Shown here: piece by piece, positions 1-64,000 of the stretch
Layout: each line of letters starts with the position of its first letter
Position numbering within the stretch: position 1 is the first letter of the stretch
DNA from: Pararoseomonas sp. SCSIO 73927
GTDB lineage: Bacteria > Pseudomonadota > Alphaproteobacteria > Acetobacterales > Acetobacteraceae
Reading direction: 5' to 3'
DNA: 64,000 nucleotides
NCBI RefSeq assembly: GCF_037040815.1
Contig: NZ_CP146232.1
Span: 5,302,001-5,366,000, forward strand
The notes under the pieces: model-generated
Told to the model about the DNA's origin: nothing
The model's input: the letters and a program-made list of their open reading frames with translations, nothing else
Database searches by the model: none
Program-made: the position numbers and the translations under genes

Positions 1-448
1 ATCGGGTGCGAGGCACCGGGCAGCGGGCGTGCAGCGCCGTCATCCTCACCCCGCCGCCCTGGCGCCTGCCGTTCCGGCCGAAATTCCTCCCAGCCCTCCG
101 CTCCGCTCCTCTGCATCTTTATGCCCTGCGCCTCGCATTCGAGGCCGCTCCGGGAGCCTGGCGCCGGCCCTCCGGCCCGGGCCAGATCCGTTTCATTTCC
201 GGCGGGCCGCGGGCGGCGTTGCCCGACAATACTGAATTCGTAAGTCCTCGCCGGCCCTGCCCGAGGCCCCCGCAAGTAGAGTTCGCGTGCCGAATACTTA
301 GTCACGAATGAATGAAGAAACATCCATGGGGGATTGTGGCGCGAGGAAGGCGGAAACCATCGTTTCATCCTCGCGTTTATACGGCGGCGAGCGACCCCGC
401 GGCATTTTGGGTTGCATTGACCTGTGCCTTGCTGGTAGCGGATGTCGC
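1..448. other. Upstream region without a supported gene
   Basis: No convincing coding frame lies here. A plus-strand open frame at 6-311 has no ribosome-binding site, no recognisable domain and an amino-acid composition typical of chance frames in GC-rich DNA. Around 220-330 the base composition becomes more AT-rich, which fits a promoter zone for the lipoprotein gene that follows, but no clean -35/-10 pair can be defended. A minus-strand ATG at 41, preceded by GGTGAGG, could start a gene that runs off the left edge; only about 13 codons would be visible, so it is not called. Confidence 0.4.
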
Positions 449-1369
449 ATGACGTCCGCGCCCCCTGTGTCGACCTCCCCCGGTCGGCAGCTGAACGCGG
501 CGTTCCCGTGCGCGATGCCGCGGAGCGCCCCTCCGACTCAAGCCGGGAGCCCGATCCCACGACGACGCCGTAGCGGCGCCGCCAGGGTCGTGCTCGCCTC
601 AACCCTCGTCGTCGGACTCGGCTCCCTCGCCGCCGGCTGCGCCACGGCCGATGGTGCCGGGCTGGCCGCCGGGGATGCCGCCGAGACCCCTGCCCTGGCC
701 GAGGCCCAGGACACCCCGGCCCAAGGTGCAGCCACGACGGCCGGAGCACCTGCCCGCCGTCTGGCGCCCGGGATCATCCTGGCCAGCACGCGCCGCGCGC
801 GGCCGGCCGCCGCCGCCCCGGCCACCGTCGAGCGCCGCGAAATCGACAGCCCCCGGGCGGCCTGCCTGGACGCCGTTCGTCAGGCGGAGCGCGCGCACAA
901 CATCCCCGAGGGGCTGATGGTGGCCGTGGCCCTGGCCGAATCCGGGCTGCACGCCCACGCGATGAACATCGGTGGCCGGTCCTACTTCCCGGACGGAATG
1001 GCCGAGGCCCGCCGCATCTACAATTCCGCCCGCCCCGGCCAGTACGTGATGGCGGGCTGCGTGCAGGTGAACGCCCGGGTGCATGCCCGCGGGTCCGACT
1101 GGCCGCTGGATCCCTGGCGCTCCGCGGATTGGGGCGCGGGCTACCTGCGCCAGCACTACGACAAGTCCGGGAACTGGGGGGACGCTATCCGGCGCTGGAA
1201 CGGCGGCGGCGCCTCGGGTGACCGGCTGGCCTGCCGCGTCATGGCGAAGCTGAAGGTCTCCAACCCCGAGAGCAGCGTGCTGAGCGACACGCGCTGCGGC
1301 GGCGCGAACATCGCGCGGGAGCGGCGGAACGGCGAGGCCCTGCTCGAGGTGGCCGAGGCCGCCGACTGA
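449..1369 (+). CDS. Lytic transglycosylase-like (SLT-fold) lipoprotein
   Basis: Predicted lipoprotein with a lysozyme-like transglycosylase domain, expected to cut peptidoglycan glycan strands in the periplasm. From this start it has 306 residues. Four arginines precede a hydrophobic helix that ends in a lipobox LAAGC with the lipidated Cys near residue 64, followed by an Ala/Pro/Thr-rich linker. The catalytic part carries the ES motif of SLT enzymes (LAESGLHAHA) and, where typical family members have GLMQ, the variant AGCVQVN; a C-terminal RRWNGGG segment also fits the fold. The start is uncertain: ATGs at 308, 449 and 515 are in frame, none has a strong ribosome-binding site, and 515 would still keep the lipoprotein signal. 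Specialised transglycosylases of this shape often serve secretion or flagellar assembly, but nothing next to it shows that here. Confidence 0.7.
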   Translation: MTSAPPVSTSPGRQLNAAFPCAMPRSAPPTQAGSPIPRRRRSGAARVVLASTLVVGLGSLAAGCATADGAGLAAGDAAETPALAEAQDTPAQGAATTAGAPARRLAPGIILASTRRARPAAAAPATVERREIDSPRAACLDAVRQAERAHNIPEGLMVAVALAESGLHAHAMNIGGRSYFPDGMAEARRIYNSARPGQYVMAGCVQVNARVHARGSDWPLDPWRSADWGAGYLRQHYDKSGNWGDAIRRWNGGGASGDRLACRVMAKLKVSNPESSVLSDTRCGGANIARERRNGEALLEVAEAAD

Positions 1370-1423
1370 TGGGCTGAACGGGGTGGGTTGAAGCCCGGGA
1401 GGAGAGACAACGTTCCCTCCTCC

Positions 1424-2518
1424 ATGCCCGCTCCCCATCCCGAGACCTGGATGAAGGTCACGCCCCTCGGCCTCCTCTGCGAGCCGGGGGGTTTCTACGT
1501 GGATCCCTCCCGTCCCGTGGAGCGGGCGGTGGTCAGCCACGGCCATGCCGACCACGCCCGCCCGGGACACGGGGCGGTGCTGGCCACGCCGGACACGCTG
1601 GCCATCATGCGCGCCCGCTTCGGGGAGGACCGCGCCGGGAACGAGCAGCAGGAACTGCCCTACGGCGGGTCCGTCTCCCGGAACGGGGTGCGGATCACGC
1701 TGGTTCCGGCGGGCCACGTGCTCGGCTCCGCCCAGGTGGTGCTGGAGTGGCAGGGCAGCCGGATCGTCGTCTCCGGCGACTACAAGCGGCGGCGGGACCC
1801 GACCTGCGCGCCCTTCCTGCCGGTGGAGTGCGACGTCTTCGTCACCGAGGCGACCTTCGCCCTGCCGGTGTTCCGCCACCCGCCGGACGAGCACGAGATC
1901 CGCCGCCTGCTGGACAGCGTGGCCCTGTTCCCAGAGCGGGCGCACGTCGTCGGCGCCTACGCGCTGGGCAAGACGCAGCGGATCATCGCCCTGCTGCGGG
2001 AGGCTGGGTGGGACCGGCCGGTCTACCTGCACGGGGCGTCGGAGAAGCTCTGCACCCTCTACGAATCGCTCGGCGTGCCGCTCGGAGACCTGCGGCCGGT
2101 GCCGAAGGGGCTGAAGCGCGGGCACCCGCCGATCCTGGCGGGAGAGATCGTGCTGGCGCCGCCCTCCGCGGAGGCGACGCCCTGGGCGCGGCGGCTGGCC
2201 GATCCCGTGACCTGCGCCGCCTCCGGCTGGATGACGGTGCGGCAGCGGGCGAAGCTGCGCGGGGTGGAACTGCCCCTGATCGTCTCCGACCACGCGGACT
2301 GGGACGAGTTGCTGGAGACGATCAATGAAGTTCGGGCACCCGAGGTCTGGGTGACGCATGGCCGCGACGACGCCCTGGTCCACGCGCTGGGGCTGCGCGG
2401 CGTGCGCGGCCGGGCGCTGCACCTGGTGGGGCGCGGCGACGAGGAGGATGAGGGCGCCCCCGAGGCGCCGCCGACCGAGGAAGAGGCGGACGCGGCGCGG
2501 CAGGGAGCGGCGCCGTGA
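1424..2518 (+). CDS. Ligase-associated DNA exonuclease, metallo-beta-lactamase fold
   Basis: Member of the metallo-beta-lactamase/beta-CASP nuclease group found next to ATP-dependent DNA ligases in alphaproteobacteria; it is expected to trim DNA ends before ligation. The 364-residue protein shows the metal-binding HGHADH motif at residues 39-44, GHVLGSAQ, SGDYKRR, and a late SDHADW motif that supplies another metal ligand. A Glu-rich tail follows. ATG 1424 was chosen because a purine-rich stretch (GGGAGGAGAG) precedes it; ATG 1451 is an alternative. The stop codon overlaps the GTG start of the ligase gene by 4 nt, so the two are translationally coupled. In other genomes this module also includes a DEXH helicase and a phosphoesterase, but neither is adjacent here. 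Confidence 0.9.
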   Translation: MPAPHPETWMKVTPLGLLCEPGGFYVDPSRPVERAVVSHGHADHARPGHGAVLATPDTLAIMRARFGEDRAGNEQQELPYGGSVSRNGVRITLVPAGHVLGSAQVVLEWQGSRIVVSGDYKRRRDPTCAPFLPVECDVFVTEATFALPVFRHPPDEHEIRRLLDSVALFPERAHVVGAYALGKTQRIIALLREAGWDRPVYLHGASEKLCTLYESLGVPLGDLRPVPKGLKRGHPPILAGEIVLAPPSAEATPWARRLADPVTCAASGWMTVRQRAKLRGVELPLIVSDHADWDELLETINEVRAPEVWVTHGRDDALVHALGLRGVRGRALHLVGRGDEEDEGAPEAPPTEEEADAARQGAAP

Positions 2519-4125
2519 GCGTCCAGGCCTTCGCGGACCTGCTGGAGCGGCTGGTCTTCACCCCCGGCCGCAACGCCAAGATCGCCCTGATCCGCCGCTG
2601 GTTCGCGGAGCAGCCGGATCCGGACCGCGGCGTGGGCCTGGCCGCGCTGACGGGGGAGCTGGCCTTCACCGCGGCCAAGCCGATGCTGGTGCGGAACCTC
2701 GTGGAGAGCCGGGTGGACCCGGTGCTCCTCGCCCTCTCCCACGACTATGTCGGCGACCTGGCGGAGACAGTGGCGCTGATCTGGCCGGAGCGGGAGGGGG
2801 TGAACACGCCGCCGCCCTCGCTGTCGGAGGTGGTGGAGGGGCTGGAACTGGCCTCCCGCGCCGAGGTGCCGGCGCTGCTGGAGGGCTGGCTGGACACGCT
2901 GGACGCGGGCGGGCGGCTGGCGCTGATTAAGCTCGTCACGGGCGGGCTGCGGGTCGGCGCCTCCGCCCGGCTGGCGAAGACGGCGCTGGCGGAGTGGGCC
3001 GGGCAGGATGTGGGCGAGATCGAGGAGGTCTGGCACGGCGTCGCGCCGCCCTACATCCCGCTCTTCCGCTGGCTGGAGGGCCAGGGGCCGCGGCCCGATG
3101 CGGCCGGCGCGCCCGTCTTCCGCCCGCTGATGCTCGCCCATCCGCTGGAGGCGCCGGCGGACATCGCGGCGGTGGAGGCGAACCCGGGCGACTGGCGGGC
3201 GGAGTGGAAGTGGGACGGCATCCGCGTGCAGCTGACCGCCGGGCCGGGCGGCCGGCGCATCTGGTCCCGCACGGGGGAGGACATCTCCAACGGCTTCCCC
3301 GAGATCGCCGAGGCCATGGATTTCCACGCCGTGCTGGATGGCGAGCTGCTGGTGATCCGGGACGGTGTCGTCGCGCCCTTCTCCGACCTGCAGCAGCGGC
3401 TGAACCGGAAGGTGATCGGGCCGAAGCTGATGCGGGACCATCCCGTGGCCGTGCGGCTCTACGACCTGCTGCTGGACGGGGAGGAGGACCTGCGATCCCT
3501 GCCCCTTGATCAGCGCCGCGCGCGGCTGGAGGCCTGGGTGGCGCGGCACGCGCCGGTGCGGATGGATGTGTCGGAGCAGATCCGCTTCGCGGGGCTGGAT
3601 GAGCTTTCCGCCCTGCGCGACACGGCGCGGGAGGCCTCGATCGAGGGGCTGATGATCAAGCGGGCGGACAGCGCCTACGTGCCCGGCCGGGTGAAGGGGC
3701 TGTGGTGGAAGTGGAAGCGCGCGCCGCTGACGGTGGACGCCGTGCTGATGTACGCCCAGCGCGGCCACGGGAAGCGCAGCAGCTTCTACAGCGACTACAC
3801 CTTCGGCCTGTGGCGCACGAACGAGGACGGCACGCGGGAGCTGGTGCCGGTGGGCAAGGCTTATTCCGGCTTCACGGACCAGGAGCTGGTCTTCCTGGAC
3901 CGGTGGGTGCGCAACCACACCACCGGGCGCTTCGGCCCGGTGCGGGAGGTGGAGAAGAGCTTCGTGCTGGAGGTGATCTTCGACGCCGCCCAGCTCTCCA
4001 CCCGTCACCGCTCCGGCGTCGCGATGCGCTTTCCCCGGATCGCCCGGTTGCGGCAGGACAAGCCGGCGGAGGAGGCGGACGCGCTGGAAACGCTGCTGGC
4101 CATGGTGGAGAACCGGAAGGAGTAG
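2515..4125 (+). CDS. ATP-dependent DNA ligase of the cisplatin-damage-response type
   Basis: Seals nicks in double-stranded DNA using ATP and is separate from the essential NAD-dependent LigA. The 536-residue protein has an N-terminal helical DNA-binding region (about 1-190), an adenylation domain and a C-terminal OB fold. The nucleotidyl-transfer motif KWDGIR places the adenylated lysine at residue 232. Further motifs are LDGELL, EGLMIKR and the basic WWKWKR, all normal for the family. The gene starts with GTG at 2515 inside the 3' end of the exonuclease gene (GTGA overlap), which indicates a two-gene operon for DNA end processing and sealing. It is a stand-alone ligase of ordinary length, without the polymerase or phosphoesterase domains of LigD, so it is not an NHEJ LigD. 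Confidence 0.92.
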   Translation: MSVQAFADLLERLVFTPGRNAKIALIRRWFAEQPDPDRGVGLAALTGELAFTAAKPMLVRNLVESRVDPVLLALSHDYVGDLAETVALIWPEREGVNTPPPSLSEVVEGLELASRAEVPALLEGWLDTLDAGGRLALIKLVTGGLRVGASARLAKTALAEWAGQDVGEIEEVWHGVAPPYIPLFRWLEGQGPRPDAAGAPVFRPLMLAHPLEAPADIAAVEANPGDWRAEWKWDGIRVQLTAGPGGRRIWSRTGEDISNGFPEIAEAMDFHAVLDGELLVIRDGVVAPFSDLQQRLNRKVIGPKLMRDHPVAVRLYDLLLDGEEDLRSLPLDQRRARLEAWVARHAPVRMDVSEQIRFAGLDELSALRDTAREASIEGLMIKRADSAYVPGRVKGLWWKWKRAPLTVDAVLMYAQRGHGKRSSFYSDYTFGLWRTNEDGTRELVPVGKAYSGFTDQELVFLDRWVRNHTTGRFGPVREVEKSFVLEVIFDAAQLSTRHRSGVAMRFPRIARLRQDKPAEEADALETLLAMVENRKE

Positions 4126-4308
4126 GGCCCGGCGGCTGTCCAGCCGAACCGGCTCCGCCACGCCGGCAAAGGATCCGCCGCGGCCACACGCATAGGCTAT
4201 TTACTTTGGCGTCGATCGCCCTTCATCTGCCCCCATTAATGCGCTGCAACATGTGGGTCCCGCGCGTGCCGCCCCTGGTACCGGGACCCTTATGTCGGGG
4301 AATGGCAC

Positions 4309-5571
4309 ATGCTCGATGACGCGGGCGACTTGACGTCGCCTTCCCCTTCGAACGAGGCAGGCCCTGCCGGCCGCTGGTTCGGCCTGACCGAAACCGGCGA
4401 CAGCTGGCTGAGGGGCGCGCGGCTGACGCTGCGGGCAGATGGCTCCATTGGCGGCGTGAACAACCGGGCGGTGCGCCGGTGGGCGATGGACGGCGGAACG
4501 CTTCTCTTCCTCGACCACAAGGGCGAGCGGAGCGCGAGTTTCGAGCCGGAGGGCGGGGATGACGGACGCCTGCGCTTCGTCGGCCGCTTCCTGGGTGCCG
4601 GGAAGGACGTGCAGCACCGGCTGGAGGAGTACGTCCGGGTCTCGCAGCGGCTGGAGGCCCTGCCCGAGGTGCTGCGCTTCGACGGCGAGTTCGGGGAGGA
4701 GGTGAACAGCTTCATCCCCTATGTCCACTGGCTGCAGCGGAACGGGGAGATGGCCGGGCGCCGGATCGACACCTATGCCGGCATGGAGCCCTTCTACTTC
4801 TTCCTGGAGCCCAACCAGATCGTCACGGAGAAGCGGAAGCGGGGCATGGTGCGGCCAAGCAACGCGCCGGACCACTTCCTCTACCCCAGCGGGCTCTACG
4901 CCCATCGGTCCGGGCTGGAATGGGCGCCGGACTACCGCGGCCGGTACGCGACAGATTTCCGCTTCGGGAAGCCCATTCTCGTCGTCCACAACAAGTACAC
5001 GGTGGAGTGGGGCGGGGTTCCCCACAACTACCTCCGCGAGGAGACGCTGGAACGCATCTTCTCCAGCCTCAAGCACAAGTACCAGATCGTGTTCTTCGAG
5101 GCCGCCCGGGCCAGCCATGGGAGCCGCGGCTACTCGGAGGATCGGCAGGGGCTGCTGGAGTACAACGACGTCCAGATCGCGCAGCGCCACCCGGAGGTCC
5201 TGATCTTCGGCGACATGCTCGAGAAGTCCCGCGACTCCTACAACCTGCTGAAGCTGAAGGTCTTCGCCAGCGCCTACCACTTCATCACGACCCAGGGCGG
5301 CAACGCTCATATGTGCGCGCTCTTCCCCGGCTCCATGGTGGCGATCCAGCACATCCGCGGTGCCGAGTTCCGCTACACCTACCAGGACGGGATATTCCAG
5401 TTCCTGGCGAACCCGCGGCCGCTCTATTTCATCTGCAAGGATGCCGCGGCGCTGCACGAGGCCCTGCCGGCCTTCGAGGACTGCGCGAGGGTCGATGACC
5501 GCGTGCATCTCGGCCCCCAGGGGTACGCGCCCTACGAGCGCTACCGCCCGGTTCCCGGCCGGCGCTGGTAG
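4309..5571 (+). CDS. Uncharacterised 420-residue protein, possible sugar-transferase fold
   Basis: I do not recognise this gene. The reading frame is well supported: ATG 4309 follows a GGGGAATGG purine run, the frame is open for 1.26 kb, and the composition is that of a soluble globular protein with many aromatic residues (for example YFFLEPNQ and FITTQGGNAHM). There is no signal peptide or membrane segment. The N-terminal third is rich in short beta-like segments. The C-terminal half alternates hydrophobic strands with Gly-rich turns, and the stretch TTQGGNAHMCALFPGS resembles donor-binding loops of GT-B glycosyltransferases. That is only a weak inference. An AT-rich upstream region (about 4190-4250) may hold its promoter. 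It stands alone, with an unrelated repair pair upstream and an opposing operon downstream. Confidence 0.75.
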   Translation: MLDDAGDLTSPSPSNEAGPAGRWFGLTETGDSWLRGARLTLRADGSIGGVNNRAVRRWAMDGGTLLFLDHKGERSASFEPEGGDDGRLRFVGRFLGAGKDVQHRLEEYVRVSQRLEALPEVLRFDGEFGEEVNSFIPYVHWLQRNGEMAGRRIDTYAGMEPFYFFLEPNQIVTEKRKRGMVRPSNAPDHFLYPSGLYAHRSGLEWAPDYRGRYATDFRFGKPILVVHNKYTVEWGGVPHNYLREETLERIFSSLKHKYQIVFFEAARASHGSRGYSEDRQGLLEYNDVQIAQRHPEVLIFGDMLEKSRDSYNLLKLKVFASAYHFITTQGGNAHMCALFPGSMVAIQHIRGAEFRYTYQDGIFQFLANPRPLYFICKDAAALHEALPAFEDCARVDDRVHLGPQGYAPYERYRPVPGRRW

Positions 5572-5638
5572 GACCGGCGGAAGGTCCGGGGAGCGGCCTC
5601 GGGGGCTCCGGACATCGCCCTGGGCACGGCCCCGCGCC

Positions 5639-5666
5639 GGCCCGCTGGCGGCGGGGGCGGGCCTTT
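5639..5666 (+). terminator. Possible terminator after the 4309-5571 gene
   Basis: GGCCCGC (5639-5645) pairs with GCGGGCC (5657-5663) around an 11-nt loop and is followed by only three T residues. It lies between two convergent genes. The short T run and long loop make this a weak call. Confidence 0.3.
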
Positions 5667-5677
5667 CGGGCGCCGGC

Positions 5678-6100
5678 CTACCGGTCCGCCAGGTCGCCCC
5701 GCAGCCGCTCCTCCCCGGCGGCGAGCTCCGGCGTCATCGCCTCGCCGAAATCCGCCATCTCGTAGAGCGGGCGGATCTCGATCTCGCTGGGGCCGGGCAT
5801 GGGGTTGGGGCAGCGGCGCGCCCACTCCACTGCCTCCTCCATGTCCTTCACCTGCCAGAGCCAGAAACCGGCGACGAGCTCGCCCGTGGCGGCGAAGGGC
5901 CCGTCGCTGACGGTGCGGGCCGGGCCGTCGAAGGCCACGCGCCTGCCCTGGGAGGAGGGCTTCAGCCCCTCCCCCGCCAGCAGCAGGCCGGCCGCGGCCA
6001 GTTCCTCGTTGAAGCGGCCCATCGCCTCCATCAACTCGGTGGAGGGCATGCGCCCCGCCTCGCTGTCGGCCGTCGCCTTCACCAGGACCATCACGCGCAT
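5678..6100 (-). CDS. YCII/DGPF-domain protein
   Basis: Small 140-residue protein of the YCII family, a dimeric alpha/beta-barrel fold of mostly unknown biochemical role. The N-terminus MRVMVLVKAT, the DGPFAATGELVAGFW stretch that gives the DGPF name, and the IEIRPLYEM strand near the C-terminus are typical. It is the last gene of a three-gene minus-strand operon, with 4 nt separating it from the upstream VOC gene. Operons combining YCII and glyoxalase/VOC proteins next to an HxlR-like or ECF regulator are common in actinobacteria and proteobacteria. A role in handling small reactive metabolites is often suggested, but the substrate is unknown. Confidence 0.85.
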   Translation of the reverse strand: MRVMVLVKATADSEAGRMPSTELMEAMGRFNEELAAAGLLLAGEGLKPSSQGRRVAFDGPARTVSDGPFAATGELVAGFWLWQVKDMEEAVEWARRCPNPMPGPSEIEIRPLYEMADFGEAMTPELAAGEERLRGDLADR

Positions 6101-6104
6101 CGTC

Positions 6105-6581
6105 TCAACCTTCCGCGAAGGCCGCTTCCAGCGGCGCGACCTCGATCTTCACCATCTTCATCATTGCCTGCATGGCGCGGGCGGCGGCCTTGCGGTCCGG
6201 GCTCGTCAGCATTTCCGGCAGCACCTTCGGGAAAATCTGCCAGCTGACGCCGAAGCGGTCGGTCAGCCAGCCGCAGGCCACGGGCGAGCCGCCCTCGCCC
6301 AGCGCCTCCCAGAGGGCGTCCACCTCCGCCTGATCCTTGCAGGCGACGGAGAGGGAGATGGCCGGGGAGAGGCGGTGCTCCGGGCCGCCGTTCAGCCCCT
6401 GCACCTCGTGCCCGTCCAGCACGGCGGTCACGAGGAGCACCCTCTCGACCTCCTGCGGAGCCCCGCGCAGCACGCGGCCGGGCTCCGCCGGGCGCCCGGC
6501 GCGGCGGAAGGCGGCGACGTAGAAGGCGATCGCCTCCTCCGCCTGACCGTCGAACCAGAGGCATGTGGCGATGCCCGACAT
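6105..6581 (-). CDS. VOC-family protein (PhnB/glyoxalase-like)
   Basis: A 158-residue vicinal-oxygen-chelate fold protein of the PhnB-like subgroup (the 3-demethylubiquinone methyltransferase-like domain in some naming). Typical features are TCLWFDGQAEEAIAFY at the N-terminus, the central GLNGGPEHRLSPAISL strand, and the terminal segment CGWLTDRFGVSWQIFP. The ATG at 6581 overlaps the TGA of the upstream VOC gene (ATGA), so translation is coupled. An upstream extension of this frame is open but runs through the neighbouring gene and is not coding. Substrate unknown; members are often misannotated as methyltransferases. Confidence 0.88.
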   Translation of the reverse strand: MSGIATCLWFDGQAEEAIAFYVAAFRRAGRPAEPGRVLRGAPQEVERVLLVTAVLDGHEVQGLNGGPEHRLSPAISLSVACKDQAEVDALWEALGEGGSPVACGWLTDRFGVSWQIFPKVLPEMLTSPDRKAAARAMQAMMKMVKIEVAPLEAAFAEG

Positions 6582-7009
6582 CAGGCAGCCGCCTTGCCGG
6601 TGGCGGCGATGTAGCCCTGCATGTCCATGAACATCGGCTCCCAGATGTGGCCGTCCGGGTCCTCGAAGCTGCGGCCGTACATGAAGCCGTAATCCTGCTT
6701 CGCCGAGGGGTCGGCCACGCCGCCGGCGGACGCGGCGGCCGCCACCATGGCGTCCACCTCCTCCCGGCTCTCGCAGGAGATGCATAGGAGGACCTCGCTC
6801 GCCGCCCGGGCATCGGCGATCGGGTGCGGGGTGAAGCCGGCGAACTTGGGGTGGGTGAGCAGCATGACGAAGATGGTCTCGGAGAAGACCATGCAGGCGG
6901 CGGTCTCGTCGGTGAAGTCCGGGTTCACCTTCGCGCCGATCGATTCGTAGAAGGCGACGGAGCGCTGCAGGTCGGTCACGGGCAGGTTCACGAAGATCAT
7001 GCGGGCCAT
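6581..7009 (-). CDS. VOC-family glyoxalase/bleomycin-resistance-like protein
   Basis: First gene of the minus-strand operon, 142 residues. Two beta-alpha-beta-beta-beta modules are visible: ARMIFVNLPVTDLQRSVAFY at the N-terminus and the C-terminal EDPDGHIWEPMF motif, which contributes a metal-binding Glu in VOC enzymes. Proteins of this subgroup are often called lactoylglutathione-lyase-like, but a true glyoxalase I function cannot be inferred from sequence alone. The ATG lies 62 bp from the divergently read HxlR regulator, and an inverted repeat sits between them, so regulation of this operon by that regulator is likely. Confidence 0.87.
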   Translation of the reverse strand: MARMIFVNLPVTDLQRSVAFYESIGAKVNPDFTDETAACMVFSETIFVMLLTHPKFAGFTPHPIADARAASEVLLCISCESREEVDAMVAAAASAGGVADPSAKQDYGFMYGRSFEDPDGHIWEPMFMDMQGYIAATGKAAA

Positions 7010-7034
7010 GGGCGTCCCCCTTCCTTGGCGTTGC

Positions 7035-7056
7035 TTGAACAGGCTGCCGCGTTCAG
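7035..7056. promoter_or_regulatory. Inverted repeat, candidate operator of the HxlR regulator
   Basis: The 62-bp divergent intergenic region contains TTGAAC (7035-7040) and its near mirror GTTCAG (7051-7056), giving the dyad TGAAC-N10-GTTCA; GTTGC/GCAAC flank it more loosely. HxlR dimers bind such spaced dyads. The position between the regulator and the VOC/YCII operon suits control of both directions. Binding itself is inferred. Confidence 0.5.
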
Positions 7057-7071
7057 TTATCTAATGCAACC

Positions 7072-7758
7072 ATGAAGTCAGAAAAACTAACTCACCCTGC
7101 GGAACGGCGACGGCGGTACGAGGATGCCTGCGCCACCGCCCACGCGATGGACCTGATCGGGGAGCGGTGGGCCCTGCTGGTGATGCGGGAGCTGATGTTC
7201 GGGCCGAAGCGCTTCACCGACCTGCGCGCCGACCTGCCGGGGATCAGCGCCAACGTGCTGACGCAGAGGCTGGAGGGGCTGGAGGCCGCGGGGGTGCTGG
7301 TCCGGCGCCGCCTGCCGCCGCCTGCCTCCGTGGGGGTTTATGAGCTGACGGCCTGGGGGCTGGAGAGCGAGCCGATTTTCCAGGCGCTTGGGCGCTGGGC
7401 GGCGCGGTCGCCGCTGCACGATCCCACCCTGCCCTTCAGCGCAGCCTCGCTGATGCTCTCGCTGGGGGCCATGCTGGACCCGGCGCGGGCGGAGGGGATG
7501 GCGGCGCGGATCGGGTTCCGGCTGGGGCGGGAGAGCTTCGTGGCCGCGCTGTCGGAAGGACGGATCGGGATCGAACACGGCGTGCCGGACGGGGTTGATG
7601 CCGTGCTGGAGGGGGCACCGCCGGTGCTGGCGGGGCTGATCTATGGCGGGCAGCCGATCGAGGCGCTGGAGGCGGCGGGGGCGCTGCGGGTGGAGGGGGA
7701 TCGCGAGGTGGTGCGGCGCTTCGCCGGGCTGTTCCCGCTGCCGCCCAAGGCGGGCTAG
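7072..7758 (+). CDS. HxlR-family transcriptional regulator
   Basis: Winged helix-turn-helix DNA-binding protein of 228 residues. The HxlR signature region spans about residues 15-105: a conserved Cys (DACATAHAMDLIGERW), the recognition segment PGISANVLTQRLEGLE and the wing VYELTAWG. The roughly 120-residue C-terminal extension is absent from minimal HxlR proteins and probably forms a sensor or SCP2-like domain; no ligand can be named. It is divergent from the VOC/VOC/YCII operon, which it probably controls. The stop codon overlaps that of the convergent oxidase gene in a shared CTAG. Confidence 0.88.
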   Translation: MKSEKLTHPAERRRRYEDACATAHAMDLIGERWALLVMRELMFGPKRFTDLRADLPGISANVLTQRLEGLEAAGVLVRRRLPPPASVGVYELTAWGLESEPIFQALGRWAARSPLHDPTLPFSAASLMLSLGAMLDPARAEGMAARIGFRLGRESFVAALSEGRIGIEHGVPDGVDAVLEGAPPVLAGLIYGGQPIEALEAAGALRVEGDREVVRRFAGLFPLPPKAG

Positions 7759-8834
7759 GGGCCGCGCCAGATCACGTCGGGGCCGATGGAGTCCAGGGTG
7801 GCGCAGCCGGTGTGGACCATCGCCACCTCCAGTTCGGCACGCAGCAGCTTCATCACGTGCGCCGCGCCCATGGCACCCGCCACGGCCAGCCCGTGCAGCG
7901 GGGCACGGCCGACCAGCACGGCTCTGGCGCCCAGAGCCAGGGCCTTCAGCACGTCGGTGCCGCGGCGGACGCCGCCGTCCAGCAGCACAGGCACGCGCCC
8001 GGCCACCGCGCGGGCCACGGCGGGCAGGACCTCGATCGTGGCGGGCAAGGTGTCCAGCACGCGGCCGCCGTGGTTGGAGACGATGATGCCGGCCGCGCCG
8101 GCCTCGATGGCGCGCTCCGCGTCATCGGGCGTCAGGACGCCCTTGAGAAGGATCGGCAGGCGGGTGGCGGCGCGCAGGGCGGCGACGTCGTCCCAGGTGG
8201 CGGCGTGCTCCACGGCGGCGAAGATCTCGCTGCCGGATCGTGCGGGCGGCGGGGCGGCCGCGCCGCGCAGGTTCACGGCCTCCACGCCCGGGGGCAGGCG
8301 GAAGCCGGCGCGCTGCTCGCGGTTCCGCAGGCTGACGGGGGCATCGACCGTGACGACCAGCGCGGCGTAGCCCGCCGCCTCCGCCCGGCGCACCAGGGCG
8401 AGGGTGAAGGCACGGTCCGGCTGGATGTAGAGCTGGAACCAGGGGGCCGGCCGGACGCCGGCCGCAATAGATTCCAGCGGCAGGCTGGCCTGCGCGCTGA
8501 CCACCATCAGGCTGCCCGTGGCCGCGGCCGCCACCGCCGTCGCGGCCTCGCCCTCCGGGTGCAGCAGGCGGTGGAAGGCGGTGGGGGAGATCAGGATGGG
8601 GTGGTCCAGCGCCTGGCCCAGCAGTTCCAGCCGGGTGTGGGCGCCGCGCATGGGGGCCAGGACGCGGGTATTCAGGCGCAGGCGGGCGAAGGCGGCGCGG
8701 TTCTCCGCCAGGGTGGTCTCCTCCCCCGCCCCGCCGCCGACATAGGCCCAGGCGTTCTCCCCCATGCGTTCCCGCGCGGGCGCCTCGTAGTCGGGCACGC
8801 AGACGATGCCGTCGGGGATGGGTTCGAAGGCCAT
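7755..8834 (-). CDS. FMN-dependent alpha-hydroxy-acid oxidase
   Basis: Member of the glycolate oxidase/lactate oxidase/L-lactate dehydrogenase family, a TIM-barrel flavoenzyme that oxidises alpha-hydroxy acids to keto acids. The 359-residue length is normal. Visible motifs are YVGGGAGEE near the N-terminus, LISPTAFH, MVVSAQAS, the IILKGV-type strand (LPILLKGVLT) with the FMN-contacting lysine, SNHGGRVLDT carrying the catalytic His and the substrate-binding Arg, and LLDGGVRRGTDVLKALALGA that holds the FMN phosphate. No membrane anchor is seen, which points to a soluble oxidase. Substrate specificity cannot be read from sequence. It is a single-gene unit, convergent with the HxlR gene. Confidence 0.9.
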   Translation of the reverse strand: MAFEPIPDGIVCVPDYEAPARERMGENAWAYVGGGAGEETTLAENRAAFARLRLNTRVLAPMRGAHTRLELLGQALDHPILISPTAFHRLLHPEGEAATAVAAAATGSLMVVSAQASLPLESIAAGVRPAPWFQLYIQPDRAFTLALVRRAEAAGYAALVVTVDAPVSLRNREQRAGFRLPPGVEAVNLRGAAAPPPARSGSEIFAAVEHAATWDDVAALRAATRLPILLKGVLTPDDAERAIEAGAAGIIVSNHGGRVLDTLPATIEVLPAVARAVAGRVPVLLDGGVRRGTDVLKALALGARAVLVGRAPLHGLAVAGAMGAAHVMKLLRAELEVAMVHTGCATLDSIGPDVIWRGP

Positions 8835-8876
8835 GGAGCGGGATTAGGGCGGATGGCCGGGCGCGGGAACCACCCC

Positions 8877-8907
8877 TTGACCTTCCCATGATGGGAAGCC
8901 TCATCTG
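8877..8907 (+). promoter_or_regulatory. MerR-type copper promoter with CueR operator upstream of copA
   Basis: TTGACC (-35, 8877-8882) is followed by the dyad CTTCCC-ATGAT-GGGAAG (8882-8898) and a poor -10 (about TCATCT, 8901-8906), giving the 18-19 bp spacer that MerR-family activators untwist. The dyad closely resembles the known CueR operator CCTTCC-N-GGAAGG. It lies 23-30 bp upstream of the copA start, and cueR is the second gene of the operon. The ATG at 8888 falls inside the dyad and is therefore not a start codon. Confidence 0.85.
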
Positions 8908-8929
8908 GGGTGGCGAAGGAGCCCTCTCC

Positions 8930-11340
<2,411 letters not shown>

Positions 11341-11344
<4 letters not shown>

Positions 11345-11733
11345 GGATCGGGGAAGCGGCCGAGGCCTCCGGCGTCTCGGCGAAGATGATCCGGCATTAC
11401 GAGGCGGTGGGGCTGCTGCCCGCCGCGGCGCGCAGGGACTCCAACTACCGCGATTACGGGGAGGCGGATGTCCACGCGCTGCGCTTCATCCGGCGGGCGC
11501 GGGACCTCGGCTTCTCGCTGGCGGAGATCGCGGGGCTGCTGGCGCTGTGGCGGGACAAGGCGCGGGCGAGCGCGGAGGTGAAGCGGCTGGCGCTGGCGCA
11601 TGTGGAGGCGCTGGAGGCCAAGGCGCGGGACCTCTCCGCCATGGCCTCCACGCTGCGCCACCTGGCCGCGCACTGCCACGGCGATGCGCGGCCGGATTGC
11701 CCGATCCTGGAGGAGCTGGCGGGCGGGCCCTAG
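11341..11733 (+). CDS. cueR: Copper-responsive MerR-family regulator
   Basis: The 130-residue protein has an N-terminal MerR helix-turn-helix (RIGEAAEASGVSAKMIRHYE), a long dimerisation helix and the metal-binding loop with Cys112 and Cys120 separated by seven residues (CHGDARPDC). This is exactly the CueR spacing, which distinguishes Cu(I)/Ag(I) sensors from zinc or mercury members. It starts with GTG overlapping the copA stop codon. It most likely activates the promoter at 8877-8907 and so its own operon. The 3' end overlaps the convergent RidA gene by a shared CTAG. Confidence 0.95.
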
Positions 11734-12119
11734 CCGAGGACGGCGACGGCCTCGATCTCCAGCAGGAAGTTCGGGCGCGGCAGGGAGTAGACGATGGCGG
11801 TGGTGCGCGCGGGGTACTTCCCGTCCGGGAAATGCGCGGCGTAGATGCGATTCATCTCCTCGAAATCCTCGCGCCGCGTCAGCAGCACGTTCACCTTCAC
11901 CACGCGGGACCAGTCGCCGCCCGCCTCCTTCAGGAGGCCGGTGATGCTCTTCATCACCTGCGTCATCTGCGCGGGAAAGTCGCCGACGGCGAGCCGTCCC
12001 TTCTCGTCGTAGGCGGGAATGCCGGAGATGTAGAGGAGATTGCCGCACTTCACCGCCGGGGAGAGGGGCGCGGCCACCTTGAACTGGTCGGCGGGCTGGA
12101 TGTGCTCGAGCGGGGTCAT
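11730..12119 (-). CDS. RidA/YjgF-family protein
   Basis: A 129-residue member of the Rid family of reactive enamine/imine deaminases and related proteins. Family segments are CGNLLYISGIPAYDEKG, the middle WSRVVKVNVLLT and C-terminal YPARTTAIVYSLPRPNFLLEIEAVA. The Arg that binds the substrate carboxylate in true RidA (usually in a ...ARxxV... segment) is plausibly the Arg of PARTTA. It lies 15 nt downstream of a Bug-type solute-binding protein gene in the same direction, so it is probably co-expressed with tartrate-related transport. Rid proteins are common in catabolic operons, where their exact role is often unknown. Confidence 0.88.
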   Translation of the reverse strand: MTPLEHIQPADQFKVAAPLSPAVKCGNLLYISGIPAYDEKGRLAVGDFPAQMTQVMKSITGLLKEAGGDWSRVVKVNVLLTRREDFEEMNRIYAAHFPDGKYPARTTAIVYSLPRPNFLLEIEAVAVLG

Positions 12120-12134
12120 GGCGCGTTCCTCTGA

Positions 12135-13103
12135 TCAGCCGGGCTGCAGGTTGGCGGCGCGGATCACCTCCGCATAGACCCCCGTGTCGCGGCCGATGCG
12201 GGCGACGAGCTCGGCGGGGCCGCCGCCGAGGATATCGAGGCCCAGCTCCTCCATCTTCGCGCGCGTGGCGGGGCGGTTGAGGGATTCCAGCCAGGCCTTG
12301 CTCAGCCCCGCCGCCACCTCGGGCCGCGCGCCCGCGGGCATGACCACGCCGTACCAGGAATCCGAGATCACCTGCGGGAAGCCCAGCTCGGCGAGCGTCG
12401 GCACCTCGGGCAGCAGGCGGTGCCGCCCCCTGGACACGACGGCGAGCGGCGTCACCTGCCTCTCCCGGATCACCTGCAGCACGTCCGGCATGTTGGCGAA
12501 GGTGTAGTCCACGCGGCCGGCGAGAAGGTCCGTCATCATCTGCGGCGTGCCGCGGTAGGGGACGTGCTGCGCGTTCAGCCCGGCCAGGAGCTTCAGGTGC
12601 TCCATCCCCATGTGCTGGCTGGTGCCCTGGCCGTTGCTGCCGAAGGAGAGGCCCGTCCCGCCCTGCCTCGCCTTCGCCAGGAAGGCCTGGAAGTCGGGGG
12701 CGAGCGCGGGGTGGCAGACCACGACGTGCGGCATCTCCACCAGCAGCGCGAGCGGGGTGAAGTCCGCCAGCGGGTCGTAGGGCTTCGGCCTGTGCAGGTT
12801 CGGGTTCACCGTGAAACTGTTGGCAACCACCAGCGCCGCCTGTCCGTCCGGCGGCATGGCCTTCACGGCCTGCACGGCCACCAGCGTGCCGGCGCCCGGC
12901 CGGTTCTCCACCACCACGTTCTGGCCCAGCAGGGGGCCGGCGCCGTCCGCGACGAGGCGGCCGACCAGGTCGATGCTGGAGCCCGGCGGGAAAGGCACGA
13001 CGAAGCGCACGGGGGCGGCGGGCTTCCAGTCCTGCGCCAGGGCTGCCCGCGACGGCAGCGCGGCCAGGAGGGCAGGCATGGCGAGGAAGGCGCGGCGTTG
13101 CAT
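12135..13103 (-). CDS. Tripartite tricarboxylate transporter (Bug/TctC-type) solute-binding protein
   Basis: Periplasmic binding protein of the Bug family, 322 residues. ATG 13103 opens an RR-containing signal peptide (MQRRAFLAMPALLAALP) cut near ALAQ, and GAGGACT precedes it. Family features are VPFPPGSSIDLVGRLVAD, VVENRPGAGT, HVPYRGTPQMMTDLLAGRVDY and YGVVMPAGARPEV. Bug proteins bind carboxylic acids; the neighbouring D-tartrate dehydratase and LysR genes suggest tartrate or a related hydroxy acid. The membrane subunits TctA and TctB are not in the window, so this is an orphan binding protein, which is frequent in this family. Confidence 0.92.
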   Translation of the reverse strand: MQRRAFLAMPALLAALPSRAALAQDWKPAAPVRFVVPFPPGSSIDLVGRLVADGAGPLLGQNVVVENRPGAGTLVAVQAVKAMPPDGQAALVVANSFTVNPNLHRPKPYDPLADFTPLALLVEMPHVVVCHPALAPDFQAFLAKARQGGTGLSFGSNGQGTSQHMGMEHLKLLAGLNAQHVPYRGTPQMMTDLLAGRVDYTFANMPDVLQVIRERQVTPLAVVSRGRHRLLPEVPTLAELGFPQVISDSWYGVVMPAGARPEVAAGLSKAWLESLNRPATRAKMEELGLDILGGGPAELVARIGRDTGVYAEVIRAANLQPG

Positions 13104-13172
13104 GGGAAGTCCTCTGGCGGTCGCCCGGCGGGAGGGGAGCCCGCACCCGGTCGCGGCGAAGGTTAGCAACGC

Positions 13173-14090
13173 CTATGCCAGGGGTGTGCGCGGTTTCTCC
13201 GGGCGCGTGGCGAGGGCCCAGAAGGTTTCCGCGGCGGCGCCGAGCGCCAGGGGGCGGATCACGCGGATCTCCAGCGCCACCTCCAGCGCGGCCGGGCCGG
13301 CGCGGTGCAGGGTGCCCGCCGCGAGGTCCTCCGCCACCAGGCTTTCCGGCAGCCAGGCGATGCCGCGGCCGTTGCGCGCCATGCTCCGCAGCGTGGCGGC
13401 GTGGTGGGCGGTGAAGGCTGGGGTCAGCCTTGCCGCCACCGCTTCCGGCAGCGCCGCCGCCAGAATGCGCCCGAGACCGGATTCGCGGCTGTAGGCGAGG
13501 AAGGGCAGCGCCTCCCTCCCCTCCCCTGTCCCGGGCACGATCGACGGCCCGCCCGGCGCGGCCACGGGCACCAGCCGGTCCGTGCCGACGCGGTGGGAGG
13601 GGAAGCGGCCGGGATCGAGGCGGGAGGGCGCGGCGGCATGGTGGTGGCAGAGCAGGAACTGCGCCTGGCCCGCCAGCATCAGCGCCTCGCAGGCCTGGAG
13701 GCTGTCGGAGACGAGGGAGACGGCGCCGGGCGGCGCGCCGTCCTCCAGCGCGCGCAGCCAGGCCGGGAAGAAGGTGAAGGAGAGGACGTGGGTGGCCGCG
13801 AAGCGGAGCGACGCGCGCGCGCCTTCGGCCGCGGCGCGGGCGGCGTCCCGGCCCTCCGCCACACAGCGCAGCGCCTCCGCCAGCAGCGGGCTTAGCGCCT
13901 CCCCCGCCGGGGTCAGGGCGATCGGGTGGGCGTCGCGGTCGAAGAGCGGGGTGCCCGCCCAGTCCTCCAGGGAGCGGATGCGGCGGCTGAAGGCGGGCTG
14001 GGTCACGTTCCGCAGGGCGGCGGCGCGGGAGAAGTTCCCGGTTTCCGCCAGCGCCCGGAAGTCCTCGATCTGGGAGAGGTCCAGCGTCAT
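13173..14090 (-). CDS. LysR-family transcriptional regulator
   Basis: A 305-residue LysR regulator. The N-terminal winged helix is evident (LSQIEDFRALAETGNFSRAA, then NVTQPAFSRRIRSLE), followed by a two-lobed co-inducer-binding domain. It is read divergently from the D-tartrate dehydratase gene with 87 bp between the start codons, and sits upstream of the Bug/RidA pair on its own strand. The simplest reading is that it responds to tartrate or a downstream keto acid and controls tarD and perhaps the binding-protein operon. A dyad sits 12 bp upstream of its own start codon, which fits autoregulation. Confidence 0.9.
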   Translation of the reverse strand: MTLDLSQIEDFRALAETGNFSRAAALRNVTQPAFSRRIRSLEDWAGTPLFDRDAHPIALTPAGEALSPLLAEALRCVAEGRDAARAAAEGARASLRFAATHVLSFTFFPAWLRALEDGAPPGAVSLVSDSLQACEALMLAGQAQFLLCHHHAAAPSRLDPGRFPSHRVGTDRLVPVAAPGGPSIVPGTGEGREALPFLAYSRESGLGRILAAALPEAVAARLTPAFTAHHAATLRSMARNGRGIAWLPESLVAEDLAAGTLHRAGPAALEVALEIRVIRPLALGAAAETFWALATRPEKPRTPLA

Positions 14091-14101
14091 GCCGAACCCT
14101 T

Positions 14102-14118
14102 ATCACGCGAGGCGCGAT
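14102..14118. promoter_or_regulatory. Candidate LysR-type binding dyad
   Basis: ATC-N11-GAT, an imperfect 17-bp palindrome (ATCACGC-gag-GCGCGAT with one mismatch). It lies between the divergent LysR and tarD start codons. LysR regulators recognise T-N11-A-type dyads in such positions. No binding evidence is available. Confidence 0.4.
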
Positions 14119-14177
14119 CGGCATTGGCCCTGCCGCCCGGCAAACGGCATCTTCCGCCCCGCAAGAAGGGGAATGCC

Positions 14178-15338
14178 ATGCGCATCGTGGATCTGCGGGA
14201 GGTGACGGCACCGATCGCCTCCTCCATCGCCAATGCCTATATCGACTTCAGCAAGATGACGCTCTCCCTCGTCGCCGTGGTCACCGATGTGATCCGAGAC
14301 GGGCGGCCGGTGGTGGGCTACGGCTTCAACTCCAACGGCCGCTACGGCCAGGGCGGGCTGATCCGGGAGCGCTTCGCGCCGCGGCTGCTGGAGGCGAAGC
14401 CGGAGAGCCTGCTGAACGACGCGGGCGACAACCTGGACCCGGACCGGATCTGGGCGGCGCTGATGAAGAACGAGAAGCCGGGCGGGCACGGGGAGCGCTC
14501 CGTCGCCGTCGGCACCATCGACATGGCGGTGTGGGACGCGGTGGCGAAGATCGCGGGGAAGCCGCTGTTCCGGCTGCTGGCGGAGCGTCACGGGCGGCAG
14601 GCGGACCCGCGCGTCTTCGTCTATGCCGCGGGCGGCTACTACTATCCGGGCAAGGGGATCGAGCAGCTGCGGGCGGAGATGCGGAGCTACCTCGACCGCG
14701 GCTACAACGTGGTGAAGATGAAGATCGGCAACGGCATTGAGGAGGACCGGCCGCGCATCGAGGGCGTGCTGAAGGAGCTGGACGGGAAGGCGCAGCTGGC
14801 GGTGGATGCCAATGGCCGCCTGAACCTCGAGGACGCGATCGCCTACGCCAAGACGCTGCGGGACTACCCGCTCTTCTGGTACGAGGAGGCGGGCGATCCG
14901 CTGGACTACAACCTGCAGGCCCAGCTCGCCGAGTTCTACCCGGCGGCCATGGCCACCGGCGAGAACCTGTTCAGCCACCAGGACGCGCGCAACCTGATCC
15001 GCTACGGCGGGATGCGGCCGGACCGGGACTGGCTGCAATTCGACTGCGCCCTCTCCTACGGCCTCTGCGAGTACCAGCGCACGCTGGAGGTGCTGAATAC
15101 CGCGGGCTGGTCGCCCAGCCGCTGCATCCCCCACGGCGGGCACCAGATGTCGCTGAACATCGCGGCCGGCCTCGGGCTGGGCGGGAACGAGAGCTACCCC
15201 GACCTGTTCCAGCCCTATGGCGGCTTCCCGGACGGGGTGCGGGTGGAGGACGGGCACATCACCATGCCCGACCTTCCCGGCATCGGGTTCGAGGGCAAGT
15301 CGGACCTGATCAGGGTGATGCGCGACCTGGCGGAGTGA
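14178..15338 (+). CDS. tarD: D(-)-tartrate dehydratase, enolase superfamily
   Basis: Dehydrates D-tartrate to oxaloacetate. The 386-residue protein closely follows the Bradyrhizobium enzyme as I remember it, including YGFNSNGRYGQGGLIRERFA and the ending DLPGIGFEGKSDL. The barrel catalytic set is complete: Lys180 and Lys182 (KMK), metal ligands Asp210, Glu236 and Glu262, and His319 (IPHGGHQ). This matches Lys182/184, Asp213, Glu239, Glu265 and His322 of the characterised enzyme once one residue missing after the KMKIG motif is allowed for. ATG 14178 follows AAGAAGGGG; the open frame extends further upstream into the divergent regulator and is not used. Context is a LysR regulator and a carboxylate-binding protein. 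A strong hairpin follows the stop codon. Confidence 0.94.
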   Translation: MRIVDLREVTAPIASSIANAYIDFSKMTLSLVAVVTDVIRDGRPVVGYGFNSNGRYGQGGLIRERFAPRLLEAKPESLLNDAGDNLDPDRIWAALMKNEKPGGHGERSVAVGTIDMAVWDAVAKIAGKPLFRLLAERHGRQADPRVFVYAAGGYYYPGKGIEQLRAEMRSYLDRGYNVVKMKIGNGIEEDRPRIEGVLKELDGKAQLAVDANGRLNLEDAIAYAKTLRDYPLFWYEEAGDPLDYNLQAQLAEFYPAAMATGENLFSHQDARNLIRYGGMRPDRDWLQFDCALSYGLCEYQRTLEVLNTAGWSPSRCIPHGGHQMSLNIAAGLGLGGNESYPDLFQPYGGFPDGVRVEDGHITMPDLPGIGFEGKSDLIRVMRDLAE

Positions 15339-15340
15339 GC

Positions 15341-15368
15341 GGGTGGGGCGCCGTGCGGCGCCCCACCC
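15341..15368 (+). terminator. Hairpin after tarD
   Basis: GGGTGGGGCGCC (15341-15352) pairs perfectly over 12 bp with GGCGCCCCACCC (15357-15368) around a GTGC loop, 2 nt after the tarD stop codon. There is no T run, so it is either a GC-type terminator or a 3' stabilising stem. Confidence 0.6.
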
Positions 15369-15463
15369 CATCGCGCGGTGGATCCGGCGGGCAGGCCGAA
15401 TCTGGTTGTCGGTTCCCGGAAGAAAGTGCAACGTTCCGATAACGAATCATCGGGAGGAACGAC

Positions 15464-16936
15464 GTGACGCACCACGGCGAGCTGTACCTGCGCGACTTCG
15501 TCCCTCCCCGCTCCGTTTATCACGGGTCCGGGCGCTTCGGCCGCCTCTTCCCCGATCTCGCGCCCTTCGCGAGCCCGAGCGAGGAGTTGCGCAAGAACCT
15601 CCTGAAGCTCGGCGCCAAGGACGGGCCGATGGATCCGAAGGATCCGCTCATCCCGCCCGCCGACGCGCTCGCCTCCGCGCCGGGGAACGCCGACAACACG
15701 CTCAACCCGATGATGACGGTGGGCTTCACCTTCCTCGGCCAGTTTCTCGACCACGACATCACCTTCGACCCGACCTCGAGCTTCGAGCGGCAGCAGGACC
15801 CGGAATCCGTCTCGAACTTCCGCACGCCCTGCTTCGAGCTGGACAGCGCCTACGGCGCCGGCATCGGGGCCAGCCCCCATCTCTACGACAAGGGCAACAA
15901 GGCCCGCTTCCTGATCGAGAAGCTCGGCCCCGCCCCGGACGCGAAGGACGACCTCCCGCGCAACTCCCAGGGCGCCGCGATCATCGGGGATCCGCGCAAC
16001 GACGAGAACGTCATCCTCTCCCAGATGCACCTCGCCTTCCTGAAGTTCCACAACGCCGTGGAGGCCGATATCCGGCCGCGCTTTCCCGGCACCGGCGAGC
16101 GCTTCGCCGAAGCGCAGCGGCGCGTCCGCTGGCATTACCAGTGGATCATCCTCAACCAGTACCTGCCGGCCACCGTAGGCGACGATCTGGTCGAGGACAT
16201 CCTGGAGAACGGCCGGCGGTACTACAACTGGCGCGAGGAGCCCTTCATACCCGCCGAGTTCTCCGTGGCCGCCTACCGCTTCGGCCACAGCCAGATCCGC
16301 CCGGGCTACAAGCCCAACCCCGACCTCCAGGCCGCGATCTTCGACGCGCGCTTCGGGCAGGTGGTGGACGGGCAGGTGGTGACGGACCTGCGCGGCGGCC
16401 TCCGCGAGCCGAACCGCTTCGTTAACTGGAACATCTTCTTCGATTTCGGCGACGGCTCGGTGAAGCGGAACAAGCTCATCGACACGACGATCTCCACCCC
16501 GCTCTTCACCCTGCCGTTCGACGCACCCGGCAACCCGACGGCCGAGGAGCCGCCCGCAACCCTCGCCGGGCGGAACCTTCTGCGGCACCTCACCTTCAGC
16601 CTGCCCTGCGGCCAGGACGTGGCCCGCGCCATGGGCGAGGAGCCGCTGGCGAAGGGGGACTTCGCCCCTGCGGTCCAGGCGCTGAAGATGGCCGAGCGGA
16701 CGCCCCTCTGGTTCTACATCCTGCAGGAGGCAAAAACGCGTGAGGCCGGCAAGCGGCTCGGGCCTGTCGGCGGCCGCATCGTCGCGGAGGTCTTCATCGG
16801 GCTGCTGCAGGGGGACCGGAAATCCTACCTGCGCCAGCACCCGAAGTGGCGGCCCGAATACGCCAGCCACGGCGTCTTCGAGATGCAGGAGCTTCTCCAC
16901 ATGGCCGGGATGCCCGGCACCCGGGCCCGCCCCTAG
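15464..16936 (+). CDS. Animal-type haem peroxidase (peroxidase-cyclooxygenase superfamily)
   Basis: A 490-residue bacterial relative of mammalian peroxidases. The distal haem His sits in FLGQFLDHDITFDP and the proximal His in AAYRFGHSQIRPGY; an Asn-rich loop (NDENVILSQMHLAFLKFHN) and the central Arg-containing segment also match the superfamily. No signal peptide is visible, as in many bacterial members. The GTG start at 15464 follows GGGAGGAACGAC. Bacterial members oxidise halides or aromatic compounds with hydrogen peroxide, but the natural substrate of this one is unknown. It is convergent with an EthD-like/PRISE reductase operon, which may mean a shared oxidative pathway, although no direct link is visible. 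Confidence 0.9.
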   Translation: MTHHGELYLRDFVPPRSVYHGSGRFGRLFPDLAPFASPSEELRKNLLKLGAKDGPMDPKDPLIPPADALASAPGNADNTLNPMMTVGFTFLGQFLDHDITFDPTSSFERQQDPESVSNFRTPCFELDSAYGAGIGASPHLYDKGNKARFLIEKLGPAPDAKDDLPRNSQGAAIIGDPRNDENVILSQMHLAFLKFHNAVEADIRPRFPGTGERFAEAQRRVRWHYQWIILNQYLPATVGDDLVEDILENGRRYYNWREEPFIPAEFSVAAYRFGHSQIRPGYKPNPDLQAAIFDARFGQVVDGQVVTDLRGGLREPNRFVNWNIFFDFGDGSVKRNKLIDTTISTPLFTLPFDAPGNPTAEEPPATLAGRNLLRHLTFSLPCGQDVARAMGEEPLAKGDFAPAVQALKMAERTPLWFYILQEAKTREAGKRLGPVGGRIVAEVFIGLLQGDRKSYLRQHPKWRPEYASHGVFEMQELLHMAGMPGTRARP

Positions 16937-16957
16937 GGCGGCCCCGGGGCTCCTTCC

Positions 16958-17971
16958 TCAAGCCGCGGGGCTTGGCCGTTCCGTCGCGAGCTCCGGCAGC
17001 AACCGGTTGATGACGCTGTAGTTCGCGGCGGTCCAGAATTCCGATCCCTCGCCGGCGAGGCGTGCTTCCGATTCATCGATGGCGGCGTGGTCGGCGCTGA
17101 CGAGGTAGTCCTCCACGTCGTTCACCGATGCGAAGGCGAGGATCGACACCGCGTCGATCTTGCTGCCCTCCGGGTCCTTCTGCGTGGAGCCGATGTTGTG
17201 GAGCTGGGCGTAGCGGCACACGAACTCATGCGTTGCGGGCCGGGAGAGCACGAGCTCGGCGTGCTCTCCCACCAGCCGTTGCTGAAACCCCTCCCGGCTC
17301 AGCTCCGGCCGGCGGACATGGATGCGGACGAGGCTGATCGGGTCGCGGTGCCGCGCGCTGGGGATCAGGATGTGCTCGCGCGCGATCTCGCGGGTGACCA
17401 TGCGGAACGCCACCTTCTCATCGGCGATGATGCGCTTCGCAAACTTCTCCTGCCCGAGCGTGCTCTGGATATCCGCTTCCTCGCCATAGACGATGTAGGC
17501 CAGCCCGTCCCAGCGCGGGCGGCCGAAGGCCGGCACGCGCGCCTCGGGATCGGAGACGAGGCGCCCGTCCACCTCCGTCATTGCGCGGTAGGGCGGGCGG
17601 AAGAAGGAGGACGGGCCGGAGGCGATGCGGTGCAGCTGATCGTAGCGCAGTACGAGCTCGGAGGTGCTGCCCGGCTCGTCATAGGCGAATTTCGGCCCGT
17701 GGACCTTCCGCCAGTACTCGTCCCAGTGCTCGAAGGCGAGGTTGGGGTTCGGCTCGATGGCGAGCGCGTCCGGATGGCGGTCGGGGCGCGACACCTCCTT
17801 CCCGTCGCGCCCCTTGCCGGAGCCCTCGTCGCGCGGGCGCTCGCCGGGGGGCGTGCTGTCCACCCGGCTGACGAAGGTCGGCGTCACGATCAGCGGCCGC
17901 GTCGTCGACCGGAAGTGCTCCCGCAAGGGCGGGCGGTGGAGGTTGTCGCTGCGCGAGAAGTCGGTGGCCAT
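16958..17971 (-). CDS. EthD-like dimeric alpha/beta-barrel protein
   Basis: A 337-residue protein with no close family I can name. The centre carries EthD-like features (HWDEYWRKVHGPKFAYDE, then LRYDQLHRI and RWDGLAYIVYGEEADIQ), and the second half repeats a similar beta-alpha-beta pattern (RPATHEFVCRYAQLHNIG), so it may hold two ferredoxin-like modules. EthD and related dimeric barrels act as small oxygenases, lyases or accessory proteins. ATG 17971 follows GGGAG; an upstream extension would overlap the reductase gene. It lies 16 nt downstream of the PRISE-type reductase in the same operon. Confidence 0.7.
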   Translation of the reverse strand: MATDFSRSDNLHRPPLREHFRSTTRPLIVTPTFVSRVDSTPPGERPRDEGSGKGRDGKEVSRPDRHPDALAIEPNPNLAFEHWDEYWRKVHGPKFAYDEPGSTSELVLRYDQLHRIASGPSSFFRPPYRAMTEVDGRLVSDPEARVPAFGRPRWDGLAYIVYGEEADIQSTLGQEKFAKRIIADEKVAFRMVTREIAREHILIPSARHRDPISLVRIHVRRPELSREGFQQRLVGEHAELVLSRPATHEFVCRYAQLHNIGSTQKDPEGSKIDAVSILAFASVNDVEDYLVSADHAAIDESEARLAGEGSEFWTAANYSVINRLLPELATERPSPAA

Positions 17972-17987
17972 GGGGGGTCTCCCGGCT

Positions 17988-19061
17988 TCAGGGAATGAGG
18001 CGGTCGGCGCGGAGCTGCGCGAAGAGGTCGAAGAACGCGTCATCCGTCGGCTGGTAGGCCGTGAAGCCGAGGCGGCGGCTCTTGCTCATATCCGTCACCA
18101 CCTCGATCGGCCGGCCCAGATCGGCGTCGGTGTGCCAGGGCGAGGCCAGGCGGGCGAGATCGGGCTCGGCCAACCCTTCGCGCTCCGCGATGCGGCGCCA
18201 GGTCTCGGCGTCGCCCGCCATCTGCTGCTCCAGCGGGCGCACGGTGCCGTCGAAGGGCGCGGGCTCCAGCCCGAACCACTCGGCGATGCGGCTCCACATC
18301 CAGCTCCAGCGGAAGACGTCGCCGTTCACGACGTTGAAGGCCTCGTTCTGCGCGGCGGGCGTCGTCGCGGCCCAGAGGAGCTGGCGGGCGAGGAGGCGGG
18401 CGTCGGTCATGTCCGTCAGCCCGTGCCACTGGGCGGCGGAACCGGGGAAGCGGAAGGGCCGCCCCGTCTCGCGGCAGAGCGTGGCGTAGACGGCCAGGGT
18501 GGTCCCCATGTTCATCGCGTTGCCCACGGCCTTGCCGATCACCGTGTGCGGCCGGTGGACGCTCCAGGTGAAGCCGTCGCGCGCCGCGGCGGCGAAGACC
18601 TCGTCCTCCTGGGCGTAGTAGAAGTTCTCCACGTCCAGCCGGCCCTGCTCCTCGCGGAACGGGGTCTGGGGCAGCGTGCCCTTCCCGTAGGCCTCGAACG
18701 GGCCGAGGTAGTGCTTCAGGCCGGTGACGAGGGCGACGTGGCCGGCGCCGCCGGCGGGGCGCAGCCCGTCCAGCAGATTCCGCACCATCGCGGCGTTGAC
18801 GCGGATGTTCTCCGCCTCGCTGTCCTGGCGCAGCCAGGTGGTGATGAAGACCGCGTCCGGGCGCAGCCCCGCCAGGGCCGCCGCGGTCGCCTTCGCGTCC
18901 TGGAGGTCGGCCGCGACAGGCAGGATGCCGGAGGTCCCGCCGGCCTGCCGGCCCGGGCGCCGCGCCAGGCCGTGCACCGTCCAGCCTTCCTCCAGCAGGA
19001 GCGCGGCCGTGGCGCTGCCGACGATCCCGCTCGCCCCGACCACGAGTGCCGTGCCCTTCAT
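17988..19061 (-). CDS. PRISE-type short-chain reductase (progesterone 5-beta-reductase/iridoid-synthase-like)
   Basis: NAD(P)H-dependent reductase of the atypical extended SDR subgroup. The 357-residue protein has the Rossmann motif GASGIVGSA near the N-terminus and the PRISE hallmarks TGLKHYLGPFEAYG, NFYYAQEDEV, the WSVHRPHTVIG segment, AVYATLCRETGRPFRFPG and FNVVNGDVFRW. Plant relatives reduce activated C=C bonds of enones by 1,4-addition; bacterial roles are mostly unknown. The start at 19061 was preferred over an ATG 12 nt upstream because it fits the family N-terminus (KGTALVVGASG). It is divergent from an HxlR regulator and leads an operon with an EthD-like protein. Confidence 0.9.
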   Translation of the reverse strand: MKGTALVVGASGIVGSATAALLLEEGWTVHGLARRPGRQAGGTSGILPVAADLQDAKATAAALAGLRPDAVFITTWLRQDSEAENIRVNAAMVRNLLDGLRPAGGAGHVALVTGLKHYLGPFEAYGKGTLPQTPFREEQGRLDVENFYYAQEDEVFAAAARDGFTWSVHRPHTVIGKAVGNAMNMGTTLAVYATLCRETGRPFRFPGSAAQWHGLTDMTDARLLARQLLWAATTPAAQNEAFNVVNGDVFRWSWMWSRIAEWFGLEPAPFDGTVRPLEQQMAGDAETWRRIAEREGLAEPDLARLASPWHTDADLGRPIEVVTDMSKSRRLGFTAYQPTDDAFFDLFAQLRADRLIP

Positions 19062-19162
19062 CTCAGTCTCCACTTTGGTTCAGGGGCGGGAACTGGGCGG
19101 TGCTTGGCAGGGCGTCCAGACGGCACCAAATCGGGACATAGGAACCCGGAGGTAACCACCCC

Positions 19163-19540
19163 ATGCGCCCTGGCAGTCCGGAAGACGAGTGGCGGGAGGA
19201 CTGCGCGCCCCGCCGCGTGCTGGCGCTGTTCACGACGAAGTGGACGAGCATGGTCCTGCACACGCTGCACGCCCGGCACGGGGGCGCGGCGCGGACGGGC
19301 GTGCTCCAGCGCAGCCTGCCCGGGATTTCCAAGAAGATGCTGACCCAGACCTTGCGGGAGATGGAGGGCAGCGGCCTTCTCACCCGTCACGTCCAGGGCA
19401 CGGTGCCGCCCGCCGTGGAGTACCGGCTGACCGCGCTCGGGCAGCGCTTCGTCGAACCGGTGGAGCTGCTCTACGCCTGGGGGCGGGACAACCCGGACGC
19501 GCTGGACCAGCTCGGGGACCGCCCCACGGCCCGGCGCTGA
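19163..19540 (+). CDS. HxlR-family transcriptional regulator
   Basis: Minimal HxlR protein of 125 residues. The family Cys is in EDCAPRRVLALFTTKWT, the recognition helix in LPGISKKMLTQTLREME, and the wing in VEYRLTALGQRFVEPVE. It sits 101 bp upstream of, and divergent from, the PRISE reductase/EthD-like operon, its probable target. Many HxlR members sense electrophiles or aldehydes through the conserved Cys, which would fit an enone reductase as the target; that is inference. Confidence 0.88.
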   Translation: MRPGSPEDEWREDCAPRRVLALFTTKWTSMVLHTLHARHGGAARTGVLQRSLPGISKKMLTQTLREMEGSGLLTRHVQGTVPPAVEYRLTALGQRFVEPVELLYAWGRDNPDALDQLGDRPTARR

Positions 19541-19637
19541 AAGGCCGGAAAGGCGGGGGATCGCCCATGACGGAGACGCGGCCCCGGCTTGAGCCGGGCG
19601 GCCCATGGGGGCAGAACGGGGCCACGGAGGACGAACC

Positions 19638-20888
19638 ATGACCGATGCCCTGCCCATCACGGAGAACGGCCCCGCCCCCGCGGACACACGGCCGGGCGTC
19701 AGCGCGGGCGCGCTGGCGGGCATCCGCGTGGTCGACCTCACCCGCGTCCTCGGCGGGCCCTACTGCACCATGATCCTCTCCGACCACGGGGCGGAGGTGA
19801 TCAAGATCGAGCCGCCCCAGGGCGACGAGGTGCGCGCCTGGGGCCCGCCCTTCCAGGACGGCATCGCCAGCTACTTCCTCGGCGTGAACCGCAACAAGCG
19901 GAGCATCGCCCTCGACCTCTCCAAGCCCGAGGGGCGCGAGGTGCTGCTGCGCCTGCTGGATGGCGCGGACGTGCTGATCGAGAACTATAAGCCCGGCAGC
20001 ATGGAGAAGTGGGGGATCGGCTACGACACCCTTTCCCAGAAGTTCCCGCGGCTGGTGCACTGCCGCGTCTCCGGCTTCGGGGCGGAGGGACCGCTGGGCG
20101 GGCTGCCCGGCTACGACGCCATCGTGCAGGCCATGGTCGGGCTGATGTCCATCAACGGGGAGCCGGGCAGCGGGCCGCTGCGGATGGGCACGCCGGTGGT
20201 GGACCTCGCCACCGGGCTCTACTCCACCATCGGAATCCTGATGGCGTTGCAGGAGCGGGAGCGCTCCGGCCACGGGCAGTACGTGGACATGACGCTGCAC
20301 GATTGCGGCATGGCGCTGCTGCACCCGCAGGCGGCCAACCACTTCCTGAACGGGAAGCGCCCGGCGGCCACGGGGAACCCGCACCCGAACATCTCGCCCT
20401 ACTCCAAGTTCCGCACCGCGACCTGCGAAATCTTCGTGGCCTGCGGGAACGAGCCGGCCTGGCGGAAGTTCTGCGCCTTCCTCGGCCTGGACGAGCTGGC
20501 GAAGGACCCGCGCTTCGCGAGCAATGGCGACCGCGTGGTGAACCGCGGCGATCTCAACACCATCCTGGAGGCGCGGCTGGCCACCGAGGACGGGCACGCG
20601 CTGTGCGACCGCATGCTGAAGGCCGGCCTGCCCGCCGGCCCCGTGCTGTTCGTGGACGAGGCGGTGGCGGCGCCGCACACGGCCGCGCGCAACATGGTGG
20701 CGGAGATCGGCGAGTTCCGCGCGCTGAACACGCCGATCAAGCTCTCCCGCACGCCGGGCGGCGCGCGCGCGGTGCCGCCGCGCTTCAACGAGCACGGGGA
20801 CGCCGTGCTGGCGGCGGCCGGCTACTCGGAGGAAGAGATCGCGGCACTGAAGGAGAAGGGCATCCTGGTGGAGACGCCGCGCGGCTAG
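19638..20888 (+). CDS. CaiB/BaiF family (class III) CoA-transferase
   Basis: Transfers CoA between carboxylic acids in the manner of formyl-CoA transferase. The 416-residue protein shows LAGIRVVDLTRVLGGPYCT at the start, HGAEVIKIEPP, NRNKRSIALDLSKPEGRE, IENYKPGSMEKWG and a PGYDAIVQAM segment with the catalytic Asp; all are standard. ATG 19638 follows GGAGGACGAACC. It is a single gene about 100 nt downstream of the HxlR gene on the same strand, so read-through is possible. Substrate unknown. Confidence 0.92.
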   Translation: MTDALPITENGPAPADTRPGVSAGALAGIRVVDLTRVLGGPYCTMILSDHGAEVIKIEPPQGDEVRAWGPPFQDGIASYFLGVNRNKRSIALDLSKPEGREVLLRLLDGADVLIENYKPGSMEKWGIGYDTLSQKFPRLVHCRVSGFGAEGPLGGLPGYDAIVQAMVGLMSINGEPGSGPLRMGTPVVDLATGLYSTIGILMALQERERSGHGQYVDMTLHDCGMALLHPQAANHFLNGKRPAATGNPHPNISPYSKFRTATCEIFVACGNEPAWRKFCAFLGLDELAKDPRFASNGDRVVNRGDLNTILEARLATEDGHALCDRMLKAGLPAGPVLFVDEAVAAPHTAARNMVAEIGEFRALNTPIKLSRTPGGARAVPPRFNEHGDAVLAAAGYSEEEIAALKEKGILVETPRG

Positions 20889-20966
20889 TTCCGCGGCCTC
20901 AACGGAATCTTCAGCGGTGGCGGCGAGAGTGGCGGCTTTCCAGGCCGCAGGAGGAACCGCGCCGCC

Positions 20967-22646
20967 ATGTCGCTCCGCTCCCTTTCCATCCGTGGGAAGC
21001 TGATCGCCGCCTTTGGGCTGATGCTCGCCCTCGTCGTGACGCTGGGCGGGCTCTCGCTCCTCCAGCTCCACCGCGTCCAGGGCAACGTACGGGACCTCCG
21101 CGACAACTGGCTGCCCTCGGTGGAGGCGCTGGGCGACGTGAAGCTGCTCTACTCGCGGGAGCGCACGCGGGCCGCGCGCACCATGGGGACCACCGACCCG
21201 GCCGACCGCCGCGCCTCGCAGGCCGAGTACGAGCGCGCCCGGCCCGAGCTGGAGGCGGCGCTGCGCCGTTACGAGCCGCTGGTCTCCTCCGCGGAGGAGC
21301 GCGCGCTGCTCGCGAGCTTCCGGGCGGATTACCGGGTGTACTCGGATTACGTCGCGGGGCTGATGGCCGCCCCGCCGGGCGCGGCGGCCGTCATGACCGC
21401 GTTCAACGGCGAATCCGTCCGCCTCTGGCGCAAGGCGCTAGAGGCGCTGGACAAGGCCACCGCCCTCAACAAGGCCGGCGCTGCCGGGGCCTCGGAAACG
21501 TCGGAGGCAACGTTCCGACAGGCGCAATGGCTGATCACCTGCACGATCCTGGCGGCCGTGCTGGCGAGCCTGCTCTGCGTCGTCTGGCTCGCCCGCAACG
21601 TCGGCGGCGGGATCCGGGGCCTCTCGGCCAGCATGCTGCGGCTGGCGCGGCGCGACTACGGGTTCAAGCTGCCGGAAGCTTCCCGCCGCGACGAGATCGG
21701 CGACATGGCGCGCGCCGTGGCCACCTGCCGCGACGGGCTGCGCGAGGCGGACCGCCTCTCGGCCGAGGGCGCGGCGGAGGCCGGGGCAAAGGCCGCGCGC
21801 GGGGAGCGGGTGGACGCGCTGCTGCGGGGCTTCGAGGCCGAGGCCGCGGAGGTGCTGCGGGGCGTCGCCTCCGCCGCGACGGAGCTGGACGCGACGGCCG
21901 GCGAGATGGCCGGCACGGCCCGGGACGGGGTGGAGCGCGCCACCTCCGTCGCCGCCGCGGCCGAGGAGGCGAGCGCGAACGTGCAGACCGTGGCGGCCTC
22001 CGCCGAGGAGCTGGCGGCCTCGATCGCCGAGATCTCCCGCCAGGTGACGAGCTCCGCCGAGGTGGCGCGGCGCGCCGCCGGGGATGCGCGGGCCACGGAC
22101 GGCGCCGTGCAGGGCCTCTCCGAGGCGGCGCGCAGCATCGGCGACGTGGTGCGGCTGATCAGCGACATCGCCGGCCAGACGAACCTGCTGGCGCTGAACG
22201 CGACGATCGAGGCCGCCCGCGCGGGCGAGGCCGGGCGCGGCTTCGCGGTGGTGGCGAGCGAGGTGAAGACCCTGGCGGCCCAGACCGCCAAGGCCACCGA
22301 GCAGATCGGCAGCCAGATCGCGGCGATGCAGGGCGAGACGGAGCGGGCGGTTCAGGCGATCGGCGGCATCGTGCGGACGATCGAAGAGATGAACGGCATC
22401 ACTACCCAGGTGGCGGCGGCGGCCGAGCAGCAGAGCGCGGCCACCCGGGAGATCGGGCGCGCCGTGGCGGAGGCGGCGGCGGGCACGCAGGACGTGTCCC
22501 GCCACACCGCGGGGGTCACGGAAGGGGCCGAGCGGACGGGGGCCGCGGCGTCCCAGCTCCGCTCCGCCTCCGCCGGGCTCTCCGGCCAGGCCGAAATGCT
22601 GCGGCAGCGGGTGGACACGTTCCTCGCGCAGATCCGGGCGGCCTGA
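20967..22646 (+). CDS. Methyl-accepting chemotaxis protein
   Basis: A 559-residue inner-membrane chemoreceptor. Topology is a first membrane helix (about 10-32), a periplasmic four-helix-bundle type sensor (about 33-190), a second helix (about 190-210), a HAMP linker ([19 protein letters not shown]) and a cytoplasmic signalling hairpin. The hairpin tip reads [20 protein letters not shown], the CheA/CheW contact region. No C-terminal pentapeptide tether for CheR is present. The ligand is not predictable. It fits a motile organism with the flagellar genes 8 kb downstream. The 3' end is 6 nt from the convergent pssA gene. Confidence 0.95.
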
Positions 22647-22652
22647 GGCCGC

Positions 22653-23507
22653 TCAGGTGGCGGGGGCTTCGGCCTCCGCCCCTGCCTCGGCCATCCGCCG
22701 AGCCGCCTCCGCCCGCAGGCGGTGGTAGGAGCGCAGCGAGAGCGGGATCATGATGCCGTAGAGAATGCCCGCCGCGGCCAGCGCCGCCCAGGGCTCCGCC
22801 ACCAGCAGCGCGGCGTAGGAGGCGGCACCGAGCAGCAGGGGCAGCACCACGCGGCTCGGCACCTTGAAGTTCTTGAACGACCAGGTGGGCAGGGTGCTGA
22901 CGAGCAGCCCCGCGACCAGCACCAGCACGACGGCCGCGAAGACGGGGTGGCGAAGGGCGTGCGCCGTCCCGCTCAGCCCCCAGCCCTCGAAGGCGAGGGA
23001 GGCGAAGATCGGGAAAAGGGCCAGCCCGGCGCCCGCCGGCGCGGGCACGCCGGTGAAGAAACCCGCCGGGCGCGGGACGGATCCGGGCGCCACGGGGGCG
23101 TCAATGGCCGCGTTGAAGCGGGCCAGGCGCAGCGCCATGCAGGCCGCGAAGAGGAGGCAGGGGATGAAGCCGAAGCCGCGCGCCTCATGGAGCGTCCAGA
23201 GATAGAGGATGAAGGCGGGCGCGACGCCGAAGCAGAGGAAGTCCGAGAGGCTGTCGAACTCCGCCCCGAAGCGGGAGGTGGCCTGGAGGAGGCGGGCTAG
23301 GCGGCCGTCCAGCCCGTCGATGAAGGTGGCGACGACGATGAGGGTCACCGCCGGCTCCCACCGTCCATCCATGGCGAAGCGGATTGCCGTCATGCCCGCG
23401 CAGAGGCCGAGCATGGTGAGGATGTTCGGCAGCAGCCGGTTGAAGGAGAGCCCGGGCAGGCGCGGCCGGCGCTGGCGCGCGAGGCGGAAGCGGCGGATCT
23501 CGGCCAT
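22653..23507 (-). CDS. pssA: CDP-diacylglycerol-serine O-phosphatidyltransferase
   Basis: Makes phosphatidylserine from CDP-diacylglycerol and serine in the inner membrane. The 284-residue polytopic protein carries the CDP-alcohol phosphatidyltransferase motif DG-x2-AR-x8-G-x3-D-x3-D, read here as DGLDGRLARLL and then RFGAEFDSLSDF. Several hydrophobic helices and the FKNFKVPSRV segment typical of PssA follow. It lies 8 nt downstream of psd in one operon, giving the two-step route to phosphatidylethanolamine. Confidence 0.94.
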   Translation of the reverse strand: MAEIRRFRLARQRRPRLPGLSFNRLLPNILTMLGLCAGMTAIRFAMDGRWEPAVTLIVVATFIDGLDGRLARLLQATSRFGAEFDSLSDFLCFGVAPAFILYLWTLHEARGFGFIPCLLFAACMALRLARFNAAIDAPVAPGSVPRPAGFFTGVPAPAGAGLALFPIFASLAFEGWGLSGTAHALRHPVFAAVVLVLVAGLLVSTLPTWSFKNFKVPSRVVLPLLLGAASYAALLVAEPWAALAAAGILYGIMIPLSLRSYHRLRAEAARRMAEAGAEAEAPAT

Positions 23508-23515
23508 GCCGCGCC

Positions 23516-24202
23516 TCAGGCGCCGGTCGGGCGGGAGAGGTCGGCGAGGACCGTCTCGCCGCCGATGGTGGTCTGGCCGACCTCCACGAGCGGGCGGACG
23601 CCCTCCGGCAGATAGAGATCGGTGCGGCTGCCGAAGCGGATGATGCCGAAGCGGTCGCCGGCGCGCACGCGGCTGCCCTCCCGCACGTCGCAGAGGATGC
23701 GGCGGGCGATGAGGCCGGCGATCTGCACCACGGCGATGTCGCGCCCGTCCTCCATGCGGATGGCCAGGGCGTTGCGCTCGTTGTCCGTGCTCGCCTTGTC
23801 CAGCGACGCGTTGACGAAGGCGCCGTGGCGATAGGCCACGCGGGTGACGGTGCCGTCGATCGGCACGCGGTTCACGTGCACGTCCAGCACGGAGAGGAAG
23901 ATCGCCACGCGCCAGCGCGGCGCGGGGCCGAGGCCCAGCTCCTCCGGTGGCACGGCGGGCTCCACGGAAACGATGTGGCCGTCCGCCGGCGCGATGAAGA
24001 GGCCGGGGCGGGCGGGCGTCACGCGCTCGGGGTCGCGGAAGAAGTAGAGGCAGAAGGCGGTGAAGGCCGCGCCCAGCCAGAAGAGCCAGCTCCCGAGGAT
24101 GGCGCCGCCCAGAACCGCCACCGCGGCGCCGCCGATCAGGAAGGGCCGGCCCGCCGGGTGCGGGGGGGAGAGGACGAGGCGCAGGCTGTGCCCGAGAGAC
24201 AT
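23516..24202 (-). CDS. psd: Phosphatidylserine decarboxylase proenzyme
   Basis: Converts phosphatidylserine to phosphatidylethanolamine with a pyruvoyl cofactor made by self-cleavage. This is the short (228-residue) archaeal/alphaproteobacterial form with N-terminal membrane helices. Typical segments are [11 protein letters not shown], the [12 protein letters not shown] stretch, [13 protein letters not shown] and the cleavage region [13 protein letters not shown], where chain splitting occurs at Gly-Ser. It is upstream of pssA in the same operon. Confidence 0.94.
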
Positions 24203-24274
24203 GGCGATCCGCGGAAAAATGAAGGTCCGGTTATGGTTGTTCGAACCCAGCCGGACAACCCGTCACCGATTCCC

Positions 24275-25582
24275 TCAACGCGCTTCCGGCACGGCGAAGA
24301 CCTGGCCGGGGTAGATGCGGGCGGGGTTCCGGATGCGTGCCTGGTTCGCCCGGAAGATGACGGTGTAGCGGATGCCGCGCCCATAGGCATCGCGCGCGAT
24401 GCGCCAGAGATTGTGCCCGGGCTGCACCACCACCCGCCCATCCCGCACCAGCCCGGCCGGCAGGGATTCCCGCTGGAACGCCACCTCGATGCGCCCGGCC
24501 ACCGGGCCACCCGCCTCGGCCGCCCCGGCGCCGAGCTGGTCCACCCGCAGCGTGTGGCGGCCCACAGGGGGCGCTTCCGCCGGGGTCAGGCTCCAGCGGC
24601 CGGTGGGATCGGCGCTGGCGTCGCCGAGGTGCCGGTCGTCGGCGTAGACGCGCAGCCTCGCGCCGGGCGGGGCGGTGCCGGCGAAGCGCATGGTGTTGCT
24701 GTCATCGTAATCCACCACGTCCAGTCCCAGCACGGCGCCCGAAGCATCCCTGGAGGGAGCGGCGAGCGGGCGGGGTGCCGCTTCCGCCGTGGGAGGCAGG
24801 AGGAGGACGAGGGGCTGCTCTGCCCCTGGGGCGGCCTCGGCCATCCGGCCGCCCGCGCCTTCCGTGCCGGCCCTGGCCACCCCTGGCCGGTCCTGGGCCG
24901 GTGCGGTTCCGGCCCGCTCCTGGTGGGCCGCGCCGGCGGCCTGCGTCCCGGCCTCCCGGGACGTGGCGGCGGAAGCCCGGGCATCGCGCGGCGGCGCGAC
25001 GGTCCCGCGCTCCGGCGCGGCCGTGGCCTCCCGGGGCGGGGCCTGGGCGAGCTGCGGCTCGGCGGCGGGTCCGACGACGAGCACCGTGTCCGGCCCCGCC
25101 ACCTCCTCGCCCCCGGACAGCCGCGCGCGCAAGGACAGCTCCCGCGCGCCGGCGCCCAGCGGCTCGGCGGGCAGGATCACCCACTCGCCGCGCGGGTCGG
25201 CGCGGGACCGGCCGATCTCGCGGCCGCCCTCCAGAAGGATCACCTCGGCCCCCGGAGCGGCGCGGCCGGCGACCACCACGGTGCCCCGGGCGCCCATCCG
25301 CACCACGTCGAAGCGCGGCGGCTCGGCGGTGCGGGCCTCCGCGCCGGCCGGGACCTGGCGGGCCGTGGGCTGGCGCCCCTCCGGTGCGGGGGTGGCGGGA
25401 CGGCCTTGCGGCGGGGCATCGCGCTGCGGCGCCTCCGCCAGGGGCGGTGCGGAGGTGGCCGGGCCAGCAGGACGGGGCAGCGGCGCCGGGCGGTCCCGCA
25501 GCCCGTAGAAGGCCGCGGCCGCCAGGGCACCGGCCAGGATCGCCGAGCCGCCGGCGACTCGCAGCCGCGATGCGTCTGTCAT
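24275..25582 (-). CDS. LysM peptidoglycan-binding protein with membrane anchor
   Basis: A 435-residue protein with one N-terminal membrane helix (GGSAILAGALAAAAFYGL), two Ig-like or carboxypeptidase-regulatory-like beta modules (RFDVVRMGARGTVVVAGRA and LDVVDYDDSNTMRFAGTAP), a long Ala/Pro/Arg-rich linker between them, and a C-terminal LysM domain of about 50 residues (VQPGHNLWRIARDAYG to IYPGQVFAVP). The layout suggests an anchor in the inner membrane reaching the cell wall. Homologous proteins are usually annotated only as LysM proteins. The start at 25582 was chosen because longer frames run into the tRNA gene. It is upstream of the psd-pssA operon with a 72-bp gap. Confidence 0.88.
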   Translation of the reverse strand: MTDASRLRVAGGSAILAGALAAAAFYGLRDRPAPLPRPAGPATSAPPLAEAPQRDAPPQGRPATPAPEGRQPTARQVPAGAEARTAEPPRFDVVRMGARGTVVVAGRAAPGAEVILLEGGREIGRSRADPRGEWVILPAEPLGAGARELSLRARLSGGEEVAGPDTVLVVGPAAEPQLAQAPPREATAAPERGTVAPPRDARASAATSREAGTQAAGAAHQERAGTAPAQDRPGVARAGTEGAGGRMAEAAPGAEQPLVLLLPPTAEAAPRPLAAPSRDASGAVLGLDVVDYDDSNTMRFAGTAPPGARLRVYADDRHLGDASADPTGRWSLTPAEAPPVGRHTLRVDQLGAGAAEAGGPVAGRIEVAFQRESLPAGLVRDGRVVVQPGHNLWRIARDAYGRGIRYTVIFRANQARIRNPARIYPGQVFAVPEAR

Positions 25583-25718
25583 GAGGACGTAACTACGTCC
25601 GCCAGGGCCTGCATCACAAGGGCGCGCATGGTGCGCCGGGCGCGGTCCCGCAAGGGCCGGCCGCGCACGGCCCGGCCCGCCCCGGGGGACGCCGGCGAAA
25701 AGAGCGGCCGGGGTGGCC

Positions 25719-25747
25719 TTGCCGTCCCCACAGGGGGGCGCTATACG
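25719..25747 (+). promoter_or_regulatory. Sigma-70-type promoter of tRNA-Pro
   Basis: TTGCCG (25719-25724), a 17-bp spacer and TATACG (25742-25747), ending 23 nt upstream of the mature tRNA 5' end. The same TATACG -10 occurs at two other housekeeping promoters in this window (51646-51675 and 51741-51769). Confidence 0.75.
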
Positions 25748-25770
25748 CCGCCGCCCGGACGCCGTCATGA

Positions 25771-25847
25771 CGGAGCGTAGCTCAGCCTGGTAGAGCACTG
25801 TGTTCGGGACGCAGGGGCCGGAGGTTCGAATCCTCTCGCTCCGACCA
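25771..25847 (+). tRNA. tRNA-Pro (anticodon CGG)
   Basis: A 77-nt gene with a complete cloverleaf. The acceptor stem is CGGAGCG/CGCTCCG, the D arm GCTC...GAGC, and the anticodon stem CTGTG/CGCAG carries the loop TTCGGGA (anticodon CGG, reading CCG). The T arm is GGAGG-TTCGAAT-CCTCT, and CCA is encoded after discriminator A. CCG should be a common proline codon in such GC-rich DNA. Confidence 0.97.
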
Positions 25848-25860
25848 ATGACGGCTCCGA

Positions 25861-25892
25861 AGCCCCGCATGGCCCCGCCATGCGGGGCTTTT
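25861..25892 (+). terminator. Rho-independent terminator after tRNA-Pro
   Basis: AGCCCCGCATGG (25861-25872) pairs perfectly over 12 bp with CCATGCGGGGCT (25878-25889) around a CCCCG loop, followed by TTT. It lies 13 nt after the tRNA. Confidence 0.9.
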
Positions 25893-25998
25893 CCGTTCGG
25901 TGCCGGACCTGGCCTCGCCGGACCGCGTGGCGAAACGGCCACAGATGCATGACGCCGGCGTGACAGGTGGGCGCTTTTACGCGATCTCACATATCGGT

Positions 25999-26014
25999 TG
26001 GCACGCCCCTCGCA
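25999..26014 (+). promoter_or_regulatory. Sigma-54-type promoter upstream of the TorF porin gene
   Basis: TGGCACG-CCCC-TCGCA matches the RpoN consensus TGGCACG-N4-TTGCA with one mismatch and has exact GG to GC spacing. The predicted start is at 26025, leaving a 34-nt leader before ATG 26059. The upstream activator is not identified. Confidence 0.6.
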
Positions 26015-26058
26015 ATAGACCCCGGCGCCACGCCATCGCGTGAGGGGGATATGAGATC

Positions 26059-26814
26059 ATGACGACCAGGATCGCAGCCGCGGCGACACTCGCGCTGGGC
26101 CTGACCTTCGCCGCCGGCACCGCCGGCGCCTTCGAGATCGAGAGCGCCGGGCTGACCGTCGGCGTCACGCCGACCGTCTCGTCCGACTACCTGTTCCGCG
26201 GCGTCAGCCAGACCCGGAACCGCCCGGCGGTGCAGGGCACGATCGACATCCAGCACACCACCGGCCTCTATGTCGGCGCCTTCGCCTCCAACGTCACCTT
26301 CCTCGGCACCAATGCCCGGCAGGAAATCGACGCGCTGGCGGGCTGGCGGACCACCTTCGCCGGCGTCAGCCTCGACATCGGCGGCATCGCCTACACCTAC
26401 CCCGGCTACGACAACGCCCCGGGCGCCTACGACCTGCAGTACTTCGAGCTGGCGGCGAAGGCGAGCTACGAGATCCCGAACCTGCCGGTGCCGGTGAAGG
26501 TTCTGGGCGCCTTCAACTGGTCGCCGAACTACCAGCTGGAGAGCGGCGACAGCTTCTACGTCGAGGGCGGCGTGGAAATCGGCCTGCCCTACAATTTCAC
26601 GCTCGCGGGCCGCGCGGGCTACCAGTGGATCCAGAACAACACGCGCTGGGGATCGCCCGATTTCGCGAACTGGAACGTGACGCTGTCCTACAAGTTCTCG
26701 GACTTCGTGCTCACGGCCGGCTACTACGACACGAATCTGAGCAGGAGCGAGTGCTTCGGCAGCCAGAAGATCTGCGAGGCGCGCGCGATGGTCTTCCTCA
26801 GCCGCACCTTCTGA
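26059..26814 (+). CDS. TorF-family putative porin
   Basis: A 251-residue outer-membrane beta-barrel protein of the TorF (Gcw_chp) family. A Sec signal peptide (MTTRIAAAATLALGLTFAAG, cleaved near TAGAF) is followed by VGVTPTVSSDYLFRGVSQT, the family signature, then alternating amphipathic strands ending in FLSRTF with a C-terminal Phe, as expected for Bam-assembled proteins. GAGGGGG at 26042-26048 is a possible ribosome-binding site. The upstream sigma-54-like promoter suggests control by nitrogen or another RpoN-linked signal; the transported solute is unknown. Confidence 0.9.
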   Translation: MTTRIAAAATLALGLTFAAGTAGAFEIESAGLTVGVTPTVSSDYLFRGVSQTRNRPAVQGTIDIQHTTGLYVGAFASNVTFLGTNARQEIDALAGWRTTFAGVSLDIGGIAYTYPGYDNAPGAYDLQYFELAAKASYEIPNLPVPVKVLGAFNWSPNYQLESGDSFYVEGGVEIGLPYNFTLAGRAGYQWIQNNTRWGSPDFANWNVTLSYKFSDFVLTAGYYDTNLSRSECFGSQKICEARAMVFLSRTF

Positions 26815-26835
26815 GGGAGATGGACTGAGGGGAAC

Positions 26836-26865
26836 GGGCGGCGCGCGGCTACTTCCGCGCCGCCC
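26836..26865. terminator. Bidirectional hairpin between torF and DUF2842 genes
   Basis: GGGCGGCGCG (26836-26845) pairs perfectly with CGCGCCGCCC (26856-26865) around a 10-nt loop. It overlaps the last codons of the convergent DUF2842 gene and could end transcripts from both sides, though no T run follows. Confidence 0.5.
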
Positions 26866-27034
26866 AGATCATGAGGCGGCTGGCCGGCCAGGCCCAGAAG
26901 ACCCCGGCCACCGTGAAGTAGAGCAGCTGGGCGGCCCAGTGGCGCGGCACGAGGTCGGCCAGCGCCACCGCCGCCCCGATATAGAGCAGGAAGCCCAGGA
27001 TTCCGCCGATGACGGCCACGGGGACGCGCGACAT
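26849..27034 (-). CDS. DUF2842 small membrane protein
   Basis: A 61-residue protein with two hydrophobic helices (VAVIGGILGFLLYIGAAVAL and LLYFTVAGVFWAWPA) and a short basic tail (AARK). This matches the alphaproteobacterial DUF2842 family, for which no function is known. The ATG at 27034 is well placed and its length is normal for the family. A much longer frame upstream is a shadow of the adjacent plus-strand genes. Monocistronic. Confidence 0.8.
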   Translation of the reverse strand: MSRVPVAVIGGILGFLLYIGAAVALADLVPRHWAAQLLYFTVAGVFWAWPASRLMIWAARK

Positions 27035-27178
27035 GCGGGTTCCCTGCCGCAATCCGGCCCGCGCGCCAAGCCCTCTCCGCCGCGCCCGGGTTTGCCAGCC
27101 AGGTTTGCCAGCCAGGTTTGATCCACGGCCCCGCGCCGGCCTATGACGCAGGCCCATCCCGAGACGGAGCCCCGCGCG

Positions 27179-27748
27179 ATGACCGACAGCCCCGCCGAAG
27201 CCACCCCTTCCATGGCGCCCGCAGCTGGGATCGACCTGCGGCAGCACATCCGGGGCATCCCGGATTTCCCCAAGCCCGGCATCCTCTTCTACGACATCTC
27301 CACCCTGCTGCGGCACGGCCCGGCCTGGAAGGAGGCGATGCGCCAGCTCGCCGAGATCGTGCGCCCGCACCGCCCCACCGTGCTGGCGGGGATCGAGAGC
27401 CGCGGCTTCCTGGTCGCGGCGCCGCTGGCGCTGGAGCTGGGCCTGGGCTTTGTCATGCTGCGCAAGCGCGGCAAGCTGCCGGGCGCCATCATCGGGCTGA
27501 ACTACGCGCTGGAGTACGGCACGGACCGGATCGAGATGCAGGCGGACGCGGTGAAGCCGGGTGATCGCGTGGTGATCCTGGACGACCTGCTGGCCACGGG
27601 CGGCACGCTGGCCGCCTGCATCGCCCTGCTCCGCCAGGCAGGGGCGGAGGTGCCGGCCGCGGCGGCCCTGATCGAACTCACTGCCCTCAATGGCCGCGCC
27701 CGTCTCGGCGGCACCGCCTTCGAATCGCTGATCGCCTACGAGGACTGA
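27179..27748 (+). CDS. apt: Adenine phosphoribosyltransferase
   Basis: Salvages adenine to AMP with PRPP in the cytoplasm. From this start it has 189 residues. The family start [21 protein letters not shown], the [15 protein letters not shown] loop, RKRGKLPG, and the PRPP-binding loop [13 protein letters not shown] are all present. ATG 27179 was chosen because GGAG sits 9 nt upstream; an in-frame ATG at 27143 adds 12 residues but has no ribosome-binding site. It is followed 49 nt later by an unrelated secreted-protein gene in the same direction. Confidence 0.95.
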
Positions 27749-27797
27749 CGCGCTGCTGCCACAATCCCGCCCCAGGCGCGGGCCAGCCTCCGCCCCC

Positions 27798-28772
27798 ATG
27801 AGCGCCCGGCCCACCCCTCCCCGCCCCTTTCCGCTCGGACGGCGCGCGGCGGGCCTGGCGCTGCTCGGGCTGGCCGGGCCGCCGCGCACCGCCGGGGCAC
27901 AGGCGGAGCAGGCCCCCGCCATCCTCGTGCCCGGGCCGGAGGACGGGGGCTGCGCCCGCTGGGCCGGCCGCGCCGCCGCCGCGCTGGGGCGCGGGCTGCC
28001 GCGGCCGGGGGCGCTTCGCCTCCTCTTCGTCGGCGGGCCGGACGGGGTGACGGCGGCGAACCGCTTCGCGACGCTGGACGGGGCGGAAGGCCCGCGGCTC
28101 CTCGCCCTGCCGGGCCTGGCCTGCCACGCGCGGCTGGCGGGCGCGAGCCGGGCGCGGTTCGAGCCCGGTGCATGGCTGCCGCTGCTGGCAAGCTGGCAAG
28201 GCGCCGTGCTGGCCGGGCGCGGCCCCCTGTCCGGACGCGGCGCGGCGCCGTTGCGCGTCGCCATCCTCTCCCCCGACGCGCCGGAGGCCGCGGCGCTGGC
28301 CGCGCTGGATATGCTGGGCATCGCGGCACGGCCGGTGGCGGGCGCCGCCGAGGCCGCCTTCGCGGCGGGCGAGGCCGACGCGCTGATCGTCACCGGCGCC
28401 GATCCGGTGGCCCGGGCCGCGGCGATTGGGGCGGTGCCGTGGCACCTGCTCTCGACCGGCGAGGGCGAGGCGAGCGAGGTGCCGCCCCTGCCCGCACGGG
28501 GACCGGAGGCGCGGGCAGTGCTGGCCGCCGCGGCGGGGCTGCAGATGCGCGCCGCTCTTGTTATGCCGCCCCTGACGCCGGCGGACGCGGTGGCGGCCTG
28601 GCGCCGCTCGGCGGCCCGCTGGCAGGAGGAGGAGCGGGCGCAGCCGGCCGACGGGCAGCCGCTGACCGGCACCGCCGCCGCGGCCGCCTTCGCGCTGCTG
28701 ACGCCGCCCGCGGACGTCACCCTCGCCTACCGGGCCTGGCTGGAGCGGCGCCTGGGCTGGCGCGCGGGCTGA
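27798..28772 (+). CDS. Secreted protein of unknown function, remotely like Bug/TctC binding proteins
   Basis: A 324-residue protein with a twin-arginine-like signal sequence (GRRAAGLALLGLAG, cut near AGAQ). The mature part alternates beta strands and Ala-rich helices as in periplasmic binding proteins; RVAILSPDAPEAAALAALDMLGIA and AFAAGEADALIVTGADP resemble a lobe of the Bug/TctC fold. Segments that would settle the family, such as the PGGxxD loop, are missing. It is likely exported; its ligand and partners are unknown. It is downstream of apt, and its stop codon directly abuts that of the convergent flagellar DUF1217 gene (TGATCA). Confidence 0.65.
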   Translation: MSARPTPPRPFPLGRRAAGLALLGLAGPPRTAGAQAEQAPAILVPGPEDGGCARWAGRAAAALGRGLPRPGALRLLFVGGPDGVTAANRFATLDGAEGPRLLALPGLACHARLAGASRARFEPGAWLPLLASWQGAVLAGRGPLSGRGAAPLRVAILSPDAPEAAALAALDMLGIAARPVAGAAEAAFAAGEADALIVTGADPVARAAAIGAVPWHLLSTGEGEASEVPPLPARGPEARAVLAAAAGLQMRAALVMPPLTPADAVAAWRRSAARWQEEERAQPADGQPLTGTAAAAAFALLTPPADVTLAYRAWLERRLGWRAG

Positions 28773-29567
28773 TCAGGCGAGCAGCGCCAGCAGGCCTGAC
28801 GCGCCGCCCCCCGCGGTGCCGGAATTGGCGGACATGACGTATCGCTCCGCCAGCCTCGTCGCCTGCTTCGGGTCCGTGAGCGTCGAGAGGTCCAGGCGAG
28901 AGGTGATCGCCCGGGCCTGGGTGTCCACCTCCTGGATGGCGATCGTCTGCGGCAGGCCGAGCGCGCCGGTGACGACCCGGCGCAGCACCGCGTCGCCCAG
29001 CACCTCGTAGGCGGTCAGCTCCTTCCCGGCGGCCACGCGCTGCTGGAAGTACAAGGCGTCGGCGACGCCGCTCGCCGCGTCGTCCTGCGACACGCGCCAC
29101 TGGTAGGAGGTGTAGGCGTCCGTCAGCTTCGTCCGCACGGCGGCGTCGCGCAGCCCGTCCAGGCCCTTGGTGGCAAGGTTGAGCGTGGCGGCCGCCGTCC
29201 GCCAGCGCGCATCCGTGGCGGCCAGCCTCGACGCCACGGAACGAGAGTCCGCCGGGTCCGACATCAGCGCGCGCAGGGCGAGGCCGGGGCTGTCCACCGC
29301 GTCGGGAAGGCCCAGGGCGGGAAGGAGAACCGCGGTGACGCGCGGATCCCGCAGCGCCGCCTCCACCGTCTTGGCCTTGGCGATGCCCTCCGTGAAGCGG
29401 GCGATCGCCAGCTTCACGTCGGCTTCGCCCGCCACCTGCGTCACACCCTTCGCCTCAGCCCCCTTCGCGCTCGCGCGGCGCAGCGCCAGCAGTGCCGAAG
29501 CGGGATCGGCGGTGCTGCCGCCGGCGGTGCCGCCGCCGAGGATGGCGAGGGCGAGAGAGCCGGACAC
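28773..29567 (-). CDS. DUF1217 flagellar-associated protein
   Basis: A 264-residue protein of the DUF1217 family, found in flagellar loci of alphaproteobacteria (for example next to flaF/flbT). Helical repeats such as DVKLAIARFTEGIAKAKTVEAA and the segment YFQQRVAAGKELTAYEVLGDAVLR are typical. The function is unknown, and links to flagellar assembly rest on gene context. It starts with GTG at 29567, one nt after the flaF stop codon, so it is the last gene of the flbT-flaF unit. Confidence 0.8.
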   Translation of the reverse strand: MSGSLALAILGGGTAGGSTADPASALLALRRASAKGAEAKGVTQVAGEADVKLAIARFTEGIAKAKTVEAALRDPRVTAVLLPALGLPDAVDSPGLALRALMSDPADSRSVASRLAATDARWRTAAATLNLATKGLDGLRDAAVRTKLTDAYTSYQWRVSQDDAASGVADALYFQQRVAAGKELTAYEVLGDAVLRRVVTGALGLPQTIAIQEVDTQARAITSRLDLSTLTDPKQATRLAERYVMSANSGTAGGGASGLLALLA

Positions 29568-29568
29568 G

Positions 29569-29925
29569 CTAGTTGTTCATCGCCAGGCCGGCGGCCATGT
29601 TCTCGTTCACCTCGATGAGGAAGGCGAGGTCGGGATCCTCCTTCTCCATCTCCCGCAGCACGGTGCGGCCGACGGAAACAATGGAGGCACGCAACGGGGC
29701 CGGCAGGGCGTTGGTGGGATCGATCAGCACCCCCTCCACCGCGAGCCAGAGGCGGCGATTGTCCGCCAGCGCGCGGATGGCGCGCAGGCCCGCCTCCGCC
29801 CCCCCACCCTGCGCGGCGCGCAGGGAGCCGTTCACGCGGCGGAACACGTCCGCCTCCTGGGCGCGGATGGGCAGGGCGGCCCGTGTCGCGCGGTAGGCGA
29901 GGGCTGGGTTGGGATGCTGCATCAT
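29569..29925 (-). CDS. flaF: Flagellar biosynthesis regulator FlaF
   Basis: FlaF is needed for flagellin secretion or translation in alphaproteobacteria and acts opposite to FlbT. The 118-residue protein has the family pattern NPALAYRATRAALPIRAQEADVF at the start, NRRLWLAVEGVLIDPTNALP in the middle and FLIEVNENMAAGL at the end. The ATG at 29925 overlaps the flbT stop codon (ATGA). Confidence 0.92.
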   Translation of the reverse strand: MMQHPNPALAYRATRAALPIRAQEADVFRRVNGSLRAAQGGGAEAGLRAIRALADNRRLWLAVEGVLIDPTNALPAPLRASIVSVGRTVLREMEKEDPDLAFLIEVNENMAAGLAMNN

Positions 29926-30359
29926 GCGGTCACCTCCTCCGGCACAAGGCGGGTGTTCGAGGGCGGGGCGATGCCGAGCACCGCCTCCTCATGCCGCATC
30001 ACGCGGCGGGCGAGCTTCAGCGCGGTGTAGCAGTCATCCTCCTCGGCGGCCGTCAGCGCGCGGTCGAGCATGGCGGAGGCGAGGTTGGAGGTGGTGGCCG
30101 CCTGGAACTCGGCGATGAGCTGGCGCGCGGCCTCCAGCCCGCGCTCCCTCTCCTCCTCGTTGCCGATATAGGCGGTCTGCAGGGCGAAGTAGATGCGGCG
30201 CGCCGGGGTGTCGGCGGCCTCCGGCGGCAGGATCTGCTTGCCGAAGAGGAAGCGGGCCTTCGCCGTCAGCTCGATGCGCGCGCGGTTGCGGAATCGAATG
30301 GGGGCGCCGTTGACGACCATCAGGTCGCCCTGGCGGAGTTCGAGAACCAGCGTGGACAC
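29922..30359 (-). CDS. flbT: Flagellin mRNA regulator FlbT
   Basis: RNA-associated post-transcriptional repressor: in Caulobacter, FlbT binds the flagellin mRNA 5' leader and promotes its decay until the hook is complete. From the GTG at 30359 the protein has 145 residues and begins STLVLELRQGDLMVVNGAPI, matching the family start; AAGGA lies 11 nt upstream. The in-frame ATG at 30383 adds eight basic residues unusual for the family. Next to fliC and flaF, it should control the flagellin encoded just upstream. Confidence 0.9.
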   Translation of the reverse strand: MSTLVLELRQGDLMVVNGAPIRFRNRARIELTAKARFLFGKQILPPEAADTPARRIYFALQTAYIGNEEERERGLEAARQLIAEFQAATTSNLASAMLDRALTAAEEDDCYTALKLARRVMRHEEAVLGIAPPSNTRLVPEEVTA

Positions 30360-30423
30360 GGTCTTCGCGTTCCTTCGTGGCATGCGATGCGCGGCGCGGG
30401 CCTCTCGCGGCCGCCGCATCGCC

Positions 30424-30448
30424 GCCGGGCGGCACCCTGCCGCCCGGC
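30424..30448 (-). terminator. Strong hairpin downstream of fliC
   Basis: GCCGGGCGGCA (30424-30434) and TGCCGCCCGGC (30438-30448) form a perfect 11-bp stem with a 3-nt loop, in the gap between the fliC stop codon and the flbT start. No T run follows. It may end or stabilise the abundant flagellin message. Confidence 0.6.
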
Positions 30449-30502
30449 ACGATGAATGGGGACGGAACGGGACGCCGCGGTTCTTTCACGGCGCCCTGCC
30501 CT

Positions 30503-31333
30503 TCAGCGGAAGAGGCTCATCAGGCTCTGCGGCGCCTGGTTGGCGATGCTGAGCGACTGCGTGCCGAGCTGCTGCTTGATCTGAAGCGCCTGGAGGGTCG
30601 CGCTCTCCTTCGCCAGGTCGGCATCGACCAGCGCCCCCAGGCCTGTCTGCAGGGAGTCCATCTTCTGCTTGTTGTAGTCGATCTGCTCGCCGAGGTAGTT
30701 GCTGTTGTTGCCGAAGGTGTTCAGCGCGCTGTTCACCGCCGTCATCTTCGTCGTGAAGTCGCCGCCCGAGGCGAGCATCGAGGCCGCCGAGGCCGCGTCG
30801 GTGGGCGCGGCGTCGACGGTGAGGTCCTCGCCGTCCACCGCCGCCAGCGTGTAGGTCGTCCCCTTCTCGTTCCGGACGGTCGCGATGTCGCCGCCGCCCG
30901 CGCCGGTGGAGGTGCTGAGCAGGGTACGGCCGTTGTAGGTGGCGTCCGAGACGTAGTTCTGCACCTGCGTGCGGAGCGATTCGTACTGCGACTGGTACTG
31001 CGAGCGCTGGCTGTCCGAGAGGGTGCCGTCCGCCAGCTTCACCAGGACGCCCTTGATGTCCCCCATGGTCTCGGAAACCTTGTTCAGGCCCGAGAGCGTG
31101 GTGTCCAGCACGCCCTGGACGCCCCCCATCTGTTCGTTGGCGGAGGTGATGCCCGCGATGTCCGCGCGCACGGCCTGGGCGACGGCGAAGGCCGCGCCGT
31201 CGTCCTTCGCGTCGGAGACGCGGTAGCCCGTGGAGATGCGCTTCTGCGTCGCGTTCAGCGCGTCGTTGGTCTTGTTCAGCGTCTGCAGCGCGACGGACGC
31301 GCCGATATTCGTGTTGACCGAGTTCAGGGCCAT
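30503..31333 (-). CDS. fliC: Flagellin
   Basis: Filament subunit, 276 residues, short compared with the 400-500 residues of enteric flagellins because the variable outer domains are nearly absent. The conserved N-terminal coiled coil (SVNTNIGASVALQTLNKTND, then RISTGYRVSDAKDDGAAFAV) and C-terminal helix (LQALQIKQQLGTQSLSIANQ, ending SLFR) are complete. ATG 31333 follows GAAAGGGGCAAGAG, a strong ribosome-binding site. A CtrA-like box lies about 100 bp upstream and a strong hairpin follows. FlbT and FlaF, encoded next, are its likely post-transcriptional regulators. Confidence 0.96.
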   Translation of the reverse strand: MALNSVNTNIGASVALQTLNKTNDALNATQKRISTGYRVSDAKDDGAAFAVAQAVRADIAGITSANEQMGGVQGVLDTTLSGLNKVSETMGDIKGVLVKLADGTLSDSQRSQYQSQYESLRTQVQNYVSDATYNGRTLLSTSTGAGGGDIATVRNEKGTTYTLAAVDGEDLTVDAAPTDAASAASMLASGGDFTTKMTAVNSALNTFGNNSNYLGEQIDYNKQKMDSLQTGLGALVDADLAKESATLQALQIKQQLGTQSLSIANQAPQSLMSLFR

Positions 31334-31429
31334 CTCTTGCCCCTTTCCTGTCCGGCGAAGGCCGCCTCTCCGGCCCGCGCGCGTTGCGTTCCGCCTCTTG
31401 CGGTATGGGCCCATCCTGGGCCGGGCCGG

Positions 31430-31444
31430 TTAACGGCCCTTGAA
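31430..31444 (-). promoter_or_regulatory. CtrA-like box upstream of fliC
   Basis: Read on the minus strand, TTCA-AGGGCCG-TTAAC matches the CtrA consensus TTAA-N7-TTAAC with one mismatch. It overlaps a GGGCCG-GTTAA-CGGCCC dyad (31423-31439) that could alternatively be the end of the flgL transcript. A weak sigma-54-like element (CGGAACG-N4-GCGCG, about 31378-31393) lies nearer the gene. Confidence 0.4.
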
Positions 31445-31455
31445 TCCGGCCCTCA

Positions 31456-32532
31456 TCACAGGAACTTGGTGAGCGAGAGGCCGGAGAGCATCGAGAGCGC
31501 CTGCCAGGAGGCCTGGAGGCGCGTCTGCGTGTCCTGCAGCGCGGTCAGCGTGGCGGCGAGGTCGACCTCCTCCACGTCGGAGAGCTGGGAGTTGAGGGCG
31601 AGCCCCATGTCCTCGTGGCGCGTCCTCGCCGCCTTCAGGCGCGATTCGGAGAGGCCGAGCGCGCCCGCCTCCTCGCCCAGCCCCGTCATGGCGGATTTCA
31701 GGCCCGCCTTCACGCCCGTCATCACCGCGTCGAAGTCGGGGCCGGCGGCGGTCTGGCCCGGGGTGAGGTTGGCGAGGGTCATCAGGCCGCGCAGCAGGTC
31801 GCGGGACCAGCTGCCGGTCTCGCTGCCCGTGCCGGAGGCGGCGGCGTTGCGGCTGGCGAAGAGGCCGGTGCCGATCGATTCGCCATCCCCCGTCAGGGTG
31901 GTGGGGCGGGGCTCCCCGCCGCCCCTCGCCGGGTCCAGCGCGTAGTCGGAGAAGGGCGTCTGGCCCGGGGCGGTGCCCGTCGCCGCCGCCAGCGTGCCGG
32001 CGAGCACGGCGGCGCCGTTCCCCGGTGCCAGGGAGAGGACGGCCGCCGCGATGTCCGTGGCCATGGGCGTGCCCATGATGCCGGCGGGGCTCGGGATGGG
32101 CGGGTTCGCCGTGTCGGCACCGCCGAACAGGTAGCTGCTTCCCTGCTTCTCGTTCAGCAGCGCGGCCACTTGGTACACCGCGTCCCGCGCGCCGCTCGCG
32201 AGCGAGGCGATGCGGGTGCTGTCGGCGGTGGTGATCTTGCCGGCCTCGGTCAGGAAGCCCTGCGCGAGGGAGGAGAGCTGGGCCAGCGCGTCCTGCGCCG
32301 CGGCGGTGGTGCCGAGCGCGCGGTCGATGCCGGCGATGTGGGTCTCGCGCCGGCCGATCTCGCCGCGCAGGCTGATGGCGCGCGCGGCCTCCCCCGCGAA
32401 GTCCCCGTACCAGGTGCCGCGCCGCCCGTCCGCCGACTGCGCGGCCAGGGTGGTGAGCTGCGCCTTGATGACGGAGGATTGCTGCACCAGCCGCGCCAGC
32501 GCGCCGGAGGCGATCCCCGCGATCGCCATCAC
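31456..32532 (-). CDS. flgL: Flagellar hook-associated protein 3 (FlgL)
   Basis: Junction protein between hook and filament, a flagellin homologue of 358 residues. The C-terminus (RLQASWQALSMLSGLSLTKFL) and the N-terminal helix match FlgL. The EKQGSSYLFGGADTANPPI segment is typical of alphaproteobacterial members. The start is GTG at 32532, overlapping the flgK stop codon by GTGA; the adjacent ATG at 32529 would work equally well. It is downstream of flgE and flgK. Confidence 0.9.
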   Translation of the reverse strand: MMAIAGIASGALARLVQQSSVIKAQLTTLAAQSADGRRGTWYGDFAGEAARAISLRGEIGRRETHIAGIDRALGTTAAAQDALAQLSSLAQGFLTEAGKITTADSTRIASLASGARDAVYQVAALLNEKQGSSYLFGGADTANPPIPSPAGIMGTPMATDIAAAVLSLAPGNGAAVLAGTLAAATGTAPGQTPFSDYALDPARGGGEPRPTTLTGDGESIGTGLFASRNAAASGTGSETGSWSRDLLRGLMTLANLTPGQTAAGPDFDAVMTGVKAGLKSAMTGLGEEAGALGLSESRLKAARTRHEDMGLALNSQLSDVEEVDLAATLTALQDTQTRLQASWQALSMLSGLSLTKFL

Positions 32533-34052
32533 CGCACCGCCTGGAAGAGGGTGTCGTACATCGTCTGCACGGTGGAGACGAGGCGGGCATTGGCCGAGTA
32601 GGCCGTCTGCAGCGCGATCATCGCGGCCAGTTCCTTGTCCATGTCCACGCCGGACTCCGCGGAGAAGCGGCTCTCCAGCGCGGCGAGCAGGTCGCCCGAT
32701 CCCTCTGCGGCCTCCTCCGCCTCCGCGCGGGCCGCGGTCTGGGCGGAGACGAGAGAGGAGGCGTAGCCGCCGAGGCTTCGGTTGGAGCGGAGGGAGGAGG
32801 CGAGGTTGCCGCCCGGGCCGAGGCCGGTGGTGGCGAAGCCGGGCTGCGGGACCCCGTTGGAGACCTGGGTGCCGAAGGTGTTGTTCAGGACCCGGTCGAT
32901 GAGGGTGGTGAACGCCGCGGGGCCGGAAGCGGGGTTCGGGGTGAAGGCCGTTGCGCCGCCCGCGCCGGCCGCCACGGCGTGGGTGCCGTCGCGCAATCTG
33001 TCGGGGCTTGCCGTCACGGCCGGGTTCACGCGGATCGTGCCGGCAAAGCCGATCCAGCCGCCGGTGGCGTAGGCGGCGGAGGGGTCGGGCACGGCGCCGG
33101 CATCGCCGGTGAAGAGGGCGAGGCCCTGCGCGTCGAAGCGCGCGGCGAGGGTTGCGGCGGAGACGTCCAGCTCCGCCTGGGCAAGGGGCAGCTCGGTGTC
33201 GCGCAGGGCGGCGTGGGCGGCCAGGGTGCCGCCACCCAGCCGGGCCGTGACGTCGGTGGTGCCGAGCATCACGCCCGGAAGCGTGCCGCCGCTGCCGTGA
33301 TAGGTCTCCGGCCCGAGCGTGGCATCGGCGAGGGAGAAGGGGCCGCCTTCCGAGTGGAGGGGCAGGTTCAGCCCGCCGGCGGTGATGAGGGTGACGCCGC
33401 CATCCGCCCCGGGAACGGCCTTCACCTGCATCATGGAGGAGAGGGCGGCGACGGCCGCGTCGCGCCCATCCTCCAGCTCCGCCGTGCTCCTCCCCTGCGC
33501 GCGCAGGGGAATGATCTGGGCTGTGAGGTCGGAGATCTTCCGCAGCGCGTCGTTCAGCGCCTTCACGTCCCCCACCATCGCGTCCTGCGCGCCCTGGCGC
33601 GCCTCCTGGATCGCGGAGGAGACGGCGGCGTAGCGCTCCACCAGGTTCCGCGCGGCGCCCACAGTCCGGGACTGGAGCAGCGTGTCGGAGGGGTTCCCGC
33701 GCAGCGCCGTGAAGGCGTCGCCGAGGGCGGCGGTGAGGTCCGCGACGGATTCGCCCGTGGCGCCGTGCGCCATCTCCACGCTCTTGAGCAGGGTGGCGCG
33801 GGCACCCGCGGCCTCGGTGGCGGCGCGCGCCGCGTTCATCCTGTTCACCAGCGCCGCATCCACTGCCCGCGTCGCCTCCGCGCTGCGGACGCCGGAGGAG
33901 AGCGTGCCGGCGACCAGCGCCTCGCCCCGCACCTCCTTGCGGGTGTAGCCGGGGGTGGCGGCGTTCGCGACGTTGGCGGCCGATTGGGCGAGCTGCCGGT
34001 TGACGTGGGACAGGCCGCTGCGCGCGATGGACAGGGCGAGGTCGAGACTCAT
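32529..34052 (-). CDS. flgK: Flagellar hook-associated protein 1 (FlgK)
   Basis: A 507-residue junction protein that caps the hook before filament growth. The N-terminus follows the rod/hook signature (LDLALSIARSGLSHVNRQLAQ, then SAANVANAATPGYTRKEV), and the C-terminus ends in the flagellar axial motif region (LAAMIALQTAYSANARLVST). The middle part is variable, as usual. It is 57 nt downstream of flgE and overlaps flgL, so transcription probably starts at the sigma-54 promoter upstream of flgE. Confidence 0.94.
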   Translation of the reverse strand: MSLDLALSIARSGLSHVNRQLAQSAANVANAATPGYTRKEVRGEALVAGTLSSGVRSAEATRAVDAALVNRMNAARAATEAAGARATLLKSVEMAHGATGESVADLTAALGDAFTALRGNPSDTLLQSRTVGAARNLVERYAAVSSAIQEARQGAQDAMVGDVKALNDALRKISDLTAQIIPLRAQGRSTAELEDGRDAAVAALSSMMQVKAVPGADGGVTLITAGGLNLPLHSEGGPFSLADATLGPETYHGSGGTLPGVMLGTTDVTARLGGGTLAAHAALRDTELPLAQAELDVSAATLAARFDAQGLALFTGDAGAVPDPSAAYATGGWIGFAGTIRVNPAVTASPDRLRDGTHAVAAGAGGATAFTPNPASGPAAFTTLIDRVLNNTFGTQVSNGVPQPGFATTGLGPGGNLASSLRSNRSLGGYASSLVSAQTAARAEAEEAAEGSGDLLAALESRFSAESGVDMDKELAAMIALQTAYSANARLVSTVQTMYDTLFQAVR

Positions 34053-34109
34053 CCGCTCCGTTGCTCCGTTACGGGGTCAGCGCCGGGCGGCGCGGGGCCG
34101 CTACCGCGC

Positions 34110-35408
34110 TCAGCGGCGCATGTTGATCGTGTCCTGGAGCAGCTCGTCCGAGGCGGTGACGATCTTCGTGTTCGCGGCGTAGGCGCGCTGCGCGAGGATG
34201 AGTTTCGAGAACTCCGAGGCGATGTCCACGTTGGAGCTCTCCAGCGAGGAGGTGACGATCTTGCCGCCGCCGTTCGAGGCCGCGTCGTTCACCCGCGCCT
34301 CGCCGCTCTCGGTCGTGCGGAGATAGGCCTGGCCGTCCACCTTCTGCAGCCTGTCCGGGTCGGCGAAGGTCACGACGGGCACGCGGCCGATGTTGCGGCT
34401 CTCGCCGTTGTCGTAGTTCACGGTCAGGTCGCCGTTGTCGCTGAGCGAGACGGAGGAGAAGCTGCCCTGTGGCACGCCGTCCTGCCGGAGGTAGCGCAGC
34501 GTGTACTCCGTGCCCGCGTACTGCGTCATGCCGGAGGGCTGGCCGAAACTGCCGAGGTTGAGCTGGATGGTCTGAGCGCCCTGGCCGAAATCGGCGGAGA
34601 AGGTCACGGTCGCCGGATCGCCCGGCACCGCCGCGCTGCCCGTCAGCCCCGTGCCCGTGCCGAAGGACCCGATCGTGCCGGCGGCGGTGGTGGGGCTGGC
34701 GGCGGTGCCGAAGTTCACGTCGATGGTGCGCGTGGTCACGCCCGAGCCGTCATCCGGGATGTTCATGGAGAGCTGCCAAGTGTTGGTGCCCGTGTTCGTC
34801 CAGGTCATGTCCACCGCGTGCAGGCGGCCGAGGCTATCGTAGATCTGGATGCTGGCATTCGCCGGGGTGGTGGTGGAATCCGCGGGCAGGTTGGCGGAGA
34901 GGTTCACGTTGCTCGTCGCCACGGGGTTGTAGACGGACTGATCCACCCGCAGCGGCCCGATGTTGGACCGGTCCGGCGCGCCGTTCGCGCCCGTGGCCCA
35001 GCCCTGCAGGTAGTAGCCCTGGCCGTTCACCAGGTAGCCGTCCGTGTTCATGCCGAAGTCGCCGGCGCGGGTGTAGTAGGTGCGCGCGTCGAAGGTGGTC
35101 GCGCCGTTCTCCGTGCCCGTCGCGCTCGACACCGCGAACATGCCCTGCCCCGCGATCGCCATGGCCAGCGGGTTGTCCGAGGACTGCACCGTGCCCTGCA
35201 CGGAGACGGTGTAGTCCGGCCGCGCGGCGACGGAACCGGGCTGGTTCACCCCCGCGGTGGAGCGGGTGACGTAGGAGACGAAGTTCGTGTCCGTGCGCTT
35301 GAAGCCGGTGGTTTGGCTGTTCGCCACGTTGTCTGCGACATTGCCGAGCGCGCGCGACTGGGCGGTCAGCCCGCTGATGGCCGTGTTCATCGAGGCGTAG
35401 AGCGACAT
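34110..35408 (-). CDS. flgE: Flagellar hook protein FlgE
   Basis: Structural subunit of the hook, 432 residues. The N-terminus (SLYASMNTAISGLTAQSRAL, then DNVANSQTTGFKRTDTNF) and the C-terminal helix (SNVDIASEFSKLILAQRAYA, ending DTINMRR) are standard. ATG 35408 follows ACGGAGCCCGGC. A near-perfect sigma-54 promoter lies 62 nt upstream of the start codon on this strand, and a FlbD-like dyad beyond it. Longer frames upstream are shadows of fliK DNA. Confidence 0.96.
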   Translation of the reverse strand: MSLYASMNTAISGLTAQSRALGNVADNVANSQTTGFKRTDTNFVSYVTRSTAGVNQPGSVAARPDYTVSVQGTVQSSDNPLAMAIAGQGMFAVSSATGTENGATTFDARTYYTRAGDFGMNTDGYLVNGQGYYLQGWATGANGAPDRSNIGPLRVDQSVYNPVATSNVNLSANLPADSTTTPANASIQIYDSLGRLHAVDMTWTNTGTNTWQLSMNIPDDGSGVTTRTIDVNFGTAASPTTAAGTIGSFGTGTGLTGSAAVPGDPATVTFSADFGQGAQTIQLNLGSFGQPSGMTQYAGTEYTLRYLRQDGVPQGSFSSVSLSDNGDLTVNYDNGESRNIGRVPVVTFADPDRLQKVDGQAYLRTTESGEARVNDAASNGGGKIVTSSLESSNVDIASEFSKLILAQRAYAANTKIVTASDELLQDTINMRR

Positions 35409-35480
35409 GCCGGGCTCCGTGCGATGGTCGGTGGGGTAGGATGTCGGGCCCCGGCTTTTCCTGGCGCCCGGCATTCCCGG

Positions 35481-35496
35481 CGCAACGCCCGTGCCA
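35481..35496 (-). promoter_or_regulatory. Sigma-54 promoter of flgE
   Basis: Read on the minus strand, TGGCACG-GGCG-TTGCG agrees with the RpoN consensus at every conserved position. The predicted start is 35470, 62 nt before ATG 35408. The -24 element begins 39 bp from the CGGCA-N5-TGCCG dyad. Confidence 0.85.
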
Positions 35497-35534
35497 GCCC
35501 CGTGGCGGGTTCCCGGCGGCGGGGCCTGCCGAAG

Positions 35535-35553
35535 GGCGGCAAGCCCTGCCGCC
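35535..35553. promoter_or_regulatory. Candidate FlbD enhancer (ftr-like dyad) between flgE and fliK
   Basis: GGCGGCA-AGCCC-TGCCGCC, a perfect dyad with 7-bp arms. The core CGGC-N7-GCCG has the geometry I remember for Caulobacter ftr sites bound by FlbD, although the central AAA is absent. Its centre (35544) is 74 bp from both inferred sigma-54 starts. The same core recurs upstream of fliF (37898-37916). Confidence 0.6.
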
Positions 35554-35591
35554 TTCCGGGCCGGGTTTGCCGTGCCGCGCGCGGCGCGGGC

Positions 35592-35607
35592 TGGCAGGCG
35601 GCTTGCG
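35592..35607 (+). promoter_or_regulatory. Sigma-54 promoter of fliK-flgD
   Basis: TGGCAGG-CGGC-TTGCG fits the RpoN consensus with one change in the -24 element and exact spacing. The predicted start is 35618, 44 nt upstream of the fliK ATG at 35662. Confidence 0.8.
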
Positions 35608-35661
35608 GCTTCCCCGCCCGGGGCCGGCCCGATCCGCGGCGGCCAGGGAGCGGAAACCGTG

Positions 35662-37173
35662 ATGGACGTGCTGGAGAGCCCGCCGGCAGGCGCATCGCCG
35701 CGCATCGTCGCGCCGAGAGGTGCGATCCCGGGAGGTGCCGTGACGAGACATGCCGCGGCCGGGGTGCCGGAGGGCGGCTTCGCGCAGGCACTGCACGATG
35801 CCACGGGCGCGGCGGGGGCGCCTGGTGCGCAGGCCGGGGCCGCGCTGGCGCAGGCAGCCGGATCGCAGGCCGCGGGCGCGGTCACGCCTGAGCCTTCCGC
35901 ACCGGCGACGGGCACCGTCGCCTCCCTGTTCAGGAGCGATGCGGCGCTGTCGGGCACGGCGGAGGCGGAGGCGACGCAGGCCGGCCGCTCTCAGACCGGC
36001 CTCTCTCCAAGCGCCCTCTCTCAAGTCGGCGGGCCGGGAGCGGTGCCGCCGGACGCGGGGGCCGGGGCGGCGCCCGGGCCGACCGCCCGGCAGGGCGAGG
36101 AAGCGGCAGCGCCCGAGCCCGCCCTTCCGGCCGATCCTGTCCGGGAAGGCCCGCCGGGTGGCGAGGGGGACGCGGCCGGGCCGGAAGACGGGGAAGCGAC
36201 GGCTTCCGATGCCGGGCCGGCACCGGAGGGGGCTGTCGCGCCCCCTGCCCTCCCCGTGCATTCCCTCGCTCCGGGCGCGGCCGGGCCGGCACCGCCGCCG
36301 GTTGCCGTTGCGGCGGAGGAGCACCTCGATTTCCGGGAGGCCGCCGGTGCAGGGCGGGCCGGGCCGCCGGCCGCGGCGGCGGCTCCCCACGGTCCCGGTG
36401 CCGCCGCAGCACCGGAGGCGCAGAGGCCCGGCCCTGCCGGGACCGTGCGGAACGAAACCGCCTCAGGGGCGGATACGCGCCCGGAGGAGCCCCGGCGGGA
36501 CACCCTCGCAACGGCAGCATCGGCGGCGGTGGCCCTGGAGGACGCCGCGGCTTCCGGCGCGCCGCCCCCGGAGATCTTCACGGATGATCCGGCGCAGAAA
36601 GGGCTGGCGGACCCCGCCTTGGCCTCCTCTGCCTCCCCGGCCGCGCAAGCCGCCCCCGCCCTTCCGGGCCTGCTTCCCGCGCCGCCGCCGATGGCCATCA
36701 TCCCGCCCGCTGCATCGGCCGAGGCCCCGCGCCTGGTGCCGCGCACCGCCCCCATCGAGCAGGTGGCGCCCGTCGCCATCGCGGTCGCCCTGGGCGGCGC
36801 GGACGGGCGGATCGCCATCAGCCTGGACCCGGTGGAGCTCGGCCGCGTGGAGGTGGTGGTGGAGCGGGCAGGCGACGCCGCGCACGTCCAGGTGGCGGCG
36901 GAGCGGCCGGAGACCCTCGCCCTGCTGGCCCGCGACGGGGCGGCGCTGGATCGTGCCCTCGGCGGCGCCGGGATCGGCGAGGGCGGGCGCAGCCTGAGCT
37001 TCTCCCTTCTTTCCGATTCCGGCGCGGGGTCCGGGGGCGGCTTCTGCGGTGGGGGTGGCGGGCGGGAAGAGGGCCGCCGCCCCGGCGGGGGTTGGGCGGC
37101 CGAACGCAACGCGGCGGAGGAGGCGGGCCCGGGGCGCCGCGCCCTCCTCGGCCTGCTCGACATCGCGATCTGA
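35662..37173 (+). CDS. fliK: Flagellar hook-length control protein FliK
   Basis: Molecular ruler that stops hook growth and switches export specificity. The 503-residue protein is mostly Ala/Pro/Gly-rich and disordered, as expected. The folded C-terminal core is visible near residues 370-450 (VAIAVALGGADGRIAISLDP, VELGRVEVVVE, LALLARDGAALDRALGGAGI) and is followed by a Gly-rich tail. ATG 35662 has GGGAGCGG upstream. It is 13 nt upstream of flgD, and both probably depend on the sigma-54 promoter at 35592. The low-complexity 5' part is supported mainly by frame, start signal and position. Confidence 0.87.
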   Translation: MDVLESPPAGASPRIVAPRGAIPGGAVTRHAAAGVPEGGFAQALHDATGAAGAPGAQAGAALAQAAGSQAAGAVTPEPSAPATGTVASLFRSDAALSGTAEAEATQAGRSQTGLSPSALSQVGGPGAVPPDAGAGAAPGPTARQGEEAAAPEPALPADPVREGPPGGEGDAAGPEDGEATASDAGPAPEGAVAPPALPVHSLAPGAAGPAPPPVAVAAEEHLDFREAAGAGRAGPPAAAAAPHGPGAAAAPEAQRPGPAGTVRNETASGADTRPEEPRRDTLATAASAAVALEDAAASGAPPPEIFTDDPAQKGLADPALASSASPAAQAAPALPGLLPAPPPMAIIPPAASAEAPRLVPRTAPIEQVAPVAIAVALGGADGRIAISLDPVELGRVEVVVERAGDAAHVQVAAERPETLALLARDGAALDRALGGAGIGEGGRSLSFSLLSDSGAGSGGGFCGGGGGREEGRRPGGGWAAERNAAEEAGPGRRALLGLLDIAI

Positions 37174-37186
37174 CGGGAGACGGGAC

Positions 37187-37873
37187 ATGGCCACCACCAC
37201 CGCGACGACACCGACCACCAACACCGCAAACGCCGGCACCGCGGCCGCCGGCGCCTCCACCACCGCCCGCACGCAGCTGGCGGGCAGCTTCAACAACTTC
37301 CTCACGCTGCTGACGACGCAGCTGAAGAACCAGTCCCCCACCGATCCGCTCGACACCAACGAGATGACGGCGCAGCTCGTGCAGTTCGCCTCGGTGGAGC
37401 AGCAGATCGCGATGAACGGGAACCTGGAGTCGATGGTCGCGCTCCAGCAGGCCGCGCAGCTCACCGCCGCCTCGCCGATGCTCGGGCAGCGGGTGGAGGT
37501 GCAGGGCGATCAGCTGCCCTTGCAGGATGGCCGCGCCACGGTGCGGCTGCCCGCCGCAGGGGCCGCGCGCACGGCGCGGGTGGCGATCCTGGACGGCAGC
37601 GGCAAGGTGCTGCGCGAGGCGCAGGTGCGGCTCGGCGCGGCGGGGCAGGACTGGAGCTGGGACGGGAAGGACGCCAACGGCAAGCAGCTGCCGGACGGGG
37701 CCTACAAGGTGGCGGTGACCGGCGCGGACACGAATGGCGGCCCCGCCACCACCTCCTTCACCGTGGTTGGTACGGCCACGGCGGCGGAGCGGGTGAACGG
37801 CGCGCTGCGGCTTCGGATGGGCGCGGCGAGCTACGGCTTCGACGCCGTGCGCTCCATCGCCGGCGGGGGCTGA
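37187..37873 (+). CDS. flgD: Flagellar hook capping protein FlgD
   Basis: Scaffold that caps the growing hook, 228 residues. The conserved N-terminal block (FNNFLTLLTTQLKNQSPTDP, then NEMTAQLVQFASVEQQI) is typical. The C-terminal half holds the Ig-like/FlgD module with DWSWDGKDANGKQLPDGAYK. ATG 37187 follows GGGAGACGGGAC. It is probably co-transcribed with fliK. Confidence 0.95.
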   Translation: MATTTATTPTTNTANAGTAAAGASTTARTQLAGSFNNFLTLLTTQLKNQSPTDPLDTNEMTAQLVQFASVEQQIAMNGNLESMVALQQAAQLTAASPMLGQRVEVQGDQLPLQDGRATVRLPAAGAARTARVAILDGSGKVLREAQVRLGAAGQDWSWDGKDANGKQLPDGAYKVAVTGADTNGGPATTSFTVVGTATAAERVNGALRLRMGAASYGFDAVRSIAGGG

Positions 37874-37876
37874 CGC

Positions 37877-37892
37877 GTAACCGCCCGTTAAC
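37877..37892 (+). promoter_or_regulatory. CtrA-like box upstream of fliF
   Basis: GTAA-CCGCCCG-TTAAC matches the CtrA consensus TTAA-N7-TTAAC with one mismatch. It lies right after the flgD stop codon and just upstream of the FlbD-like dyad. In Caulobacter, CtrA activates fliF from such a box. Confidence 0.55.
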
Positions 37893-37897
37893 CCCCA

Positions 37898-37916
37898 CCC
37901 GGCAAGGATTGCCGGG
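37898..37916. promoter_or_regulatory. Candidate FlbD site (ftr-like dyad) at the fliF promoter
   Basis: CCCGGCA-AGGAT-TGCCGGG, a perfect dyad whose inner bases also pair (8-bp arms, 3-nt centre). The core CGGCA-N5-TGCCG equals that at 35535-35553. It sits 5 bp downstream of the CtrA-like box, where it would cover the -10 region. It could alternatively be a weak terminator for flgD, though no T run follows. Confidence 0.55.
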
Positions 37917-38000
37917 CCGGCAAGAGGCCGGTGCGAGGGGGTTGGCTCCATGCAGAGGCAGAAGCGGCCTGGACTGTCCGCGGCGGGGGGCGCGCGCTGA

Positions 38001-39632
38001 ATGGCCGCCTTCCTGGCCCAGCTCCGCGCCCTCGGCCCCGCCCGGCTGGGCGCCATGGCAGCCACCGCTCTCGCCGTGCTCGGGCTGCTCGCCTGGCTCG
38101 GCACCCGCGCCGGGCAGCCCGGCATGGCCCTTCTCTACGCGGAGCTGGACCCGCGCGACGCGGGAGCCGTGGTGGCCTCGCTGGAGCGGCAGAAGGTGGC
38201 CTTCCGGCTGGGATCGGGCGGCAGCTCCATCCTCGTGCCGGAGGAGATGGTGCCAAGATTGCGCCTTTCCCTGGCGCGGGAGGGCCTGCCCTCCGGCGGC
38301 AATGTGGGGTGGGAGATCTTCGACCGCGGCGAGAGCCTGACCACCACCCCTTTCCAACAGGACGTGAACCGGCTGCGCGCGATGGAGGGCGAGCTCTCCC
38401 GGACCATCCGCGGCCTGGCCGGCGTGCGCGCCGCGCGGGTCCACCTGGTGCTACCGCGGCGGGAGGCCTTCTCCCGCCAGGGGACCGAGGCACAGGCGAG
38501 CGTGGTGCTGACCATGCAGGGCGTGCAGCGGCTGGACCGGGACGGGGTGCAGGCCGTGCTGCACCTCGTCGCCACCGCCGTGCCGGGGCTGCTGCCGCGC
38601 AGCGTCTCCATCGTGGACAGCCGGGGCGAGCTGCTGGCGCGCGGCGGCCAGGCGCTGTCCGGCCCGGCGGCGGCGGCCACGCAGGAGGAGGTGCGGCGCG
38701 CCGAGGGGCTGCGGATCGCGCGCGGCCTGGAGGAGATGCTGGAGCGCAGCCTCGGCGCCGGCCGGGTGCGGGCGGAGGCGACGGTCGAGATGGACTTCGA
38801 CCGCGTGCAGACCACCGAGGAGCGCTTCGACCCCGAGAACCAGGTGCCCCGCAGCGTGCAGAGCAGCCAGGAGCAGTCCCGCGGCGCGGAGGGCGGGAAC
38901 GTCTCCGTTGCCAACCAGCTGCCGGGGGCGGATGCGGGCGGCGGGAACGCCAGCCAGGAGAGCAAGAACGAGGAGACGACGAACTACGAGATCGGCAAGA
39001 CCGTGCGGAACACCGTGCGGGAGCACCCCGTGACGAAGCGCCTCTCCGTCGCCGTTCTGGTGGACGGGGTGTGGGAGGGGACGCCCCCCGCCTTCCGGGA
39101 ACGGGGCGCGGAGGAACTGGCGCGGATCGCGACGCTGGTTCGCAGCGCGATCGGCTTCGACGAGCGGCGCGGCGACCGGGTGGAGGTGGTCTCCATGCGC
39201 TTCGCGGCGCCTGAGGGCGGGGACAGCCCGGCCGATCCCGGCGTGCTCGGGCTGGGCCTTGGGCCGGCCACCGCCGCGCGGCTCGCCGAATCCGGACTTT
39301 ACGCGCTGGTTGCGCTGGTGGCGATCCTGCTGGTGGTGCGGCCGATGACGAAGCGGCTGACGGCCACGCTGGTGCCGCAGCCCGCCCTGGCCGGCATCGG
39401 GCCGGACGGCGCCGCGCTGCCGGGCAACGGAATGGCGGCAGCCCTGGCGGGCGTGCCCGGTGCGGCGGGCGCCCTGGCCGGGCCCGAGGGCGACGAGATG
39501 GTGAGCCTGGAGAACGTGCACGGCCAGCTCCGCGCCTCCTCCGTCGCGCAGGTGAACGCGCTGATGGAGGCCCACCCGGACGAAGGGCTGGCAGTGGTGC
39601 GCGGCTGGCTGGCCCCGGAGGAGGCGCGATGA
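38001..39632 (+). CDS. fliF: Flagellar MS-ring protein FliF
   Basis: Forms the membrane-embedded MS ring. The 543-residue protein has an N-terminal membrane helix, YscJ/FliF ring-building domains ([55 protein letters not shown]), a second membrane helix ([14 protein letters not shown]) and a C-terminal FliG-binding tail ([16 protein letters not shown]). It overlaps fliG by ATGA and is the first gene of the fliF-fliG-fliH-fliN-flbD operon, in the same order as in Caulobacter. A CtrA-like box and an ftr-like dyad lie upstream. Confidence 0.95.
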
Positions 39633-40621
39633 CGATGCTGACAGGCCCGCAGAAGGCTGCCGTCCTTCTCCTCACCCTCGGCGAGGACCAGGCGCGGCGG
39701 CTCTTCGCCCGGCTGCACGAGGACGAGATCCGCGACGTCTCCGCGGCGATGTCCACGCTCGGCGCCGTCGACGCGGCAGTGGTGGAGGAGCTGTGCAAGG
39801 AGTTCAGCGACAGCCTCGGCGCCACCGGCAAGCTCATCGGCTCCTTCGAGACGACGGAGCGGATGCTGCTGAAGACCCTGCCGCCCGACCGCGTGGCGCA
39901 GATCATGGAGGAGATCCGCGGACCGGCCGGGCGGACCATGTGGGACAAGCTCGGCAACGTCTCGGAGGCCGTCCTCGCGAACTACCTGAAGAACGAGTAC
40001 CCGCAGACCGTCGCCGTCGTGCTCTCCAAGGTGCGGCCGGACCATGCGGCGCGCGTGCTGGCGCTGCTGCCGGAGGGTTTCGCCATGGAGGTGGTGATGC
40101 GGATGCTGCGCATGGAGACCGTGCAGAAGGAGGCGCTGGAGGGCGTGGAGCGCACCCTGAAGATGGAGTTCATGAGCAACCTGGCCCGCGCCAGCCGCCA
40201 GGACAGCCACGAGATGATGGCCGAGATCTTCAACAACCTGGACCGCACCGCCGAGGGCCGCATCATGGCCGCGCTGGAGGAGCGCAACCACGAGAGCGCG
40301 GAACGCATCCGCGCGCTGATGTTCACCTTCGACGACCTGAGCCGGCTGGACGGCCAGGGCGTGCAGATGCTGCTGCGGAGCGTGGACAAGGACAAGCTGG
40401 CCCTGGCGTTGAAGGGCGCGAGCGAGCCGTTGAAGGACCTATTCTTCGGCAATCTCTCGGAGCGCGCGGCGAAGATGCTGAAGGACGACATCGCCGCGCT
40501 GGGCGCCGTGCGGCTGCGCGACGTGGACGAGGCGCAGGCGATGATGGTGGCGACCGCGAAGGACTTGGCCGCCACGGGCCAGATCCAGCTGGAGGACGGG
40601 CAGGAGCAGATGATTGCCTGA
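39629..40621 (+). CDS. fliG: Flagellar motor switch protein FliG
   Basis: Rotor protein coupling torque to the stator, 330 residues. The FliF-binding N-terminal domain ([23 protein letters not shown]), the middle EHPQTVA-like segment ([20 protein letters not shown]) and the C-terminal torque helix with charged residues ([20 protein letters not shown]) are all present. The start codon overlaps the end of fliF and the stop codon lies 1 nt before fliH. Confidence 0.96.
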
Positions 40622-40622
40622 G

Positions 40623-41243
40623 ATGTTCCCCATGCCCATGGGCCTTCGCGGTCTCTCCCTGCCCGATCTGGACGCCCCGAACCGGCCGGCGCCCCCGCCG
40701 CCCTCCGGCCCCTCGATCGAGGAGCTGCTGGAGGCCGCGCGGCGCGAGGGCCACGCCGCCGGGCTGCGCGAGGGGGAGGCGCGCGGGCGCGCCGCCGGCG
40801 AGGCCTCCCGTGAGGCGATGGCGGAGGAGGCGGTCCGCATCGCCCTGCTGCAGCTGGAGGGCGCGCGCGAGGCGGCGCGCGACGCGGCGGACGAGAACGC
40901 CGCCGCCCTGGCCGAGATGCTGGTGGGGGCGGTGGACGCCGCCCTACCCGGCGCCGCGGCGCGCGAGGCCCCGGCCCTGCTGGAGCCGCTGATCCGCGCC
41001 CTGGGCCCGGTAGAGGAAGCGCCGCCCGGCGCCACCCTGCGCGTGCCCCCTGCCCTGCTGGACCACGCCCGCGCGCGCTTCGGCGGCATCGGCCTGCCGA
41101 TCGAGGCCGACCCCGCGCTGCCCGAGGGCGATGCGCGGATCGTCTGGCGCCATGGCGGGCTGGACCTCGACCTCTCCCGCCGTCGCGCCGCGATCCGCGA
41201 CGCGCTGGGCGCCCTGCACCTTCCGATGGAGGACAACGCATGA
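40623..41243 (+). CDS. fliH: Flagellar assembly protein FliH
   Basis: Regulator of the export ATPase FliI, equivalent to FlbE in the Caulobacter operon. The 206-residue protein has a Pro-rich start, a long Ala/Glu/Arg helix with Gly-spaced repeats (REGHAAGLREGEARGRAAGE) and a C-terminal domain ending in HGGLDLDLSRRRAAIRDALG. Sequence conservation in this family is low, so position between fliG and fliN is important evidence. An in-frame TTG at 40614 would add three residues; ATG 40623 is simpler. It overlaps fliN by 4 nt. Confidence 0.88.
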   Translation: MFPMPMGLRGLSLPDLDAPNRPAPPPPSGPSIEELLEAARREGHAAGLREGEARGRAAGEASREAMAEEAVRIALLQLEGAREAARDAADENAAALAEMLVGAVDAALPGAAAREAPALLEPLIRALGPVEEAPPGATLRVPPALLDHARARFGGIGLPIEADPALPEGDARIVWRHGGLDLDLSRRRAAIRDALGALHLPMEDNA

Positions 41244-41554
41244 GCAACGGCTTCGAGCCCGTGAGCGCCGACGAGGCTTCCGAATCCCGCCACATCCCCG
41301 GCGTGCAGGGGCTGGACGCGGTCTACGACATCCCCGTGCAGGTCAGCGCCGTGCTGGGCCGGGCGACGCTGCAGGTGAGCCAGTTGCTGAAACTCGGCCG
41401 CGGCGCGGTGGTGGAGCTGGACCGCAAGCTCGGCGAGGCGGTGGACATCTACGTCAACAACCGCCTCGTCGCGCGCGGCGAGGTGGTGATGGTGGAGGAC
41501 AACCGCCTGGGCGTGACGATGACGGAGATCGTGAAGGCGGACCGCGCGGGATGA
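41240..41554 (+). CDS. fliN: Flagellar motor switch protein FliN
   Basis: C-ring subunit, 104 residues. The SpoA domain reads YDIPVQVSAVLGRATLQVSQ, then LKLGRGAVVELDRKLGEAVD, IYVNNRLVARGEVVMVEDN and RLGVTMTEIV, closely matching FliN. fliM and fliI are not nearby. The gene overlaps fliH and flbD by ATGA, indicating tight translational coupling. Confidence 0.96.
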   Translation: MSNGFEPVSADEASESRHIPGVQGLDAVYDIPVQVSAVLGRATLQVSQLLKLGRGAVVELDRKLGEAVDIYVNNRLVARGEVVMVEDNRLGVTMTEIVKADRAG

Positions 41555-42930
41555 CCCGCCTCCTCATCATCGGCAGCCTGGAGGCGGAGCTGGGCCAGGC
41601 GGCGCGCATCGCCACCTCGCGCGGGGCGCGGCTGCGGCAGGCGGACGGTGTGACATCCGGCATCACCCTGGCGCGGGGCGAGGGATTCGACCTCATTCTC
41701 TGCGACGTGCTGCACGACGTGGCTTGGCTCGTCACCTCCCTGGAGGCGGAGCGGATCGCCTGCCCCGTGGTGGCCTGCGGACGCAACGCCGATGCCGCCG
41801 CCGCTGTGCGCGCCATTCAGGCCGGCGCGAAGGAGTTCCTGCCGCTGCCGCCGGACGCGGAGCTGATCGCGGCCATGCTCCAAGCCGCCATGGGCGAGGC
41901 GGACGCGCCCGTGCACCGCGATCCCGCCATGGCCGCTGTGCTGAAGCGGGCGGAGGGGGTCGCGCGGGCTGAGGCGAGCGTGCTCATCACCGGGGAGAGC
42001 GGCACGGGCAAGGAGGTGCTGGCGCGGCACATCCACCGCCATTCCCGCCGGGCCGAAGGTCCCTTCGTCGCGCTGAACTGCGCGGCGCTGCCGGAGGCGC
42101 TGCTGGAGAGCGAGCTGTTCGGGCACGAGAAGGGCGCCTTCTCCGGCGCCGTGGCCGCCCGCCGCGGCAAGTTCGAGCAGGCCGATGGCGGCACGCTGTT
42201 GCTGGACGAGATCGGCGAGATGGACCCGCGCCTGCAGGCCAAGATCCTGCGCGCCCTGCAGGAGCGGGAGATCGACCGATTGGGCGGAGCCGGCCCGGTG
42301 AGGGTGGACGTGCGGATCCTGGCCGCCACCAACCGCGACCTGTCCGCCGAGGTGGCGGCGGGGCGGTTCCGGGAGGACCTGTTCTTCCGCCTGAACGTGG
42401 TGGCGCTGCGCATCCCCGCCCTGCGCGACCGGCCTGACGACATCCTGCCCATCGCCGAGCACTTCGCCCGCCGCTACGCCGAGGCGAACGGCATGCCGCA
42501 GCGGCGCTTTGCCCCCGCCGCACGCGCCGCGCTGCTGGGCCATACCTGGCCGGGGAACGTGCGAGAACTGGAGAACACCGTGCACCGCGCCGTGCTGCTG
42601 GCCGAGGGCGACGACATCGGCGCGGAGGCCGTGGAGCTGCACGTCCCCGCGCCGCGCGCCGCCACGGCCGCCATGCCCGAAGCGCAGGCCGCGCGACCGG
42701 TGGGCGTGGCCGCACTCGTCGGGCGGCGCATGGAGGAGGTGGAGCGCGACCTGATCCTGGAGACGCTGACGCACTGCCTGGGGAACCGCACACGCGCGGC
42801 GGAGATCCTCGGCATCTCCATCCGCACGCTGCGGAACAAGCTGCATGAGTACCGCGCGGCCGGTGCCGCGGTGCCGATGGCGCCGGGGCAGATGCCGATG
42901 GCGCCCTTCCCCTACGCGCAGCTGGGCTGA
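41551..42930 (+). CDS. flbD: Sigma-54-dependent flagellar regulator FlbD
   Basis: Enhancer-binding activator of late flagellar genes, 459 residues. The receiver-like N-terminus keeps Asp52 (LILCDVLHD) but lacks the usual acidic pair after the first strand and the conserved lysine (PLPP instead of KP), so classical phospho-relay control is doubtful, as in Caulobacter FlbD. The AAA+ domain has Walker A GESGTGKE at 148-155 and GAFSGA at 195-200, where sigma-54 activators normally have GAFTGA. The C-terminal Fis-like HTH is [20 protein letters not shown]. Its likely targets are the dyads at 35535-35553 and 37898-37916. It overlaps fliN by ATGA. Confidence 0.94.
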
Positions 42931-42936
42931 CCGCGC

Positions 42937-44988
42937 ATGGCGCTTCCCCCCTGGCTCCGGAACCTCGGCGGCTCCACCGACGTGGCGCTGGCGATCGGTG
43001 TCGCCATGCTCATCGTCGTGCTGGTGGTACCCCTGCCGGTGGTTCTGCTGGACGGGGGGCTAGCGCTCTCGGTCACGCTCTCCGTGCTCGTGCTGATGAC
43101 GGCGCTGTTCCTGCAGCGGCCGCTGGACTTCACCTCCTTCCCGACCATCCTGCTGCTGACCACGCTGCTGCGCCTGGCGCTGAACGTCGCGACCACCCGC
43201 ACCATCCTGACGCACGGGCATGAGGGGCCAGAGGCGGCGGGCCATGTCGTCTCCGCCTTCGGCGGCTTCCTGATGGGGGGCGACGTGCTGGTGGGCATGA
43301 TCGTCTTCGCCATCCTGCTCGTCGTGAACTTCATGGTCGTGACGAAGGGGTCCGGCCGCATCGCGGAGGTGGCGGCGCGCTTCAGCCTGGACGCCATGCC
43401 CGGCAAGCAGATGGCGATCGACGCCGACCTCTCCGCCGGCCTCATTGACGACAAGACGGCCCGCCAGCGCCGCGCGGACCTGGAGGCGGAGAGCGGCTTC
43501 TACGGCGCCATGGACGGTGCCGCGAAGTTCGTTCGCGGGGACGCGATCGCGGGGCTGATCGTCACCGGCATCAACCTGCTGGGCGGCATCGCCATCGGCG
43601 CGGGGCGGCACGGGCTGCCCTTCATGGAGGCAATCACCACCTTCGCCTCGCTCACCGTGGGTGACGGCCTCGTGTCCCAGATCCCGGCGCTGCTCACCTC
43701 CGTCGCGGCCGGCATCGTGGTGACGAAGGGCGGCACGGAGGGCACGGCGGACAAGGCGCTGGTGCAGCAGCTCGGCTTGGCCAAGCCGCTCTGGATCGCG
43801 GCCGGCGCGTCGGGGATGATGGGCTTCCTGCCGGGGATGCCGCTCATCCCCTTCCTGCTGCTGGCCGGGGCTTTCGGGGCCGGGGCGTGGCAGCGCCGCA
43901 AGGCCGACGTGAAGGCGGAGGAGGTGGCCGCCGCCCCGCCCGCCGCCCCGGCCGAGGCACCGATCGCGGAGACGCTGCGGATCGACATGCTGCGGATCGA
44001 GCTGGGCTACGGGCTGCTCTCGCTTGCGGCCGGCGAAGGGCCACGGCTGACGGAGCAGATCCGCAACCTCCGCAGGACCGTGGCGCAGGAGATGGGCTTC
44101 GTGCTGCCCAGCGTGCGGCTGCAGGACAACCTGCACCTTCGCCCGCACGAGTACGTGGTGCGCGTGAAGGAGATCAAGGCCGGACGGGGTGAGCTGCGGA
44201 TCCCCATGCACCTGGCGATCGACCCCGCCGGCGGCCGCCCGGACATGCCGGGCGAGCCGTGCGAAGAGCCCACCTTCGGCCTGCCGGCCCTCTGGATCGA
44301 GGAGCACCGCAAGGACGAGGCGCTGGCGCGCGGCTGCACGGTGGTGGACGGCGCGGGCGTGCTGGCGACGCACCTGACGGAGATCGTGCGGGACAACATG
44401 CCGGAGCTGCTGAGCCACGCCGAGGCGCAGAAGCTGATCGATGAATTGCCGCCTGAGAACGGCAAGCTCGTCGCCGACCTTATCCCGCAGCAGATCACCA
44501 CGGGGGGCGTGCAGCGCGTGCTGCAGGCGCTGCTGGCCGAGCGCGTCTCCATCCGCGACCTGCCCACCATCCTGGAGGGGGTGCAGGAGGCGATGGCGGC
44601 CGGCGCCCGCGGCGTGCCGGCGCTGGTGGGGGTGGTGCGGGCGCGGCTGGCGCGCCAGCTCTCCGATGCCGCGCGGGGGCCGGCCGGCTACGTGCCGCTG
44701 ATCACCCTCTCCGCCGAGTGGGAGCAGGCTTTCGCCGAAGCCCTGGTGGGGCCGGGCGACGAGCGGCAGCTGGCCATGGCGCCGTCCCGCCTGCACGACT
44801 TCATGGCGCGGCTGCGCGACAGCTTCGACCGTGCCACCGCGCAGGGCGAGGCTCCCGTGCTCGTCTGCAGCCCGGGCGTGCGGGCGCATGTGCGCGCGAT
44901 CGTGGAGCGCTTCCGCCCGGCCACCCCCGTGCTGGCGCAGACGGAGATCCACCCGCGCGCGCGCATCCGCACGGTGGGGGCGATCTGA
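42937..44988 (+). CDS. flhA: Flagellar export gate protein FlhA
   Basis: Inner-membrane core of the flagellar type III export apparatus, 683 residues. The N-terminal half has about eight membrane helices; the FHIPEP-family signature region (SGRIAEVAARFSLDAMPGKQ, then MAIDADLSAGLI) lies in the cytoplasmic loop. The C-terminal half is the soluble substrate-docking domain (LVADLIPQQITTGGVQRVLQ). It begins 6 nt after flbD and is likely part of the fliF operon transcript. Other gate genes (flhB, fliPQR) are not in the window. Confidence 0.96.
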   Translation: MALPPWLRNLGGSTDVALAIGVAMLIVVLVVPLPVVLLDGGLALSVTLSVLVLMTALFLQRPLDFTSFPTILLLTTLLRLALNVATTRTILTHGHEGPEAAGHVVSAFGGFLMGGDVLVGMIVFAILLVVNFMVVTKGSGRIAEVAARFSLDAMPGKQMAIDADLSAGLIDDKTARQRRADLEAESGFYGAMDGAAKFVRGDAIAGLIVTGINLLGGIAIGAGRHGLPFMEAITTFASLTVGDGLVSQIPALLTSVAAGIVVTKGGTEGTADKALVQQLGLAKPLWIAAGASGMMGFLPGMPLIPFLLLAGAFGAGAWQRRKADVKAEEVAAAPPAAPAEAPIAETLRIDMLRIELGYGLLSLAAGEGPRLTEQIRNLRRTVAQEMGFVLPSVRLQDNLHLRPHEYVVRVKEIKAGRGELRIPMHLAIDPAGGRPDMPGEPCEEPTFGLPALWIEEHRKDEALARGCTVVDGAGVLATHLTEIVRDNMPELLSHAEAQKLIDELPPENGKLVADLIPQQITTGGVQRVLQALLAERVSIRDLPTILEGVQEAMAAGARGVPALVGVVRARLARQLSDAARGPAGYVPLITLSAEWEQAFAEALVGPGDERQLAMAPSRLHDFMARLRDSFDRATAQGEAPVLVCSPGVRAHVRAIVERFRPATPVLAQTEIHPRARIRTVGAI

Positions 44989-45029
44989 TCTTCACCTTCC
45001 GGCAACCACGGGCGGCCCAGGCTTAACCC

Positions 45030-45947
45030 ATGCGGCTCCGAGTCATCCGCGCAGCCAGGATGGCCGACGCCATGGCGGAACTCCGCCTGGCGCTGGGCCC
45101 CGACGCGCTGATCCTTTCCACCCGGCGCACCGCCTCGGGGGTGGAGGTGACGGCCGCGCTCGAGCCGGCGGAGGAGGAGCCCCCTCCCCCGCCGCCGCTG
45201 CCTTTACCGGCCGCGGCTCCCGCGGCCGCCGATCCGCTGGCACGCCACAATATCCCGCCGGCCCTGCGCGGGCGCATCGGCGCGGGCGGGGCTGCCTGCC
45301 TCGCCGCCGCGTTCCGCTTCGCGGCACTGCCGGACGCCGCGGCGCGCCCCCTGGCCCTGGTGGGGCCGCCGGGGGCGGGGAAGACGTTGACGGTCGCGAA
45401 GCTTGCCACCCGAATGGTGATGCGCGGCGCCCGCCCGCTGGTCGTCACGGCCGATTCCCAGCGAGCGGGGGCGGCGGAGCAGATCGCGGCCTTCACGCGG
45501 GTCCTGGGCATCCCGCTCGTCGCTGCCGGCACGGGCGCAGGGCTGGCCGCTGCCATGGCGGGGCGGCAGGCCGGCCAGCCCCTGCTGCTGGACACGGCGG
45601 GCTGCGATCCCTTCGATCCCGCCCAGGCCGAGCAGCTCCTTGCCCTGCTACGTGTCACGGATGCGGCGCCGGTGCTGGTCCTGCCCGCGGGGCTGGACGC
45701 GGAGGAGGCGATGGAGGCGGCGCGCGCCTTCTCGGCGCTGGGCGCCCGCCATCTGCTGCCGACGCGGCTGGACGGCGCCCGGCGCCTTGGCGGCGTGCTG
45801 GCCGCTGCCCTCGCCGGGCCGCTCGCGCTGACGGAGGCCGGGACCGGTCCGGGCGCGGCGGACGGCCTCACCCCCCTCACCCCGGCCGGGCTGGCGGAGC
45901 GGCTGCAAGGCCCCGCCCGCCCGAGGGCCGCACAGGAGGCCGCATGA
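45030..45947 (+). CDS. flhF: FlhF-like SRP-family GTPase
   Basis: Relative of Ffh/FtsY that controls flagellar placement and number. The 305-residue protein is shorter than typical FlhF (about 400) because the N domain is reduced to a short helical start and Pro-rich linker. GTPase motifs are LVGPPGAGKTLTVAKLATR (G1), VVTADSQRAGAAEQ (G2), LLLDTAGCDPFDP (G3) and LPTRLDGARRLGG (G4/G5, with TRLD in place of TKxD). It overlaps flhG by ATGA. The reduced domain makes the name an assignment by context plus fold. Confidence 0.85.
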   Translation: MRLRVIRAARMADAMAELRLALGPDALILSTRRTASGVEVTAALEPAEEEPPPPPPLPLPAAAPAAADPLARHNIPPALRGRIGAGGAACLAAAFRFAALPDAAARPLALVGPPGAGKTLTVAKLATRMVMRGARPLVVTADSQRAGAAEQIAAFTRVLGIPLVAAGTGAGLAAAMAGRQAGQPLLLDTAGCDPFDPAQAEQLLALLRVTDAAPVLVLPAGLDAEEAMEAARAFSALGARHLLPTRLDGARRLGGVLAAALAGPLALTEAGTGPGAADGLTPLTPAGLAERLQGPARPRAAQEAA

Positions 45948-46687
45948 GCCGCTTGATTGGGATCGCGTCCGGCAAGGGCGGCGTCGGGAAGACGGTGCTG
46001 GCGATCGGGCTCGCCCAGGCCCTGGCCCGTGCCGGGCGCCGCGTGCTCCTGGCCGATGGCGATCTGGGTCTCGCGAACGTGGACGTGCAGCTGGGGCTGG
46101 AGGCGCGGCACGACCTGATGGCCGTGCTCGCCGGCGACGTGGCGCTGGGCGGGGCGGCGATCCGGGTGGAGGCGGGCTTCGAGGTGCTGCCCGGCCGCTC
46201 CGGCTCCGGCGCGCTCGCGGGGCTGGATCCGGGCTGGATCGACCGCTTCCTAGCCCTGCTGCGGGAGGCGCCGCAGGACGACGTGGTGCTGGATATCGGC
46301 GCGGGGCTGGATCCCGTGCCGCGCCGCCTCTCGGCCGGCTGCGACGCGCTGCTGGTTGTGGCGACCGACGAGCCGACGAGCCTGACCGACGCCTACGCCG
46401 TGCTGAAGCTGCTGCGGCGCGATGCTCCGGCGGCGGAGGCGCGGGTGGTGGTGAACCTCGCCGCCGACACCGCCGCGGGCGCGCGCACCCACGCCGCGCT
46501 GGATCGGGCCTGCCGCGGCTTCCTCGGGCGCGGGGTGCCCCTGGCGGGGGTGGTGCGGCGCGACCCGAAGGTGCGGGACGCGATCCGCCACCAAGCGCCG
46601 CTCCTCACCCGCCACCCCACCTGCCCCGCCGCGCGCGACCTGGAGGCACTGGCGGCGGGGCTGATGGCGGCACGGGCGGCGGCCTAG
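45944..46687 (+). CDS. flhG: FlhG/MinD-type ATPase
   Basis: MinD/ParA-family ATPase paired with FlhF for flagellar number control. The 247-residue protein has the deviant Walker A IASGKGGVGKTVLAIG with both lysines, LLADGDLGLANVDVQLGL, and a VATDEPTSLTDAYAVLKLL segment typical of FlhG. The membrane-targeting amphipathic helix seen in MinD is not obvious. It ends the plus-strand flagellar run, with its stop codon sharing CTAG with the convergent methyltransferase gene. Confidence 0.92.
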   Translation: MSRLIGIASGKGGVGKTVLAIGLAQALARAGRRVLLADGDLGLANVDVQLGLEARHDLMAVLAGDVALGGAAIRVEAGFEVLPGRSGSGALAGLDPGWIDRFLALLREAPQDDVVLDIGAGLDPVPRRLSAGCDALLVVATDEPTSLTDAYAVLKLLRRDAPAAEARVVVNLAADTAAGARTHAALDRACRGFLGRGVPLAGVVRRDPKVRDAIRHQAPLLTRHPTCPAARDLEALAAGLMAARAAA

Positions 46688-47904
46688 CTCCGGCGCAGCA
46701 CCATCAGCGTGCCCGCCACCGGCGCCCCGCGCTCCTCGCGCAGCGTCACGTCCTCCAGCTCCAGCAGGCTCAGCCGCGTGGCCTCCGCAAGCGCGATGAC
46801 GTGGGCGGGGTCGTGGCGGTAGCGCATGCCCGGGCCGAGCGCGTAGGGCGCCCCGAGCCCCGTCTCGAGGCTGAAAGCGGCGTGGCCGCCCGGGCGAAGC
46901 GCGGCCGCCATGGCGTTCAGCGCCGGGGCGAGGTCGCCGAGGTAGTTCAGCACGTCTGCCGCCGCCACCAGGTCGTAGGCGCCGCGGTGCCGGGCCAGGA
47001 ACTCCACCAGCTCCGCCTCCTCCAGCGCCTCGTAGACGCCGCGGGCCCGCGCCGCGTCCAGCATGCGCGGGGAGAGATCCACGCCCGTCATGCGCCGCGC
47101 CCAGGGGCGCAGCGCCTGGCCGGAGAGGCCGGTGCCGCAGCCCGCGTCCAGCACGTCCAGATCGCCCGCCGGCTCCAGCCCGGCCCCGCGCAGCAGGGCG
47201 GCCAGGGCCTCCGGCGTGCGGTACCCCAGCGCGCCGGTCAGCTCCGCCTCGAAGCGGGGCGCGTAGTTGTCGAAAAGGGTGCGCACATAGGCGGCGGAGG
47301 GCCTGGCCGGCGCCTTCCCCTCGCCGAGCGAGGCGAGGAGGAAACGGGCCTGGGCGGCCACCTCGCCCCCGGCCGAAAGGGCGCGGCGCGCGGCCTCGGC
47401 GGCGCCCGGTGCGCCGGCATCCCGCAGCCCGTGCGCGAGGGCGAGCTGCGCCTCCGGATCCTGCGGCGTCAGGGCCACGGCCTCCCGCAGGTGCGGCATC
47501 GCCTCCCCCACCCGGCCGAGGGCGCAGAGCGCCTGGCCGAGGTTGCGGTGGGAGACGGCGTCGGCCGGGCGCTTCGCCACGGCGCGGCCCAGCACCTCCA
47601 CCGCCTCTTCCAGCATGCCGGCCGCCGCCAGGGTGGCGCCGCGGCCCGCGAGGAAGACCGGGCTCTCCGGCATCCGCGCCAGGGCGCGTTTGGACAGCGT
47701 GAGGGCCGCTTCTAGGTCGCCGCTCTGCCGGGCGATGATCCCCAGCAGGTGGGTGGCGTTCGGCTCGTCCGGGTCGATCGCGAAGGCGCGGCGGTACAGG
47801 GCAATCGCTCCCTGGACGTCGCCGACCGACTGGCGCGCCGCCCCCTCCCGCACGATGGCGTCCAAGGTCTGACGGCTGTCCTGCGGCGTGCTAGGCTGGG
47901 GCAT
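46684..47904 (-). CDS. TPR-repeat SAM-dependent methyltransferase
   Basis: A 406-residue fusion. Residues about 10-190 form several tetratricopeptide repeats (VQGAIALYRRAFAIDPDEPN and SHRNLGQALCALGRVGEAMP among others). The C-terminal part is a class I methyltransferase with motif I VLDAGCGTGLSG, TGVDLSPRMLDAAR and DLVAAADVLNYLG. Such TPR-methyltransferases are frequent in alphaproteobacteria and may modify proteins or glycans; no substrate is known. ATG 47904 is taken as the start; an in-frame ATG 24 nt upstream is possible. It adjoins the flagellar locus but is convergent to it, and divergent from an OpgC-like gene, so a flagellar role is only a guess. Confidence 0.85.
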   Translation of the reverse strand: MPQPSTPQDSRQTLDAIVREGAARQSVGDVQGAIALYRRAFAIDPDEPNATHLLGIIARQSGDLEAALTLSKRALARMPESPVFLAGRGATLAAAGMLEEAVEVLGRAVAKRPADAVSHRNLGQALCALGRVGEAMPHLREAVALTPQDPEAQLALAHGLRDAGAPGAAEAARRALSAGGEVAAQARFLLASLGEGKAPARPSAAYVRTLFDNYAPRFEAELTGALGYRTPEALAALLRGAGLEPAGDLDVLDAGCGTGLSGQALRPWARRMTGVDLSPRMLDAARARGVYEALEEAELVEFLARHRGAYDLVAAADVLNYLGDLAPALNAMAAALRPGGHAAFSLETGLGAPYALGPGMRYRHDPAHVIALAEATRLSLLELEDVTLREERGAPVAGTLMVLRRS

Positions 47905-47926
47905 GAGGGGCTCCGGAAAGGCCGGC

Positions 47927-49102
47927 ATGGGGGAATCGATCCGCACGCCACTGCTTCTGGGGGGCTTGATCCGAGGAGGTCGTGACCTGCGCGTGGACCT
48001 CGCGCGGGGAATCGCCCTTTGGTTCATCTTCGTGGACCACGTGCCCGGCAATGTGCTGGGGCGGCTCACGATCCGCAACGTGCTGCTCTGCGACGCGACG
48101 GAGGTCTTCGTGCTGCTGGCGGGCTACGCCGCCGGCATCGCCTATGGCCGCCAGCTGGAGCGGGAGGGCTGGCTGCGCGCCGGGGCGCGCGTGGCAGGGC
48201 GGTGCTTCACCCTCTACGTGGCCCACATCTTCCTCTTCGTCGTCTTCACGGCGCAGGTCGGGTACTCGGCCGCGACACTGGACGCCAGCGCCTATCTCGA
48301 CGAGCTGCACCTCGACCCCTTCCGGGACGCGCCCTACCTAGCGCTGCTGAAAGCGCTGCTCCTCTCCTACCAGCCGGCCTTCCTCAATATCCTGCCCCTC
48401 TACGTCGTGGTGCTCGGCCTCTTCGCCCTGGCGCTGCCGCTGCTGCGGCGGCCGGGGCTGATGCTCGGCGCCTCCGCGCTCCTCTATGCAACGGCGCGGC
48501 TAGGGGAGGTGAACCTGCCCTCCTGGACGGGGGGCGGGTGGTTCTTCAACCCCTTCGCCTGGCAGCTCCTCTTCGCCGTCGGGGCGGTGCTGGGCGGCGG
48601 CGGGAACGAGGGAAAGCAGAAGGGGGTGGGCTGGCGGCCCTGGGTCGGCGCGGCCTGCGGGCTGGTCCTCGTGCTCTCCTTTGCCGCCACACTCGTCGTC
48701 TATCTCCGGCGGGACCTGATCGGGCTGCTGCCGCTGCCCGTGGCGACGGTGGTGGATGCGGTGGACAAGTCGGCGCTGCACCCGTTCCGCCTGCTCTCCA
48801 TCCTGGCGCTGGCCTACCTCGTCGCCCACGCCGTACCGCGCGGGGCCGCCTGGCTGGGAGGGCTGCTGGCCCGCCCCTTTGTCCTCATCGGGCAGCAGGG
48901 GCTTCCGGTGTTCTGCGCGGGGATCTTCCTCTCCTTCCTCGGCCGGCTGGCCTTGGAGTGGCGGGAGGGGTGGGAAATGCAGTTGGCCGTGAACGCCGCC
49001 GGGCTGGGGGCGCTGGTGGCCATCGCGGCCGTGGTGGCCTGGGCGGACCGGAAGCCCCCGAAGCCCGTCTTGCCGCCCGCCCCCGCCCTCGATACGGCTT
49101 AG
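47927..49102 (+). CDS. OpgC-domain membrane acyltransferase
   Basis: Polytopic membrane protein, 391 residues with about ten hydrophobic helices, of the OpgC/acyltransferase-3 group that adds succinyl or acetyl groups to periplasmic glucans or other polysaccharides. Diagnostic segments are RVDLARGIALWFIFVDHVPG, FVLLAGYAAGIAYGR and GQQGLPVFCAGIFLSFLG. ATG 47927 follows GGAAAGG. An SGNH hydrolase gene starts 5 nt downstream, a pairing common in O-acylation systems. No opgG/opgH glucan synthase is nearby, so the glycan target is open. Confidence 0.9.
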   Translation: MGESIRTPLLLGGLIRGGRDLRVDLARGIALWFIFVDHVPGNVLGRLTIRNVLLCDATEVFVLLAGYAAGIAYGRQLEREGWLRAGARVAGRCFTLYVAHIFLFVVFTAQVGYSAATLDASAYLDELHLDPFRDAPYLALLKALLLSYQPAFLNILPLYVVVLGLFALALPLLRRPGLMLGASALLYATARLGEVNLPSWTGGGWFFNPFAWQLLFAVGAVLGGGGNEGKQKGVGWRPWVGAACGLVLVLSFAATLVVYLRRDLIGLLPLPVATVVDAVDKSALHPFRLLSILALAYLVAHAVPRGAAWLGGLLARPFVLIGQQGLPVFCAGIFLSFLGRLALEWREGWEMQLAVNAAGLGALVAIAAVVAWADRKPPKPVLPPAPALDTA

Positions 49103-49107
49103 GGACG

Positions 49108-50939
<1,832 letters not shown>

Positions 50940-51209
50940 TTACTCGGCCGCGACGGCCAGCGGCTCCACCGAGACCGCCACGCGGTTGTCGGCCTTGCGC
51001 TCGAACTTCACGTGCCCGTCCACGAGGGCGTGGATGGAGTGGGTGCGGCCAACCAGCACGTTGCGGCCCGGCATCATCTTCGTACCGCGCTGGGTCACGA
51101 TGATGTTGCCGGCGCGCACGGCCTGGCCACCGAACAGCTTCACGCCGAGGCGCTTGCCGGCGGAGTCGCGCCCGTTGCGGGAGGAGCCGCCGGCCTTCTT
51201 ATGAGCCAT
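50940..51209 (-). CDS. rpmA: 50S ribosomal protein L27
   Basis: An 89-residue large-subunit protein. The N-terminus [20 protein letters not shown], then [20 protein letters not shown], is canonical, including the flexible tail near the peptidyl transferase centre. It is 25 nt downstream of rplU. Confidence 0.98.
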
Positions 51210-51234
51210 CTCTCAGATCTCCTGGTCTAAGCGC

Positions 51235-51549
51235 TCAGGCCGCGAAGTCGCCAATCCGCAGCACCGTGAGGTGCTGGCGGTGGCCGTTCTTGCGGCGGCT
51301 GTTCTGCCGGCGGCGCTTCTTGAAGATGATCACCTTGTCGCCGCGCTTCTGCTCCAGCACGGTCGCGGTCACGGAGGCGCCGGGAACGGTCGGGGCGCCG
51401 ATCTGCAGACCGGCCGCGCCGCCAAGGGCGAGTACGTCGTGCAGGGTGACGGTCGCGCCCACCTCGGCCTCGAGCTTCTCGACGGTGAGAACGGCGTTCG
51501 GCGTGACGCGATACTGCTTCCCGCCGGTGCGGATCACTGCGTAGGTCAT
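51235..51549 (-). CDS. rplU: 50S ribosomal protein L21
   Basis: A 104-residue large-subunit protein. [20 protein letters not shown] and the basic [20 protein letters not shown] segment are characteristic. It leads the rplU-rpmA-(obgE) operon, with a well-formed promoter about 90-125 bp upstream. Confidence 0.98.
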
Positions 51550-51645
51550 GGGGGCGGGTCCGCCTCGTCTCGGGCTCGTGTTTCGGTCGTGCAGATGCCG
51601 GCACGGCCCGCGCCCTGGAAGGGGGGCCCACCGGAAGAGGGGCGG

Positions 51646-51675
51646 CGTATAGCGGGCTTGTCATGCGGGAGTCAA
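51646..51675 (-). promoter_or_regulatory. Promoter of the rplU-rpmA operon
   Basis: On the minus strand: TTGACT (51675-51670), an 18-bp spacer and TATACG (51651-51646). The predicted start near 51639 leaves a leader of about 90 nt before rplU. A L21-binding leader structure is possible but was not recognised. Confidence 0.75.
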
Positions 51676-51740
51676 CCATTCCGCACCCCGCGCCGCGCCG
51701 CCCCCTCGCGTCGGACCCGCCTCCTGCCCCGCGCGGCGCG

Positions 51741-51769
51741 TTGCACCCGGCCGCGGGGCCCATTATACG
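51741..51769 (+). promoter_or_regulatory. Promoter of tRNA-Ser
   Basis: TTGCAC (51741-51746), a 17-bp spacer and TATACG (51764-51769), 15 nt before the mature tRNA. It has the same layout as the tRNA-Pro promoter at 25719-25747. Confidence 0.75.
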
Positions 51770-51784
51770 GCGGTCACGCGCCCC

Positions 51785-51875
<91 letters not shown>

Positions 51876-52028
51876 CCCTCCCCCTGCAACGATCCTCCGC
51901 CGCAACGCCATCGCATTGTCGCGGCGCCGCCACGTTTCGGTCCCGTCCGCATCCAATCTGCCGCTGCGAGGTTGCGATCGAGCGGGAATGTCCCAGCCCG
52001 GCGCGGGACGCTGCAGGAGTGAGGGCGC

Positions 52029-52232
52029 ATGTCTGCGGAACTCGAGCGGCTCAACAGAATGGCGGAGTTCTTCCTGGGGCTGGCGGACCGGGCCGGGCCG
52101 GGGCCGGGGCCGGCGAAGGACTTCCTGCTCGACATGGCCGAGTACTTCCTCGCCCGGGCCGTGCCGCTGGATGCCGAAACCGCGCTTCCGCCCGGGGACA
52201 CGCCCGATCCCGAGATGCCGGAGGCGATGTAG
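52029..52232 (+). CDS. Small acidic protein of unknown function
   Basis: A 67-residue protein with no family I recognise. ATG 52029 has GGAGTGAGGG upstream, a good ribosome-binding site. The first 45 residues look like two amphipathic helices (LERLNRMAEFFLGLADRA and AKDFLLDMAEYFLARAV) joined by a Gly-Pro repeat, and the tail is acidic and Pro-rich. The start signal, the helix pattern and the free space between a tRNA and a convergent gene argue that it is real. Confidence 0.6.
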   Translation: MSAELERLNRMAEFFLGLADRAGPGPGPAKDFLLDMAEYFLARAVPLDAETALPPGDTPDPEMPEAM

Positions 52233-52256
52233 GCCTGGCTCCGGGCAGGCGCTCGG

Positions 52257-53792
52257 CTACCCCGCCTGCAGCGCGCTCCGCCCCGCCTCCACCACGTAGC
52301 GGCGCGGGGTCGCGCTGCCCGTGCCGGGGTCCCGCACATTCGACAGGGCGCGCAGCTCGGCGGTCGCCGTCTCCGGTGTCAGCGTCATCATCACGTAGCC
52401 GCGGGAACGGCCGTCCGCGTAGGCGACGTGCGGGTCCGCCGGGTAGGCCCGGCCATAGGGCGGGCCGGGGCTGGAGATGGAGGTGCCGGTGAACTCCACC
52501 GCCACGGGCGGCGTCTCCGCCCGGTCGAAGTCCGTCCGCAGCTCGGAGACGATGTGGGCGTGCACGTCGCCGCCGATCACGATCGGGTTCTGCGCGCGGC
52601 TCGCGGCCACCCCTTCCAGCAGGCGGCGCCGGGCCGCGGGGTAGCCGTCCCAGTTGTCGGTCTGGTAGCGCGGCGGCTCCTCGGGCGTGCCGAGCCGGGC
52701 CATGCGGGTCTGCTGCGCCAGGATCGTCCAGCGCGCGCCTCCCTCGGCCAGCCCTTCGCGCAGCCAAGCCTCCTGCGCGGCCCCGAGCATGGTGCGGCCG
52801 GGATCGTCCAACGCCGGGCAGGCCTCGCGGGACACCTGGTTGCCGCCGCCCATGCCGGGCCTCGGGCAGGGCTGGTGGTCGCGGTACTGCCGGTCGTCGA
52901 GGATGTGAAAGCGCGCCAGCCCGCCGAAGCCGGCGCGGCGGTAGATCCGCGTGGCCGCGCCGCGGGGGCGCGCCGATTCCGGCAGCGGCATGTGCTCCCA
53001 GAAGGCCTTGTAGGCGGCGGCGCGCTTCGCCAGCACCGTCTCGCCCCCTTCCCGCTCGTCGCGATCGTTGGCGTAGTCGTTGCTCACCTCGTGGTCGTCC
53101 CAGGTGACGAGCCAGGGGCAGGCGCGGTGCATCGCCCGCAGGTCGGGGTCGGTCCTGTACAGGGCGTAGCGGTCCCGGTAGCCCGCCAAGTCCCGCGCCG
53201 TCGGGGCCTCGTGGCTCCGTACCGGGTTCCGCGCCGTGGAGGCCTCGTAGATGTAGTCGCCGAGAAAGACGACGAGATCCGGGTCTTCCGCCAGCATGTG
53301 GCGGTAGGCGCCGTAGAACCCCGCCTCGTAGTTCTGGCAGGAGGCGAAGGCGAAGCGCAGCCGCGCGGGGGCGGAGCCCGGCAGCGGCGCCGTGCGGGTG
53401 CGCCCCGTCTCGCTGGCGGCGCCGAGCGCCGTGAAGCGGTACCAGTAGGGCCGGTCCGGCTCCAGGCCCGTCAGCTCCAGGTGGACGGAGTGCGCGTCCT
53501 CCGGCACCGCCATCGTCTGCCCCCGCCGCACCACGTCGCGCAGCGCCTCGTCCCGCGCCACCACCCAGTCCACGGGCACGGGGCGGGCGGGCATGCCGCC
53601 GCCGCGCCAGGCCGTCGCCAACCGGGTCCAGAGCACGAAGCCGTCCGGCGCCGGCTCGCCGGAGGCGACCCCGAGGAGGAACAGGTCGGGCTCCGCCCCT
53701 TCCGCCGCCCGGGCCCGGGCATGGCCCATCAGCGCCAGGCCGGGCAGGGCGAGAAGGCCGCGGCGCGGCAGAAGAAGCTCAGGTGCTGACAT
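52257..53792 (-). CDS. PhoD-family alkaline phosphatase/phosphodiesterase
   Basis: Secreted metallophosphatase of the PhoD family, 511 residues from this start. A twin-arginine signal (PRRGLLALPGLALMG) leads into the PhoD N-terminal Ig-like domain (FLLGVASGEPAPDGFVLWTR) and the catalytic metallophosphatase domain, with ASCQNYEAGFYGAYRH, VVFLGDYIYE, TWDDHEVSNDYANDRD, ILAQQTRMAR and IGGDVHAHIVSEL. It probably releases phosphate from phosphodiesters outside the cytoplasm. ATG 53819 is an in-frame alternative that would lengthen the signal region. It is divergent from a diguanylate cyclase across about 200 bp; no clear PhoB box was identified. Confidence 0.9.
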   Translation of the reverse strand: MSAPELLLPRRGLLALPGLALMGHARARAAEGAEPDLFLLGVASGEPAPDGFVLWTRLATAWRGGGMPARPVPVDWVVARDEALRDVVRRGQTMAVPEDAHSVHLELTGLEPDRPYWYRFTALGAASETGRTRTAPLPGSAPARLRFAFASCQNYEAGFYGAYRHMLAEDPDLVVFLGDYIYEASTARNPVRSHEAPTARDLAGYRDRYALYRTDPDLRAMHRACPWLVTWDDHEVSNDYANDRDEREGGETVLAKRAAAYKAFWEHMPLPESARPRGAATRIYRRAGFGGLARFHILDDRQYRDHQPCPRPGMGGGNQVSREACPALDDPGRTMLGAAQEAWLREGLAEGGARWTILAQQTRMARLGTPEEPPRYQTDNWDGYPAARRRLLEGVAASRAQNPIVIGGDVHAHIVSELRTDFDRAETPPVAVEFTGTSISSPGPPYGRAYPADPHVAYADGRSRGYVMMTLTPETATAELRALSNVRDPGTGSATPRRYVVEAGRSALQAG

Positions 53793-53998
53793 CCCCGCCC
53801 GCCATGCCGCTTGGTCCATAACCTTCCGATTACACCAGCCGCGAGGCAGACAGGGTGACATCACGGCATCGATGCACCGCCACAAACATACAACCTGTGA
53901 TAGAAAATCTTTAGCATCAATCGCGTTATCGTCGGGAATGTGGCCGGTCGTTGCAGCACGGAGCGGCTGGCCAGACCGGATCGCCAAGGGGGATCGCC

Positions 53999-55939
53999 TT
54001 GCCAGCCTTGACCGTCTCCACCGGGGCAGCACCCGCCCCGGGCCGGCCTTCCCGGGCTGTCAGACTGGCATACGCCCTCCTCTTCAGCGTCAGCGCGCTG
54101 CTCCTCCCGCTGACGGTCTGGCACGAATGGTCCGGCCGGCAGGGCCGGATCGAGGAGGTGCGGACGGCCTCCGCGAACCTCGCCCGCTCCCTTGTCCGCG
54201 ACGCAGAGGGGGATTTCGCCATGGCGGACGTCGCCCTGGTCGGGCTGGTGGAGCAGCTGGAGACGGAGGGAACCGGTCCCGACAGCCTCGGCCAGCTCTC
54301 CCGTCTCATGCGCCGGCAGCTCGACAACCAGCCGGAACTGCGGAACTTCTCGGTCTATGGGGCGGACGGGGCGCTGCTGCTCAGCTCCTACGCCTCGCCG
54401 GTCGAGGGCATCGGCATCGCCGACCGGGACTATTTCCGCCTGCACCGGGAGGACCCCTCCCCCAGCCCCCGGCTCGGCACGGCCGTGCGGAGCCGCCTGG
54501 ACGGGCAGTGGGTGGTCACCCTCTCGCGCCGCTTCCGGGACCGGGAGGGGCGGTTCGGCGGCGTCGCCGTGGCGGCGATGGGGATCGGGGCGCTGGCGCG
54601 CGGCTTCGTGGGGTTCGACCTCGGCGAGCACGGCTCCATCACCCTCGTCCGCGCCGATGGCCGGGTCCTCGCGCGCGTGCCGGCGGACGAGGCGGCGCTC
54701 GGCACGCCCGTCCTGAGCCGGACGCCGCTGCGGGATTCCGTCGCGCGCCGCGAATCCGGGCGGTTCCACTTCGCCTCGCCAATCGACGGGGTGGAGCGCA
54801 TCGGCGCCTACTGGAGCGGCGAGCGCTTCCCGCTGACCGTGCTGGTCGGCCGGGGAACACAGGAGGCTCTCGGCGGATGGACCTGGCGGGCGCTGCTGCG
54901 GATCGCGGTCGCCGCCGTGCTCGCCGCCATCCTGGCCTTCCTGGGCCAAAGGCTCATCCGCCACGCGCGGCAGCGCCGGGCGGCCGAGCGGACCCTGGCG
55001 GAGAGCGAGGCGCAGTTCCGCCTCCTGGCGGAGCACGCGAGCGACATGGTCTCCCGCATTGGGCCGGACGGGCGGATCCGCTACGCCTCGCCGGCCGCGG
55101 CGCGCCTCCTCGGCCTGCCGTCCCGTTCGCTGCTGGGACGCCCGCTGCCGGAACTCGCCGACACCGAGGAGCGCCCGGCGCTCCAGACCGCGCTGGAGGA
55201 GGCGGCCGCCTCGCGCGCGCCGGTGGACGTGACCAGCCGCATCACGCGCCCGGACGGGGGCCGCGGCTGGATCGAGACGACGATCCAGAAGGTCCGCGGG
55301 GCGGAGGCCGAGCGCGACGGCTACGTCGCCGTCTCCCGCGACGTGACCGAGCGCCGGCAGATGCAGGAGCGCATGGCGGAGCTGGCCGCGACGGACGGGC
55401 TGACCGGCCTGGCCAACCGCCGCCGCTTCGACGAGGCGCTGGCAGTGGAGTGGCGCCGCGCGGCGCGCGAGGGCACCTGGCTGTCGATGCTGCTGCTCGA
55501 CGTGGACCGCTTTAAGATGTTCAACGACCGCTACGGGCACCTGGCGGGGGATGACGCGCTGCGCGCCGTGGCGCGGGCGATGGAGGCCGCGATCCGCCGC
55601 CCCGGCGACCTCGCCGCGCGTTACGGCGGGGAGGAGTTCGCGGTGATCCTGCCCAACACCGACGCCGCCGGCGCGCGGGAGGTGGCCGAACTGGCCCGCG
55701 CGGCCATCGCGCGGGCCGGCATCCCGCACGAAGCGAACGAGTCCGGGCTGGTCACGGCGAGCATCGGCGTGGCGGCGGCGCAGCCCGTCGCCGCCACCCA
55801 GCCGGAATCCTCCATGCTCGTCGCCGCCGCTGACGCCGCGCTCTACGAGGCCAAGCGTACCGGGCGGAACCGAGTGGTCCATGCGCCCTCCATCACCGTC
55901 ATGGGAACCCGGCGCGCGGCGCAGGGGGGCGGGCGCTGA
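53999..55939 (+). CDS. Membrane diguanylate cyclase with Cache, PAS and GGDEF domains
   Basis: Makes cyclic di-GMP in response to an outside signal. From TTG 53999 the protein has 646 residues: a membrane helix (AYALLFSVSALLLPLTVW), a periplasmic double-Cache sensor (with FSVYGADGALLLSSYASPV and GIADRDYF), a second helix (IAVAAVLAAILAFLG), a PAS domain (EAQFRLLAEHASDMVSRIGP) and a GGDEF domain. The active motif is GGEEF (RYGGEEFAVILP), with DGLTGLANRRRFDEAL before it, so it should be active. The TTG start is chosen because AAGGGGG lies 6 nt upstream; no ATG is suitably placed. An AT-rich promoter zone precedes it. It overlaps the convergent acyltransferase gene by 41 nt. Confidence 0.9.
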   Translation: MPALTVSTGAAPAPGRPSRAVRLAYALLFSVSALLLPLTVWHEWSGRQGRIEEVRTASANLARSLVRDAEGDFAMADVALVGLVEQLETEGTGPDSLGQLSRLMRRQLDNQPELRNFSVYGADGALLLSSYASPVEGIGIADRDYFRLHREDPSPSPRLGTAVRSRLDGQWVVTLSRRFRDREGRFGGVAVAAMGIGALARGFVGFDLGEHGSITLVRADGRVLARVPADEAALGTPVLSRTPLRDSVARRESGRFHFASPIDGVERIGAYWSGERFPLTVLVGRGTQEALGGWTWRALLRIAVAAVLAAILAFLGQRLIRHARQRRAAERTLAESEAQFRLLAEHASDMVSRIGPDGRIRYASPAAARLLGLPSRSLLGRPLPELADTEERPALQTALEEAAASRAPVDVTSRITRPDGGRGWIETTIQKVRGAEAERDGYVAVSRDVTERRQMQERMAELAATDGLTGLANRRRFDEALAVEWRRAAREGTWLSMLLLDVDRFKMFNDRYGHLAGDDALRAVARAMEAAIRRPGDLAARYGGEEFAVILPNTDAAGAREVAELARAAIARAGIPHEANESGLVTASIGVAAAQPVAATQPESSMLVAAADAALYEAKRTGRNRVVHAPSITVMGTRRAAQGGGR

Positions 55940-56825
55940 GCCGCGGCGCGCGGTAGGCGGGAAAGTAGCCCCGCTCCTCGCGACCGGCTGAGAGCCGGGC
56001 ATAGGCCGCCCCGTCCAGCACCCGGCCGCAGAGATGCGCGACGCGGGAGGCGTTGGCGAAGCCGCGCTTGAAGGCCGCCAGCCCGTCCGCCGCGTCGTCC
56101 GCCAGCCCGGCGCCGCCGCCGAGGTCGATCGCCTCCCGCCCCGCGAAGTGCGCGATGGCGGCGGCGTGCAGGGCGTAGGGCGCGCCCGCGCGGTAGCCCG
56201 CCGCATCGGTCGCGGCCAAGTGGCTGTAGGCCACGCGCCCGTCGTCGATCCAGAGGTGCATCCCGATCACCTCCCCTGCCGCGCCCTCCGCGAGGAAGCC
56301 GTGCAGCCCCTCCGTCTCCGCCAGGGCGACGAAGGAGGCGCGGGGGTAGTCGTGGGTGCCGGTGATGCCGTGCCGGCGGGTGAGCTCGCCGTAGAGCCGG
56401 CACCACTCGTCCAGATGGTCCCGCAGGGCGGCCTGGCGGACCCGGCACCGGCGCTCCGCCAGGCGGATGCAGCCGCGGTGGTGCGCGCTCGGCGCGAAGG
56501 CCCCGGCCCGGGGCTCCACCGTCAGGTGCGTCTTGAAGGGGGCGACAATGTCGAAGGCGGCGCGCAGGCGGTCCGGCGCCGGGCCGTGAAAAGGGTCCGC
56601 CACCAGCACCGCGCTGACGGCGCCGGCCGCGCGCAGCGCCTCGAGCCCGCCGCACAGGTCGGCCGCCTCCCCCAGGGCACCGAAGGGGTGCGGGCCGGCC
56701 GCGTCCACCGCGCCGCCGGGCGCCTCGCGCAGCAGCATGGTGGCGTCCCAGGGCTCCACCCAGATCGCACGGCCCACATGCGCCAGGGTCGCGGCGTAGC
56801 GGAGGCCGGCATAGGGGTGCGTCAC
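55899..56825 (-). CDS. GNAT/FemAB-like acyltransferase
   Basis: A 308-residue protein whose C-terminal half looks like a GNAT fold of the FemAB-like (Acetyltransf_6) kind: ASFVALAETEGLHGFLAEGA, VIGMHLWIDDGRVAYSHLAA, YALHAAAIAHFAG and LAAFKRGFANASRV. The N-terminal half is less defined. It starts with GTG at 56825, overlapping the TGA of the aminotransferase gene (GTGA). An aminotransferase followed by an N-acyltransferase is the usual pair for making N-acylated amino sugars, so it may acylate the amino group introduced by the DegT enzyme. Donor and product are unknown. Confidence 0.8.
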   Translation of the reverse strand: MTHPYAGLRYAATLAHVGRAIWVEPWDATMLLREAPGGAVDAAGPHPFGALGEAADLCGGLEALRAAGAVSAVLVADPFHGPAPDRLRAAFDIVAPFKTHLTVEPRAGAFAPSAHHRGCIRLAERRCRVRQAALRDHLDEWCRLYGELTRRHGITGTHDYPRASFVALAETEGLHGFLAEGAAGEVIGMHLWIDDGRVAYSHLAATDAAGYRAGAPYALHAAAIAHFAGREAIDLGGGAGLADDAADGLAAFKRGFANASRVAHLCGRVLDGAAYARLSAGREERGYFPAYRAPRLSARPPAPRAGFP

Positions 56826-57988
56826 GCGCCCGCCGCCCGCCGCGCCACGCCGCAGATGTACTCCACCTGGGTCGCCGTCATGTCCCGCCAGAAGGGCAGG
56901 CCGATGGCGCGCCGGGCGATCGCTTCCGTGACGGGCAGCGGATCGCGCGGGCAATCCGCGTAGGCGGGGTTGCGGTGACAGCCATCGCCCCACCAGCGCA
57001 GCGTGCCGATCCCCTCCCGCGCCAGGGCCGCCGCGCCGTCCGCCCCCTCCCCCGGCCAGAGCACGGAGAGGGTGGCGCTGACCCAGTCCCCGCCGAAACC
57101 CGGCGAGGACGGGAGGCCCGCATGCTCGAGGGCATCCGCGTAGTGGCGGGTGATGGAACGCCAGCCCGCGCGCGTTCCCGGCCAGGCATCCATCGCGGCC
57201 AGCCCGATGGCGGCCGCGTACTCCGACATCTTCGCGTTGGTGCCCGCCAGCACCGCGTCCCGCGAGCCGAGGAAGCCGAAGTTGGACAGGCGCCGCAGCC
57301 GTTCCAGCCACGCCGCGTCGCGCGACAGCACCGCGCCCCCCTCCCCAATCCCGAAGGATTTGGTGGCGTGCAGGCTGACGACCACCGGCGCGCGGCCGAC
57401 CGCCATGGGGCCGCCGTCGCGCAGCGCGTCGAAGGCGGCGGCGGCATCGACGATCACGGGAACACCCGTGCGGTCCGAGAGGGCATCCCACCGCGCCAGG
57501 TCCAGCGGGCGGCCGAAGGGCGCGACGACGAGGATCGCGCCCATCTCCCCCAGGTCCGGCCGCGCCTCCACCGCATCCGGGTCCAGGGCCCAGGTCCCGG
57601 CATCCACGTCGGCGAAGTGCGGCACCAGCCCCGCTCCCCGCGCCGCGCCGGCGGTGGCGACGAAGGTCCAGGCCGGCATCAGGCACTTCCGCCCGGGCGC
57701 CACGCCGGTGGCGCGCAGCGCGAGCGCGAGCGCGAGGGTGGCGTTCGCCGTCAGCGCCACCTCATCGCCGCCCATCCCCCAGTGCGCGGCCAGGCGCGAC
57801 TGGAGGCGCAGCCAGAGCAGGCCGTGATTGGCGTACCAGTGGTTGGCGTCGATCTCCTGCAAGTAGGGCAGGATCGCCTCCGCCGCCGGCAGGCGCGGCC
57901 GGGCCACGGGGATGCCGGGCGCCGCAAAGCCGCGCGCCAGGACCGGCGGGCGGGCGGGCTCGGCGAGACGCGCCGAATCCAAGGGCAT
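56822..57988 (-). CDS. DegT/DnrJ/EryC1/StrS-family PLP aminotransferase
   Basis: Sugar aminotransferase-like enzyme of 388 residues. The N-terminal EVALTANATLALALALRATG holds the PLP-phosphate site, CLMPAWTFVATAGAA and PVIVDAAAAFDAL carry the cofactor-stacking and Asp residues, and SLHATKSFGIGEGG supplies the Schiff-base lysine. Family members aminate nucleotide-linked keto sugars. The usual partner dehydratase is not in the window. It sits between a CgeB-like glycosyltransferase and an acyltransferase, suggesting glycan tailoring. Confidence 0.88.
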   Translation of the reverse strand: MPLDSARLAEPARPPVLARGFAAPGIPVARPRLPAAEAILPYLQEIDANHWYANHGLLWLRLQSRLAAHWGMGGDEVALTANATLALALALRATGVAPGRKCLMPAWTFVATAGAARGAGLVPHFADVDAGTWALDPDAVEARPDLGEMGAILVVAPFGRPLDLARWDALSDRTGVPVIVDAAAAFDALRDGGPMAVGRAPVVVSLHATKSFGIGEGGAVLSRDAAWLERLRRLSNFGFLGSRDAVLAGTNAKMSEYAAAIGLAAMDAWPGTRAGWRSITRHYADALEHAGLPSSPGFGGDWVSATLSVLWPGEGADGAAALAREGIGTLRWWGDGCHRNPAYADCPRDPLPVTEAIARRAIGLPFWRDMTATQVEYICGVARRAAGA

Positions 57989-58048
57989 GGTGACGCTCCT
58001 GATCGTCCTGATCGGGTGCCGCCCGGCATCCGGGCGGCATCGGAGAGG

Positions 58049-59233
58049 CTAGGCGGGAAACCTTTCCAGCCGGTTTCCGGCGCGCACGAGTTCCGCCAGC
58101 TCCACCAGGGCGCGCAGGAAGACTTCCGGCGGGAAGTCGCGCTCCGCCACGGCCAGGGCGGCGGCGGCGTCCGCGTCGCGGTCGGCGCGGCCGTGGAAGA
58201 TCGCGGCGACCTGCTCGGGCAGGTTTCCCGCCGTCCAGTCCAGGCCGTGGAAGGCGGGAAGGTCGGCGAAGCGCGCGCGGGTGTAGGCGTTGCTGTCAGA
58301 GACGACGCAGGCGCGCGCGGCGAAGCCGCCGGCCACGCGCTCGTGCACGCCGCCCCCGAAGTTCGGCGTGGTGCTGACGAGGAACTGCGTCTCGGCGTAG
58401 AGCGCGGGCAGCTCCGCGGCGTGCAGCGCGGGGCGCAGCGCGGCGCGGGCGCCGGCGGTGTCCAGGTGATCCCATCCGCGGCCGATGATCAGCGCGCCGA
58501 GTGGCAGCAGCGCGCGGGCGAAGGCGTTGGACCGCAGCGCGCGGGTGTGCATGTCCACCTGGAAAGCGACGGCGAAGAGGATCTCCAGCCGCTCCTCCAG
58601 GTGCAGGCCGTTCGCGCGCGTCGCCTCGATCACCAGCTCGGTGATGTCGCCTGTGGGGCGCCGCGCCGCCTCCGCCGCCGCGTCGTTCAGGGCGCGTCGG
58701 AGGGGGGCGGGCCATCCCTCCCACTCCGCCCGGCGGCGTGCGGGGTCCTCCCCGGTCTTCACAAAGACCATGCGGTGCGGGCGGCGGGACCAGGGCGTGC
58801 GGTCCCGGTAGGGGTTGGGCAGCACGCCGAAGGGCAGCAGGGCAGAAATCTGGGGCGAGCGGATCAGGCGCCGCTGCACCGCCAGCCAGTCCTCCATCAT
58901 GTAGCCGTTCGCCACCCAGCGGGAGAGGACGCGGTGGTTCGCCGGCAGCTGGCAGGGCGTGTCCGCGAGGACGGAGATGAAGGGGACCTGCAGCATGTCC
59001 CAGAGGTTCCCCTCCCCCACCGAGAGGGTGGCGCCGATTCCGGCGGAGCCCCAGGCAAGGGCGATGCCTTCCCGCGCCAGGGGCAGCAGGCGGTCGGTCC
59101 AGCCGGGCTGGTGCAGGTCGATGACGTGGCCCTGTAGCCCCATGGGTTGCAGGCGCTGCATGAAGGCGCCGTTCAGCTCGGCAAGGATGCCGTTCTCGTT
59201 CTCGCCGATGAAGGTGACGACGTGCCCGGCCAT
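58049..59233 (-). CDS. Putative glycosyltransferase, CgeB-like
   Basis: A 394-residue protein with a GT-B-like C-terminal half. STTPNFGGGVHERVAGGFAA followed by RACVVSDSNAYTRARF resembles the donor-binding end of CgeB/GT4-type glycosyltransferases, where a conserved His-Glu and a variable-sugar pocket sit. The N-terminal half (HVVTFIGENENGILAELNGA) could be the acceptor lobe. ATG 59233 is used; the longer frame upstream overlaps the flavoprotein gene. It is 43 nt after the flavoprotein and 60 nt before the DegT gene. The family assignment is by pattern only. Confidence 0.65.
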   Translation of the reverse strand: MAGHVVTFIGENENGILAELNGAFMQRLQPMGLQGHVIDLHQPGWTDRLLPLAREGIALAWGSAGIGATLSVGEGNLWDMLQVPFISVLADTPCQLPANHRVLSRWVANGYMMEDWLAVQRRLIRSPQISALLPFGVLPNPYRDRTPWSRRPHRMVFVKTGEDPARRRAEWEGWPAPLRRALNDAAAEAARRPTGDITELVIEATRANGLHLEERLEILFAVAFQVDMHTRALRSNAFARALLPLGALIIGRGWDHLDTAGARAALRPALHAAELPALYAETQFLVSTTPNFGGGVHERVAGGFAARACVVSDSNAYTRARFADLPAFHGLDWTAGNLPEQVAAIFHGRADRDADAAAALAVAERDFPPEVFLRALVELAELVRAGNRLERFPA

Positions 59234-59276
59234 CCTGGCCCCCTGCTGAAACGCGGGGAGGATGTGGCGGGAGCGG

Positions 59277-60356
59277 TTAAGCGGCGCTGAAGCCGGGCAT
59301 CCGGGTTTGCGCCGCCGCAAGCCGGGCCAGGGCGGGAGAGAGGCGGGCGGCGAGGGCCAGGGCGGCGGGCGCCCGGTCCAGCCCGCGCGCCAGCAGCCCG
59401 GCCCAGCGCATCGGCCGGTCCAGGCGGCGGTCCAGCGCCGCGTGGCAGGCCGGGGCCGGGCGGCCGGCCAGGATGGCGCGGGCCGCCTCCTCCCCGCCCG
59501 CCAGCGCCATGGCCACGCCATCCCCGGCCAGCGAGGGCACCACCGCGAACTGGTCACCCACGCGATAGAGACCCGGGTCGGGCGCCTTCCCGTCGCGGTG
59601 GCGGAAGCCGTAGGGCACGCCGGCCACGGCCATGGGGCGGGGCAGAAGTGGCGCCGCGCCGCGCAGCAGCGCCGCGCCCCGGGCGGATCCGGCCGCGACG
59701 CGTGCCAGCAGCGCGCGCGAATCCGTCGCCTCCACCGCGCGCAGCGCGGCGCAGAGATTCGCCCCGCCATCGGGCCGGGGCTGCAACCCGGCATAACCGC
59801 CCGGAAAGGGGAGCAGCATCACGGCATCTGGCAGCGGCGCCGCCAGACGCAGCGGCAGCTTCAGCCCCACCGCCCCGCCCGCCTTCGGCCGGGCATGGCC
59901 GCGCAGCTCGTGCTTGCCAGTGGCGAGCACGAGCACGTCACCCCGCAGCACCTCTCCGCCGGAGAGCCGCACGTGCCACTCCGCCCCCTCGCGCCGGGCG
60001 GTGGCCACGGCGGCGCCGCGGAGCAGCCGTGCGCCCGCTTCGGCGGCGAGCGTCAGCAGCACCTCGTCCAGCACGGCGCGCGGCAGGCTCCAGGCGCCGA
60101 AGGGCAATCGCCAGGAGGCTTCCTGCTCCCCCGCGGCGAGCCGTGCGGTCCCGATAGGCAGGGCGCCCAGCGCGGGCAGCGAGAGGCCCAGCGCTCCCAG
60201 CAGCGCGGCCGCGTCGGGGCCGAGGAACTCGCCGCAGACCTTCTCCCGCGCCGCCGCCTCGCGCTCCACCAGCGTCACCCGCGCACCCCCGCGCGCGAGG
60301 AGGATCGCGGCCGCGGCCCCGGCCGGACCGCCGCCCACCACCAGCACCGCCGTCAC
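59277..60356 (-). CDS. FAD-dependent oxidoreductase next to a type III PKS
   Basis: A 359-residue flavoprotein of the geranylgeranyl-reductase/PHBH-like group. The N-terminal dinucleotide motif is VLVVGGGPAGAAAAILLARG, followed by REKVCGEFLGPDA, the ATG-type segment DVLVLATGKHEL and a C-terminal RVGDQFAVVPSLAGDGVAMA, which binds FAD phosphate and ribose. It overlaps the methyltransferase gene by 4 nt. In Streptomyces srs genes, a type III PKS, a methyltransferase and a flavoprotein hydroxylase together make methylated phenolic-lipid quinones; a similar tailoring role is likely here. Confidence 0.87.
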   Translation of the reverse strand: MTAVLVVGGGPAGAAAAILLARGGARVTLVEREAAAREKVCGEFLGPDAAALLGALGLSLPALGALPIGTARLAAGEQEASWRLPFGAWSLPRAVLDEVLLTLAAEAGARLLRGAAVATARREGAEWHVRLSGGEVLRGDVLVLATGKHELRGHARPKAGGAVGLKLPLRLAAPLPDAVMLLPFPGGYAGLQPRPDGGANLCAALRAVEATDSRALLARVAAGSARGAALLRGAAPLLPRPMAVAGVPYGFRHRDGKAPDPGLYRVGDQFAVVPSLAGDGVAMALAGGEEAARAILAGRPAPACHAALDRRLDRPMRWAGLLARGLDRAPAALALAARLSPALARLAAAQTRMPGFSAA

Positions 60357-61015
60357 GGCATCCCCGGGCCGGTGACGATCCAGCGGAAGGGGAAGGCCCA
60401 GCGCAGCTCGGCGCGCGCGCCCGCGCGGTCGATCAGCGCCTGCCAGTCCGCCCGGGAGAAGCCGCGAGCGATGGAGACGGTGCTGTCATGCACCACCATC
60501 GGGTCCATTCGCAGCAGCCGCACACCCGCCCAGACGGTGGCCCAGGGGATCGGATGGCGGTGCAGGTCGCTCACCAGCCAGCCCAGCCGCGCCCGCTCCT
60601 CCATCCAGCGGAGGAAGCGGACGAGCGTTGCGTCGTCGAGGTGATGGGCAAAAAGGGAGCAGACCACCGCGTCGAACCGTTCCGCGGGATCCAGCGCGAA
60701 GAGGTCGGCGGTGATCCAGCGCGCGGCCAGATCCGGGTGGCGCGCCCGCGCATGCGCCTCCGCGTGCGGGGAGCGGTCCAGCGCCGCCAGCTCCACCGCC
60801 ACGCCCCGGCGCGCACCCCACTCGGCCACCCGCGCCAGCATGTCGCCGCCGCCCGCGCCCACGTCCAGCACGCTCAGCCGCCGCACGCCGGTGCGCCGGG
60901 CCAGCGCGTCCAGCCAGCGCAGCGTCGGGCGGTAGGCCAGGCTCATGCGGTTGATGCGCTCCAGATCCTTCAGCGCGCCGGAGAAGGCGGCGAAGTCCTG
61001 GGCCGAATCGTCCAT
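60353..61015 (-). CDS. Class I SAM methyltransferase next to a type III PKS
   Basis: A 220-residue methyltransferase. Motif I is LSVLDVGAGGGDMLARV, motif II AALDRSPHAEAHARARHP, and later FDAVVCSLFAHHLDD. A C-terminal segment HDSTVSIARGFSRADWQALI is typical of small-molecule methyltransferases in PKS cassettes. The ATG at 61015 is preceded by GGAGATC; a GTG at 61048 overlapping the PKS stop codon is an alternative. It is expected to methylate the polyketide product. Confidence 0.87.
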   Translation of the reverse strand: MDDSAQDFAAFSGALKDLERINRMSLAYRPTLRWLDALARRTGVRRLSVLDVGAGGGDMLARVAEWGARRGVAVELAALDRSPHAEAHARARHPDLAARWITADLFALDPAERFDAVVCSLFAHHLDDATLVRFLRWMEERARLGWLVSDLHRHPIPWATVWAGVRLLRMDPMVVHDSTVSIARGFSRADWQALIDRAGARAELRWAFPFRWIVTGPGMP

Positions 61016-61047
61016 GATCTCCGGCGCGGAGGAGCGCGAGCGGAGCA

Positions 61048-62100
61048 CTAGACGGTCTCGAAACGCATCGTCTCGGCCGAGAGGCCGGGGCCGAAGGCCA
61101 TGGCGATGCCGCGCCGCCCCCCTTCCCGCTCCTCCATCATCGCGCGCAGCACGAACATGACCGTGGGGGAGGACATGTTCCCGTGCCCCTCCAGCACCGC
61201 GCGGGAGGCGGCGAGCGCCCCCTGTGGCGGGCGGCAGGATTCCTCCACCGCGTCCAGCACGGAGCGCCCGCCGGGATGGATCGCCCAGAGGTCGAAGGCG
61301 GCCGACTCCGCCCCGTCCAGCAGCGCGGGCAGGCGCGGCGGCAGGGCGCGGGAGAGGCTTTTCGGCACCTCGCCGGAGAGCACCATGTCGAAGCCGTTGT
61401 CGCCCACGCGCCAGGCGATCTGCTCCTCCGCCTCCGGCATCAGGGCGCAGCGGAAGCCGTCCAGCCGCAGCCCCTGCGGATCGGCGCTGACGAGGGCGGC
61501 GGAGCAGCCGTCGCCGAAGAGGAGGAAGCAGAGGAGCTGCTCCACCTCCGGCCTCTCCTGCAGGTGCAGGGTGCAGAGTTCCAGGTTCACCACCAGCACG
61601 CGCGCGGCGGGGTCGGCGCGCACCATGTCGTTGGCCGCCCGCAGCGCCACGATGGCGGCCTGGCAGCCCATGAAGCCTATATTCGTGCGCGCCACCGTCT
61701 CCGCCAGGCCCAGCCGGGCGGAGATGGCGTGGTCCAGGCCGGGCGCCGCGAAGCCGGTGCAGGAGGCGGTGACGAGGTGCGTGATGCCCTCCACCGGCCC
61801 CAGCGCCTCCAGCGCGCGGAAGGCCAGGGCGGGGGCCTCGGCCTCCCACCGCGCCATGCGCGCGCGGGTCGAGGGGAAGCCGCCGGGGGCGTAGAAGCCC
61901 TCCGCGTCCACCAGCCCCGGGCGGCCATCGGGCTCCAGCACGCTCCAGCGGCGGGCGATGCCGGCCCGGTCGGCCATGCGGGAGAAGAGGCGGCGCTCGC
62001 GCCCCTCGGGGATCAGCCCCTCCGCGAAAGCGCGGAAGGTGCCGTGGACCTCATGGCGCGGGGTGGCCGTGCCGATGCGGTTGAGGAAGACGGGCGCCAT
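61048..62100 (-). CDS. Type III polyketide synthase
   Basis: Chalcone-synthase-fold homodimeric enzyme of 350 residues that extends an acyl-CoA starter with malonyl units. The catalytic triad is complete: Cys114 in TASCTGFAAPG, His275 in LWAIHPGG and Asn308 in EGHGNMSSPT. The NIGFMGCQAAI and LLFGDGCSAALV segments are typical of bacterial alkylresorcinol/alkylpyrone-type members. ATG 62100 follows CGGGG; an in-frame extension upstream is not needed. It starts a co-directional run with methyltransferase and flavoprotein genes. The likely product is a phenolic lipid or pyrone, but the starter and chain length cannot be read from sequence. Confidence 0.93.
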   Translation of the reverse strand: MAPVFLNRIGTATPRHEVHGTFRAFAEGLIPEGRERRLFSRMADRAGIARRWSVLEPDGRPGLVDAEGFYAPGGFPSTRARMARWEAEAPALAFRALEALGPVEGITHLVTASCTGFAAPGLDHAISARLGLAETVARTNIGFMGCQAAIVALRAANDMVRADPAARVLVVNLELCTLHLQERPEVEQLLCFLLFGDGCSAALVSADPQGLRLDGFRCALMPEAEEQIAWRVGDNGFDMVLSGEVPKSLSRALPPRLPALLDGAESAAFDLWAIHPGGRSVLDAVEESCRPPQGALAASRAVLEGHGNMSSPTVMFVLRAMMEEREGGRRGIAMAFGPGLSAETMRFETV

Positions 62101-62140
62101 CCCCGTGCAGATCGGGACGGCGCCGGGAATTGTCAGGGGG

Positions 62141-62160
62141 CGCGGCCTCACAAGGCCGCG
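62141..62160 (-). terminator. Hairpin between the RepA-like gene and the PKS gene
   Basis: CGCGGCCT (62141-62148) and AGGCCGCG (62153-62160) form a perfect 8-bp stem with a CACA loop, 4 nt after the RepA-like stop codon on the minus strand. No T run follows; it may partly separate the two units. Confidence 0.45.
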
Positions 62161-62164
62161 GCAG

Positions 62165-63619
62165 CTATCGCCAGGTCGGGCCCGGGGCCTTGCGAACGCG
62201 GCTGTTCACCTCCTCGGCGGAGGCGATGTTGCCCTCCCAGAACTCGTCGATCAGGTCGCGGTTCGCCATCACCCAGGCGGAGACCCGGTCGAAGTCGTTC
62301 TGGCCGAGCCCGCCGCTGACCTGCATCACGATGGGCTCCACCATCAGCACCGTCAGCCGGTCCGTGTCCATGCGCGTGCCGGGGGTGACGCCGACGAGGA
62401 TGTTCTCCTCCCCGTGCCCGCGCCGCAGCCAGACCACCTGCGGCAGGCCCGTGAGGTGGGAGCGCAGCCGGATCATGTCGTCCATGATCGCGTCCACGGG
62501 GCCTTCGGCGCCCTCGTCGCGGCGGCGCCGGTCGTCGCGGCCGCGATCCTCGCGCGAGCGGTCCTCGCGGGGGCGGTCCTCGCGCGGCCGCTCGTCACGC
62601 ACCCGCTCCTCACGGGGGCGCTCTTCCCGGGGGCGCTCTTCCCGGGGGCGCTCATCACGAGGCCGCTCGTCGCGGCGGCGATCCTCCCGCGGGCGAGTCT
62701 CCTCCGCCACGGGGGAAGACAGAGCGGCAGGTGCCTCCTGGGGGAGGACGGGTGCCGGGAGCGGCGCTTCCGGAATCGGTGCAGCAGGGGCGGGTGCGGC
62801 CGGGGCAGGCGCAGCAGGGACAGGCGCCTCAACAGCGGCCGCTTCCTGCGGCTGCGCCCGGCGCACGCTCACGCCATCATCATCCACCGCGAGCTCGATC
62901 GACAGGTCCGCCTCGAAGACGAGCCGGAGCGCGCCCTCAAAGGCCTCGCGGAAGGCCTCGGCCGAGGCGCCCGGCACGCCGAAGCGGGCCTGCAGCTCCG
63001 GCCAGGGGGTGGTCACCGTGGCCTCCGCCCCCGCGCGGGCCAGCGCCTCGCGCGTCCAAGCATGGGCGTCCATCGCCTCGGCGGAACCCGAGAGGGCGCG
63101 TTGGATGCCGCGGTCCAGCGGCACGGCGCTCGACTCCAGGCTCGCCAGGAAGCGCGCGTTGAGCTTCACCTGCGCGGGCCAGCCGCCGCCGCGCGGGCGG
63201 CTGCGGGCGTCGAGCACCGCCAGTTCCGGCCCGCCATCGACGGAAGCGGTGATCCGGGCACCGAGGATCCGGTCCATCTGCTCGGCCAGCGGGGTGGCCG
63301 CGCCCTCGGACAGGCCCATCCGCGCGGCCAGCGCCGCGGCATCCGCGCCCAGCGCCACGGTGGCCCCGCCGGCGCGCAGCGCGGAGTCGCACAGGAAGGC
63401 GAGCAGCAGGCGCAGACCCGGCCCGTCCGGCAAGGTCTCCCCCGCCGCGCCCGGGGCGATGCGGATCACGGCATCCAGCCCCTCGCGCCGCCACGCCTCC
63501 GCCCCCGGCTCAACCGGCAGGGCGAGGCGGCAGAACGCCGCGTGTTGCCAGAGGACGGACTCGGGCGCGGACGCGCGATCGGCTTCCGCCGCAACGGCAG
63601 GATCGGTGCGGGACGTCAT
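62165..63619 (-). CDS. Plasmid RepA-like protein with charged repeat and C-terminal domain
   Basis: A 484-residue protein. Residues about 20-250 resemble the plasmid-encoded RepA family (RepA_C-like) of alphaproteobacteria, with segments such as VLWQHAAFCRLALPVEPG, LPDGPGLRLLLAFLCDSALR, ALGADAAALAARMGLSEGA and VPLDRGIQRALSGSAEAMDA. An Ala/Pro-rich linker (about 270-310) leads to a tract of PREER/PREDR pentapeptides (about 310-370), then a distinct C-terminal domain (LRSHLTGLPQVVWLRRGHGE, then GGLGQNDFDRVSAWVM). No partner parA/parB or iterons were seen nearby, so a replication role is doubtful; it may be a domesticated or repurposed DNA-binding protein. The family assignment is from memory. 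Confidence 0.6.
   Translation of the reverse strand: MTSRTDPAVAAEADRASAPESVLWQHAAFCRLALPVEPGAEAWRREGLDAVIRIAPGAAGETLPDGPGLRLLLAFLCDSALRAGGATVALGADAAALAARMGLSEGAATPLAEQMDRILGARITASVDGGPELAVLDARSRPRGGGWPAQVKLNARFLASLESSAVPLDRGIQRALSGSAEAMDAHAWTREALARAGAEATVTTPWPELQARFGVPGASAEAFREAFEGALRLVFEADLSIELAVDDDGVSVRRAQPQEAAAVEAPVPAAPAPAAPAPAAPIPEAPLPAPVLPQEAPAALSSPVAEETRPREDRRRDERPRDERPREERPREERPREERVRDERPREDRPREDRSREDRGRDDRRRRDEGAEGPVDAIMDDMIRLRSHLTGLPQVVWLRRGHGEENILVGVTPGTRMDTDRLTVLMVEPIVMQVSGGLGQNDFDRVSAWVMANRDLIDEFWEGNIASAEEVNSRVRKAPGPTWR
62523..62697 (-). repeat. 15-nt tandem repeats encoding charged pentapeptides
   Basis: Inside the RepA-like gene, about eleven degenerate 15-nt units encode PREER, PREDR, PRDER and related pentapeptides. 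Third-position variation between units is modest, which suggests recent tandem expansion; three central units (about 62608-62652) are nearly identical. The in-frame unit length means copy-number change would not disrupt the gene. Confidence 0.85.
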
Positions 63620-63889
63620 GGACGGCAGGTGTACTCGAGAGGAATGAGGAACGGGGGCCGCGCGGCAGGTGCCGATAAAGAGGCGGCCAGACCTTCAGCC
63701 AGATAATGGCCGCGGGGCGCGGCGGCAAGCCCGGGCGCGCGCCCTGCTGCGAGGCGCCCGGCGACCGTGGACGTGGAAGGCGGTCCGATCGGCCTTCGCT
63801 GTCGGTCCGTGCCCAGAGTTCAGGGGCCGCGCGACCTGCCGGAATCGACCGGACTCGACGGGGAGAGCGCTCGACGGGAAAAGCGATGG
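63620..63889. other. Right-end region without a supported gene
   Basis: Upstream DNA of the RepA-like gene. A minus-strand frame at 63695-63946 is Arg/Pro-rich with no start signal or domain and is not accepted. The segment 63655-63710 is somewhat less GC-rich and may contain the promoter of the RepA-like gene, but no convincing -35/-10 pair was found. No iteron-like direct repeats were seen. Confidence 0.4.
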
Positions 63890-64000
63890 ATGTCCGGCCT
63901 GCGCCGGCGTGCCCGCGCCCTGCGCGGGGTGGCGGCCCGCCCCCACGCGGGGCCGGGCGCGGGTGCCCGGGCCGGTGGGCCGGCCCGGATCCCCTGGAAG
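63890..64000 (+). CDS. Possible 5' end of a gene cut by the window edge
   Basis: ATG 63890 opens a frame to the end of the window (37 codons, beginning MSGLRRRARALRG), with GGGAAAAG about 6-13 nt upstream. The peptide is Arg/Ala/Gly-rich, like many chance frames in such GC-rich DNA, so it is only a candidate. The overlapping ATG at 63886 is in another frame. No function can be assigned. Confidence 0.25.
   Translation, partial: MSGLRRRARALRGVAARPHAGPGAGARAGGPARIPWK

Follow-up and report, generated by a model that had tools for sequence, protein, structure and literature searches.

The 96-bp stretch between two divergent sigma-54 (RpoN) promoters upstream of flgE and fliK in Pararoseomonas sp. 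SCSIO 73927 is very probably a compact enhancer, controlled by FlbD, for the two hook operons flgE-flgK-flgL and fliK-flgD. At its centre lies an inverted repeat, the dyad, whose spacing from the promoters was compared across related genomes. Phase, not equal spacing, is the conserved property of the arrangement, and mirror symmetry is common. The features of the locus, within the 64,000-nucleotide stretch of DNA that was analysed (the window), are listed in Table 1.

Table 1 Features of the flgE/fliK region, in window positions.
Feature	Position	Strand	Details
sigma-54 promoter of flgE-flgK-flgL operon	35481..35496	-	TGGCACG-GGCG-TTGCG, read directly; predicted start ~35470
sigma-54 promoter of fliK-flgD operon	35592..35607	+	TGGCAGG-CGGC-TTGCG, read directly; predicted start ~35618
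Central dyad	35535..35553	.	GGCGGCA-AGCCC-TGCCGCC; core CGGCA-N5-TGCCG at 35537-35551; proposed FlbD (ftr-like) enhancer
Weaker second dyad	35517..35531	.	CGGCG-GGGCC-TGCCG
CtrA-like box	37877..37891	+	GTAA-N7-TTAA, just upstream of the fliF dyad; sole match to the pattern in the window
Second perfect CGGCA-N5-TGCCG of the window	37900..37914	.	in the flgD-fliF gap; ftr4-like, putative site of repression by FlbD
flgL-like hook-filament junction gene	31456..32532	-	Pfam Flagellin_C only
flgK, hook-associated protein 1	32529..34052	-	Pfam FlgK_D1; TIGR02492 above cut-off
flgE, hook protein	34110..35408	-	Pfam FlgE_D2 and others; NCBIfam NF004242 above cut-off
fliK, hook-length control	35662..37173	+	Pfam Flg_hook PF02120; no NCBIfam match
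flgD, hook cap	37142..37873	+	Pfam FlgD, FlgD_ig
flbD, sigma-54 activator	41551..42930	+	Pfam Sigma54_activat, HTH_8 (Fis-type HTH); receiver match below cut-off

The two promoters lie in 253 bp of intergenic DNA, and the first T of either is 48 bp from the centre of the dyad at position 35544. The weaker second dyad, 20 bp from the central one, stands nearer to the flgE promoter (28 bp) than to the fliK promoter (68 bp). On re-reading, the coordinates that the first-pass annotation had given for both promoters and the dyad were all exact; taking the transcription starts as placed there, the dyad centre is indeed equidistant (74 bp) from both +1 positions. The flgL-like gene is so named because of its position after flgK.

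The sigma-54 consensus is TGGCACG-N4-TTGCW, from which the two promoters depart by one and two mismatches, with the GG and GC cores intact in both. A stricter pattern, TGGCAYG-N4-TTGC, matches eight sites in the 5.59-Mb genome, and its reversed control matches none; the flgE promoter is one of the eight, and the fliK promoter, with G where the pattern has Y, falls outside them. The Caulobacter motif is given as GGCNC-N4-CTTGC in the accessible text of a published account (PMC4287350). The intergenic stretch was shuffled 20,000 times with dinucleotides preserved, and sigma-54 sites were scored with up to two mismatches and intact GG and GC. A site occurred in 376 shuffles, a perfect CGGCA-N5-TGCCG in 33 and a divergent sigma-54 pair in none of the 20,000. 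The observation of a divergent promoter pair with a dyad is thereby confirmed as real and not a product of chance. Genome-wide, the dyad core occurs at 37 sites, fewer than the 72 of its reversed control pattern; the meaning of the dyad stems from its position and conservation and not from genome-wide rarity.

Other sigma-54 sites in this genome were also recorded. Three of the eight strict sites (L196-L198; G000:C1 2796966, 3501458 and 3702300) precede proteins with a PEP-CTERM motif, one of the three motif matches sitting just under the Pfam cut-off, which suggests a putative sigma-54-controlled PEP-CTERM set. Within the window, a sigma-54-like sequence, TGGCACG-CCCC-TCGCA (25999-26014, plus strand), lies upstream of a Gcw_chp outer-membrane-like gene (26059-26814).

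A comparison of the intergenic region across relatives, which the first-pass annotation had proposed as a check, was carried out with flgE as the anchor, using 30 loci (L001-L030, the first being the focal window) and 69 more from a genome collection, the top ones Roseomonas-like. From 97 upstream stretches, 19 near-duplicates were removed to leave 78, and six outside the group were set aside, giving 72 loci taken as Acetobacteraceae, a few of which are metagenome assemblies whose titles give no more than Rhodospirillales or Alphaproteobacteria. FliK or FlgD matches, where seen in these loci, always lay upstream of flgE on the opposite strand; some short loci had neither. Promoter pairs were picked by mismatch, with gaps of 60-200 bp allowed and a small penalty outside 80-140 bp; phase was not used in the choice. 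A divergent sigma-54 pair precedes flgE in 71 of the 72 thinned loci, the sole exception being L030. Between the promoters, CGGCA-N5-TGCCG with at most one mismatch is found in all 71 paired loci, and it is perfect in 60, with exactly one perfect copy in 56 and two in four. Beyond the core, the two outermost positions of each 7-bp arm are only partly kept (left-arm G in 55 and 59 percent of 64 perfect core dyads from relatives, a count in which the core positions are fixed by the choice of perfect dyads). The comparison thus bore out the conservation of the dyad and revealed a helically phased spacing.

Distances from the dyad centre to the promoters cluster at 27-28, 38, 48-49, 58-60, 69-70 and 79-80 bp. 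Across the 71 loci there are 142 primary distances, of which 134 fall no more than 2 bp from the lattice 27.5 + 10.5k, the eight others being 72, 83, 84 (three times), 85, 88 and 93. At a period of 10.5 bp, the primary distances give a resultant length R of 0.859 and the full set of 222 distances one of 0.863, and both promoters are within 2 bp of the lattice from the best dyad in 63 of 71 loci. A test on unique distance values overcounts near-identical neighbours, and a tree-based test was therefore relied on instead, with changes counted on a tree of FlgE because related loci are not independent. This test used the 56 loci with exactly one perfect dyad (15 of the 71 were dropped). Its null drew change sizes uniformly from 4 to 60 bp, and the FlgE tree behind it was a quick one in which several deep forks are weak. 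For the distance to the flgE promoter (15 of 21 changes of at least 4 bp) the whole-turn fit was matched in 29 of 20,000 random draws, and on the fliK side (12 of 16 changes of at least 4 bp) in none of 20,000. For the promoter-to-promoter gap alone (11 of 21 changes of at least 4 bp) the fit was marginal, being matched in 1,092 of 20,000. As the dyad-side fits are strong and the gap fit is marginal, the phase between dyad and promoter is better kept than the overall gap. Under midpoint rooting the joint state at the root came out as 48/48, but the fliK side taken by itself gave 27.

In 31 of 71 loci the two promoters are equally far, to within 1 bp, from the best dyad, which makes 48/48 the commonest state, and in 34 of 71 this is true of some dyad. 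The identical geometry claimed for the two promoters therefore holds for the focal genome and for these 31 loci, but it is not required, as 80/27 and close variants (14 loci), 70/27, 48/59, 71/60 and further states also occur. Among loci with one perfect dyad and no other within one mismatch, that single site is phased to both promoters within 2 bp in 31 of 35. Together with the presence of the dyad in every paired locus and the whole-turn changes, this supports the proposal that a single shared enhancer serves the two hook operons. The proposal that the enhancer is one dyad survives in part: the central dyad would be shared, but there is probably more than one site. With one mismatch allowed, 31 of 71 loci contain secondary sites, 40 in total, where shuffled flanks predict 0.9. 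For 31 of the 40, the distance to the flgE promoter is 27, 28 or 69 bp, which places them some 21 bp away from the usual central position. Sigma-54 activators of FlbD's family assemble from dimers into a ring, and an array of sites on the same helix face fits such a protein. The same secondary sites, which the focal genome also has, would be expected if the central dyad served one promoter and the dyad at 35517-35531 the other, with no sharing. We regard separate enhancers of this kind as unlikely, since 40 of 71 loci have no second site within one mismatch and the single-dyad loci are so often phased to both promoters.

Which protein binds the putative shared enhancer was approached through the genes of the locus and the other places where the motif occurs. 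As the first-pass annotation had said, flbD is encoded in the same locus; it starts 3.7 kb past the end of flgD and runs in the same direction as fliK. The best NCBIfam model for its product is NF050807 FlbD (TransRegFlbDCaul), at 653.9 bits, followed by the next model at 372.2. This score misses the equivalog cut-off of 750 bits, set for Caulobacter, and we therefore call the protein FlbD-like, outside that equivalog; it is likely the orthologue in another order. The partner of FlbD, FliX, is also encoded in the genome, by a gene adjoining flgI (PF10768, E 1.2e-20).

The motif recurs at flgI. The focal genome has a dyad between fliX and flgI, 27 bp ahead of the strict sigma-54 site that precedes flgI. 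Genomes with a match numbered 46, and 30 flgI loci were fetched; one had no anchor, and 29, the focal one included, were readable. A dyad lies upstream of the sigma-54 site in 25 of the 29, at 27 bp (10 loci), 28 bp (6), 51 bp (5) or otherwise 39, 50, 61 or 69 bp. It recurs again upstream of fliF, where among 29 relatives' loci, two near-duplicates included, a perfect dyad is present in 13 and one within one mismatch in 18. No sigma-54 site with up to two mismatches was found upstream of fliF in any of these 29 loci. The 11 fliF loci without any dyad are all metagenome assemblies of one group. The sequence GTAA-N7-TTAA, which we take to be the CtrA-like consensus, occurs in seven of the 29, and in all seven the dyad centre lies 29-31 bp further on (10 of 1,450 shuffles); box and dyad are arranged alike in the window (37877-37914). 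The dyad is thus found both at hook promoters and at fliF, a distribution that would suit ftr elements. Among the 37 dyads of the genome (35 scanned and the two of the window, the upstream side at L124 lying outside the scan), a convincing sigma-54 promoter is nearby only at flgE/fliK and flgI. One further dyad (L126; G000:C1 2779027) has a weak sigma-54-like sequence, CGGCACGCCCCTTGCC, 90 bp away.

FlbD and the dyad also tend to occur together. An FlbD match with an E value of 7.4e-111 or lower is present in each of the 30 genomes that supplied the loci L001-L030. In 34 further genomes of the family, counted without regard to kinship, a dyad with at most one mismatch lies within 300 bp of the flgE promoter in 26, and 24 of these 26 have an FlbD match (partial in G017, G047 and G082). 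The two others, the draft assemblies G046 and G078, have the dyad and no FlbD-grade match. Seven of the 34 have a complete upstream stretch with no dyad and no sigma-54 site better than three mismatches; in a further genome, G087, the upstream stretch ends at a contig edge. Five of the seven (G035, G038, G050, G061 and G067) have no FlbD match of at least 55 percent identity, and G022 and G044 have FlbD fragments only. A second flgE was noted in G002 (contig C38; L195, L281). Its sigma-54 site, TGGCACG-GGCG-TTGCT, is strong, and the contig also carries an FlbD-like gene (69% identical); no CGGCA-N5-TGCCG dyad was found there, and this paralogue may use a different site.

The motif at flgI/fliX and fliF, the flbD gene of the locus and the missing or fragmentary FlbD in all seven genomes that lack the dyad support FlbD as the likely activator, as had been suggested from the sequence, and FlbD appears to be the best assignment for the dyad. 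A true enhancer bound by some other activator is improbable. The genome has four candidates besides FlbD, with PF00158 matches above 180 bits at five places (three weaker ones also pass the cut-off), and G046 and G078 have dyads and no FlbD-grade match; but the motif stands at flgE/fliK, flgI/fliX and fliF, and in Caulobacter, according to the accessible parts of the sources, fliK and fliF are controlled by FlbD (PMC3096577, PMC3930126), flgI is named as RpoN/FlbD-dependent (PMC6180460), and FliX is the partner of FlbD, licensing it on completion of the basal body (PMC3096577). Very unlikely is the reading that the repeat has nothing to do with activation and arose by chance, or serves a structural role such as that of a terminator hairpin, in DNA of 73% GC: its core is no commoner genome-wide than the reversed control, but it is present in every paired locus, is helically phased across these loci and has similar spacings at flgI, and it lies upstream of both predicted starts and is therefore not expected in either transcript.

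The lattice was also compared more widely. In an extra set of 53 loci from the wider family, 21 with a promoter pair and a dyad were used for distances (at L145, L146, L148, L149 and L162 there were two equally good sites, of which one was taken). R was 0.74 for the 18 distances below 65 bp, 0.41 for the 24 longer ones and 0.41 overall; the phase is kept at the shorter distances, and beyond 65 bp the lattice in the wider family is looser.

In other families, none of 17 class-level flgE loci has a promoter pair: at L168 a perfect dyad lies 61 bp from a lone sigma-54 site, four loci have a one-mismatch dyad only and twelve have nothing. There, flgE lies behind flgD in four of five stretches, the four in which both genes were matched, so the missing pairs are mostly uninformative. 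The nine loci from outside the family divide into L084-L088 (Parvibaculum and kin), where a dyad within one mismatch lies upstream of the flgE sigma-54 site, and L093, L094, L096 and L097, which have no dyad. In five long stretches from other families, dyads lie 61 to 114 bp from sigma-54 sites, and the best period is 10.8 bp with an R of only 0.60, on seven hand-chosen distances that leave out those of L275 (117/88), of the second dyad and third promoter of L278 (88, 84, 18 and 37) and of L279 (105). In L278, one of the five, flgK and fliK are opposed around the dyad. Strong matches to the Caulobacter FlgE model were found in three genomes of another family among 385 searched, two of them above cut-off. 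In these three (L273-L275), flgK faces flgD, fliK is matched in one, and divergent sigma-54 sites are 147, 150 and 205 bp apart; dyads with at most one mismatch lie between and downstream of the promoters in L275 and downstream (one) in L274, and there is none near in L273.

The following model is inferred as regards the binding of FlbD, the transcript starts, the sharing of one complex by both promoters and the checkpoint through FliX. FlbD dimers would bind the CGGCA-N5-TGCCG dyad and the weaker neighbour about 20 bp away, and the bound FlbD would assemble into a ring, which would remodel the sigma-54 RNA polymerase at either promoter. On completion of the basal body FlbD would be licensed by FliX, with the result that the hook, hook-length and hook-cap genes would be turned on together. 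The 48 bp on each side leave hardly any space for a bent loop, and a scan for the IHF consensus gave no match between the promoters in the 71 loci. With short arms that lack an IHF consensus, helical phase should matter, in line with the spacing. A more specific picture is offered tentatively: one FlbD enhancer, at distances of mostly 27 to 80 bp from a pair of opposed promoters, would act without IHF from a fixed helix face; enhancer and promoters would shift by whole turns in evolution; and one ring might alternate between the promoters, setting the balance of hook protein against ruler and cap.

Together the loci amount to some 70 naturally occurring spacing variants of one sigma-54 enhancer that has two promoters, and evolution has sorted these variants into helical steps. 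They allow the minimal enhancer distance that needs no bending protein to be tested with real variants, and they allow a test of whether one activator ring serves two opposed promoters. CGGCA-N5-TGCCG with phased spacing is, in addition, a candidate FlbD motif for predicting flagellar regulons in Alphaproteobacteria. In a literature search that covered few subscription papers, we found no description of this Acetobacteraceae arrangement or of its helical-step pattern; nothing was returned for FlbD together with Acetobacteraceae, and no title listed on shared, divergent or helix-face sigma-54 enhancers was recognised as a precedent.

Several known systems resemble parts of this arrangement. Mullin and Newton reportedly described in 1993 the divergent flaN/flbG operons of Caulobacter crescentus, with a sigma-54 promoter and the downstream elements ftr2 and ftr3. 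Like that system, which we know by title, the present one has two divergent flagellar operons, sigma-54 promoters and candidate ftr elements, the sites of FlbD. Here, however, flgE is joined with flgK-flgL, opposite fliK-flgD, and the dyad sits midway, at 48/48 bp, in a gap of 96 bp that, as in the other paired loci, lacks an IHF consensus. At bacterial enhancers, for example that of NtrC at nifLA, activation depends on the face of the helix, as laboratory insertions showed; the phase described here is instead an evolutionary pattern across genera and concerns two promoters at once. Caulobacter class III and IV flagellar genes require IHF, according to the accessible text (PMC3096577); the promoter gaps seen here lack an IHF consensus.

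For fliF, the likeness is to Caulobacter ftr4, which the accessible text places upstream of that gene (PMC3930126). Here a dyad likewise lies upstream of fliF with no sigma-54 site, beside a CtrA-like box in seven loci and in the window. FlbD acts as a repressor at ftr4 and as an activator at the ftr elements of middle and late genes (PMC3930126, same text); a repressor role for the fliF dyad of the window is only proposed. At Rhodobacter sphaeroides fliL2p-fliF2p, mutagenesis showed a pair of divergent flagellar promoters to be activated from one CtrA site, and a same-face constraint is suggested by the authors (PMC6180460, accessible part). A single activator site thus lies between two divergent flagellar promoters there as here, but that activator is CtrA and not a sigma-54 enhancer protein; in the same part of that source, the four RpoN proteins are described as uninvolved and FlbD as absent. 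Divergent flagellar operons with sigma-54 promoters and ftr elements, and one site for two promoters, are therefore known; the present arrangement differs in its activator or operon contents, in its compact 96-bp layout and in having no IHF consensus.
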